Shown in pieces: positions 1 to 39,977 of a DNA stretch of 39,977 bases. Position numbers and translations under genes: made by a program. Each line of letters starts with the position of its first letter. The stretch's first letter is position 1. This DNA comes from Lachnospiraceae bacterium. Lineage in GTDB: Bacteria; Bacillota; Clostridia; Lachnospirales; Lachnospiraceae. The stretch is from assembly GCA_017434885.1 (NCBI GenBank), contig JAFSGE010000024.1, positions 1 through 39,977 on the forward strand, in the 5' to 3' direction. A model generated the notes under the pieces. It did no database searches. It saw only the letters and a list, made by a program, of their open reading frames with translations, and had not been told where the DNA came from.

Positions 1-1107
<1,107 letters not shown>

Positions 1108-1139
1108 TTACGCACCTTTCTTTTTATTCGTCGTTTACC

Positions 1140-1685
1140 TTATACGTTTATTTTCAGCAGTTGTTTTCTCATTTCAAACAGGCTTGTCCGGATACTGCTG
1201 TCGACAATTCTGTCACCTATCCGGATAATCATGCCGCCAATCAAATCCTCATCCACGGAAAAATGCATTTCCATCTTTTTATAGGTTGTGGTGGCAAGCA
1301 GCCTTGCTTCTATTTCTTTCTGCTTTGCTTCGCTTAATGCGATTGCGGTCGTCACATACGCGATACCGATTCCTTTCAGCTTTTTCACTTCGCTGACAAA
1401 GTAATCAAGAATACCGTCTATTTCACCGTATCTGTCTTTACTTACAATCAGATGCAAAAAGCCCTTCAGTTCATCGGAAACTCTTCCCTTAAACACATTG
1501 TTCAAAACGGTAAGCTTTTCTTCCTTTAAAATCTTCGGATGATTCATCAGCTTTCCGAAATCAGGGTTTTCATCAAGAATCTTCTTTAACGCCGTAATCT
1601 CTTCGAGGAACTTGTCTTCTTTTCCTTCCTCTACTGCCAGTTCAAACAAAGCCTCTCCATATGTTTTGGAAACTAGCTTAGCCAT
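1140..1685 (-). CDS. atpH: F1Fo ATP synthase subunit delta
   Basis: Delta subunit (OSCP homologue) that links the peripheral stalk (b subunits) to the top of the alpha3beta3 head. It has 181 residues, normal for the family. The N-terminal helical domain begins with KLVSKTYGEALFELA and the C-terminal segment contains the conserved IGGMIIRIGDRIVDSSIRT stretch. Its start overlaps the end of atpF by 13 bases, so the two are probably translationally coupled. Order between atpF and atpA matches the standard operon. Confidence 0.96.
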   Translation of the reverse strand: MAKLVSKTYGEALFELAVEEGKEDKFLEEITALKKILDENPDFGKLMNHPKILKEEKLTVLNNVFKGRVSDELKGFLHLIVSKDRYGEIDGILDYFVSEVKKLKGIGIAYVTTAIALSEAKQKEIEARLLATTTYKKMEMHFSVDEDLIGGMIIRIGDRIVDSSIRTSLFEMRKQLLKINV

Positions 1686-2191
1686 GTGTTCTCACCTATT
1701 TCTTTCAATGTTTCATTGATTAGACTTTCCTGTACATTGGTATCGATGGACGCCTTTACCACTTTTCCTGCCATCAGGGATGCAAGCACTACCATTTCGC
1801 GTTTCACATCATCAGCTGCTTTCTGTTTTTCCAGTTCAGCTTCCGTCTTGGCTCTTTCAATGATTCTGCCGGCCTCTTCACGGGCCTCTGCAATAATCTT
1901 ATTTTCACTTGCAAGTGCTTTCTTTCTGGCCTCGCTTAAGATTTCGTCCGCTTCCTTTTCGATGTTCTTTAATTTGTCTTCGTATTCGGCCTTTAACGCT
2001 GCCGCATCTTCCATATCCTTGGCTGCGTTGTCAAGTTCTCCCTTAATCTTATCCTGTCTTTTCTTTAAGAATGCTCTGGCAGGATTAAAAAGAAAATAAG
2101 AAGCAAACAGGAACAATACGAAAATGGCGATAATCATAAGCACTGAGTCTGCAATAAGCTGCAAATCCAGGTCAAACAATCTGGGTTCCAT
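1673..2191 (-). CDS. atpF: F1Fo ATP synthase subunit b
   Basis: Subunit b of the membrane Fo sector; it forms the peripheral stalk. The 172 residues show one N-terminal membrane segment (about residues 11-33, LIADSVLMIIAIFVLFLFASY), then the family's FxPxxxFLxKRQDKI-type motif, then a long charged alanine- and glutamate-rich coiled coil to about residue 140. It is preceded by a GGAAAGGAG ribosome binding site and ends inside the atpH start. Standard operon position. Confidence 0.96.
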   Translation of the reverse strand: MEPRLFDLDLQLIADSVLMIIAIFVLFLFASYFLFNPARAFLKKRQDKIKGELDNAAKDMEDAAALKAEYEDKLKNIEKEADEILSEARKKALASENKIIAEAREEAGRIIERAKTEAELEKQKAADDVKREMVVLASLMAGKVVKASIDTNVQESLINETLKEIGENTWLS

Positions 2192-2225
2192 TCGTAAGTC
2201 TCCTTTCCGTTGTTTTGCCTCTTAA

Positions 2226-2501
<276 letters not shown>

Positions 2502-2558
2502 TCAAGCATATTATTATTTCTGCTGTATATACAGCCTGTTACAGACAAATTCGTCTGT

Positions 2559-3281
2559 TTATTCCTCTGTCGTGCATGCATCTGTAATATATGTCATGGT
2601 AAGCATACAGAATACATACGTCTGAATTGCTCCTGAGAACAAGTCAAAGTACACATGAAGTGCTGCCGGCCAGATAATCGCCACCTTAGAAAGAAGGGCA
2701 TATATCAGTGCCATAATGGCAGTACCCGACAAAATGTTTGCGAACAAACGCAGTGACAATGAAATCGGAACCGCAAAATCACTGACAATATTAATCGGTG
2801 CCCAAATCGGCCAAGGACTGCAAAGTCCCTGTAAAACCCCTGACACCTTTTGGTATTTAAACTTGTTAAAATGAATTAACGTAAAGGTAATAATACCAAG
2901 CGCAAAGGTTACACCATAGTCAGCTGTCGGCGGCCTCAGTCCCAAAAGACCGGATATGTTACTAATCAGAATAAAGATGAAAATCGTACCGATGTAATTG
3001 CGGAATCTGACAGCATGTTTGCCCATAACTCCACCTATCATACCATCCAGCATCTCCACAATAAGCTCCACCACATTCTGAAAAGCTCCGGGTACCTCCT
3101 GTGCCTTTTTCATGGCACGATTGGCAGCGAGACAAAATCCCATGATAATCAGCATAACAATCAGCACACACACATGTGTCGTGGTAATCCAGACTGTCTG
3201 TCCGAATAGTTCATAGGAAAAGACACCGTGTATCATAAAATCCACAGATGTGCTTTCCGATAACAGGATTCCCTGCTCCAT
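2559..3281 (-). CDS. atpB: F1Fo ATP synthase subunit a
   Basis: Subunit a, the stator channel that passes ions to the c ring. It has 240 residues with about five to six membrane segments. The essential arginine is in the conserved SLRLFANILSG segment, and the C-terminal helix AIQTYVFCMLTMTYI is also family-typical. The N-terminus is extracytoplasmic (SESTSVDFMIHGVFSYELFG). It sits between atpI and atpE, 78 bases upstream of atpE. Confidence 0.96.
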   Translation of the reverse strand: MEQGILLSESTSVDFMIHGVFSYELFGQTVWITTTHVCVLIVMLIIMGFCLAANRAMKKAQEVPGAFQNVVELIVEMLDGMIGGVMGKHAVRFRNYIGTIFIFILISNISGLLGLRPPTADYGVTFALGIITFTLIHFNKFKYQKVSGVLQGLCSPWPIWAPINIVSDFAVPISLSLRLFANILSGTAIMALIYALLSKVAIIWPAALHVYFDLFSGAIQTYVFCMLTMTYITDACTTEE

Positions 3282-3293
3282 ACTTTCACCTCC

Positions 3294-3737
3294 TTATTCC
3301 TGATTACTTTCAGGTTCTTCTATTAAATCGGGAAGAATTTCTTCCCCATAAAGAAGCTTACTTATCTTCTTTGTAAACGGCTGCATATAGGCTGCTGCCT
3401 TCAGTCCCATAATCCCAAGAAATGCGGACAAGGGATTGCCCATACCGGAAACGGCAATTGCAATCATCACGGCTACAATTCCCACATACCGGATAATATT
3501 CTGTCTGGCAAGATAACCAACCGCCGATTTCTCATCGAAGTCAAGTCCCTTATCCAGAGTATACCACATGTGAAATGCCGCCAAAGCTGCCGCCGCGATT
3601 CCTATCCAAAGTCCGATACTGTACCCTGCTTTGTCCTTTGGAAGAAATACAAATAACTGACAGATGACTCCGTAAATCAGAATCCCCACTTCCAATTCAA
3701 AAAGCGTTCTGTTTACCGTCTCAACTATTTTTTTCAT
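3294..3737 (-). CDS. atpI: ATP synthase subunit I-like membrane protein
   Basis: Small four-helix membrane protein of 147 residues located directly upstream of atpB. Hydrophobic segments lie at about residues 16-33, 39-57, 83-101 and 104-118, followed by a cytoplasmic acidic tail (PDLIEEPESNQE). Position and topology match AtpI (UncI), reported to help c-ring assembly and, with AtpZ, to handle Mg2+/Ca2+. AtpI sequences are poorly conserved, so the name rests mainly on location, length and topology. Its start overlaps the preceding gene by 17 bases. Confidence 0.8.
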   Translation of the reverse strand: MKKIVETVNRTLFELEVGILIYGVICQLFVFLPKDKAGYSIGLWIGIAAAALAAFHMWYTLDKGLDFDEKSAVGYLARQNIIRYVGIVAVMIAIAVSGMGNPLSAFLGIMGLKAAAYMQPFTKKISKLLYGEEILPDLIEEPESNQE

Positions 3738-4038
3738 AATGCTCTTCCTTTATCCCTGTTTCTCTTACGCGTTTTCGTCCCTTATGAACATAAGCATCCG
3801 TACTGCTGGGTCTGTCAAAAATCTTTTTGGCAAACCGGTAACAGTTCCGTCCGCCCGCTGCGGCACCGATAAAAAACAGGATTACAACAAAACAAGATGT
3901 TTCCAGCTTTCTATCCAGGTAAATTCCCAAAAAAGAACATAAAAAAACGGGAACCAACATGTTAATACCGAACTGACCTATCATCGTCAGGGACTGATAT
4001 ACACTTCGATTGTACTTCAACACGTCTCTCCCTCTCAT
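3721..4038 (-). CDS. atpZ: AtpZ/AtpI-family F-ATPase accessory protein, first gene of the operon
   Basis: 105 residues with two membrane helices (about 18-40 and 48-62) and a basic C-terminal tail. SLTMIGQFGINMLVPVFLCSFLGIYLD is the characteristic AtpZ-type first helix. It heads the ATP synthase operon 35 bases downstream of a consensus promoter. The ATG at 4038 has no ribosome binding site ahead of it. However, AGAGGGAGAGA lies inside codons 2-5, at good distance from a TTG at 4020 (MLKYNRSVYQ), so the true start may be 4020. The membrane domain is unaffected by this choice. Confidence 0.85.
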   Translation of the reverse strand: MRGRDVLKYNRSVYQSLTMIGQFGINMLVPVFLCSFLGIYLDRKLETSCFVVILFFIGAAAGGRNCYRFAKKIFDRPSSTDAYVHKGRKRVRETGIKEEHYEKNS

Positions 4039-4072
4039 TTTTATAAATATGCATAGTTTTCACTACCATATG

Positions 4073-4101
4073 ATTATACCCATTTTTTCAAAGAATGTCT
4101 A
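4073..4101 (-). promoter_or_regulatory. Promoter of the ATP synthase operon
   Basis: On the minus strand, TAGACA (4101-4096) and a perfect TATAAT (4078-4073) are separated by 17 bases. This is a near-consensus housekeeping sigma promoter reading into atpZ. It lies in the divergent gap next to the promoter of the DUF402 gene. Confidence 0.8.
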
Positions 4102-4128
4102 GGAAAACAGTAAAAAAAACGGCAGCTG

Positions 4129-4157
4129 TTGACTTTCCTCTCAATTCACGATACTAT
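4129..4157 (+). promoter_or_regulatory. Promoter of the DUF402 gene
   Basis: TTGACT (4129-4134), 17 bases, TACTAT (4152-4157). A longer reading frame could begin with the TTG of this -35 box, but that would place the start codon inside the promoter; the ATG at 4201 is the better start. Confidence 0.6.
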
Positions 4158-4200
4158 TTTTATAAATACATTTATTTCATACATACCGCGAGGAAATAAT

Positions 4201-4668
4201 ATGACAAATCCCATCTTGTACCGCAGACGAATTATCCCCGATGAATGTGTTCTTTTAAAGGATGACATTATCCTCTCCTGCGATGAGGATACCATTGTTA
4301 CGCAGTGGAATGCCCTTCATCCCAAGAAGGACTTACACCACGGTGCCTCCTGCTATTTTCTGAAAGAAGGTTATAAGGTAAGTAAGTTCTGTCGCGAGGA
4401 CGGCTCCCTTCTTTACTGGTACTGTGATATTGTGGATTATGATTATGACACACTTTTCAACAAATTAATTGTGACGGATCTTCTTGCGGATGTAATTATT
4501 TATCCCGACGGATTTGTGAAAGTAGTTGATTTGGACGAGCTGGTAACCGCTTTGGAAGCACGTTCTATTTCGCTTGATACTCTGAAAGCAAGTCTCAATA
4601 AGCTGAATAAGCTTTTGAATGTCATTTATGCAGGAAACTTCACAAGCCTGACCGGAAAACTGCCCTAA
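4201..4668 (+). CDS. DUF402 domain protein (probable nucleotide/phosphate-ester phosphatase)
   Basis: 155 residues starting MTNPILYRRRIIPDE, with GAGGAAATAAT just upstream of the ATG at 4201. The central part has the DUF402 pattern: WYCDIVDYDYD, then VTDLLADVIIYPDGFVKVVDLDEL, with aspartates placed as in the metal-binding site of FomD and the nucleoside di/triphosphatase Ntdp. A long helix (ALEARSISLDTLKASLNKLNKLLNVI) follows, as in that family. The biochemical role here is inferred from family only. It is a single gene on the plus strand, convergent with the wall hydrolase at 4740, and it separates the atp operon from the upp cluster. Confidence 0.8.
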   Translation: MTNPILYRRRIIPDECVLLKDDIILSCDEDTIVTQWNALHPKKDLHHGASCYFLKEGYKVSKFCREDGSLLYWYCDIVDYDYDTLFNKLIVTDLLADVIIYPDGFVKVVDLDELVTALEARSISLDTLKASLNKLNKLLNVIYAGNFTSLTGKLP

Positions 4669-4682
4669 ATAACACCAAAACA

Positions 4683-4735
4683 AAAGCACCATCGGAACTC
4701 TACCGAAATGAATCGGTTAGTTTCTCTGGTGCTTT
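4683..4735 (-). terminator. Terminator shared by two convergent genes
   Basis: AAAGCACCA (4683-4691) pairs perfectly with TGGTGCTTT (4727-4735). On the minus strand the stem is followed by TTTTGTTTT, so it best serves the wall hydrolase gene ending at 4740. The plus strand has a weaker tail. Confidence 0.7.
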
Positions 4736-4739
4736 ACTA

Positions 4740-5912
4740 TTAATAGAAAATATGTCCGCCTATCTGAATTCCCGTAAGTCCTTCAATGGGCGTTCTGAAA
4801 AAGAGACAATCGCCTACCGTGGTTGCTCCCGCCATGGCTTCATCCGCCGCTTTATAACATGCCGCAGTTGCATGGTCTTCTGCCAAAGCAAGTGCAAGGC
4901 GTCCGCTTCCCACCGGTGAAAATTGCTTATTCTGATAAATCACTCCCACCATAGTATCAGGAAATACTGAACTCTTTACACGGTTAATAACTACAGCTCC
5001 TACCGCAACCTGTCCCGCATAAGGCTGGTTACCCGCCTCACAATAAATCAGATTGGCAAGAAGATATCTGTCTCCGTCCGCAAAGGTAATATCTGAAATA
5101 TCCCTCCATGCAGACTGTGCTGCCAGCCGTGATAATCTTCTCTCTTCTTCTAACTGCTTCTGCAACTGTTCAATATTATTCTGCTGTTCTTCCAGCTGTT
5201 TCTCATAAGCAATCATTTCCGCTTCTGTTTCGGAAATCTGATGCTGATAACCGGAAATCTGACCGGAGGTCTGGCTGACCAGACCGGAAACACGGCTCTG
5301 CTCCGCTTCCACTTCTACCTTCAGCGCATCCAAATCTTCTTTTTCTGCAATCAGCATTGCTTCCTTTTCTGCAATGGTTGCTCTGGTTTCCTGATACAAC
5401 GTAAGCTGTTCCCTGTCATAAGCGGACAACTGCTCGATGTAGTCATTTCGGTTTAGCATATCCGAAAAATTGGCAGCACCAAAAAACATTTCCAGTACCA
5501 CATAATCCCGTTTCTCATACATAAACTGGATACGTTTTTTCATGGCTTCATACTGGGCTTCCTCTACCGCTTTGGCCTCTTCAAGTTCCTTACCGGTCTG
5601 CTCAATCTCAGCTTCCTTGTTTTCAATTTGCTGCTCTAAATCTGCCAAATTGTTACTGACCTGGGTAAGTTCATTGTTCAGATTATTCAACTGACCTTTT
5701 AACCCTTCCGTGGTTTCTTTTAATCCTGTCAGTTCGTCTTCCGTCTCACTTAAAGCCTGCTCTGTCTTTTCTTTTTCTTCCTTAGCCTGATTCAGTTTTT
5801 CTTCCGTTTCTTTTACATCTGCATAAACAGTTGTGGGAATGGCGCAAAACAGCAGAGCCACTGCCGTCCATACGGCAATCCACTGCTTCCGTGCTCCTTT
5901 CATCCGCTTCAC
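4740..5912 (-). CDS. Secreted coiled-coil protein with C-terminal SleB-type cell wall hydrolase domain
   Basis: 390 residues. An N-terminal signal peptide (positive MKRMKGARKQ, hydrophobic WIAVWTAVALLFCAI, cleavage near TTVYADV) is followed by a long Glu/Gln-rich coiled coil (about 35-265) resembling PcsB/CwlO N-termini, including the FxxxNFSDMLNRNDY-type segment. The C-terminal 120 residues are a cell wall hydrolase SleB (Hydrolase_2) domain: LLANLIYCEAGNQPYAGQVA with its presumed catalytic Glu, then VGAVVINRVKSSVFPDT and NKQFSPVGSGRL. The likely role is peptidoglycan cleavage during growth or sporulation, with the coiled coil regulating or recruiting the enzyme. It is 17 bases downstream of upp and probably cotranscribed. 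Confidence 0.9.
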   Translation of the reverse strand: MKRMKGARKQWIAVWTAVALLFCAIPTTVYADVKETEEKLNQAKEEKEKTEQALSETEDELTGLKETTEGLKGQLNNLNNELTQVSNNLADLEQQIENKEAEIEQTGKELEEAKAVEEAQYEAMKKRIQFMYEKRDYVVLEMFFGAANFSDMLNRNDYIEQLSAYDREQLTLYQETRATIAEKEAMLIAEKEDLDALKVEVEAEQSRVSGLVSQTSGQISGYQHQISETEAEMIAYEKQLEEQQNNIEQLQKQLEEERRLSRLAAQSAWRDISDITFADGDRYLLANLIYCEAGNQPYAGQVAVGAVVINRVKSSVFPDTMVGVIYQNKQFSPVGSGRLALALAEDHATAACYKAADEAMAGATTVGDCLFFRTPIEGLTGIQIGGHIFY

Positions 5913-5929
5913 CTGCCTTTAATACGTCA

Positions 5930-6559
5930 CTATTTTGTGCCGAAAATTCTGTCTCCCGCATCTCCAAGCCCCGGCACAATATATCCGTGGTCGTTTAATT
6001 TTTCATCTAACGCACCTACGTAAATATCTACATCAGGATGCGCTTCCTCCATTGCCTTAATACCTTCCGGCGCAGCAATAATACACATGAAATGAATCTT
6101 TTTGCATCCTTTGTCTTTTAACATCTGAATCGCTGCCACGGAAGAACCTCCTGTTGCAAGCATGGGATCAACCACAAATACTTCTCTTTCCGCACAGTCT
6201 GCCGGAAGCTTGCAATAATATTCCACAGGTTTTAACGTCTCCGGGTCACGATAAAGACCGATATGTCCGATTTTTGCAGCAGGAATCAGGGAAAGCATTC
6301 CATCCACCATACCGAGTCCTGCACGGAGAATGGGCACAATCGCCATCTTCTTGCCTTTTAATTCTTTTACTGTAGTTTTGCAAATCGGTGTTTCGATTTC
6401 CACCTCGGAAAGCTGAAGTTCTCTGGTTGCTTCGTAACAAATCAGCATCGCAATCTCACTGATGGTCTGTCTGAAATCTTTGGTGCCTGTTTCGATTCTT
6501 CTGATATAACCGATTTTATGCTGAATCAAAGGATGATCCATAATTACTGTTTTTGCCAT
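5930..6559 (-). CDS. upp: Uracil phosphoribosyltransferase
   Basis: Makes UMP from uracil and PRPP (pyrimidine salvage). The 209 residues are full length. The PRPP-binding loop [11 protein letters not shown] and the uracil-binding C-terminus [18 protein letters not shown] are both present, and the N-terminal [13 protein letters not shown] is typical. It follows rpiB by 33 bases; linkage of upp to the ATP synthase operon is common in Bacillota. Confidence 0.98.
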
Positions 6560-6592
6560 TTTTCTACCTCCGTATTTTACCCTTTTATCCTG

Positions 6593-7021
6593 TTACCCTT
6601 CTATTTTGGAAATTCTTCTGATATGGTTTTCTCCTTCCGAAAACGCAGTATCAAGGAATGTATCCACTATCTCAAGTGCCAGATTCTTACCTGTAAATCC
6701 CCCTCCTAACGCAAGCATATTTGCGTCATTGTGGAGCCTTGTCATCTTAGCAAGATAAGGATCGGTACAAAGTGCGCAGCGCACTCCCGGAATTTTATTG
6801 GCAGCAATGGAAATACCGATGCCTGTAGTACAGACAACGATTCCTCTGTCACATTCTCCGCTTGCAACCGCCTGTGCTGCTGCCCGCCCAAACTCAGGAT
6901 AATCACAGGAATTCTTATCATAGCATCCGAAATCCTTGCATTCCAGTCCTCTTTCCTTCAAGTGCTCTATCACCTGCATTTTTAAATCGTATCCGCCATG
7001 GTCACTTCCTATTGCTATCAT
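6593..7021 (-). CDS. rpiB: Ribose-5-phosphate isomerase B
   Basis: Interconverts ribose 5-phosphate and ribulose 5-phosphate, supplying PRPP precursors. The 142-residue RpiB/LacA/LacB fold begins with IAIGSDHGGYDLK. The catalytic-cysteine segment VVCTTGIGISIAANK and the conserved HNDANMLALGG follow. It lies between ywlC (61 bases upstream) and upp (33 bases downstream), as in the ywlC-ywlF-upp neighbourhood of Bacillus subtilis. Confidence 0.96.
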   Translation of the reverse strand: MIAIGSDHGGYDLKMQVIEHLKERGLECKDFGCYDKNSCDYPEFGRAAAQAVASGECDRGIVVCTTGIGISIAANKIPGVRCALCTDPYLAKMTRLHNDANMLALGGGFTGKNLALEIVDTFLDTAFSEGENHIRRISKIEG

Positions 7022-7082
7022 TTTTCTTCCTCCGTCTTCTTTTTCATTCCCTGCTTTACATTCTTAGCTTCGCTATCTTTAT

Positions 7083-8132
7083 TTATACCCTTATCACGTG
7101 ATGTCCTGCTGCCTTCAGCAACCGGTTCATAATCGCCTGCCCGATTCCCGGACTGTCAAAAGACTCCGCAAACATCACCTGTACATCGCTGTCATCAAAC
7201 TCACGCAGAATACGGAACAACTGCCTTGCAATAGCCTCCTCATCATTTCTGCTACCCACACTCTTTATCACATCACCAACATAGCCGCCCTTTGTTTCAT
7301 CGGTTGCAATGACGCCGGTTTTCTTTCCTTCGCTCTGCGCAACGGCAATCTGCCTATTAATGTAATCCGTTACTGCCCCTTCTGCTCCTTCCACAACGGT
7401 AAGGCTTCCTTTAGGGGCGTAATGCCTGTATTTCATACCGGGAGCCTTGGGCGCCTCCTTAGCATTCGCATCAAGAAGTGTCTTATCCATATCAACTTGT
7501 CCCACAACTGACTTAAGCATTTCCTCTGTAATATAACCCGGACGCAAAATCACCGGCTGTCCGTCTGTTAAATCAATTATCGTTGACTCAAGCCCAATGT
7601 TTACTTCTCCGCCATCGATAATCATATCCACCCGTCCATCCAAATCTTCAATCACATACTTTGCAACCGTAGGACTGGGTCTGCCGGAACGGTTGGCACT
7701 GGGCGCTGCCACGTATCCTCCTGCCGCCCGGATAAGTGCCCGGGCTGTTTTATGAGAGGGCATCCTCACCGCCACCGTATCAAGACCGCCTGTGGTCGCA
7801 TAGGGTACCGCATCCGATTTGTAAAAAATCATGGTAAGCGGCCCCGGCCAGTACTTTTCAGCCAAAAGATAGGCTTCCTCCGGAATTTCCTTCACAATTC
7901 CCGGAAGTGCCTCCATGTCTGCAATATGCACGATTAGCGGGTTATCTGACGGTCGTCCTTTCGCTTCATAAATCTTGGCAGAGGAATTTTCATTCAGTCC
8001 GTCTCCTCCCAGACCATATACCGTCTCCGTAGGAAAAGCTACCAGTCCCCCCTGCCTCAATATGTCACCGGCCTGCATCATCAATTCTTCATTTATATTG
8101 TTTTCATCTATCGTAATAATTTTTGTTTTCAT
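7083..8132 (-). CDS. ywlC: Threonylcarbamoyl-AMP synthase (Sua5/YwlC type)
   Basis: Forms threonylcarbamoyl-AMP from threonine, bicarbonate and ATP for the t6A37 modification of ANN-decoding tRNAs. The 349 residues match the long Sua5/YwlC form: YrdC domain at about 15-205 (VAFPTETVYGLGGDGLN, KIYEAKGRPSDNPLIVHI, APSANRSGRPSPT), then a linker (APGMKYRHYAPKG) and the C-terminal Sua5 domain. The ribosome binding site GAGGAAATC precedes the ATG. It starts 58 bases after the amidase gene. Confidence 0.96.
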   Translation of the reverse strand: MKTKIITIDENNINEELMMQAGDILRQGGLVAFPTETVYGLGGDGLNENSSAKIYEAKGRPSDNPLIVHIADMEALPGIVKEIPEEAYLLAEKYWPGPLTMIFYKSDAVPYATTGGLDTVAVRMPSHKTARALIRAAGGYVAAPSANRSGRPSPTVAKYVIEDLDGRVDMIIDGGEVNIGLESTIIDLTDGQPVILRPGYITEEMLKSVVGQVDMDKTLLDANAKEAPKAPGMKYRHYAPKGSLTVVEGAEGAVTDYINRQIAVAQSEGKKTGVIATDETKGGYVGDVIKSVGSRNDEEAIARQLFRILREFDDSDVQVMFAESFDSPGIGQAIMNRLLKAAGHHVIRV

Positions 8133-8190
8133 GTGATGATTTCCTCACGCAATTTGCCATTTATACTCTATCACATTTTTTGCGGTTTGA

Positions 8191-8994
8191 CTAGTGCAGG
8201 GTATTGATATATTTCATGATTCCCATATGAATCTGAAACGCCAGTTTTTCCTGATACAACGGTGTAATCAGTTTTTCTGCCTCTGCCCTGTTTGACAAAA
8301 AGCCACACTCTACAATTACAATTGGGTTCGCTGTTTTTTTCAGCAGGTAATAGCTGTCATTCCCCTTTGCCTCACGTGTATTGCTCTCATCAAGACATCG
8401 CAGCTGCTTCTGCATAATCTGTGCAAGCTGTTTGCTCTTTTCACCGGTAGTATAATAAAAAACCTGTGCGCCCTTCACATATTCCTCATGATAGCTGTTT
8501 TGGTGTATGCTGATTACCAGTACCGGATCCGCCTCTTCAATTATGCGAAGCCTGTTCTTCATATCCTGCACTTTTTTGTTGGATGCATTTTCATCATATA
8601 ACCCGTTTTCATCTTCTCTGGTCATGACAACTTCAATGTCATCCGCTTCCAAAAATAATTTCAATTTCTTTGCAATTTCCAAATTAATATCTTTTTCGAG
8701 CGCGTTGTTAACACCTACTTTTCCGGGGTCAGCACCGCCATGTCCGGCATCAATCACCACACGCACTTTTCCCTTCTGTAAAGATTCCCCGTTTTTCTTT
8801 TCTCTCTCCTTATTTTGAATCAGTGCATCCGCTTCACCCTCTGCCCATTCCATAAACACTTCATTGCTGATATCGTCATTACGGCTTTCCTTTTCATTTA
8901 TGTATACAGCTCCTTTTGCCGCCACCAGATACATTGACACCAAAAGAATTCCCGCCATAATCAAATGCAAAATCTTGTTTCTCATTTCTGTCAC
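8191..8994 (-). CDS. N-acetylmuramoyl-L-alanine amidase (Amidase_3), membrane-anchored
   Basis: 267 residues. An N-terminal signal anchor (about 7-27, ILHLIMAGILLVSMYLVAAK) leads to a charged linker and an Amidase_3 zinc hydrolase domain from about residue 77. Zinc-ligand and catalytic motifs are present: VVIDAGHGGADPGKVG (His), EKDINLEIAKKL (Glu), SIHQNSYH (His) and VIVECGFLSNRAEAE (Glu). It cleaves the amide between MurNAc and the stem peptide. It resembles the CwlD-type amidases of spore formers in size and anchoring, but a vegetative role is equally possible. Confidence 0.93.
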   Translation of the reverse strand: MTEMRNKILHLIMAGILLVSMYLVAAKGAVYINEKESRNDDISNEVFMEWAEGEADALIQNKEREKKNGESLQKGKVRVVIDAGHGGADPGKVGVNNALEKDINLEIAKKLKLFLEADDIEVVMTREDENGLYDENASNKKVQDMKNRLRIIEEADPVLVISIHQNSYHEEYVKGAQVFYYTTGEKSKQLAQIMQKQLRCLDESNTREAKGNDSYYLLKKTANPIVIVECGFLSNRAEAEKLITPLYQEKLAFQIHMGIMKYINTLH

Positions 8995-9035
8995 AGCTAC
9001 ACCTCTTATTCACCGTGCTTTGATAAAAATGTATG

Positions 9036-9067
9036 AAAAATAAGCTGTAGGTATACCCTACAGCTTA
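9036..9067 (-). terminator. Terminator after the GH18 gene
   Basis: TAAGCTGTAG (9041-9050) pairs with CTACAGCTTA (9058-9067) around a 7-base loop. On the minus strand the stem is followed by TTTTTCAT. Confidence 0.85.
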
Positions 9068-9091
9068 TCCGTTTCTTATTTATCTATCTGA

Positions 9092-10801
9092 TTACCGGTT
9101 CAGATATGCCATGATTTCATTCCAAATTTCCGGTTTTTCAAATCCCAGTCTCCAACTGGCAACACCGCCAATTCCATATTTCTCCATAATGTTAAGCTTT
9201 ACCTGAATGGAGCGTTCATCCTCAAGCCATACCTGATGCAACGTATTCCCGGATGTATACTCTCCGTAATTCTGACAGGTCTCATCATCCCAAACCACTT
9301 CTATATTATGGTTTGTCACATAGTCTTCCGCCATCTGCATACCGACTGCCTGGCTGCTGATACTGGTAGATGCATTTTCTGTTGTAGTCTCCCAAATTCT
9401 TGTATAAAAGGGAAGGGCATTGATAATCTTATTGGCAGGAACCTCTTCAACGGTTCTGGCAATACCTTCCTCCACAAAATTGATGGACGCAACACTTCCT
9501 GCAACTTCACTACCCGCATAATGCTCGTCATATCCCATGATAATCACATAATCTGCCACAACGCCCTGCTCTGCTCTGTCATAATGGTCTGTATATCCGG
9601 TAGGCACATAGTTATCCACAGACAATACAATCCCATGCTCACGACAGGGAATCGAAAGTTCTCTCAGGAACTGCACATAATGTTCCCCGCAGTCCATACT
9701 GATTTGTTCAAAGTCTACATTGATACCGTCAATTCCGCAATTAAGCACTTCATTTACCAGATTATCAATCAATACTTTTCTGGTAGTAGTAGATGACAGA
9801 ATTTCATACATATCAATACTGTCACTGTACTCAATATTTTCAATCAGCGCCCACACTTCAAGTCCCATATCATGGGCCTTGCTCACATAATCCGTGGTGG
9901 CAAAGCTGGTGTAATTTCCTTCATTATCGCAAAGCTTAAACCAGGTAGGCGAAATCACATTAAGCCCCTGTGTATTTGCCGTCACTTCTGTCAACGTGTC
10001 ATTTCCTGCCACTCCTGCGACCACATGCCATCCCATATTAATCTTGTAATCTCTGGTTACACTGGTATATTCCGGCTCTGCATAGTCTGTAACAGGAATC
10101 GGCAATTCGCTTCTGATTCCCGTAAGACGTTTATTCTCCACATAACCCATAACGGAATCGGCGGTCTTTACCTTGGACCATGTTTCCATTTGTTCCAGCA
10201 CGGTCACCTTATCTCCTGCTGCTACATCCGTCAGAATTTCACTTTTCACACCGCCTCTTACTCTGACTGCAGTGTCCTTTTTAATCTCTGCAATCTGAAT
10301 ATCTTCCCATACAGTATCTAACTGGATACGGTTAGGCTCTGTGAAGACTTCATAACCAAAATTGGTATATTTCTTTACATAATCAATTGCCACATACAGA
10401 GTATCGCCCTCATATCTGGAAATCACATACCCCATATCCTCACTGCCGCTTTTATCTTCCCTGATATTGCTTCCGATGCTTGTCCTGATAATATCATCCG
10501 GCAACGTATACAACAGAAGATTTTCATTTTTGTCCTCATAAAATCTTTCGTTTAAATATTTATGAACGGTAGCAAGATCCAAATAATATATACCGTCCAA
10601 AAGCTTTGCTCTCTCTTCAACAATTTCATTCTGTAAAACAATAGCCACATCATCACTGCCGCTTATGGAATAATAAGCCGCAAGATCCGCTCTCTCTTTG
10701 GAATAAGAGTATTTGTCAATAATCATTCCCCCAAAACTGACGCCGCCTATGATAATAATAAGGACGACTGCAAGAATCACCGGAATTATTTTTTTCTTCA
10801 T
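9092..10801 (-). CDS. Membrane-anchored glycoside hydrolase family 18 protein with SH3 domain
   Basis: 569 residues. An N-terminal membrane anchor (about 5-28) is followed by an unassigned domain (about 30-170) that may resemble a copper amine oxidase N-terminal type fold, then a bacterial SH3 domain (about 175-232, VRGGVKSEILTDVAAGDKVTVLE) and a GH18 barrel (about 250-569). The GH18 signature is GIDGINVDFEQIS, with the predicted catalytic acid at Glu365. This layout is seen in Clostridia proteins related to YdhD/SleL-type peptidoglycan N-acetylglucosaminidases, so wall or spore-cortex glycan cleavage is the likely job. It is transcribed alone, with its own promoter and terminator. Confidence 0.9.
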   Translation of the reverse strand: MKKKIIPVILAVVLIIIIGGVSFGGMIIDKYSYSKERADLAAYYSISGSDDVAIVLQNEIVEERAKLLDGIYYLDLATVHKYLNERFYEDKNENLLLYTLPDDIIRTSIGSNIREDKSGSEDMGYVISRYEGDTLYVAIDYVKKYTNFGYEVFTEPNRIQLDTVWEDIQIAEIKKDTAVRVRGGVKSEILTDVAAGDKVTVLEQMETWSKVKTADSVMGYVENKRLTGIRSELPIPVTDYAEPEYTSVTRDYKINMGWHVVAGVAGNDTLTEVTANTQGLNVISPTWFKLCDNEGNYTSFATTDYVSKAHDMGLEVWALIENIEYSDSIDMYEILSSTTTRKVLIDNLVNEVLNCGIDGINVDFEQISMDCGEHYVQFLRELSIPCREHGIVLSVDNYVPTGYTDHYDRAEQGVVADYVIIMGYDEHYAGSEVAGSVASINFVEEGIARTVEEVPANKIINALPFYTRIWETTTENASTSISSQAVGMQMAEDYVTNHNIEVVWDDETCQNYGEYTSGNTLHQVWLEDERSIQVKLNIMEKYGIGGVASWRLGFEKPEIWNEIMAYLNR

Positions 10802-10826
10802 AAGTAATTTCCTCCAATCGTCCTAT

Positions 10827-10855
10827 ATTATATCAAACTATTGTCTTACCGTCAT
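10827..10855 (-). promoter_or_regulatory. Promoter of the GH18 gene
   Basis: On the minus strand ATGACG (10855-10850), 17 bases, perfect TATAAT (10832-10827), followed by the ribosome binding site TGGAGGAAA and the ATG at 10801. Confidence 0.65.
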
Positions 10856-10882
10856 TACCATTTTTCTAAAAAAATGATTGTT

Positions 10883-11008
10883 TTATACGCTGTTCCGGCA
10901 GCTTTTCTTTGCAGGCAATATCCGCCGAAGGACATTCTGCGCCGCATCGTTATATGGGTACACCGCGCGCAGCCTTTCATATGCTGCCGGAGTCAGTAAG
11001 ATAGGGGC
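10883..11008 (-). other. Open frame continuing 41 codons past the stop of the small hypothetical gene
   Basis: Directly after the TAA at 11011-11009 the same frame stays open for 41 codons (APILLTPAAYERLRAVYPYN and on to ILPAKKSCRNSV) before TAA at 10885-10883. No plausible start codon with a ribosome binding site lies at its beginning, so it is not an independent gene. It could be the tail of a gene cut by a nonsense mutation, a read-through extension, or chance. Codons such as CGG, GCG and CGC are frequent here compared with neighbours. A perfect 9-base inverted repeat (TCCGGCAGC at 10894, GCTGCCGGA at 10983) brackets most of it. Confidence 0.3.
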
Positions 11009-11224
11009 TTATTTGTTTGAAATCCTGTCGTACCGGATTTCTTTTATGTTTCCCTCATGGTCCGTAACGTAATCAGGCATATACAATGCATTTTCATTAA
11101 CGCAATTTTTTTCAATATATTCCGAAGAGGTCGGAGCACCGTCAAGGTATAGCCTAACACCCGCACTTTCCCATTTCTGTAACTTACATCTGAGGGAATC
11201 ATATTCTGTTTTATTGTCTTCCAT
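11009..11224 (-). CDS. Small hypothetical protein, possibly truncated
   Basis: 71 residues starting MEDNKTEYDSLRCKLQKWES, with GGGAG eight bases before the ATG at 11224; a TTG one codon upstream is an alternative start. The protein is soluble, with a helical N-terminus, then SAGVRLYLDGAPTSSEYIEK, a tyrosine- and proline-containing centre (ALYMPDYVTDHEGNIKEIRYD) and a short tail. I do not recognise a named family. The ribosome binding site and ordinary codon use support a real gene. It stands alone between the GH18 gene and a gene-free stretch. Confidence 0.6.
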   Translation of the reverse strand: MEDNKTEYDSLRCKLQKWESAGVRLYLDGAPTSSEYIEKNCVNENALYMPDYVTDHEGNIKEIRYDRISNK

Positions 11225-11522
11225 CAATCATTCTCCCGTCTGCCCTTTAGTCTATTTCCAAACATTTCAATAGGAGGATCAATCGTGATATATTCCCAAA
11301 AAGCAAAATAAACCTCGGGACTGATTATATTTTTTGTTTATGACGATAATAAATAGCAGAGATGCCGGATATGTATCATGAAATAAACTACCGCTTGCGA
11401 AATTTCAGAGTGAATTAAACGTGAATCTGCGAGAAATATTCGCGACAAGCACTATAGCCTGTAAGACTTCTTTCCCTCGGCGCGATAAGTATCGGCCAAT
11501 ATATAAAAAGAAGAGATGAAAG

Positions 11523-11551
11523 TTTAACTGCTAACTTTCATATGATATAAT
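11523..11551 (+). promoter_or_regulatory. Orphan promoter-like site overlapping an inverted repeat
   Basis: TTAACT (11523-11528), 17 bases, perfect TATAAT (11546-11551). The -35 box and spacer overlap the inverted repeat GAAAGTT-N8-AACTTTC, which could be an operator. The next gene, mecA, has its own promoter 210 bases further on. Confidence 0.4.
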
Positions 11552-11762
11552 ATGCTCAGAACTAATGTAAATAAAATATGATACTCCATGCCTCCTTCCG
11601 ATACAGATTTATCCGGAAGCATCTCATGACTGTATTATAGTGTTTATTACCAATTTTTGCAAGTGCTTTTTTTAATTTTTTGGCTATTTTTTACAAAAAC
11701 ACCGTTTTATGGCTATAAATACGCCATTTTATAAATTTTTCTTAAACTCTTATTCTGTCCTA

Positions 11763-11791
11763 TTGACTAAAATTTCAACAAAGTATAAGAT
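11763..11791 (+). promoter_or_regulatory. Promoter of mecA
   Basis: TTGACT (11763-11768), 17 bases, TAAGAT (11786-11791), about 55 bases before the mecA ATG. Confidence 0.6.
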
Positions 11792-11845
11792 AATTGTAAC
11801 CAAACGGCAGGATAACAGTATCTTAATAGTAAGGATGTGATAATA

Positions 11846-12643
11846 ATGAAGATAGAAAAAGTAAATGATCATCAGATTCGCTGCACCCTGACAAGAGAAG
11901 ATTTAGCTGACAGGGAATTAAAGCTCAGCGAACTTGCTTACGGTACCGAAAAAGCCAAAGATTTATTCCGGGATATGATGCAACAGGCGGCATTCGAATT
12001 CGGTTTTGAAGCCGAAGATATTCCGCTTATGATAGAAGCAATTCCTTTAAATTCCGAATGTATTGTACTCATTATCACCAAGGTGGAGGACCCCGAAGAG
12101 CTTGATACACGTTTTTCCAAATTTGCCCCTTCCGTCCAGGAAGACAGCGAGATAGTGGATGACGTACTCGACTCCATTGCTGAAGGTGCCGATGATGTAC
12201 TTGATTTATTTAAGAGAATTCAGAACAAACACGGTCTTACCAAGGATTCCCATACCGAAGAAGAATCCGCAGATTCTGCCAAGGCAGAAAAAGAGGACTC
12301 TTCCTTCAAAAACGAGCTTCGTAAAAAGCTTGACAAGAACGGCTCCCCCGAAGTATTGACCAGACTTTGTTCTTTCCGGTCTCTTCACGAGGTCACTGCA
12401 TTAGCACGTGTACTGGACGGTTATTACCAGGGTACCAACTCTTTATATAAGGCAAAAGACGAATCCTATATTTTGGTAATTTCCAAAAGTGGGCATTCCC
12501 CTGCAGAGTTTAACAGAATCTGCAATATTCTTTCCGAGTACGGTTCGCCCGTTAAGTCCCTCCCGGCAAGTGAAGCTTACCTTGAGGAACACTGTGATGC
12601 CATTCTTCGCAATACTGCTTTGCAGTCCCTGGCATCCATTTAA
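11846..12643 (+). CDS. mecA: ClpC adaptor protein MecA
   Basis: 265 residues starting MKIEKVNDHQIRCTLTREDL; AAGGA lies ten bases before this ATG (a GTG three codons upstream is less likely). The N-terminal substrate-binding domain (about 1-90) and C-terminal ClpC-binding domain (about 165-265, FRSLHEVTALARVLDG ... NSLYKAKDESYILVI) are separated by an acidic Glu/Asp/Ser-rich linker. MecA delivers substrates to the ClpCP protease in Bacillota. It is a single gene with its own promoter and terminator. Confidence 0.92.
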   Translation: MKIEKVNDHQIRCTLTREDLADRELKLSELAYGTEKAKDLFRDMMQQAAFEFGFEAEDIPLMIEAIPLNSECIVLIITKVEDPEELDTRFSKFAPSVQEDSEIVDDVLDSIAEGADDVLDLFKRIQNKHGLTKDSHTEEESADSAKAEKEDSSFKNELRKKLDKNGSPEVLTRLCSFRSLHEVTALARVLDGYYQGTNSLYKAKDESYILVISKSGHSPAEFNRICNILSEYGSPVKSLPASEAYLEEHCDAILRNTALQSLASI

Positions 12644-12689
12644 CGGAAAGACTGCCGCTTTCCTTTCGGCAACTTTACCGGAACATCAG

Positions 12690-12727
12690 ACACATCTGCC
12701 ACCGGTTGTGGTCAGATGTGTTTTTTA
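12690..12727 (+). terminator. Terminator of mecA
   Basis: ACACATCTG (12690-12698) pairs with CAGATGTGT (12713-12721), extended inward by CCAC/GTGG, followed by a run of T. Confidence 0.9.
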
Positions 12728-12756
12728 TTGCCGTTTTCTTTATTTCATGATAAACT
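12728..12756 (+). promoter_or_regulatory. Possible promoter of the NhaC-type antiporter gene
   Basis: TTGCCG (12728-12733), 17 bases, TAAACT (12751-12756), directly after the mecA terminator. Each box matches the consensus at four of six bases. Confidence 0.4.
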
Positions 12757-12803
12757 GATACGGAAATATACAAAAGCCATTAAAAAACGAAAGGATAATT
12801 ATT

Positions 12804-14312
12804 ATGGACATGTTTGCAACCTTTTGGGCGCTTATACCGCCCATCGTAGCCATTGTACTTGCCCTGATTACCAAAGAAGTATACAGTTCCCTGTTTGTGG
12901 GAATTCTGGTAGGCGGCTTGTTTTACTCCGGCTTTTCTTTTGAAGGAACCTTAACACATATTTTTAACAACGGTTTTGTTGCCGTACTTTCCGATGCATA
13001 CAATGTAGGCATTCTTATTTTCCTCGTCATTCTGGGAGCAATGGTCTGCCTGATGAACCGCGCCGGCGGAAGTGCCGCATTCGGACGTTTTGCCAAAGAA
13101 AAAATTAAATCCCGCGTCGGAGCACAGCTTGCTACCATTGCACTCGGTGTTCTGATTTTTATTGATGACTATTTTAACTGTCTTACCGTAGGCAGCGTTA
13201 TGCGTCCTGTTACGGACGAGCACAAGGTATCCCGTGCCAAGCTGGCATATTTAATCGATGCCACTGCTGCTCCCATCTGTATTATTGCACCGATTTCTTC
13301 CTGGGCTGCTGCCGTATCGGGTTTTGTGGAAGGTGAAGACGGTTTCAGTCTTTTTATCAGTGCCATCCCTTACAACTTTTATGCACTGCTGACCATCCTT
13401 ATGATGGTACTTCTTGTTATTATGAACTTTGACTTCGGCCCCATGAAAAAATATGAAGTTAATGCCATAAACGGTGATATTTTCTCTGACAGCAAAAGCG
13501 GCGAAGAGGAATCCGTTTATGTGAATCCCAAGGGAAAAGTAATTGACCTGATTATCCCTATTGCAGCCCTCATTATCTGTTGTGTTATCGGTATGATTTA
13601 TACCGGCGGATTTTTCTCAGGAACGGATTTTGTCACAGCCTTCTCCAATTGTGATGCTTCCGTAGGTCTTGCCCTTGGCAGTATTTGTGCTTTGATTGTT
13701 ACCGTTATCGTTTATTTAATTCGCAAAGTACTTACCTTCTCCGACTGCATGGAATGCATTCCCGCAGGCTTTAAGGCAATGGTACCCGCGATTCTGATTT
13801 TGACATTCGCATGGACTTTGAAAGCCATGACGGACAGCCTTGGCGCAAAAGAATTTGTTGCCGCTGCCATGGAACAGAGCGCAGGCTCCCTGATGTACTT
13901 CCTGCCTGCCATCATTTTCCTGGTTGGTTGTTTCCTTGCATTCTCTACAGGTACTTCCTGGGGAACTTTCGGCATCCTGATTCCCATTGTTGTTGCCGTG
14001 TTCTCCGGTTCCAACCATGAGCTGATGATTATTTCCATCTCTGCCTGCATGGCAGGTGCCGTATGTGGTGACCATTGTTCCCCCATTTCCGACACTACCA
14101 TCATGGCAAGTGCCGGTGCACAGTGTAAGCATGTAAACCATGTTTCCACACAGCTTCCCTACGCACTGGTTGCTGCCGGCGTATCCTTTGTCACATATAT
14201 TGTTGCAGGATTTACGCAGAGCGCATGGATTTCCCTGCCGGTAGGTATCGTTCTGATGGTTGGCACATTATTTGTCATCAAAAAAATGACCGCCGCAAAA
14301 GCAGATGCATAA
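12804..14312 (+). CDS. NhaC-family Na+/H+ antiporter
   Basis: 502 residues and about 11-13 membrane helices; an AAAGGA ribosome binding site precedes the ATG. The family pattern is visible in ALITKEVYSSLFVGILVGG, LIFIDDYFNCLTVGSVMRP, APISSWAAAVSGF, FSTGTSWGTFGILIPI and AGAVCGDHCSPISDTTIMAS. These conserved Asp/Ser/Thr segments are typical of the COG1757 NhaC group. Na+ extrusion in exchange for protons would fit a cell with a Na+-type ATP synthase, but NhaC homologues also exchange organic acids, so the substrate is inferred. Monocistronic. Confidence 0.88.
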   Translation: MDMFATFWALIPPIVAIVLALITKEVYSSLFVGILVGGLFYSGFSFEGTLTHIFNNGFVAVLSDAYNVGILIFLVILGAMVCLMNRAGGSAAFGRFAKEKIKSRVGAQLATIALGVLIFIDDYFNCLTVGSVMRPVTDEHKVSRAKLAYLIDATAAPICIIAPISSWAAAVSGFVEGEDGFSLFISAIPYNFYALLTILMMVLLVIMNFDFGPMKKYEVNAINGDIFSDSKSGEEESVYVNPKGKVIDLIIPIAALIICCVIGMIYTGGFFSGTDFVTAFSNCDASVGLALGSICALIVTVIVYLIRKVLTFSDCMECIPAGFKAMVPAILILTFAWTLKAMTDSLGAKEFVAAAMEQSAGSLMYFLPAIIFLVGCFLAFSTGTSWGTFGILIPIVVAVFSGSNHELMIISISACMAGAVCGDHCSPISDTTIMASAGAQCKHVNHVSTQLPYALVAAGVSFVTYIVAGFTQSAWISLPVGIVLMVGTLFVIKKMTAAKADA

Positions 14313-14347
14313 TATCCGGCATTTCCGGATACCGCATTAACAAAATA

Positions 14348-14381
14348 AACCCCTGTTTCACTGATGTGTGAGACAGGGGTT
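14348..14381. terminator. Bidirectional terminator between convergent genes
   Basis: AACCCCTGT (14348-14356) pairs with ACAGGGGTT (14373-14381), with TCAC/GTGA continuing inward. T-rich sequence follows on both strands, serving the antiporter gene (plus) and the DUF1858 gene (minus). Confidence 0.85.
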
Positions 14382-14406
14382 CTTTGCGTCCTATAGGTGA
14401 TGATTC

Positions 14407-14598
14407 TTATAAAGCTTCAATCTTTGCCATCAGGTCATTGATGTCCATGCCGTGAACCATAGCAGCTTCCTCAAGGCTCTCTGCCTGTGCGGAAGGACAT
14501 CCCAGACAGTGCATACCTGCTTCCATAAGAACAGGTGCAACCGCAGGATTGGTTCTTAAGATTTCACCGATTGTCATGTCTTTGGTAATCTGTGCCAT
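14407..14598 (-). CDS. DUF1858 (hybrid-cluster-associated redox disulfide) protein
   Basis: 63 residues starting [21 protein letters not shown] lies just upstream of the ATG at 14598, so this start is preferred over an upstream one. It contains the DUF1858 pattern: [28 protein letters not shown], with a CxxC pair, followed by an [21 protein letters not shown] helix. The domain is thought to carry a redox-active disulfide, and its exact role is unknown. It is transcribed divergently from the pyruvate formate-lyase locus and may share its anaerobic regulation. Confidence 0.9.
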
Positions 14599-14735
14599 TT
14601 GTAACAACCTCCTTCTATCTGTCAAATAAAATTTCTATTTCTGAATATAAAATTCATAGCAACATTTAGTATAATACTTTCCCCTCTTTCTGGCAAGATT
14701 ATTTACTTTGTATATAAAAAAGTACATTCCCTTGC

Positions 14736-14764
14736 TTGACCTGAAAGGTCTTGTAACATATAAT
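14736..14764 (+). promoter_or_regulatory. Promoter of the split pyruvate formate-lyase operon
   Basis: TTGACC (14736-14741), 17 bases, perfect TATAAT (14759-14764). The -35 box overlaps the inverted repeat GACCTGAAAGGTC (14738-14750), a candidate operator. A GCATA/TATGC hairpin sits in the leader near 14779-14794. The leader is about 65 bases long and ends in the ribosome binding site TTAGGAGG. Confidence 0.8.
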
Positions 14765-14836
14765 AAAAGTACGGTATCAGCATAGTTTTTATGCTCAAAT
14801 AAATCTAACAAAATAATATTAGGAGGCTTACACAAA

Positions 14837-16876
14837 ATGAGACCAGAATGGAACAATTTTGTAGCAGGTAAGTGGGAAAATGAAGTTAACGTACGTGACT
14901 TCATTCAGAAAAACTACCATCCTTATGATGGTGATGATTCCTTCTTAGCAGAAGCTACACAGGACACCAAAGACTTATGGCAGATGGTACTTGAATTACA
15001 GAAAAAGGAACGTGAAGCAGGCGGCGTTCTTGATATGGATACCAAGGTTGTATCTACTATCACATCCCATGGCCCCGGCTACCTTGACAAATCCAAAGAG
15101 AAAATCGTTGGATTCCAGACAGATAAGCCCTTCAAGCGTTCTCTTCAGCCTTACGGCGGTATCAGAATGGCAGAAAAAGCTTGTTCTGACAACGGATACG
15201 AAGTAGATCCCGAAATCAGCGAATTTTTCTCTACACACAGAAAAACACACAACGCAGGTTGTTTCGATGCTTACAATGCTGAAATGAGAGCTTGTCGTTC
15301 TTCTCACATTATTACAGGTCTTCCAGATGCTTACGGACGTGGACGTATCATCGGTGACTACAGAAGAGTAGCTCTTTACGGTATTGACTTCTTAATCGAA
15401 GACAAGCTTGCGCAGAAAGATTCCACAGGACGTGTAATGACAGATGATGTTATCCGTCTTCGTGAAGAAATCTCCGAGCAGATCGTTGCTCTTAAGATGA
15501 TGAAAGAAATGGCAGCTTCCTACGGATGCGATATTTCCAAGCCCGCTACCAACGTAAAAGAAGCTATTCAGGCTACTTACTTCGGTTACTTATGTGCTGT
15601 TAAGGAACAGAACGGTGCTGCTATGTCCCTCGGACGTACATCTACATTCCTTGACTGCTACGCAGAAAGAGACTTAGCTAACGGTACATTTACAGAATCT
15701 GAAATTCAGGAATTTGTTGACCACTTCATCATGAAATTACGTTGCATCAAGTTTGCGCGTACACCTGAATACAACCAGATTTTCGCAGGTGACCCTGTAT
15801 GGGTAACAGAATCCTTAGCAGGTGTTGGTGTTGACGGACGTCACTTAGTAACAAAGATGAGCTTCCGTTACTTACACACATTAACAAACTTAGGAGCAAG
15901 CCCTGAACCCAACTTAACAGTTCTCTGGTCTCCCAGACTTCCTGAGAACTTCAAGAGATACTGTGCTAAGTTGTCCATCTTAACATCTTCCATCCAGTAC
16001 GAAAACGATGAACTTATGAGACCTGACCACAGTGATGACTACGGTATCGCATGTTGTGTATCTTCCATGGTTATCGGTAAGGAAATGCAGTTCTTCGGAG
16101 CACGTGCTAACCTTGCTAAGTGCTTACTTTACGCATTAAACGGTGGTGTTGACGAAGTTACCAAGAAACAGGTTGGTCCTAAATATCGTCCTGTTGAAGG
16201 TGATGTTCTTGATTATGATGATGTTATGGATAAATTCTCAGACATGATTGAATGGCAGGCAGACGTATATGTAAATACTCTGAACATCATTCATTATATG
16301 CATGACAAATACTGCTATGAAAGAGCTGAAATGGCACTTCATGACAGAGATGTTAAGAGATACTTCGCAACAGGTGTTGCAGGTCTTTCTATCGTAGCTG
16401 ACTCCTTATCTGCTATCAAGTATGCTAAGGTTGAAGTTATCAGAGATGAAGACGGCGTTATCGTTGACTTCAAGACAACAGGTGACTTCCCTAAATACGG
16501 TAACGATGATGACCGCGTTGACAGCATCGCTCAGGCAATCGTTACTAAGTTTATGACAGCTATCAGAAGACATCATACTTACAGAAACGGTATTCCTACA
16601 ACATCCATTCTTACCATTACTTCTAACGTAACATACGGTAAGGCTACAGGTAATACACCTGACGGACGTAAGAAAGGACAGCCTTTCGCACCCGGTGCTA
16701 ACCCGATGCACGGACGTGATACTCACGGTGCAGTAGCATCCTTATCTTCCGTTTCCAAGCTTCCTTTCAAGGATGCACAGGATGGTATTTCCAATACCTT
16801 TACTATCATCCCCGGAGCTCTTGGTAAAGAAGATCAGATCTTCGCAGGCGATATTGAAATTGATTTAAACAAATAA
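14837..16876 (+). CDS. pflB: Pyruvate formate-lyase catalytic protein lacking the glycyl-radical domain
   Basis: 679 residues, against about 740-760 for ordinary PFL. It aligns with Escherichia coli PflB from the N-terminus ([20 protein letters not shown]) through the active-site Cys pair ([12 protein letters not shown], Cys406-Cys407) and [10 protein letters not shown] to [37 protein letters not shown] and [19 protein letters not shown]. It then ends [12 protein letters not shown] with TAA, in the linker where PflB continues into its radical domain. No Gly radical motif (RVSGYA) is present in this protein. It converts pyruvate and CoA to acetyl-CoA and formate, and must receive the radical domain from the protein encoded at 17144. 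Codon use is strongly biased, as for an abundant protein. Confidence 0.96.
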
Positions 16877-16917
16877 TTGACTTAACACATTACATTCATC
16901 TGTAAGGAGGACACACA

Positions 16918-17121
16918 ATGGACCAGAAAGCTATGATTGATGACCTTGTAAAAATGCTGGATTCCGGCATGGCAATGGGCGTAGGACATGTAAATGTAGA
17001 CACTAATGCCTCAAGTGACAAATCAAAAGAAGTTCAAACCATGGGATGCTCGGATTGTTCCAGAACTCCATTGGCATGTAGCGTTCCTACCTTACAGGAT
17101 GGATTAGACGACTTTCATTAA
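16918..17121 (+). CDS. Small protein resembling the start of the glycyl-radical domain, with Cys-rich tail
   Basis: 67 residues (MDQKAMIDDLVKMLDSG...) with a strong AAGGAGG ribosome binding site, encoded between the two parts of the split PFL. Residues 8-28 align without gaps to residues 10-30 of the downstream glycyl-radical protein, with 9 of 21 identical (Asp8, Leu10, Val11, Leu14, Asp15, Gly21, His24, Asn26, Val27). After that it diverges: no RVSGYA motif, but a tail with Cys44-x2-Cys47 and Cys54 (MGCSDCSRTPLACSVP). It therefore cannot carry the radical. It may dock at the same surface of the catalytic protein as a regulator, placeholder or redox/metal sensor; this is inference. It is not a frameshift product, since it has its own start signals. 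Confidence 0.88.
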   Translation: MDQKAMIDDLVKMLDSGMAMGVGHVNVDTNASSDKSKEVQTMGCSDCSRTPLACSVPTLQDGLDDFH

Positions 17122-17143
17122 ATATTATAGGAGGTAGATTACC

Positions 17144-17389
17144 ATGGCAGCAGTAAGTGCAGCACAGGTTGACAACCTGGTATCATTATTAGATGGTTAT
17201 TCAGTTAAAGGTGGACATCACCTTAACGTTAACGTATTAAACAGAGAAACACTTTTAGATGCTCAGCAGCATCCTGAAAACTATCCTCAGCTTACAATCC
17301 GTGTTTCCGGATACGCTGTTAACTTCATCAAGTTAACACCTGAACAGCAGGCTGACGTTATTTCCCGTACATTCCATGAATCCATCTAA
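17144..17389 (+). CDS. grcA: Stand-alone glycyl-radical domain of pyruvate formate-lyase (GrcA/YfiD-like)
   Basis: 81 residues with an AGGAGG ribosome binding site. From residue 17 it is collinear with the last 65 residues of E. coli PflB and with GrcA (YfiD): [61 protein letters not shown]. Gly56 in RVSGYA is the predicted radical site, to be activated by the radical SAM enzyme encoded downstream. The catalytic protein in the same operon lacks this domain, so here it should be an obligatory subunit rather than a spare part as GrcA is in E. coli. The GrcA name reflects similarity only; the N-terminal part of E. coli GrcA is absent. Confidence 0.93.
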
Positions 17390-17424
17390 TTTCGGATAAT
17401 ACGAAGAAATAAGGTAAAGTGTAT

Positions 17425-17457
17425 AAACCTCCGGTGGTTTTTCTGCCGGAGGTTTTT
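17425..17457 (+). terminator. Terminator between the glycyl-radical gene and pflA
   Basis: AAACCTCCGG (17425-17434) pairs perfectly with CCGGAGGTTT (17446-17455), followed by T residues. The pflA ATG is 20 bases beyond, so partial read-through would set a low level of activating enzyme relative to its substrate proteins. Confidence 0.88.
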
Positions 17458-17477
17458 AACTCGGAAGGGAGATTTTT

Positions 17478-18236
17478 ATGCAAGGCAGAATTCATTCACT
17501 AGAAAGCTTTGGTACCGTAGACGGTCCCGGCACCAGATTTGTTGTATTTGTGCAAGGATGCCCCATGCGATGTGCCTATTGCCACAACCCTGATACCTGG
17601 GCAATGAACGGCGGAACCTTGATGGAGCCGGAATATGTTTATGAACAGTACAAAAGAAACGAAAGTTTTTACAAAAACGGTGGTATTACCGTTACCGGCG
17701 GCGAACCTCTTATGCAGATTGATTTTTTAATTGATTTGTTTACACTTGCCAAAAAGGACAATGTGCATACCTGCATCGACAGCTCCGGTATTGCTTACAA
17801 CCCGGACAACGCTCCCTTAATTGCAAAATTAGATAAGCTTATGGAGCTCACGGACCTTGTTATGCTTGATATTAAGCACATTGACCCTGCAAAGCACAAA
17901 GAACTTACCATGCAACCTAATGAACCGATTTTGGCCTTTGCAGCGTATTTAAACGAAAAGCAAGTTGATATGTGGATTCGCCACGTTGTTGTACCCGGCA
18001 TTACCGATGACGACAAGTATTTATTTGACTTAGGTTACTTCATCGGACAATTTACCAATTTGAAAGCACTGGATGTACTTCCTTATCATACGATGGGAGA
18101 AAACAAATACGAAAAGCTTGGCATTTCTTACAAGCTTGCCGGAGTTCCTCCCATGGACAAAAATCTGATTCCGGCAAAAAAAGAAGTCATTCTCAACGGA
18201 ATCAGAAAACGCAGAAGTGAAATAAATTCTCAATAA
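17478..18236 (+). CDS. pflA: Pyruvate formate-lyase activating enzyme (radical SAM)
   Basis: 252 residues, normal length. The [4Fe-4S] site is Cys28-x3-Cys32-x2-Cys35 (GCPMRCAYCHNPDTW), followed by the SAM-binding GGITVTGGEPLMQ and the C-terminal MGENKYEKLGISYKLAGVPP typical of PFL activases. It cleaves SAM to a 5'-deoxyadenosyl radical that abstracts hydrogen from the glycine, here presumably Gly56 of the separate 81-residue protein. GGAAGGGAG precedes the ATG. It follows a terminator hairpin and may be read through from the pfl promoter. Confidence 0.96.
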   Translation: MQGRIHSLESFGTVDGPGTRFVVFVQGCPMRCAYCHNPDTWAMNGGTLMEPEYVYEQYKRNESFYKNGGITVTGGEPLMQIDFLIDLFTLAKKDNVHTCIDSSGIAYNPDNAPLIAKLDKLMELTDLVMLDIKHIDPAKHKELTMQPNEPILAFAAYLNEKQVDMWIRHVVVPGITDDDKYLFDLGYFIGQFTNLKALDVLPYHTMGENKYEKLGISYKLAGVPPMDKNLIPAKKEVILNGIRKRRSEINSQ

Positions 18237-18268
18237 TTCCCTTCTGTATTTGTTAAATTTTTATCGTT

Positions 18269-18297
18269 TTGGCTTGTATTCTTTCGTCATTTATATT
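18269..18297 (+). promoter_or_regulatory. Promoter of the ferredoxin gene
   Basis: TTGGCT (18269-18274), 17 bases, TATATT (18292-18297), about 50 bases before the start codon. Confidence 0.65.
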
Positions 18298-18346
18298 AAA
18301 ATAATAGAAGGATTATTAAGAAAACATTTTTAAGGAGGATATTGTT

Positions 18347-18517
18347 ATGGCATACGTTATTAGTGACGCTTGTATTTCTTGTGGAGCATGTGCAGGACAG
18401 TGCCCTGTTGGCGCTATTTCTGAAGGCGACGGCAAGTTTGAAATCGATGCAGCTACATGCATCAGCTGTGGTTCCTGTGCAGGTGGATGCCCCGTTGGAG
18501 CTATCTCCGAAGAATAG
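18347..18517 (+). CDS. 2[4Fe-4S] clostridial-type ferredoxin
   Basis: 56 residues beginning MAYVISDACISCGACAGQCP. Two CxxCxxCxxxCP motifs (CISCGACAGQCP and CISCGSCAGGCP) bind two [4Fe-4S] clusters, the length and spacing of classical clostridial ferredoxin. TAAGGAGG precedes the ATG. It is a low-potential electron carrier. Its place directly after pflA suggests it could reduce the activase cluster, but it has its own promoter and probably serves many partners. Confidence 0.96.
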   Translation: MAYVISDACISCGACAGQCPVGAISEGDGKFEIDAATCISCGSCAGGCPVGAISEE

Positions 18518-18563
18518 AATTCACGAGCAGAAAAGCAAGCGCAAAGTATTAAATACGAAAGCA

Positions 18564-18597
18564 AAGCGTTCAATCATACGATTGAACGCTTTTTTCT
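18564..18597. terminator. Bidirectional terminator of ferredoxin and MerR-type genes
   Basis: AAGCGTTCAAT (18564-18574) pairs with ATTGAACGCTT (18581-18591) around CATACG, followed by TTTTT on the plus strand. The last codons and TGA stop (18576-18574) of the opposing regulator gene lie inside this hairpin. Confidence 0.88.
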
Positions 18598-19383
18598 TAA
18601 AAAGCCAATTCTTTTCTTTTCCCCCTGCTTCTTTTCTTTTATCTGTTTCTCCTCGCTTATCTCTGCTTTTTCTATCGTTTGCCCCTCCGGCTTTACCTGT
18701 AGCTGAGCATCCTTCTCTTCTTTCTTTTGCTGCATGATTTCCTCCAGATGTTTTGCCTGCAGGGCGCGTTCTTCCTTGCGCTCCGCCTTTTTCTCCGAAG
18801 CACTCTTCTTTTGATTCCGTGAGCGAATCAACTCATCTACTCTACGGTAGTGCTCCTCCTGTCTGTCAATGCGAATCAGTTCTCTCTCTTCTTCTCTCTC
18901 TTCCTGTAGTCTGAATTGATAGTCTAATTCTTTTAACAGCGTGTCTTTAATTTCTTCACAGACCTCCTGATTGTTGCTTTTTACCGCTTCTGTAATCATT
19001 GTCTGCAAAAGCTGTTGTAGCCTGAGACTTTTTGCCTCTCTGCTCTCCTCATGCACAGGCATAAATTCCCCTTTGTTTACCATTAATACATGTCTCTTCC
19101 TGCTTTCTGCCTGTTGCATCCCGCCAATGCCGTAATTTGCTCCCGGCTGCATTTCCGCCCGGTTTAACAGGCTACGTATTGCCTTCAACTGCAATCCCTG
19201 CTCCTTTAAATCTCGCACCTCTTTAAAGCGTTCAATATCTTCTTCCGTATAATAGCGGTGTCCCAACTCATTTCTCTTAATCGGAAGTCCCAGTTCCTCT
19301 TCCCAGTATCTTAGTACATGACTTTCCACCTGTACCTGCTTTGCTGCATCTGAAATCAAATACATTCTTTCTGCCTGTTTCAT
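18574..19383 (-). CDS. MerR-type DNA-binding regulator
   Basis: 269 residues. The N-terminal winged helix of the MerR family (about 7-75, YLISDAAKQVQVESHVLRYW ... LGHRYYTEEDIERFKEV) binds DNA. The rest (about 115-269) is a very charged Glu/Lys/Arg/Gln helix or coiled coil with no ligand-binding Cys or known effector domain. Proteins of this kind are common in Clostridia next to dnaB. The regulated genes are unknown. It ends inside the shared terminator with the ferredoxin gene and lies downstream of the dnaB terminator. Confidence 0.85.
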   Translation of the reverse strand: MKQAERMYLISDAAKQVQVESHVLRYWEEELGLPIKRNELGHRYYTEEDIERFKEVRDLKEQGLQLKAIRSLLNRAEMQPGANYGIGGMQQAESRKRHVLMVNKGEFMPVHEESREAKSLRLQQLLQTMITEAVKSNNQEVCEEIKDTLLKELDYQFRLQEEREEERELIRIDRQEEHYRRVDELIRSRNQKKSASEKKAERKEERALQAKHLEEIMQQKKEEKDAQLQVKPEGQTIEKAEISEEKQIKEKKQGEKKRIGFLRKKRSIV

Positions 19384-19412
19384 AAAATCCCTCCTGTTTT
19401 TATTTAAATCAC

Positions 19413-19440
19413 AAAAAGGACAAGCATCTACGCTTGTCCT
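19413..19440 (-). terminator. Terminator of the gdpP-rplI-dnaB operon
   Basis: AGGACAAGC (19417-19425) pairs with GCTTGTCCT (19432-19440) around a 6-base loop. The minus strand continues with TTTTTGTG. Confidence 0.85.
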
Positions 19441-19515
19441 CTTTCGTACATTTCAAAATTCTGTTGTATCCTATCCTTGCAAATTAGCAAGCCACGCAAA
19501 ATCCCCTCACATTTC

Positions 19516-20856
19516 CTAGTGTTCCATATTGGCAAACTTGGTGTAGTCAGGAAGCCATACAAGGTCTACAGTACCAATCGGACCGTTTCTCTGCTTGGCA
19601 ATAATTATTTCTGCAATTCCTTTTTTCTCAGTGTCTTTATTATAATAATCATCTCGATAGATGAACATTACCACGTCGGCGTCCTGCTCAATCGCACCGG
19701 ATTCACGAAGGTCAGAAAGCATCGGTCTGTGATCCGGTCTCTGCTCTACCGCACGGCTGAGCTGGGATAACGCTATTACCGGTACATTCAGCTCTCTGGC
19801 AAGCGCCTTCAGCGAACGGGAAATATCTGAAATTTCCTGCTGTCTGGAGTCACCGCCCCTGCCACTGCCACTCATAAGCTGTAAGTAGTCAATGATAATC
19901 ATCTGCAGGTTATGTTCCAATTTATATTTTCGGCATTTGGAACGGAGCTCCGAAATACTGATACCCGGCGTATCATCAATTATCAGGTTGGACTTTCCGA
20001 TTACTCCGGCACTTTCTATCAGTTTTTCCCACTCTGTATCGGAAAGGTTACCGGTACGCAGATGCTGGGAATCCACTCTTGATTCCAAGGAGAACAGACG
20101 GTTTACCAGCTGCTCCTTACTCATTTCCAAACTGAATATTGCTACTGTTTCATTGAGCTTAAAAGCCACATGTTGGGCAATATTAAGCACAAATGCGGTT
20201 TTACCCATAGACGGTCTTGCCGCTACCAGAATCAGGTCAGAAGGCTGCATGCCTGCCGTCCTGTAATCAAGGTCGATAAATCCGGTTGCCACACCGGTAA
20301 CATTCCCCTTGTTCTTGGAAGCCTTTTCGATTTTGTCCATGGCATTCATAACAACCTGTCTGATGGGAACAAATTCTCCGGTATTTCTTTTCTGTACCAG
20401 TTCAAAAATTCTCTTTTCCGTATCTTCCAATATCACTTCCAGATTTTCTTTTCCGGTATAGCATGTATTGGCAATCTCTTCATTTAACCGTATGAGTTTA
20501 CGCAGAGTAGCTTTTTCAGCCACAATATTTGCATAATGCTTGATGTTTGCCGAAGTGTACACCGATGTCATGATTTCTCTGATAAATTCAAGGCTACTGA
20601 CCTCCGGTGGCACATCCTTTTCTCTCAAACGATCCTGTAAGGTCACCACATCAACCGGTTTTCCTTCATCATTCAGTTCTACCATGGTGTCAAATAAAAC
20701 ACCGTACTGTCTGCTGTAAAAATCTTCTCCCATGATAATTTCAGAGGCTACCGTAATAGCTTCTCTGTCCATAATCATAGAACCGATTACAGATTGTTCT
20801 GCTTCTATACTGTGCGGCAATACCCGCTTTAAAAGCATTTCTTCTGTTGCTGCCAT
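19516..20856 (-). CDS. dnaB: Replicative DNA helicase DnaB
   Basis: 446 residues, full length. The N-terminal domain (about 10-115, LPHSIEAEQSVIGSMIMD) and the RecA-like ATPase domain follow the standard layout: Walker A ARPSMGKTAF, FSLEMSKEQLVNRL, Walker B LQMIIIDYLQLM, and KALARELNVPVIALSQLSR. It unwinds the duplex ahead of the replication fork (called dnaC in B. subtilis). It starts 18 bases after rplI, and the rplI-dnaB pairing is conserved in Bacillota. Confidence 0.97.
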   Translation of the reverse strand: MAATEEMLLKRVLPHSIEAEQSVIGSMIMDREAITVASEIIMGEDFYSRQYGVLFDTMVELNDEGKPVDVVTLQDRLREKDVPPEVSSLEFIREIMTSVYTSANIKHYANIVAEKATLRKLIRLNEEIANTCYTGKENLEVILEDTEKRIFELVQKRNTGEFVPIRQVVMNAMDKIEKASKNKGNVTGVATGFIDLDYRTAGMQPSDLILVAARPSMGKTAFVLNIAQHVAFKLNETVAIFSLEMSKEQLVNRLFSLESRVDSQHLRTGNLSDTEWEKLIESAGVIGKSNLIIDDTPGISISELRSKCRKYKLEHNLQMIIIDYLQLMSGSGRGGDSRQQEISDISRSLKALARELNVPVIALSQLSRAVEQRPDHRPMLSDLRESGAIEQDADVVMFIYRDDYYNKDTEKKGIAEIIIAKQRNGPIGTVDLVWLPDYTKFANMEH

Positions 20857-20874
20857 TGGCTTATACTCCTCGCC

Positions 20875-21324
20875 TTATTTCAGTTCCGTAACTTTTACCT
20901 TTAACTTGCCTGTTACCTTGGGATGCAACTTCACACTCACTTCATATACGCCGAAATTTCTGATGGCTTCCGGAAGCTGAATCTTTTTCTTGTCTATTTC
21001 CTTTCCACACTGCTCTTTGTATGCCACAGCAATTTCCTTACTGGAAACAGAGCCGAAGGTCTTGCCGCCTTCACCGGCCTTAATGGAAACAATCACCTCA
21101 TCCTTTTCCATTTCTGCCGCAAATACCTGCGCTGCCTCTAACTGCTCCTTGGCAATTTTCTGTTCATTTGCCTTCTGTAACTTCAAATCGTTCATGTTCT
21201 TTCCGTTTGCCTCTACGCCGAGTTTCTTTGGAAGAACATAATTTCTTGCATATCCGTCATTCACATCTACTACATCGCCTTTTTTTCCAAGGCTTTTTAC
21301 ATCCTGTAATAAAATAACTTTCAT
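20875..21324 (-). CDS. rplI: 50S ribosomal protein L9
   Basis: 149 residues. The N-terminal 23S-binding domain MKVILLQDVKSLGKKGDVVD with YARNYVLPKKLGVEA is diagnostic, followed by the long connecting helix and the C-terminal domain (GKTFGSVSSKEIA, KIQLPEAIRNFGVYEVSVKLH). It lies between gdpP (15 bases upstream) and dnaB. Confidence 0.98.
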   Translation of the reverse strand: MKVILLQDVKSLGKKGDVVDVNDGYARNYVLPKKLGVEANGKNMNDLKLQKANEQKIAKEQLEAAQVFAAEMEKDEVIVSIKAGEGGKTFGSVSSKEIAVAYKEQCGKEIDKKKIQLPEAIRNFGVYEVSVKLHPKVTGKLKVKVTELK

Positions 21325-21339
21325 TGGTACTTTCCTCCT

Positions 21340-23400
21340 TTATACGACCAAATCGCCCTCTGCAATCATCTTATCCAAATTTTCTTTCAGGATACCGATG
21401 CCCTCTGCAAGCGACACACCGCTGAGCTGGCACCCCGCAATGCTGAGATGACCGCCTCCGCCTAATTTTTCCATAATGACCTGTACATTCACCTCATCAA
21501 TGGAACGGGCACTTACAAAAATCTGATTCTGATACTCTGTCAGCACAAAGCTGGCCTTCACACCGTTGATATTCAGTAATTCATTTGCTGCCTGTGCTCC
21601 CACTACGGTAGGACTTTGAATATCCTCACTGGTACAGGTTGAAATCGCAAATGCATTGCGGTAAATTTCCGCCTGGCTGACAGCATCCGCCTTTGCTTTA
21701 TATTCATTGGCATCTTCACGGAACAGCTTACGTACTCTGGTAACATCCGCTCCGTTTCTTCGAAGAAATGCTGCTGCCTCAAAGGTTCTGACACCTGTCT
21801 TACTCATAAAGTTATTGGTATCTATCATAATACCGGAGTACATACAATCTGCCTCATCGGAAGTGACCTTGATACTTTCTCCGATATACTGTAAAATTTC
21901 GGAAACCATCTCACAGGCAGAAGATGCGTACGCCTCGATATAAGAAAGCGTTGCATTCTCAATCACTTCTGTTCCCTGTCTGTGGTGATCCAATACCACA
22001 ATAGACTTACAAAGCTTCAAAAGTTCCGGGCACTCTGTAATGCTGGGCTTATTGACATCCACTACTACAAGTACCGTGCCGGCCCCCGCCAGTTCAATCG
22101 CCTGCTGGCTGCCGATAATCATGTTATCCTCATAGGCATCATTGTTTTTAAACAAATCCATCATAGGCTTTACAGAAGTACTCACATCATTCACTACAAT
22201 GTGTGCTCTCCTGTCAAGCGTCTTGGCAATACGGTAAATACCTACCGCCGCACCAAAGCTGTCCACATCCGCCAGTCTGTGTCCCATAATCAGCACTCGT
22301 TCCTTGGCAGAAATAATTTCCCGAAGGGCCTGCGCTTTTACACGGGCTTTTACTCTGGTATTCTTCTCCACCTGCTGGCTCTTTCCGCCATAATAGACAA
22401 TGTTGTCCGGCACCTTTACAACCGCCTGGTCACCACCTCTTCCAAGTGCAAGGTCAATGGCATTACGGGCAAACTCATAATTCTGCGCATAAGTAAGTCC
22501 GTCCAATCCGATTCCGATACTGATGGTCACCGCCATCTCATTACCGATGTTTACGGTTTTTACATCATCCAGCAAATCAAATTTGCTTTCTCTTAACTGT
22601 TCAATGGCTTTTTTCCTTAGGACAACCATGTACTTGTCCTTTTCTATCTTTTTACAGATACCGTCAAGTGCCGCTATATACTTATTTACTTTTCGGTCAA
22701 TAAGTGCAGTAAGAAGGGACCGTCTTACTTCTTCTACACTCTCCAGTGCTTCCTCATAATTGTCCAGATAAATCATACCTACTGCAAGACTCTGGTCATC
22801 CACTTCCTGCAAGGCAATTTTAAGTGCTGTTTCATCAAACAGATAAAACGCAATCAAACTGCTTGTATAATCCACATCCTCAATGATATCACTGTTCTCT
22901 ATCACTTCCCTCATAGAGATTCGTTTCATTTTGACCATATAATTTCTGCCTTCATAGACAATATCAAATGAAACATCCTCAGATTCACCGGGCAGTTTTT
23001 CTCTGGTAATGGAAGGAAACAACGACGTAATGGACTTGCGATATCCCTTTTCTTTATGTACTACCTGTTCGAATCCGATATTTGTCCAAATAATCTTGCC
23101 CTCTTCATCCAGCATAGCATAAGGAAGCTCAAGTTCTCGAAGCAGAACCTTCTGAATCTGTCCGTACTGGGTAGCAAAGCTTATCAGTTCATTCATAATA
23201 ATCGGTTTGTTGTAAAGCATCATGGAAACAGTAACTGCAAAATAAAACAGCGCAAAACAAGTCACCACAAGCCCGGCGGAAGTATCAAACAAATACACCA
23301 CCATGTTTACTGCAACCAGTAAAAAACCCATATACAAAGAAGTCTGGGTGAAGCTTTTCAGTCGTCCTTTTAACTTAAGATTCTTTTTCTTTGAAGTCAT
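21340..23400 (-). CDS. gdpP: GdpP-type cyclic-di-AMP phosphodiesterase (PAS-GGDEF-DHH-DHHA1)
   Basis: 686 residues from the ATG at 23400 (MTSKKKNLKLKGR), chosen because AGAGG lies upstream; a GTG at 23448 in the same frame has no ribosome binding site. Two membrane helices (about 20-60), a PAS-like domain, a degenerate GGDEF domain (SIGIGLDG in place of the active motif) and a DHH/DHHA1 phosphodiesterase follow. DHH motifs are GHRLADVDSFGAAVGI, VVLDHHRQG and the C-terminal GGGGHLSIAGCQL. It hydrolyses c-di-AMP to pApA, controlling K+ and turgor. The gdpP-rplI-dnaB order matches B. subtilis yybT-rplI-dnaC. Confidence 0.93.
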   Translation of the reverse strand: MTSKKKNLKLKGRLKSFTQTSLYMGFLLVAVNMVVYLFDTSAGLVVTCFALFYFAVTVSMMLYNKPIIMNELISFATQYGQIQKVLLRELELPYAMLDEEGKIIWTNIGFEQVVHKEKGYRKSITSLFPSITREKLPGESEDVSFDIVYEGRNYMVKMKRISMREVIENSDIIEDVDYTSSLIAFYLFDETALKIALQEVDDQSLAVGMIYLDNYEEALESVEEVRRSLLTALIDRKVNKYIAALDGICKKIEKDKYMVVLRKKAIEQLRESKFDLLDDVKTVNIGNEMAVTISIGIGLDGLTYAQNYEFARNAIDLALGRGGDQAVVKVPDNIVYYGGKSQQVEKNTRVKARVKAQALREIISAKERVLIMGHRLADVDSFGAAVGIYRIAKTLDRRAHIVVNDVSTSVKPMMDLFKNNDAYEDNMIIGSQQAIELAGAGTVLVVVDVNKPSITECPELLKLCKSIVVLDHHRQGTEVIENATLSYIEAYASSACEMVSEILQYIGESIKVTSDEADCMYSGIMIDTNNFMSKTGVRTFEAAAFLRRNGADVTRVRKLFREDANEYKAKADAVSQAEIYRNAFAISTCTSEDIQSPTVVGAQAANELLNINGVKASFVLTEYQNQIFVSARSIDEVNVQVIMEKLGGGGHLSIAGCQLSGVSLAEGIGILKENLDKMIAEGDLVV

Positions 23401-23454
23401 GCTTTTACGTACCTCTGCCTTAAACAGGTTTCCTGATAATAATAACACTTATTT

Positions 23455-23483
23455 AGTATAACATTTTTTATATAAAGTTTCCA
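23455..23483 (-). promoter_or_regulatory. Promoter of the gdpP-rplI-dnaB operon
   Basis: On the minus strand TGGAAA (23483-23478), 17 bases, TATACT (23460-23455). The GTG at 23448 would be at or just past the transcript start, another reason to prefer the ATG at 23400. Confidence 0.45.
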
Positions 23484-23540
23484 TACCCTTATTTTGTTGC
23501 TTTCTGACTGATTCTGTCGCCTTTTTGTGCCGGATAAACA

Positions 23541-23582
23541 AAAGAGACAACATTATGGTTTTGCTCCCAACATTGTCTCTTT
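23541..23582 (-). terminator. Terminator of the Na/Pi cotransporter gene
   Basis: AAAGAGACAA (23541-23550) pairs with TTGTCTCTTT (23573-23582). The minus strand continues with TTTTGTTT. Confidence 0.85.
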
Positions 23583-23617
23583 ACCATCTTTATTTATTTC
23601 ACAAAGGCTTTTGTATC

Positions 23618-25264
23618 TTAGTCCTCATCCAAAACTTCCTCTGCGATATTGATACAGCTTGTACCGATTCTGTCAAGATTCATAAGAATACCTGAAAAAG
23701 CTCCGGTAAGCTCCGGTTTACAGTCATTCTTTTTCATTCTCTTGACATGGTTTTTGTTAAACTTACGCTCCATTTTGCGAAGTTTGTCTTTGGCATCAAG
23801 CAGCTCCAGTGCTTCCTGTTTGTCTTGTGTTTTTGCAAGTTGCTTTGCCATATCCATCATTTTTATAACAAACTCAAAGCACCTATCCAGTTCTTCCATT
23901 GCCATTTCGGAGAACTGATATTCATTAAAAATCTTATCTCTCGATATCTTGGAAATATCCATGCATCTGTCACGCATTTTATCTACGTCATTCACCACAT
24001 ACATCAGCCCTGCTGCCTCCGCGGTCATTTCCTCGGTAAGTCCGCCGCCTGCAAACAATGCCGACATATAGTCCACCAGTTCCTTGCTGATATTACCAAG
24101 CCAGTTACCGTTTTCATCCGCTTTCTTAAGAATTTCCGTATCTCCGGTTATAAAGCTTGTTTTTACATCCTGCAATAAAATCTTTACATTTTCAAACATC
24201 ACCTTTACTTCCTCTGTTGCCAGATGAAGTGCCGCCGCAGGCTGCGCAATCATTCTGCTGTCAATAAAGAGAGGCGCTGTTTTATCTTCCTCCTGTTTCT
24301 CGTCTCCTCTGACAATAAAGTTTACAATCTTTACCATAACAGGAATTAGCGGCAACCATATCAATGTATTTAAAATATTAAAGGACATATGCGCATTTGC
24401 AATCTGTCTGGCAATCACATCCACCTCATTACCCTTCGGAGATATGAAGCGTACAAATTCCGCAAACACAGGAACAAACCAGATAAACACTGCTGCACCG
24501 GCAATATTGAACACACTATGGGCAACCGCCGTTCTCTTGGCATTTCTGGACTGTCCGATACATGCCATAAGTGCAGTAATGGTAGTACCGATATTGTCAC
24601 CCAGCAAAATCGGAATCGCACCGGCAAGACCGATGGCACTGCTGACTCCGTCTGCGGCAGGCTGCGCCGCAAAGCTCTGCAGAACCGCAATTGTCGCACT
24701 ACTACTCTGTACCACTAATGTCATAACTGTTCCCAGGAGTACTCCCAAAATCGGAATCTGAGACACGCCTGCAATCAGATTCGTAAAGATAGGACTTGTG
24801 GCAAGCGGTTTCATAACGCCGCTCATCGTTTCAATTCCCACAAACAAAAGACCGAAGGCAAAAATCGTCTGACCGATACTTTTCACCTTTTCCTTTTTAC
24901 TGATAAAGAACATAAAGAAACCGATAAATACAAACATCCAAATGTAATCACTGATTTTAAAAGCAATCAGCTGTGCCGTCATGGTAGTACCGATATTTGC
25001 ACCTAAGATAACCGAAATTGCCTGAGGCAGACTCATCAGTCCCGCGCTGACAAAACCTATCACCATAACCGTGGTTGCTGAACTACTCTGCAATACTGCC
25101 GTAACAAGCGCTCCGGCCAGTACTCCCATCACGGGATTCTTCGTCAGAACCCCCAAAATTGTTTTCATTTTTTCTCCCGCAGCCTTTTGCAGACACTCAC
25201 TCATCATGTTCATGCCGTAAATAAAAACTGCAAGTCCTCCCAGTAATCCAAAAATTGTTTGCAT
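23618..25264 (-). CDS. Na/Pi cotransporter family protein with C-terminal PhoU-like domain
   Basis: 548 residues. The membrane part (about 1-320) has two inverted repeats, each with the family signature QSSSA (residues 59-63 and 186-190), plus GANIGTTMTAQ and GDNIGTTITAL. The cytoplasmic part (about 335-548) is a PhoU-like helical bundle. Members (YjbB/NptA group) move phosphate with Na+; many act in phosphate export or homeostasis. The direction of transport here cannot be read from sequence. Single gene with its own terminator. Confidence 0.92.
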   Translation of the reverse strand: MQTIFGLLGGLAVFIYGMNMMSECLQKAAGEKMKTILGVLTKNPVMGVLAGALVTAVLQSSSATTVMVIGFVSAGLMSLPQAISVILGANIGTTMTAQLIAFKISDYIWMFVFIGFFMFFISKKEKVKSIGQTIFAFGLLFVGIETMSGVMKPLATSPIFTNLIAGVSQIPILGVLLGTVMTLVVQSSSATIAVLQSFAAQPAADGVSSAIGLAGAIPILLGDNIGTTITALMACIGQSRNAKRTAVAHSVFNIAGAAVFIWFVPVFAEFVRFISPKGNEVDVIARQIANAHMSFNILNTLIWLPLIPVMVKIVNFIVRGDEKQEEDKTAPLFIDSRMIAQPAAALHLATEEVKVMFENVKILLQDVKTSFITGDTEILKKADENGNWLGNISKELVDYMSALFAGGGLTEEMTAEAAGLMYVVNDVDKMRDRCMDISKISRDKIFNEYQFSEMAMEELDRCFEFVIKMMDMAKQLAKTQDKQEALELLDAKDKLRKMERKFNKNHVKRMKKNDCKPELTGAFSGILMNLDRIGTSCINIAEEVLDED

Positions 25265-25334
25265 GGCTTCTCTCCTATGCTCCTTTACTCTTTTTTCTAC
25301 ATGTTTTACTCAAATTATATCCATTCTCAGTATA

Positions 25335-25366
25335 AAAGATGCTATGTAAAATCCGATAGCATCTTT
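25335..25366 (-). terminator. Terminator of the ABC exporter operon
   Basis: AAAGATGCTAT (25335-25345) pairs with ATAGCATCTTT (25356-25366). On the minus strand the stem runs into TTTTATAC. Confidence 0.85.
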
Positions 25367-25388
25367 AAGTAAAATCTATGTAAAATTA

Positions 25389-26432
25389 TCAGTAAAAAAA
25401 GTTCAGATACCATGATACGGGAAATGCTTTTCCTATATACCCAAGTATTGGCACCCATGTATCAATACGGAAAAATACCGGACACAAAAGTAATGACACA
25501 AGCAAAAGTACCGGTGCAACACTGTATACATTCTGCGCTGTTCTTAAAACAATTCCAAGAAGCCTTACAGTCACTTCCAACAAAACATAGTAACAAAGGA
25601 GCGCACCGACTTCCTTCAGCGGATTGTCAAATCCTCTTACGATAAGAATAAATATTCCTCCTGCCATAACACTTCCCGCAATTGCAACATGCAAACTACG
25701 ATTCCCGATGTTTTTCGCCTGCTTATGGGAAAGCATCTTATTTTGCCACCATAGTTCCTTGCTGTTCGCCAGTCCAAGCAGACTCAGAAAAAACATCATA
25801 ACTGCTCCGACTCCGCGCACGACATCAAGTCCTACCGTTTTCTCCTTTGCCTCTACTCCCACTTTTTCAAAATGAAAAGCAAATGTTTCTCCTCCCTGTT
25901 CACAATACTCCTTTAATTCCAGCAAGCGGTCAAGCTGCTTCTGCGCCAGCTCACCCGTGTTAAAATCACTTTGCAAAAACCATTCCTTAAGCACCTCATC
26001 GGAAAGCATTCCAAAAAGATGTGCAAAAACCACCTCATACGAAAGCTTATGCGCTCCGGACGATACTGAATAATAGAGCGGTATTTGTCTTCTGATTTTT
26101 CCCTGCAGTAAGTGTTCAAAGAAATCCTCCGGCAATACATAACCGCATTCCAAATTACCGTTTTTCACATCGCGAATCATTGTTTCTTCATCTTCATAAA
26201 GACAAAAATGAAAAATTCCCGACTCTTCTACCAATGAGCCAAACAATGTTTCTCCGTCTTCATCCAATGCACATATACCTATCTGCATTCCTTTAACGGT
26301 ATTCTCCTGCCCGGATACTCCAAGAGCCCTTATCAGAATTGCCAATATCAGAAAAATAAGCAGCGCAGAGCGATGTTTCAGCAGATATTGCTTCCACAAT
26401 ATTTTTTCTAACTGCAACCAATTTCCGTTCAT
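25389..26432 (-). CDS. ABC-2 type transporter permease (second permease)
   Basis: 347 residues. One N-terminal helix (about 22-40), a large extracytoplasmic domain (about 45-205) and about five C-terminal helices form the ABC-2 exporter layout seen in YhgE/Pip-like and NatB-like permeases. The C-terminal LLLCPVFFRIDTWVPILGYIGKAFPVSWYL resembles the conserved end of this group. The start overlaps the upstream permease by 4 bases (ATGA arrangement). It probably forms a heterodimer with that permease, driven by the ATPase at 27661. The substrate is unknown. Confidence 0.85.
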   Translation of the reverse strand: MNGNWLQLEKILWKQYLLKHRSALLIFLILAILIRALGVSGQENTVKGMQIGICALDEDGETLFGSLVEESGIFHFCLYEDEETMIRDVKNGNLECGYVLPEDFFEHLLQGKIRRQIPLYYSVSSGAHKLSYEVVFAHLFGMLSDEVLKEWFLQSDFNTGELAQKQLDRLLELKEYCEQGGETFAFHFEKVGVEAKEKTVGLDVVRGVGAVMMFFLSLLGLANSKELWWQNKMLSHKQAKNIGNRSLHVAIAGSVMAGGIFILIVRGFDNPLKEVGALLCYYVLLEVTVRLLGIVLRTAQNVYSVAPVLLLVSLLLCPVFFRIDTWVPILGYIGKAFPVSWYLNFFY

Positions 26433-27664
26433 TGCACATCTGCCTCCCTAATTGCTTTTTTTCCGCGGACAAAAAATATGCCTGCACCGGAAAGTAGTCC
26501 TATCACAGCACCTGATAGAAGACCAATTACATCAACATTCTCCACTTTTCCCTGAAAAGAACAGACAAGGATTTCCAGCACATCATGATAAGGCAGTACA
26601 CCACCTATCCGCTCAGCCCATACCGGAAGGAATACCGAAGGAATAAACATGCCGCACAAAAACATCATTGTCAGCAGCAATACCACCGCACATCCTAAGC
26701 CCATATTTCCGCTACCAGTCAGCCCTAAGATTAATCTGAAGAAAATACCCAAAAAACACAGTGCTGACATAAAAGTAATTAAGACCAATACCACCGCACT
26801 TTTTCTGCCCTCTGTCACCGCACAAAAAACCAAAACCGGACAACCAAGTGCAGTCCCTGCCACTGCAAAAGCAAGCGAAAACGCTATTGTATCCAAAAGA
26901 TATTGTCTGCCCCATCCAAGTCCTGATGCCGACAGCACTGAGGTAAGTGCATCGGGTGTTACCTTGGCATACCTGCCCATAACCACTCCCGCAAACGTCA
27001 AAAAGGCAATCATCACAGAAAGTGTATAGTAGGTCTGTATACTTACCTTTCCTACTGCCGTCACTTCCTCAAGTTCGAAAATAGCAGTCCTGTTTAATGC
27101 ATATTCCAAATAAGCATTATTCAAATAGTCTTCTGCTTCCCTGATATTTTCTTTCCGGTCCGTTTCCAGGCATAGCTCATCCGCTGCATAAATACCTGCC
27201 TGGGCAATAGAAAGCATTCTGCCGCCTGCCTTCGCCACTGCTTCAAACACTGCCGTTTCCATTTCACTTCCTGCACGGCTGAGTACAACTTTTGCCGGAA
27301 TATTATTTCCGTTCAAAATCCCCTCAAGAACACCTGCCGGAAGATATATTGCTGCATAAACTTCTCTTTTTTCAAGTGCTTTCCGAGCCTGTTCTTCACT
27401 CATTCTTTCAAAGCTGACGGACTCCTCAAAACTGTCCATTGCGCCTACAAAGCCTACCAGCATGTCCGTAACGGAATCGTCTTCTTCCGAAACTACTGCC
27501 ACGGTTATTTCCGAAAAAGAACTCTCTGCACTTAGCATTTTTACTGCCACGGCTGCGAACACCCCCATAACAGCGGCAAATATCAGGCTTTTTCCCAAAA
27601 TTGCCGGAAGCAGTTTTCCATATTTTTTACATTGCAATCCGAAAAATACCACACCGGCTCTCAT
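26429..27664 (-). CDS. ABC-2 type transporter permease (first permease)
   Basis: 411 residues. An N-terminal helix (about 21-43), an extracytoplasmic domain (about 45-210) and five or six C-terminal helices ending in the basic tail RGKKAIREADVQ. The soluble part contains EEQARKALEKREVYAAIYLPAGVLEGI, the pattern common in the first loop of ABC-2 permeases of the YhgE/ABC-2_membrane_3 type. It overlaps the ATPase gene by 4 bases and the next permease by 4 bases, so all three are translationally coupled and form one exporter. Confidence 0.86.
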   Translation of the reverse strand: MRAGVVFFGLQCKKYGKLLPAILGKSLIFAAVMGVFAAVAVKMLSAESSFSEITVAVVSEEDDSVTDMLVGFVGAMDSFEESVSFERMSEEQARKALEKREVYAAIYLPAGVLEGILNGNNIPAKVVLSRAGSEMETAVFEAVAKAGGRMLSIAQAGIYAADELCLETDRKENIREAEDYLNNAYLEYALNRTAIFELEEVTAVGKVSIQTYYTLSVMIAFLTFAGVVMGRYAKVTPDALTSVLSASGLGWGRQYLLDTIAFSLAFAVAGTALGCPVLVFCAVTEGRKSAVVLVLITFMSALCFLGIFFRLILGLTGSGNMGLGCAVVLLLTMMFLCGMFIPSVFLPVWAERIGGVLPYHDVLEILVCSFQGKVENVDVIGLLSGAVIGLLSGAGIFFVRGKKAIREADVQ

Positions 27665-28356
27665 ACACTTTCTTTCCTTTTGGTTTTCATATATCTTTCT
27701 ATCATTTCTTCTAGCGAAAGCGCTTTGTCTGCCAAAACAGTAACACCGTCAACAATTGCGTAGAGCGTATCACAGGCTTCAATTTCTCCCTTGTCATGAC
27801 TGCTGATTAAAACACTGCCCCCCTGTGCTGTAAACAGCTTGATATAATGTCCCAACTCCTCTTTAAACACCAGATCAAGTGCCGCACTGGGCTCATCCAT
27901 AATCAAAATACGTGGCCGGTTTACAAGTGCACATACAATCGCTACGCGCTTTTTCATTCCGCCCGAAAGTCTGCCGACTCTCTCCTTATAAAAATCCGTT
28001 ACCGAAAAATGATTACAAAGAGATTTTACATATTCTGCCTCCGGCTTCTTCCTGCTCAAAGATGCAAACAAAGCAATATTATCCTTTACAGACAATTCCT
28101 CGATTAATGCATTCTCCTGTGGAATATATCCCACTATCCCCGCCAAGTTATCTTTGCCATATCGATAAGGCTTTCCCTCTATCAGAATTTCACCGCCATC
28201 CGCTTTTTCACCGCCCGATAAAATCCGAAACAAAGTGGACTTGCCACAGCCGTTCGCACCAATGATTCCTGTACAGGTTCCTTTTTTCATCTCAAAGGAT
28301 ATCTCTTTTAATACTTGTTTTTTTCCGTAAGTTTTCTGTATTTTGATTACTTCCAT
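27661..28356 (-). CDS. ABC transporter ATP-binding protein
   Basis: 231 residues. All ATPase motifs are present: Walker A GANGCGKST, Q-loop GYIPQENAL, signature LSGGMKKRVAI, Walker B ILIMDEPSAALD and the H-loop SSHDKGE. It powers the two permeases translated right after it. CcmA/NatA-type exporters use this arrangement; substrate not deducible. No regulator or sensor gene is adjacent. Confidence 0.94.
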   Translation of the reverse strand: MEVIKIQKTYGKKQVLKEISFEMKKGTCTGIIGANGCGKSTLFRILSGGEKADGGEILIEGKPYRYGKDNLAGIVGYIPQENALIEELSVKDNIALFASLSRKKPEAEYVKSLCNHFSVTDFYKERVGRLSGGMKKRVAIVCALVNRPRILIMDEPSAALDLVFKEELGHYIKLFTAQGGSVLISSHDKGEIEACDTLYAIVDGVTVLADKALSLEEMIERYMKTKRKESV

Positions 28357-28382
28357 CTTATTTCCGCCTTATATTTCAAGAA

Positions 28383-28404
28383 AGGAGCAGCCGTTGCTGC
28401 TCCT
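28383..28404 (-). terminator. Hairpin after the acidic membrane protein gene
   Basis: AGGAGCAGC (28383-28391) pairs perfectly with GCTGCTCCT (28396-28404) around CGTT. The minus strand continues TTTCTTG, a weak T tract, so termination may be incomplete and the ABC genes could be partly read through. Confidence 0.65.
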
Positions 28405-28431
28405 ATCCCGTATGTCTGATTTATCTGCTTT

Positions 28432-30105
28432 TTAATAGAACATCTCATATGCTTCCATAATGATATCTGTCCATTCCTCCTCCGTCATGGTAAGGAAATT
28501 GATTTCTTCACCGTCAGGCTTCTCGATATCACCGGCTTCATTTACAATTACCATCTCACCGGAAAGCAGCTCTTCATCCTCAACCTCAAATGTGTCAACT
28601 TCGATTTCAAGTGTAGAATCATCTGTCTTTTCAAAGGTACCCATCAGGAACAGATAGCTCCATTCGTCTTCAAGGTATTCCATAGAAATTTCTCCGTCTT
28701 CAGGCGTATAACGCACATCAAGGATATAGCTTGTTCCGTAATCATCAATGATTTCATACTCTGCCTTGTACTTGCCGTCCTTCATAGAACCGCTTCTGAT
28801 AAGTTCAAAGTAGCCGTCATACTCAGAGCCAAGCTTCATTTCCATATTTTCCATAGGGAAGTTACCGCCTGCAAAAGTCCATTCAAATACAGTCTCCTCA
28901 CCGTCATGGTCTTCCATGTAAATCTGAACTACTTTTCCATCATGAAGATAAAATTCCATCTGCGCTTCTTCGTCACCCTCGTCACGAATTTCATCAATAA
29001 AATCTTCGATTTCATCAAGTGCATCATCAATATCTTCATCCATGGCTTCCATAGTCGTTTCCATGATATCCATTACTTCTTCATTTTCTGTATAAGCAGC
29101 CACTACTTCTTCAAACAATGTTGCTGTCTGCTCAGCAGTAAAAATCAAAGCATAGCCCTTACATTCTTCCTTCTCGCCGTTTACCTTAATCTTCTTGGAA
29201 TCAATCTTTTCAACTTCGATTTCCTTATAGAATTTATCCCATGCAGCTTTAATATCCTTAAGAAGCTGTTCAGAAGCCTCTTCGGAAAGTTCTTCTGCTG
29301 CTTCTGTATCTAAAGATTCCACAAGCAGTTCTGCAGATTCTTCATCAATCATTCCGTTGTCAACCATGACCCAGATATCATCCTCAATGGTTTCAAGATC
29401 CATAAAGAATACATAGTCAAACAATTCGGGCAATGCAACAAAGAGCTGTGTCTCTGTAAAGTAGCCTTCCAATTCCACAAAAGAGCTTCCAGCCATGCTG
29501 ATATCCATCCACAAATCGCTTTCTTCTTCTGTGGCATTCATTTCCATTTCAAAGCCGATACCTTCAGGAAGTTCAAACTCAGCCTCAACGGAATATTCTT
29601 TGTCCTTGAACATTCCTTCATACTGCTCTGTCATCCAAACTTCTTTGAGATAATCACCGCTTTCGGAAAATGTTGCTTTCATTGCTTTTGCAATTTCTGT
29701 TTTCTTGTTACCGAATAATCCTGAAAATGCAATTGCTACAATTGCAATAATCAGTACTGCTGCAACAGCAACAAGCGCAATTGCTACCTTTGTTGCAGAA
29801 TTATTCTTTTTAGGTTCCTCCGGAATGGGTGATGCAGCCTGTGCGCCAAACGGATTTGCCTGTGCAGATTGCTCCTGCGCAGATTCCTCTGTCATAAATT
29901 GCTCCTGTACCGGTTCTTCTGCAACTGCTTCAGTCACCACAACATCTGCTGCACTGTCTGTTACCTGTGCAGTCTCTGCTACGCTGCTTGCTGTATTTGC
30001 CAGATACGGATTTGTTTCTTCCTGAACCTTGGCAGTTTCCTGTACTACTTCAGACTGAACAGCTTCCTGCTCTGTTGTCTGATTTTCCTTTGTTTCTTCA
30101 AACAT
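28432..30105 (-). CDS. Acidic single-pass membrane protein of unknown function
   Basis: 557 residues, family not recognised. Residues 1-100 are a Glu/Gln/Ala/Val-rich low-complexity cytoplasmic region with two similar short motifs (ETNPYLAN and QANPFGAQ). One membrane helix (about 106-131) is followed by a large, very acidic extracytoplasmic domain (about 135-557) with an acidic helical stretch (EAMDEDIDDALDEIEDFIDE) and beta-rich segments (GYFELIRSGSMKDGKYKAEY). The absence of a signal cleavage site and the orientation suggest a type II membrane protein. The acidic domain could bind cations or cell-wall material. No catalytic motif was seen. Confidence 0.85.
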   Translation of the reverse strand: MFEETKENQTTEQEAVQSEVVQETAKVQEETNPYLANTASSVAETAQVTDSAADVVVTEAVAEEPVQEQFMTEESAQEQSAQANPFGAQAASPIPEEPKKNNSATKVAIALVAVAAVLIIAIVAIAFSGLFGNKKTEIAKAMKATFSESGDYLKEVWMTEQYEGMFKDKEYSVEAEFELPEGIGFEMEMNATEEESDLWMDISMAGSSFVELEGYFTETQLFVALPELFDYVFFMDLETIEDDIWVMVDNGMIDEESAELLVESLDTEAAEELSEEASEQLLKDIKAAWDKFYKEIEVEKIDSKKIKVNGEKEECKGYALIFTAEQTATLFEEVVAAYTENEEVMDIMETTMEAMDEDIDDALDEIEDFIDEIRDEGDEEAQMEFYLHDGKVVQIYMEDHDGEETVFEWTFAGGNFPMENMEMKLGSEYDGYFELIRSGSMKDGKYKAEYEIIDDYGTSYILDVRYTPEDGEISMEYLEDEWSYLFLMGTFEKTDDSTLEIEVDTFEVEDEELLSGEMVIVNEAGDIEKPDGEEINFLTMTEEEWTDIIMEAYEMFY

Positions 30106-30148
30106 CTTTTTTCCTCCTCAACATTTACACATATATCGCATATCGAAC

Positions 30149-32410
30149 TTAGTCCGGATATACCAATTCTTCATAATTTGAAACCGGAACCGGCCTGGAG
30201 AAATAATATCCCTGCATCTGGTCACACTTAAGACTCATCAAATGGTCTGCCTGCTCCTTCGTTTCCACTCCCTCTGCAATTACACTCATTCCCATGCCAT
30301 GGGCCATACGGATAATACTTTCCAAAATATGCTTTTTACGGGACTCAATTCCCGATGCCGACAAAAACTTCAAGTCTGTCTTCAATACCTGAATCGGAAC
30401 ATCTTTGAGCATATTCAGGGACGAATATCCCGTACCAAAGTCATCCATCTCTACAATAAGTCCGCTTTCCTCCAAACTGTTAATTTCCGAAATTAACTGC
30501 TGAGGGTTGTCCATGTAAGCAGACTCGGTAATCTCTACCCGAATCATATCAGCTGTCAGCTCATACTTTTCTATCAGACTCATCAGTTTTTCAGCCACAC
30601 CGCCCTTAAGAAGGTCAGCTCTGGAAACATTGACTGAAATCGGAAGTATTTCCTTTCCTTCGTCAAGCCACTTTCTTTGCAGTTTACATACCTGTTCCCA
30701 AACATTTTCATCCAATTTAATAATAAATCCGTTACTCTCAAAAACAGGAATAAAATCTCCGGGTGGTATTAAACCTTTGGTCGGACTGTTCCAACGCACA
30801 AGTGCCTCTGCACCGCAAATCCGGTTTTCTTTGTAATCATACTGGGGTTGCAAATATACAACAAACTCTTCGTTTTCCAGCGCTTCCTTCATGGAAGATA
30901 TAATTTCCTGTTCTTTCAGGCTCTTCTGTCTGATTTTATCATCATAATATGTAACACAATTATTATAATTTCCCTTGATAAGCTTTTGCGCCATCTGCGC
31001 GCAATCCACCATTCGTGCCACAGGTATTGTCTTGTCCCTGACTACATATATACCGTAGTACAAATAAAGTTCTACGGGAATAATACGTTTCTTTTTGTAC
31101 TTCTTTGTATAAAATTCTTTAATCAGTTCTTCCTTATGAGGCATAAACAGTATAAAGTTATCACCGCTTATTCTGCCACACAAACCGTTGCATCCCTGCA
31201 TCATTGCTTCCAGTTCATAAGCTGTTGCACAAAGAAGCTCATCACATTTCGCATAACCGAACATTTCATTGAACAGCTTAAATTTGTACACGTCCATAAA
31301 TACCAGACAGTATTCTTCTTTTTCAATATCTATCGTTTTTAGACGAGCCTCTACCTGTTCATAAAATGCCTTTTCCGACAAAACACCTGTCAGACTGTCA
31401 TGCTCAAACAGATATTTAATCTCATGCCTTTTTTCTCTTTCCTGCTTGGCAATCTTCCGTTCCCGAATCATCAGATAAATGAAAAATACCAATACCGCGA
31501 ACATCACAACAGTCAGCATAATATACGATGCCCTTGCATTTCCCATTGCCTGCTCATAAATCTGCGCTTCCGGCAATACAGACACAATATACCAGTCATT
31601 AATTCCAAGCGGCACAAAAAATGTATGTCTGAGTTCTCCGCGATATTCATACACAGCCTGTCCGCTCTGTCCGTTACGCATCTGCGCCATAATCTGGTCC
31701 TTACTGTTAACGGAAAACTCTGACTCCTCCAATATCTCAGAGAACCCACCTTCCTTGGTAATACCGGGATTATGCCCCTCCATTACCGCCACAGCTTCCT
31801 TGGTTCCGATAATATAATTACCGTCAGAATCACATATGTAAGACATATTGCTGATGCCGGACATGGTACTTTCAAACAGTGCCCTAAACTCTTCCGAATC
31901 ATAAATTCCGAGAAGAACACCCTTGATTTCTTCTCTAATCACTACCGGCACCGCCATTGCCACTCTGCTTTGGTCATCAATCGGACTGTCATCAATATAC
32001 TGAATTACGTTATTTCCCTTCATTGCCTGTTGAAAATAATATCGGAAATCAACATTCACTTCTTCTCCGTCATTACGATATAAATCTCCGTCTTCATAGG
32101 CAAAACATGCCATTGTAAAATCTGTGTTTCTGGCACAACGGTCAAGCTTATCAAGAATAAGTTCTTTACTGTTTAAATCAACCTGAGTAAAAGATGCACC
32201 GTATCCTTCAAGCACAGCAAGCTGTGCCTGCATTTTTTCATTCAATGTAGACACGTGGTTTTCCGCCTGCACTTTTAATTCCGTTTCCATTCGCTGTACG
32301 GTAGACTTCCAGCTCATGGCAGTTCCGAGACTGCTCACTACCGCAATAACCAACAACAGAATTGCAGGAATAATAATATTCAGTTTGGAATGTTTTGTCT
32401 TTGTTCTCAC
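30149..32410 (-). CDS. Cache sensor protein with degenerate GGDEF and intact EAL domain
   Basis: 753 residues. A membrane helix (about 11-31), an extracytoplasmic Cache-type sensor domain (about 40-290), a second helix (about 296-316), a GGDEF domain and an EAL domain. The GGDEF active motif is replaced by SGDNF, so cyclase activity is unlikely. The EAL domain keeps the catalytic set GAEALVRW, NVSRADL, EITESAY, MDDFGTGYSSL and IAEGVET, so it should degrade c-di-GMP in response to an external signal. The start is GTG at 32410 with AAGGT upstream. It lies alone between a hypothetical gene and rpsR. Confidence 0.93.
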   Translation of the reverse strand: MRTKTKHSKLNIIIPAILLLVIAVVSSLGTAMSWKSTVQRMETELKVQAENHVSTLNEKMQAQLAVLEGYGASFTQVDLNSKELILDKLDRCARNTDFTMACFAYEDGDLYRNDGEEVNVDFRYYFQQAMKGNNVIQYIDDSPIDDQSRVAMAVPVVIREEIKGVLLGIYDSEEFRALFESTMSGISNMSYICDSDGNYIIGTKEAVAVMEGHNPGITKEGGFSEILEESEFSVNSKDQIMAQMRNGQSGQAVYEYRGELRHTFFVPLGINDWYIVSVLPEAQIYEQAMGNARASYIMLTVVMFAVLVFFIYLMIRERKIAKQEREKRHEIKYLFEHDSLTGVLSEKAFYEQVEARLKTIDIEKEEYCLVFMDVYKFKLFNEMFGYAKCDELLCATAYELEAMMQGCNGLCGRISGDNFILFMPHKEELIKEFYTKKYKKKRIIPVELYLYYGIYVVRDKTIPVARMVDCAQMAQKLIKGNYNNCVTYYDDKIRQKSLKEQEIISSMKEALENEEFVVYLQPQYDYKENRICGAEALVRWNSPTKGLIPPGDFIPVFESNGFIIKLDENVWEQVCKLQRKWLDEGKEILPISVNVSRADLLKGGVAEKLMSLIEKYELTADMIRVEITESAYMDNPQQLISEINSLEESGLIVEMDDFGTGYSSLNMLKDVPIQVLKTDLKFLSASGIESRKKHILESIIRMAHGMGMSVIAEGVETKEQADHLMSLKCDQMQGYYFSRPVPVSNYEELVYPD

Positions 32411-32564
32411 ACTTTACCAACCTTATATTATGACATAACTCCCCTAGTGTAAGCATTATAACATATAAAAAAGAAAAAACCAACTACAATCTATTTTCGG
32501 TTATTTGGCACTATTTCTTTCAGTCGTTTGGCTTTTACCTTTTCAGTCATTTGGTGCATACAAT

Positions 32565-32608
32565 AAAAAAGCCTCTAAGCACCACAAATACGGTACTTAA
32601 AGGCTTTT
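32565..32608 (-). terminator. Terminator of the rpsF-ssb-rpsR operon
   Basis: AAAAGCCT (32567-32574) pairs with AGGCTTTT (32601-32608), with further pairing inside. The minus strand continues with TTTTTTATT. Confidence 0.85.
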
Positions 32609-32636
32609 AGTTCGTTTTGCTTAATACGCTTAAGGA

Positions 32637-32900
32637 TTAGTCCTGAACGTAAGGCATCAAAGCGATATGACGTGCTCTCTTGATTGCAACTGTAAGAGCT
32701 CTCTGATGCTTTGCACAGTTTCCTGTAATTCTTCTGGGAAGGATTTTTCCTCTCTCAGATACGTATCTTTTTAACTTATTTACGTCTTTGTAATCAATTA
32801 CGTTATCTTTTCCACAAAATACGCAAACTTTTTTTCTTCTGCGGATTCCGCCTTTTCTTCTCATGGGAGAATCAGACTTCTCAGCTTTATTGAATGCCAT
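32637..32900 (-). CDS. rpsR: 30S ribosomal protein S18 (zinc-binding form)
   Basis: 87 residues. The family core [21 protein letters not shown] and [20 protein letters not shown] is present. Cys26, Cys29, Cys62 and His65 (VCVFCGK, GNCAKH) form a likely zinc site, marking the Cys-containing paralogue type rather than the zinc-free type. Last gene of the rpsF-ssb-rpsR operon, the usual order in Bacillota. Confidence 0.98.
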
Positions 32901-32948
32901 AATATATGCCTCCTATCTTACTATCCATGACTTAACGCCATGTCCAAC

Positions 32949-33401
32949 TTAGTTAAAGGGCAGTTCCTCGTCAATTCCGTCAGGAATGTTCATGAAACCG
33001 TCACCTGCGCCGCTAGGTTCAAACGTTCTGTTGTTATTACCTCCGGCAAACCCTCCGTCACCGCCTGAGCTGTTTTTGCTCTCAGCGAATTCCTGTTCCT
33101 CTACAACAACATCTGTTGTATAGATTTTCACACCGTCTTTGTTGGTGTAACTGCCTGTCTGGATACGACCTGTAATTGCAATCTTGGTACCTTTTCTGAA
33201 GTACTTCTCTGCAAACTCACCGGCTCTTCCAAAAGCAACACATCCGATAAAGTCCGCTGACTGGTCATCACCACCGTTATTACGGCTAAATCTACGGTCA
33301 ACAGCAAGTGTGTATCTGGCGATTGCCATAGCATTTTCACCCTGGGAGTATCTCACCTCAGGATCTCTGGTCAAGCGCCCCATAAGTATAACCTTGTTCA
33401 T
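32949..33401 (-). CDS. ssb: Single-stranded DNA-binding protein
   Basis: 150 residues. The OB fold (about 1-105) begins MNKVILMGRLTRDPEVRYSQ and includes FIGCVAFGRAGEFAEKYFRKGT. A Gly/Asn/Ser-rich flexible linker leads to the acidic tip DGIDEELPFN. The protein-interaction tip normally ends in Phe; here one Asn follows the Pro-Phe. It sits between rpsF and rpsR. Confidence 0.97.
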   Translation of the reverse strand: MNKVILMGRLTRDPEVRYSQGENAMAIARYTLAVDRRFSRNNGGDDQSADFIGCVAFGRAGEFAEKYFRKGTKIAITGRIQTGSYTNKDGVKIYTTDVVVEEQEFAESKNSSGGDGGFAGGNNNRTFEPSGAGDGFMNIPDGIDEELPFN

Positions 33402-33452
33402 ACATTCTCTCCTTCGGTACGCTGTGCATCCTCAGGATACACTACATACACT

Positions 33453-33743
33453 CTATTCCTCGTCCTGTTTTACGATTAAAAATCTTACGACGTTATCCAT
33501 GATACGAATACGGTTTTCAATTTCAACCGGAGCAGTGGTTTCTGCATCAAACTGAATGAAGTAATAGAAAGCTTCTTTCATCTTCTGAACTTCATAAGCC
33601 AGTCTCTTCTTACCCCAGTCGTCAACGTTTGTGATTGTACCGCCAAATCTTTCGATTAAAGCTTTACATTTGTCAACAACTGCTGCTCTTTCATCATCTT
33701 CGATTTTCGCACTAACAACAACGGCTAATTCATATTTGCTCAT
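33453..33743 (-). CDS. rpsF: 30S ribosomal protein S6
   Basis: 96 residues. MSKYELAVVVSAKIEDDERA, then IERFGGTITNVDDWGKKRLAYEVQKMKEAFYYFIQFD is the S6 pattern. It binds S18 and 16S rRNA in the platform. First gene of the operon, with an AGGAGG ribosome binding site and a leader of roughly 95 bases. Confidence 0.98.
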   Translation of the reverse strand: MSKYELAVVVSAKIEDDERAAVVDKCKALIERFGGTITNVDDWGKKRLAYEVQKMKEAFYYFIQFDAETTAPVEIENRIRIMDNVVRFLIVKQDEE

Positions 33744-33845
33744 GCTTCGTTACCTCCTTTTGGTCTCTGGCCCCTGCTTTTTCAGGAGCAAGGAAAATGT
33801 TTTGTCCCTTTTGGGAAAATGTCTGCTTCTATATAAGACGCAAAC

Positions 33846-33854
33846 AATATACCA
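33846..33854 (-). promoter_or_regulatory. Extended -10 promoter of rpsF
   Basis: On the minus strand TGGTATATT (33854-33846) fits an extended -10 element (TGnTATAAT); no good -35 box lies at the proper distance. The leader downstream contains a CCTTGC/GCAGGG hairpin just ahead of the ribosome binding site. Confidence 0.4.
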
Positions 33855-33939
33855 CGAATTAAAATGATACCATAAAGTTTTGGGTTTTGCAAGGGATTCC
33901 CTCAAACTTTTTCTAACTTTTTGCCGGTATTTTTGCTGT

Positions 33940-34146
33940 TTAGTTCCGTGTTTCCCCGGCAGCTTTATTACTCTGTATAACCTCTTTCACATTCTTCTCC
34001 ACCTGTCTGCGTGGTGTCATAATCTGATGCCCGCAACCTAAGCATTTCAGTCTGAAGTCCGCACCGATTCTTAAAACCTCCCACTCCTTACTTCCGCAGG
34101 GATGTGGCTTTTTTAGTTTCAGAATATCACCAATCTGAATTTCCAT
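33940..34146 (-). CDS. DUF951 family protein
   Basis: 68 residues starting MEIQIGDILKLKKPHPCGS; GAGGAG lies upstream of the ATG at 34146, preferred over a GTG at 34164. The pattern KKPHPCGSKEWEVLRIGADFRLKCLGCGH is the DUF951 signature, with Cys residues (PCG, CLGCGH) that may bind metal. It ends RRQVEKNVKEVI, as is usual. The function is not established; homologues are widespread in Bacillota. It follows the sirtuin gene by 21 bases. Confidence 0.92.
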   Translation of the reverse strand: MEIQIGDILKLKKPHPCGSKEWEVLRIGADFRLKCLGCGHQIMTPRRQVEKNVKEVIQSNKAAGETRN

Positions 34147-34167
34147 ATTCGCTAATCTCCTCACTGC

Positions 34168-34884
34168 TTACAGCTTTGAAAAAATCTCTCCAATACTGCC
34201 CTGTACCACCAAATCCGCCACATTATCTCTTGAAGTCGCAGTCTTATTTACCAAAACCAGTTTATTTCCTCTATAGTAATCAATCAGTCCTGCCGCAGGA
34301 TACACCACAAGAGAAGTACCGCCGATAATCAGCACGTCCGCTTCCGAAATATACTTCACGGCTTTACTGATAGTCTGCTGGTTAAGCCCTTCCTCATATA
34401 ACACCACATCAGGCTTTACCGGTCCACCACACTTACTGCACTTTGGTACTCCGTTTGCATAAAGCATATATTCTGCGCCATAAAAAGCACCGCAATCTTC
34501 ACAATAATTGCGAAGTACACTTCCGTGAAGTTCCAATACTTCTTTGCTCCCTGCTGCCTGATGCAGTCCATCAATGTTCTGAGTAATGACCGCTTTTAGC
34601 TTGCCTTGCGCTTCCCATTCGGCAAGTTTTAAATGAGCCGCATTGGGTTTAGCTTCCAAACAAATCATTTTATCCTGATAAAAACGGAAGAATTCCTCCG
34701 GTTTCCTTTTATAAAAGGTATGGCTCAATATCGTTTCCGGCGGATAATCATATTTCTGATTGTAAAGTCCGTCCACGCTTCTGAAATCGGGAATACCACT
34801 CTCGGTTGACACTCCGGCTCCACCAAAGAATACAATATTGTCACTGTTATCCACAATCTCTTTCAATTTTGCGATTGCTTCCAT
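34168..34884 (-). CDS. cobB: NAD-dependent protein deacylase, sirtuin family
   Basis: 238 residues from the ATG at 34884 (MEAIAKLKEIVDN), chosen because AAGGAGGAAA precedes it. Motifs: NAD-binding GGAGVSTESGIPDFRS, TQNIDGLHQAAG, catalytic His in ELHGS, and a zinc ribbon with two Cys-x2-Cys pairs (YCEDCGAFY, CSKCGGPVKPDVVLY). Removes acyl groups from lysines using NAD+. The specificity (acetyl or longer acyl) cannot be told. Upstream of the DUF951 gene and likely cotranscribed with it. Confidence 0.94.
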   Translation of the reverse strand: MEAIAKLKEIVDNSDNIVFFGGAGVSTESGIPDFRSVDGLYNQKYDYPPETILSHTFYKRKPEEFFRFYQDKMICLEAKPNAAHLKLAEWEAQGKLKAVITQNIDGLHQAAGSKEVLELHGSVLRNYCEDCGAFYGAEYMLYANGVPKCSKCGGPVKPDVVLYEEGLNQQTISKAVKYISEADVLIIGGTSLVVYPAAGLIDYYRGNKLVLVNKTATSRDNVADLVVQGSIGEIFSKL

Positions 34885-34969
34885 ACCATTTCCTCCTTCT
34901 CGACTCATCAACATCAACTGCCGTCTCATTGTCACATTTCTTTATGCACGACACATTTCCATATGCTTA

Positions 34970-35713
34970 CTACATATTCCCCATTACAACATCTTTTACC
35001 ACACCGAAGAACTCCCGCATCATATTATTAATCTGTAAATACGGCTCTCCCTTGGCTGCAATGCCGCACACATTCGCATATCCTGCTTTTTTTGCAATCT
35101 TTGTGGCTCGAAAAATATGAAAATTGTTGCTTACAATCGCCACACTGTCCTTTTCCCTATCCAAATACTCTGCAGAAAAAGTTAAATTTTCAAAGGTATT
35201 GCGTGATTTATCTTCTTTAATAATTCTCTCATCGTCAATCCCTATAGAAATCAGGTAATCATACATTCCCTGCGCCTCAGAAATATGTTCATCACTTCCC
35301 TGTCCGCCGGATACAATTACCTTTGCATTAGGATTTTTTTCCAGATACCGTGCTGCCTCATCTAAACGATACCTAAGCGCTTTGGATGGACCATTATGCT
35401 TCATCTGTGCACCTAAAACAATCACGTAGTCTGCACCCGGTTCTCCCTTTTGCCAAAATCCGCTCAATACGCATCCTTCGACAATCAGGAAAATTGCAAG
35501 TCCAATGCAAAAAAATACCAAAAACAACTTCCTGATTCCCGGCGCAATAAATGCTTCAAATATTCCTTTTTTCAGACATATTGCAAAGGCAAATGCTGCC
35601 ATTGAAAGAAGCAACCAAATAAAATAAAAATTCGTCCCATGTCCTACAAAAAAAGCAATTGCAAGAAAATATATCAAAAATAAAATGCTTAATACGATTA
35701 ACAATAAATACAT
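34970..35713 (-). CDS. YdcF/ElyC family (DUF218) membrane protein
   Basis: 247 residues. Three hydrophobic segments (about 2-22, 27-46, 61-81) precede the DUF218 domain (about 93-235): YVIVLGAQMKHNGPSKALRYRLDEA, VIVSGGQGSDEHISEAQGM, IIKEDKSRNTFENLTFSAEYL and VSNNFHIFRATKIAKKAG. Relatives include SanA and ElyC, linked to envelope integrity and lipid-carrier metabolism. It starts 21 bases after the CotH gene, so it may be part of the VTC-DUF4956-CotH operon. Confidence 0.9.
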   Translation of the reverse strand: MYLLLIVLSILFLIYFLAIAFFVGHGTNFYFIWLLLSMAAFAFAICLKKGIFEAFIAPGIRKLFLVFFCIGLAIFLIVEGCVLSGFWQKGEPGADYVIVLGAQMKHNGPSKALRYRLDEAARYLEKNPNAKVIVSGGQGSDEHISEAQGMYDYLISIGIDDERIIKEDKSRNTFENLTFSAEYLDREKDSVAIVSNNFHIFRATKIAKKAGYANVCGIAAKGEPYLQINNMMREFFGVVKDVVMGNM

Positions 35714-35734
35714 ATGCTGTCCATCCTGCTTGCA

Positions 35735-37696
35735 CTAAAATTCAATAACCATTTCTTTCAGTACTGTGCTTCCTGCTTCGTCTCCAAAAACATAAATTGC
35801 AACAATGCCTGTTTTTTCCTTGTCGAACTCTAAGTAAATATCTTTCATTGGCTCTGCAACTTGCACATTTTCCATATTTCCTTCAGAGTCTATGACAAAT
35901 ACAGAAACATAATCATAGTTCTCTGCAAATATGTTTTTGGGAATACTCACATATTTGCCTTCCTCTGTTTCATCAACAACCGGAGTTACCTCAACTTTTA
36001 TTACAAAATCTTCTAACACCGGCATGTACTTACTATACACTTCATCACTATGAACAATTTTTATAACGCAATCATCGTTTTGATACAGCTGCTCAAGTTG
36101 TTCCGCGCTTAATAATTCCCCGTCATTTACTTTCAAAACAGTCTCATCTCCACCATAAAGCACTCTGACCTCATGTTGCTCTCCTGTTGTTTCAAAGACA
36201 AGTTTTTCTCCCTCTATATTCCACCTTTCCATTAATGCATTATATCTGGTCATGCAGAAATATTTTAAATATCTGACATCATTTTCCCATGTCTTATAAT
36301 TTCCGGTTTTCGGATGGGTTTCATTATACCCTCTCCATCTGATGTCATCATTTCTGACCGACGTGGCAATATATTCCGCATATAAGTCTATTGTTTCCTT
36401 ATATAATTCTTCCAGCTGTGGCATGGCAGATTCATATTTTTCAATAACAGCATGCAAAAACTCCGGATTATCATATAGCTTCTGATACCATGTCAGTTCT
36501 GTAGGCTCTCCGTCCAAAACAGATTGTGCGGGATTCACATTATTTTCCCCCATATGCAAATACTCACCAAAAGCTCCGTCATAATCCCATGCCGGTCCGG
36601 CACAAAGCGGCGTCCCTTCTGCGGTCCTATATATATATGCACTGGTCTCAAACCCATCACTGTTTAGTGCAATTTCATCTATCAAAAACTGTGTAACAAA
36701 AGAATCAATGTCAATTAATTTCTCCTGCAGTTCTCCGGCCGCAATAGAATTTTCTACAGTTTGAACCATATTCTGTATTTCTATTTTCTCATCTTCTGTC
36801 ACCATCTTCGGTCTGTGAATAACGAAACCATTTCCTTCATCTGATATCACATGTTCTTCTGCCGTATATCTGTCTTCCAAATCTTTCTCCAGGAAAAGAG
36901 CATCATTAGTATTAAATACATCCTGATCCCTTACCGCTGTCGTAAGCAAATACATTCCGTGATACTCGCCGTTCAAATATACATTGACCCAAGTGCTGTC
37001 AGGTGTATATTTTGCACCTAAAATCGTTGCAATATCAAAAGCTAATTTAGAGTGAATCTTATCTCCGTCATTCCACAAGTGCAAAAGCTTCCACTGATTA
37101 CCGCCATCAATACCTGCCAGTGAAGCCTTGCCGGTTAGCTTAATATCATAAGCTCTTTTATCATAAAATTCCCATGCATTTCCATGCCCTGAAATTTCTT
37201 TTATTTTACCATCGTGCTGAAGATTTCCGTTATAATCCAAAGAAACAATATGTCCCGTTTCCGCATTCTCCTTAGCCGCCCTTATCAAATCATTTGAGCC
37301 GCTTTCCGTTTCTATAAACAGACTTGACAAATTTTGGTCTTTTAAGAACAACACTTGCATTGTCTGCTCGCAGTACATAATCTCATATTGGGTATTGTCC
37401 TGCCATTGAAACTGATGATTTTCTATTTCACCATTCACATATAAGTTTCCCTGTTTCAGATTACTACAATCTATTTCATCACTATCAATATAAGCGGGAA
37501 AAAATACATACCACATCCCTGTTGCTTCATCATACCACGGATGTATTACTAATTCTCCCGTATCATAATGTAGTTGAAATGAAAAAGGAGTCTGCTCTCC
37601 ATCTACCATCACTACATTACTTTTTCTATTTTCCAAGAGAAACAGACTAAGTACAATTGATATCAATACAATAAACAATCCTATTGTTTTTTTCAT
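35735..37696 (-). CDS. CotH-family secreted kinase-like protein
   Basis: 653 residues. An N-terminal signal or anchor (KKTIGLFIVLISIVLSLFLL) is followed by an extracytoplasmic beta-rich region (about 30-175), the CotH kinase-like domain (about 180-485) and a C-terminal beta domain (about 500-653). CotH marks are LNGEYHGMYLL, the C-lobe metal motif GPAWDYDGAFG, and DIDSFVTQFLIDEIALNSDG. Family members phosphorylate spore coat or cell-surface proteins from outside the membrane. It lies 12 bases after the DUF4956 gene; the pairing with VTC and DUF4956 genes suggests a shared surface or polyphosphate-related role (inference). Confidence 0.9.
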   Translation of the reverse strand: MKKTIGLFIVLISIVLSLFLLENRKSNVVMVDGEQTPFSFQLHYDTGELVIHPWYDEATGMWYVFFPAYIDSDEIDCSNLKQGNLYVNGEIENHQFQWQDNTQYEIMYCEQTMQVLFLKDQNLSSLFIETESGSNDLIRAAKENAETGHIVSLDYNGNLQHDGKIKEISGHGNAWEFYDKRAYDIKLTGKASLAGIDGGNQWKLLHLWNDGDKIHSKLAFDIATILGAKYTPDSTWVNVYLNGEYHGMYLLTTAVRDQDVFNTNDALFLEKDLEDRYTAEEHVISDEGNGFVIHRPKMVTEDEKIEIQNMVQTVENSIAAGELQEKLIDIDSFVTQFLIDEIALNSDGFETSAYIYRTAEGTPLCAGPAWDYDGAFGEYLHMGENNVNPAQSVLDGEPTELTWYQKLYDNPEFLHAVIEKYESAMPQLEELYKETIDLYAEYIATSVRNDDIRWRGYNETHPKTGNYKTWENDVRYLKYFCMTRYNALMERWNIEGEKLVFETTGEQHEVRVLYGGDETVLKVNDGELLSAEQLEQLYQNDDCVIKIVHSDEVYSKYMPVLEDFVIKVEVTPVVDETEEGKYVSIPKNIFAENYDYVSVFVIDSEGNMENVQVAEPMKDIYLEFDKEKTGIVAIYVFGDEAGSTVLKEMVIEF

Positions 37697-37708
37697 ATAT
37701 TCTCATCC

Positions 37709-38389
37709 CTATACTCGGAATTCACCATCATGAGTAAGTAAATTCACTGCTTGAAGATGTTCAAATTTCTGTAATTTTTTTATTAACTGTGCATCAGCTT
37801 TCACCCTTACCTCATAAATGATTTCTGTTTGCGCAGCCCTAAAACCTTCTGTTTTAAGTTTTGCAGTCTTAGTATTTTCTTTTACGCATTCCTTCACTGC
37901 ATCCCAATCCACTTCTTTCGCATCACCTCTGATTACAAGTACAGACGGTGCACTCATCTCCGGAATTGTCTGTAAAACCAAAACAAGAACTGTCATCATT
38001 ACACACAACAAAAGTGCCAAAGCTTTCAAATTAACACCACAAATAATTCCCGCGCTAATTGTCCAAAATAAAAACAATAAATCCAACGGATTTTTGACAG
38101 CCGTCCTAAATCTCACAATAGATAATGCTCCCACCATACCTAATGAAACTAACAGATTCGCCTGCATCGCAATCATAATAGCAGCCACTACAATCGGCAT
38201 TCCCGCCATAGTAATGTTTAAATCCTTTGAATAAAATGCTTTTTTAGCAGAAAAACGATAAACTAAATACACATAGATTCCTATCAGGACAGTAAAAAAG
38301 AGAATGCCTAAAATCGTTGACGCATCTAAATATGTTCCTCCTGCCAAGCTTTCCAATATACTGTTTTTTATAACATCTTTTGTTGACAT
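37709..38389 (-). CDS. DUF4956 membrane protein
   Basis: 226 residues. Four membrane helices (about 24-45, 57-77, 80-95 and 105-140) and a cytoplasmic alpha/beta domain (about 148-226). The conserved segment MVGALSIVRFRTAVKNPLDLLFLFWTI is the DUF4956 signature. The family is often encoded beside VTC-domain proteins. It may act as the membrane partner, for example a polyphosphate channel or anchor, but this is not proven. It starts 27 bases after the VTC gene. Confidence 0.9.
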   Translation of the reverse strand: MSTKDVIKNSILESLAGGTYLDASTILGILFFTVLIGIYVYLVYRFSAKKAFYSKDLNITMAGMPIVVAAIMIAMQANLLVSLGMVGALSIVRFRTAVKNPLDLLFLFWTISAGIICGVNLKALALLLCVMMTVLVLVLQTIPEMSAPSVLVIRGDAKEVDWDAVKECVKENTKTAKLKTEGFRAAQTEIIYEVRVKADAQLIKKLQKFEHLQAVNLLTHDGEFRV

Positions 38390-38416
38390 ATGTCATTCCT
38401 CTCCTTCATTTATTTA

Positions 38417-39088
38417 TCAAAATAATTCTCTGCATAACTGATATTTCGAATATGCTGTCTGCTTCATATTTCCAAGTTCCAATAATTGTAATATAAAGTG
38501 CGGCATAAATTCGTCATACTTTACTTCCAAAACTGCATCACTTTCTTTTACAAAGTCATACGCCATCTCTTTGTCTCCGAAATGTAATACGTCATTACTG
38601 CCTCGTACATTTCTGTCCAAAGTAATGCGTACATTTCCCGATTCATAGATGAATGCTTTTCTCTCATAGGTCACAATCACTTTAGGTCTAAGTCCTTTTG
38701 TTTGGATTGATAAATTAAAAAATGTAGCCGGATCATCTTCCGTGTATGTACAGTCTATACATTCACCACGAATCAATTTCTCCATCTCCGCTTTTGTGAT
38801 ATTCCTGGATATTTTGTATATTCTATTATTTTGCTTCTCTTTCACCTCTAACTTAATTGTATCTAAAGAATCATTATAGATTCGAATACGATATTTTCTT
38901 CTGCTGCGAAACCCTTCTACCGTATCCAGTAAGCACGAATCACCCAAATCATCAAAATATAAACTACTGACCTTATAGCCTTCCATATTATTTTCATTAA
39001 AGTCCGAATCCAGCACGTACTCCAAGCGTTTCTGTAAATGATACAGTTCAGCCACACTACAGCTAAATTTATCTTCTACCCTATACAT
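38417..39088 (-). CDS. VTC-domain protein (polyphosphate polymerase fold)
   Basis: 223 residues, a VTC domain without SPX or membrane parts. Tunnel residues are visible in RVEDKFSCS, YKVSSLYFDD, SRRKYRIRIYND, IKLEVKEKQNN, VTYERKAFIY, VRITLDRNVR, VLEVKYDEFMP and MKQTAYSKYQLC: the Arg/Lys pairs and Glu residues of the phosphate- and metal-binding tunnel. The yeast Vtc4 domain makes polyphosphate from ATP; bacterial VTC proteins are presumed similar. GAGGA precedes the ATG. First gene of the VTC-DUF4956-CotH cluster, just downstream of the tRNA-Cys terminator. Confidence 0.9.
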   Translation of the reverse strand: MYRVEDKFSCSVAELYHLQKRLEYVLDSDFNENNMEGYKVSSLYFDDLGDSCLLDTVEGFRSRRKYRIRIYNDSLDTIKLEVKEKQNNRIYKISRNITKAEMEKLIRGECIDCTYTEDDPATFFNLSIQTKGLRPKVIVTYERKAFIYESGNVRITLDRNVRGSNDVLHFGDKEMAYDFVKESDAVLEVKYDEFMPHFILQLLELGNMKQTAYSKYQLCRELF

Positions 39089-39204
39089 TTTTATCCTCGC
39101 ATGAATTTCTGTTTTTCATTATCGCATACGCATCTTGTGTCAAAACATATCATATGCAATAACCATATAGCATTATCTACTTTTATAAAAGGCAAAATAT
39201 ATAA

Positions 39205-39233
39205 AAATAAAGCCTCGAAAAATTTCCCGAGGC
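39205..39233 (-). terminator. Terminator after the tRNA-Cys gene
   Basis: GCCTCG (39212-39217) pairs with CGAGGC (39228-39233). The minus strand continues with TTTATTTTTAT. It ends the rRNA-tRNA transcript. Confidence 0.8.
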
Positions 39234-39239
39234 CTTTAG

Positions 39240-39310
39240 AGGCGCGAACCGGATTTGAACCGGTGATGACGGTGTTGCAGACCGGAGCCTTACCACTTGG
39301 CTATCGCGCC
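39240..39310 (-). tRNA. tRNA-Cys (GCA)
   Basis: Cloverleaf on the minus strand: acceptor GGCGCGA/TCGCGCC, D arm GCC/GGC, anticodon loop CTGCAAC (anticodon GCA), T arm ACCGG-TTCAAAT-CCGGT, discriminator U as required for Cys. No CCA is encoded. Confidence 0.95.
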
Positions 39311-39381
39311 ATACCTATTTAATTATAACAATTCGATAAACGACAGTCAATAATTCTTAACTGTTATTTATCGAAGCAAAA

Positions 39382-39453
39382 TGACTCCGACGGGAATCGA
39401 ACCCGTGTTACCGCCGTGAAAGGGCGATGTCTTAACCGCTTGACCACGGAGCC
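39382..39453 (-). tRNA. tRNA-Glu (TTC)
   Basis: Cloverleaf on the minus strand: acceptor GGCTCCG/CGGAGTC, anticodon loop CTTTCAC (anticodon TTC), T arm CGGG-TTCGATT-CCCG, discriminator A. No CCA is encoded. Confidence 0.95.
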
Positions 39454-39463
39454 ATTGGTGCTT

Positions 39464-39606
39464 GGAAAAACGGTTCTTTCGTTTTTCCCGAGATGATTTA
39501 GCATCAGTTGGTGTGGTTCTTTCACACCTTACTGATTCTTTCTGACTTGACAGTAGTTCTTCTTGGGGCTGCTTCTCTCAGCCACTAGATGAACTTCAAG
39601 TCATGA
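39464..39606 (-). other. Series of hairpins between tRNA-Glu and tRNA-Asn
   Basis: GGAAAAACG/CGTTTTTCC (39464-39488) and GGTGTG/CACACC (39510-39528, extended by ATCAGT/ACTGAT) share the same 7-base plus-strand loop GTTCTTT. A larger hairpin (about 39542-39604) has outer arms TGACTTGA/TCAAGTCA, then AGTTC/GAACT and GGCTG/CAGCC. These are probably RNA processing signals in the precursor transcript. Confidence 0.6.
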
Positions 39607-39607
39607 G

Positions 39608-39679
39608 CTCCCCGAGTAGGGCTCGAACCTACAACAACTCGGTTAACAGCCGAGTGCTCTACCATTGAGCTATCGAGGA
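39608..39679 (-). tRNA. tRNA-Asn (GTT)
   Basis: Cloverleaf on the minus strand: acceptor TCCTCGA/TCGGGGA (one U-G pair), D arm GCTC/GAGC, anticodon stem CTCGG/CCGAG around CTGTTAA (anticodon GTT), T loop TTCGAGC, discriminator G as usual for Asn. No CCA is encoded. Confidence 0.95.
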
Positions 39680-39685
39680 AAAATG

Positions 39686-39889
39686 GTTCGTCTGCGACGA
39701 ACATTCGAAGAACCTACGGTTCTTCCTTCCTGTATTTTCTACAGTTTCTTTGAAAGTATTCATCATACCTTCAAAACCGAATACCAAATCTCAAAGTTCG
39801 CTTTAGCGAATCTTTTATCCTTCAACATCTTCACTGTCTGGAAAAACGCTTGCGTTTTTCTCAAGTTTGAATGCTTGCATTCATACTTG
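39686..39889 (-). other. Hairpins between 23S rRNA and tRNA-Asn; no 5S gene
   Basis: Short perfect inverted repeats fill this spacer: GTTCGTC/GACGAAC (39686-39702), GAAGAACC/GGTTCTTC (39707-39725), TTCGC/GCGAA (39797-39810), GAAAAACGC/GCGTTTTTC (39841-39860) and CAAGT..GAATGC/GCATTC..ACTTG (39862-39889). No sequence of 5S rRNA length or character is present. Confidence 0.6.
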
Positions 39890-39890
39890 T

Positions 39891-39977
39891 GGTTAAGCCC
39901 TCGACCGATTAGTAAATGTCAGCTGAATGCATTACTGCACTTACACCTCATTCCTATCTACCTCGTAGTCTTCAAGG
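39891..39977 (-). rRNA. 23S ribosomal RNA, 3' end (partial)
   Basis: The minus strand reads into the known 3' terminal region of Clostridia 23S rRNA, with CAGCTGACATTTACTAATCG and GGTCGAGGGCTTAACC near the end. The 3' end is placed at about 39891 from the terminal CTTAACC; the gene continues past the right edge. Confidence 0.92.

Follow-up and report, generated by a model that had tools for sequence, protein, structure and literature searches.

Pyruvate formate-lyase (PFL; formate C-acetyltransferase), which turns pyruvate and CoA into formate and acetyl-CoA, is central to fermentation in gut anaerobes and represents the standard single-chain glycyl radical enzyme (GRE). Its glycine radical is formed by the activating enzyme PflA and is then passed to the second active-site cysteine; in classic fused PFLs, activation by PflA needs no cysteine module. 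The Fe-S small subunits of the type found in benzylsuccinate synthase (BSS) and in 4-hydroxyphenylacetate decarboxylase (HPAD) have a HiPIP-like fold and need four cluster-binding cysteines per chain. According to a 2025 paper, most GREs, PFL included, are homodimers of one polypeptide, and the small subunits of BSS and HPAD are Cys-bearing partners that hold a [4Fe-4S] cluster and serve enzymes with a radical domain of their own (PMC12590467).

A stand-alone radical domain that acts on a PFL body is described in Escherichia coli, namely YfiD/GrcA (TIGR04365; PDB 6owr), which carries an N-terminal extension of ~60 residues and repairs an otherwise complete PFL (PMC8683613). The same source describes a laboratory pair, tPFL(1-695) plus truncYfiD, which is the nearest artificial analogue of the split PFL presented here. 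As reported there, the E. coli body cut at residue 695 was fully active once activated; it was poorly activated, its binding of YfiD was below detection, and residues 696-733 are considered by the authors to be a recognition element. YfiD devoid of its N-terminal extension activated the cut body 5.4-fold better than whole YfiD (PMC8683613). In contrast to the PFL that YfiD repairs, the body of the PFL analysed in this study never has a radical domain.

Structure of the split PFL locus

The window (the whole stretch of 39,977 nt that was analysed) carries on its + strand, according to the ORF list, an operon-like set of genes for a PFL body, a 67-aa protein, an 81-aa protein and PflA. The first of these encodes a PFL catalytic body of 679 aa (14837..16876, stop codon TAA at 16874-16876), and is preceded by the ribosome-binding site AGGAGG (14821..14826), which was read directly in the sequence. 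The body matched TIGR01255 with 1104.5 bits (cut-off 994.2) and PF02901 with 720 bits, and contains the active-site pair Cys406-Cys407 (16052..16057), invariant in all 39 aligned bodies. The match to TIGR01255 spans positions 2-664 of the 744 in the profile; the glycyl-radical domain is not part of this chain and is encoded by a separate gene. The protein is similar to PflB (TIGR01255; E. coli PFL, PDB 1h16) in the sequence of the body (980.7 bits to 1h16), the active-site Cys pair and the type of activase, but differs in that the radical domain is off-chain, a split-specific acidic box stands at the end, and a Cys module has been added.

The radical domain is encoded by grcA3 (81 aa, 17144..17389), which has its own AGGAGG site (17129..17134, also read directly). 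The GrcA3-type protein is a member, barely above the cut-off, of NF038360 (autonomous glycyl radical cofactor GrcA3; 158.8 bits, cut-off 158), and it matched PF01228 with 82.4 bits (profile positions 51-106). With TIGR04365 (GrcA/YfiD) it gave 102.5 bits, under the cut-off of 170, and only positions 65-126 of the 126 in this profile were covered. The name, kind and scores of NF038360, on which our comparison is based, mention no obligatory split partner or third chain. Gly56 within RVSGYA (17309..17311) is the presumed radical glycine, as judged from the sequence and its alignment with E. coli PFL, and R53, V54, S55, G56, Y57 and A58 are invariant across the GrcA3/radical-domain alignment.

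Residue 669 of the body aligns with residue 681 of E. coli PFL, and residues 10-80 of GrcA3 align with residues 683-758 (phmmer). Since the match of the body reaches 681 and that of GrcA3 starts at 683, the two genes correspond to one enzyme cut cleanly at the edge of its radical domain. This bears out the initial annotation, in which a 679-aa body with Cys406-Cys407 stopped before the radical domain and an 81-aa RVSGYA protein followed two genes on. The resemblance of the small protein to the C-terminus of a normal PFL, also noted there, was real, although its length had to be corrected from 65 to about 75 residues.

The last 11 residues of the body form an acidic box (16841..16873) with a GDL-like pattern common to diverse split bodies. 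Of 49 diverse split bodies, 45 had such a box before the stop or the tail, as against none of 60 fused PFLs, with the reservation that the pattern was chosen after inspection of the data. The dN/dS values between the window and its relatives were 0.04-0.15 for the body, the middle gene and grcA3 (0.04-0.06 for the body), as calculated from five pairs, two of which duplicate the values of two others, with dS of the middle gene reaching 2.3 in one pair. Thus, strong purifying selection acts on the body.

The last gene of the set, pflA (17478..18236), encodes a PFL-activating radical SAM enzyme of 252 aa (TIGR02493, 290.2 bits, cut-off 231.75). The gap between grcA3 and pflA contains a terminator-like hairpin recognized by eye (17428..17457; 7-bp GC stem, 11-nt loop, T5), which was not listed by the terminator scan, as its loop exceeds the loop limit of the scan. 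Both promoter and terminator scans gave numbers of sites not above those in shuffled sequence.

Distribution of split PFLs and the rest of the genome

The assembly containing the window (3.10 Mb, 58 contigs, 94.5% complete) encodes one PFL-like body, and a search of its contigs for a second, full-length pflB found none. A second, unlinked GrcA3 gene is located on contig 39 (159.3 bits vs NF038360), flanked upstream by a gene for a Crp-like regulator and downstream by one for a lactate- or oxalate/formate-type MFS transporter, both neighbours matching below curated cut-offs only. Two stand-alone copies of GrcA3 were also detected in 31 of the 37 genomes of the genus.

Within the genus, a split PFL was identified in 33 of the 37 genomes; in a few of them the body extends across two contigs and the split was deduced from the ends of the matches. 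The exceptions were (i) G024, with a fused PFL only, located on a 3.45-kb contig and most closely related to fused PFLs from other genera, (ii) G007, where the gene is interrupted by a contig end, and (iii) G012 and G036, in whose assemblies (82% and 59% complete) no PFL body was seen. ORFs could be read in 28 of the 30 fetched loci of the genus, the other two (L033 and L034) being interrupted by contig ends, and all 28 had both the stop of the body and the middle gene. A GrcA3 ORF passed the filter in 27 of them; in the remaining one (L023) GrcA3 lies inside a 135-aa frame.

The analysis of the family revealed PFL in 118 of 150 genomes: 54 with split and 65 with fused enzymes, including 3 with both, while two (G125, G096) could not be assigned; this tally was made by hand from the search table. 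On this count, a multi-chain PFL whose radical part is separable seems to serve nearly half of the sampled family genomes that have PFL (54/118). At the level of the class, PFL was found in 134 of 246 genomes, with split forms in no fewer than 8 genomes that do not belong to the family (L294-L301). In the phylum sample (PFL in 63 of 199 genomes) the split was seen only in the genome of the window itself, with two matches incomplete.

Among the 80 loci kept out of 303, named records with the middle gene include Parablautia muri, P. intestinalis and Acetatifactor muris. The titles of these records indicate that the family is Lachnospiraceae, many gut members of which would thus encode PFL in separate pieces, although a few are titled differently (one Muribaculaceae, one Bacillus, several Bacillota or Clostridium). 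In G038 it lies on a different contig from the body, and in two genomes of the family sample (G096, G058) it is present with a PFL body that is interrupted or not seen.

These data bear on the possibility that a single gene has been broken by false stops arising from sequencing or assembly. The sole point in its favour is that body and grcA3 share a reading frame (14837, 17144). The recurrence of the same split in 33 of the 37 genus genomes and in the 54 family genomes, the conserved gene lying between them in another frame, the separate ribosome-binding sites, the variable spacing between the split-PFL genes across the genus loci, and the rearranged orders in L223 (pflA between body and grcA3) and L295 (body, grcA3, middle gene) make such an artefact hardly credible, and we rejected it. 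The initial annotation had likewise dismissed a frameshift or sequencing error on account of the AGGAGG-type sites and the clean stop after the catalytic part.

A second possibility is that GrcA3 is a classical spare part which repairs another, intact PFL, the body being a leftover. The name of the GrcA3 model, autonomous glycyl radical cofactor, is compatible with this, as are the three PFL-bearing family genomes (of 118) in which split and fused forms coexist. However, no fused PFL was seen (at E 1e-150) in 51 of the 54 split family genomes, nor in that of the window, and the low dN/dS of the body is not that of a leftover; we regard this explanation as very improbable. Given a clean split, a genome in which the search for a full-length PFL found none, and an arrangement widely shared within the family, it is very probable that the radical subunit is obligatory, as had been proposed in the initial annotation. 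The exchangeability proposed with it is plausible, considering the second, unlinked grcA3 and the two copies in most genomes of the genus. Judging from these gene arrangements, we are confident that the PFL of the window is a multi-chain enzyme.

The middle protein

The gene between the body and grcA3 (16918..17121, with an AAGGAGG site at 16904..16910 read directly in the sequence) encodes a protein of 67 aa, which was not taken up in the initial annotation and which, from its sequence and occurrence, looks like an integral third piece of the split PFL. Neither Pfam nor NCBIfam has a model dedicated to this protein. The copy from the window gave no Pfam match, and when 45 middle proteins were compared with Pfam, the only matches were two at chance level, from two different proteins (E 0.25 and 0.31). 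Sequence comparison with PDB yielded 0 matches at E up to 10, and one scan of viral contigs detected no relative. Our analysis thus brings to notice a small, model-less protein travelling with split PFLs.

Profile comparison with hhalign revealed the relationships of its two halves. Residues 2-34 (16921..17019) are homologous to the helix and strand of the radical domain in the GrcA3/radical-domain profile (33 columns, probability 95.4, E 1.7e-8), with a score of 45.5 against a maximum of 16.1 in 100 column shuffles. All six middle proteins scanned matched the N-terminus of the GrcA3 model weakly (E 7.1e-6 for L233, 0.0016-0.0061 for four, and 0.08 for that of the window). The C-terminal half, with its conserved Cys pair and PTL motif, matched the tails of those split bodies that have no middle protein (probability 96.6, E 6.2e-10; the E value holds for a tail profile built from 13 of 23 Cys tails with the longer motif, the CACCEP-type and others being excluded). 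The score of this match was 48.8, and column shuffles reached at most 22.2. The radical domain and the Cys tail showed no mutual resemblance in profile comparison. With one half resembling the seat of the radical domain and the other the Cys tail, the middle protein looks like a chimera that lacks the glycine loop.

The middle protein of the window contains Cys44, Cys47 and Cys54 (17047..17079). Across 20 diverse homologues Cys47 never varies, and the conservation of Cys54 is at least 90%. Two or three cysteines were found in all 25 diverse middle proteins and in 22 of the 23 Cys tails, the remaining tail having four. The middle proteins of L230 and L231 extend no further than the first of the two conserved paired cysteines, and the IPNL/PTL part is absent from several Cys tails.

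A small Cys-bearing protein encoded in the gene set of a GRE could be an Fe-S or metal-binding accessory subunit of the BSS or HPAD type, stabilizing the body or tuning radical transfer, and the existence of further, unrecognized accessory subunits of GREs is considered possible in PMC12590467. Nevertheless, two or three cysteines do not suffice for a [4Fe-4S] cluster in each chain, and the N-terminal half of the middle protein is instead of radical-domain ancestry. This role is in our opinion quite unlikely.

The AlphaFold model of the middle protein is confident for the helix 3-19 only (mean pLDDT 55). A helix followed by low-confidence residues would fit a piece that folds on its partner and, equally, any short peptide. 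The model of the body was poor (pLDDT 48), too poor to support any argument from docking, and a structure search with it matched E. coli PFL and other GREs.

The Cys module occurs in cis or in trans

In the family, the middle protein was detected in 34 of the 54 split genomes (E up to 1e-7) and in none of the 62 fused-only genomes (no match at E 0.001 or better), an association with a Fisher p of 1.3e-15 when phylogeny is ignored. In 19 of the 20 split genomes without it, the body has a longer tail with at least two cysteines; the exception, G166 (L223), has neither a middle protein nor a Cys tail. Beyond the family, 8 split loci were fetched, and each of them also possesses a Cys module, either as a tail or as a middle protein.

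The split bodies read comprised 114 with a middle protein only (many of them close relatives), 23 with tail cysteines only, none with both and, by pattern, 3 with neither, of which L142 and L299 do have a middle protein, L142 being labelled so by hand. On the tree, where the two labels (tail and middle protein) were exclusive by construction, changes between them numbered ~10 when all branches were counted, and on the starred branches there were 5 independent contrasts (sign test p 0.06).

Whether carried in cis or in trans, a Cys module located at the body end would also suit a PflA recognition tag or a quality-control signal that brings the activase to the unloaded body, with no plug involved. 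Binding and activation in E. coli are indeed governed by sequences outside the radical loop (PMC8683613). On the other hand, such a tag leaves the second copy of the helix-strand seat in the middle protein unexplained, and no Cys module is required when PflA activates the classic fused enzymes, which renders this interpretation rather unlikely.

A model for the multi-chain enzyme

On balance, the explanation that we consider probable is that of a naturally split, multi-chain PFL on which GrcA3 would dock and in which the Cys module, in either form, may hold or guard the seat of the radical domain or assist loading. Docked on the body, GrcA3 would use its helix and strand to fill the place left by the absent C-terminal domain; PflA would generate the radical on its Gly56, and the radical would then pass between chains to Cys407 of the body. 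If oxygen cut Gly56, only the 81-aa protein would have to be replaced, either from the operon or from the unlinked second copy. Separate pieces could in this way allow the oxygen-sensitive part to be renewed without remaking the whole enzyme, and the spare-part idea becomes testable in bacteria where the split would be the normal state. Such an enzyme would also offer a natural system for intermolecular radical transfer.

In this model, the helix-strand half of the middle protein would bind the same groove, with its Cys pair at the position of the glycine loop, and the protein would hold or protect the open site until GrcA3 is loaded, or would aid loading; in loci without it, the Cys tail of the body would do the same job. 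By analogy with the cut E. coli enzyme, the data suggest that the middle protein half-mimics the 696-733 stretch and that the Cys module is placed to replace this lost stretch or to hold the seat. Against a helper role stands the better activation of the cut E. coli body by YfiD devoid of its N-terminal extension: GrcA3 has no such extension either, and body and GrcA3 might therefore manage without a third part. Further points against are L223, which has neither form of the Cys module, the shortened middle proteins of L230 and L231, the Cys tails without the IPNL/PTL part, and the fused-only G024. A placeholder or loading role for the Cys module, with the middle protein acting as a dummy radical domain, is consequently plausible but somewhat doubtful.

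More tentatively, the middle protein and the Cys tail of the body might be two forms of a redox-sensitive disulphide cap built on such a dummy radical domain. When GrcA3 is missing or oxygen-cut, the helix-strand half would fill the open barrel groove, and the Cys pair of the middle protein or tail would form a reversible disulphide with or near Cys406-407, so that the large enzyme is preserved and its seat is marked as free. Once anoxia returned, the cap would be reduced and would give way to fresh GrcA3, which would then be charged by PflA. PFL, if this were true, would amount to a plug-and-play enzyme fitted with a safety cap.

Phylogeny of PFL bodies and relation to solved structures

The trees were quick ones with SH-aLRT support only, and the bodies in them were selected: 60 fused loci (the 30 with the highest scores in the family search, which listed 70 fused matches, and another 30 chosen likewise in the class search), 4 loci of the genus, 11 of L066-L145, and L257, L259 and L260, which were added since their GrcA3 matches sat in long frames. 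The first tree was built without 28 of the fused loci, which are included in the 127-body tree and in the later tree. All split bodies sampled were grouped in one supported clade (SH-aLRT 100 in the first tree and 99 in the later one).

The best PDB sequence matches of the body were 38la and 38lb, both described as 'Formate acetyltransferase'. The latter falls inside the split clade (support 97), whereas 38la stands beside it, placed ambiguously between the split clade and a fused group. Neither entry is among the 34 PDB chains matched by the radical subunit, and neither occurs among the structure-search matches listed (library to 8 April 2026), so they are perhaps newer. Two cysteines are visible just beyond the core of 38lb. 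By their sequences, both look like split-type bodies, natural or cut constructs, and the structure of such a body has thus probably already been solved. With GrcA3 being an NCBI model already and with these two split-like entries, the split itself may not be new, and searches of the open-licence literature brought up no publication that deals with a naturally split PFL, with a small Cys protein or Cys module associated with PFL, or with 'GrcA3' or 'GrcA2'.

Two fused groups are nested inside the split clade, one composed of L257, L259, L192, L185 and L186, and the other of L190 and L260. The fused/split label requires 3 changes on the 127-body tree, and the simplest history would be one split followed by two re-fusions, the change counts themselves giving no direction. 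The radical domains of both nested groups appear GrcA3-like by eye, and L190 and L260 have a Cys-rich insert at the joint between the body and the radical domain.

Genes adjoining the split PFL set and unlinked GrcA3 genes

The split PFL genes of the window are bordered by a divergent DUF1858 gene (14407-14625, minus strand; TIGR03980, 101 bits), the matched model being described as 'hybrid cluster protein-associated redox disulfide domain'. Directly after pflA lies a gene for a small 4Fe-4S ferredoxin (18347-18517, plus strand; NF058577, 88.9 bits), a possible electron donor to the PFL activase.

The same genome carries a second, unlinked GrcA3 gene (contig 39, 14581-14820; L255:4082-4321), and 31 of the 37 genomes of the genus set encode two stand-alone GrcA3 copies. 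A Crp-like regulator is encoded upstream of this unlinked gene, and a lactate- or oxalate/formate-type MFS transporter downstream of it, both identified only by matches below the curated cut-offs.

Fused and interrupted PFLs and weak matches to the middle protein

The clade of split PFL bodies also contains nested fused PFLs of two genomes, G132 (L190/L258) and G428 (L260), which are candidate re-fusions that retained the Cys module. These proteins carry a Cys-rich insert exactly at the body/radical-domain joint. In a genome from outside the Lachnospiraceae, a stop interrupts the split body frame (L298, G613:C3), reflecting either decay or an assembly error.

The first ~45 positions of the profile of the 67-aa middle protein were weakly matched in unlinked frames of 79-114 aa (L247-L254; e.g. 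G420:C4:5821-5958 and G309:C68:90250-90390); motif filtering of these matches revealed nothing.

GrcA3-like genes on viral contigs

Stand-alone GrcA3-like proteins are encoded on 14 IMG/VR contigs (L303-L316), five of which are 100-333 kb in size. The gene is flanked by nrdD and nrdG in L305 (4004-4237), and in L310 (3998-4231) it follows nrdD and a radical-SAM-like gene, the latter read by eye. Despite this nrdD neighbourhood, both GrcA3-like proteins are of the PFL type, and phages perhaps bring spare PFL parts. The adjacent viral NrdD matched the NrdD model over nearly its full length.
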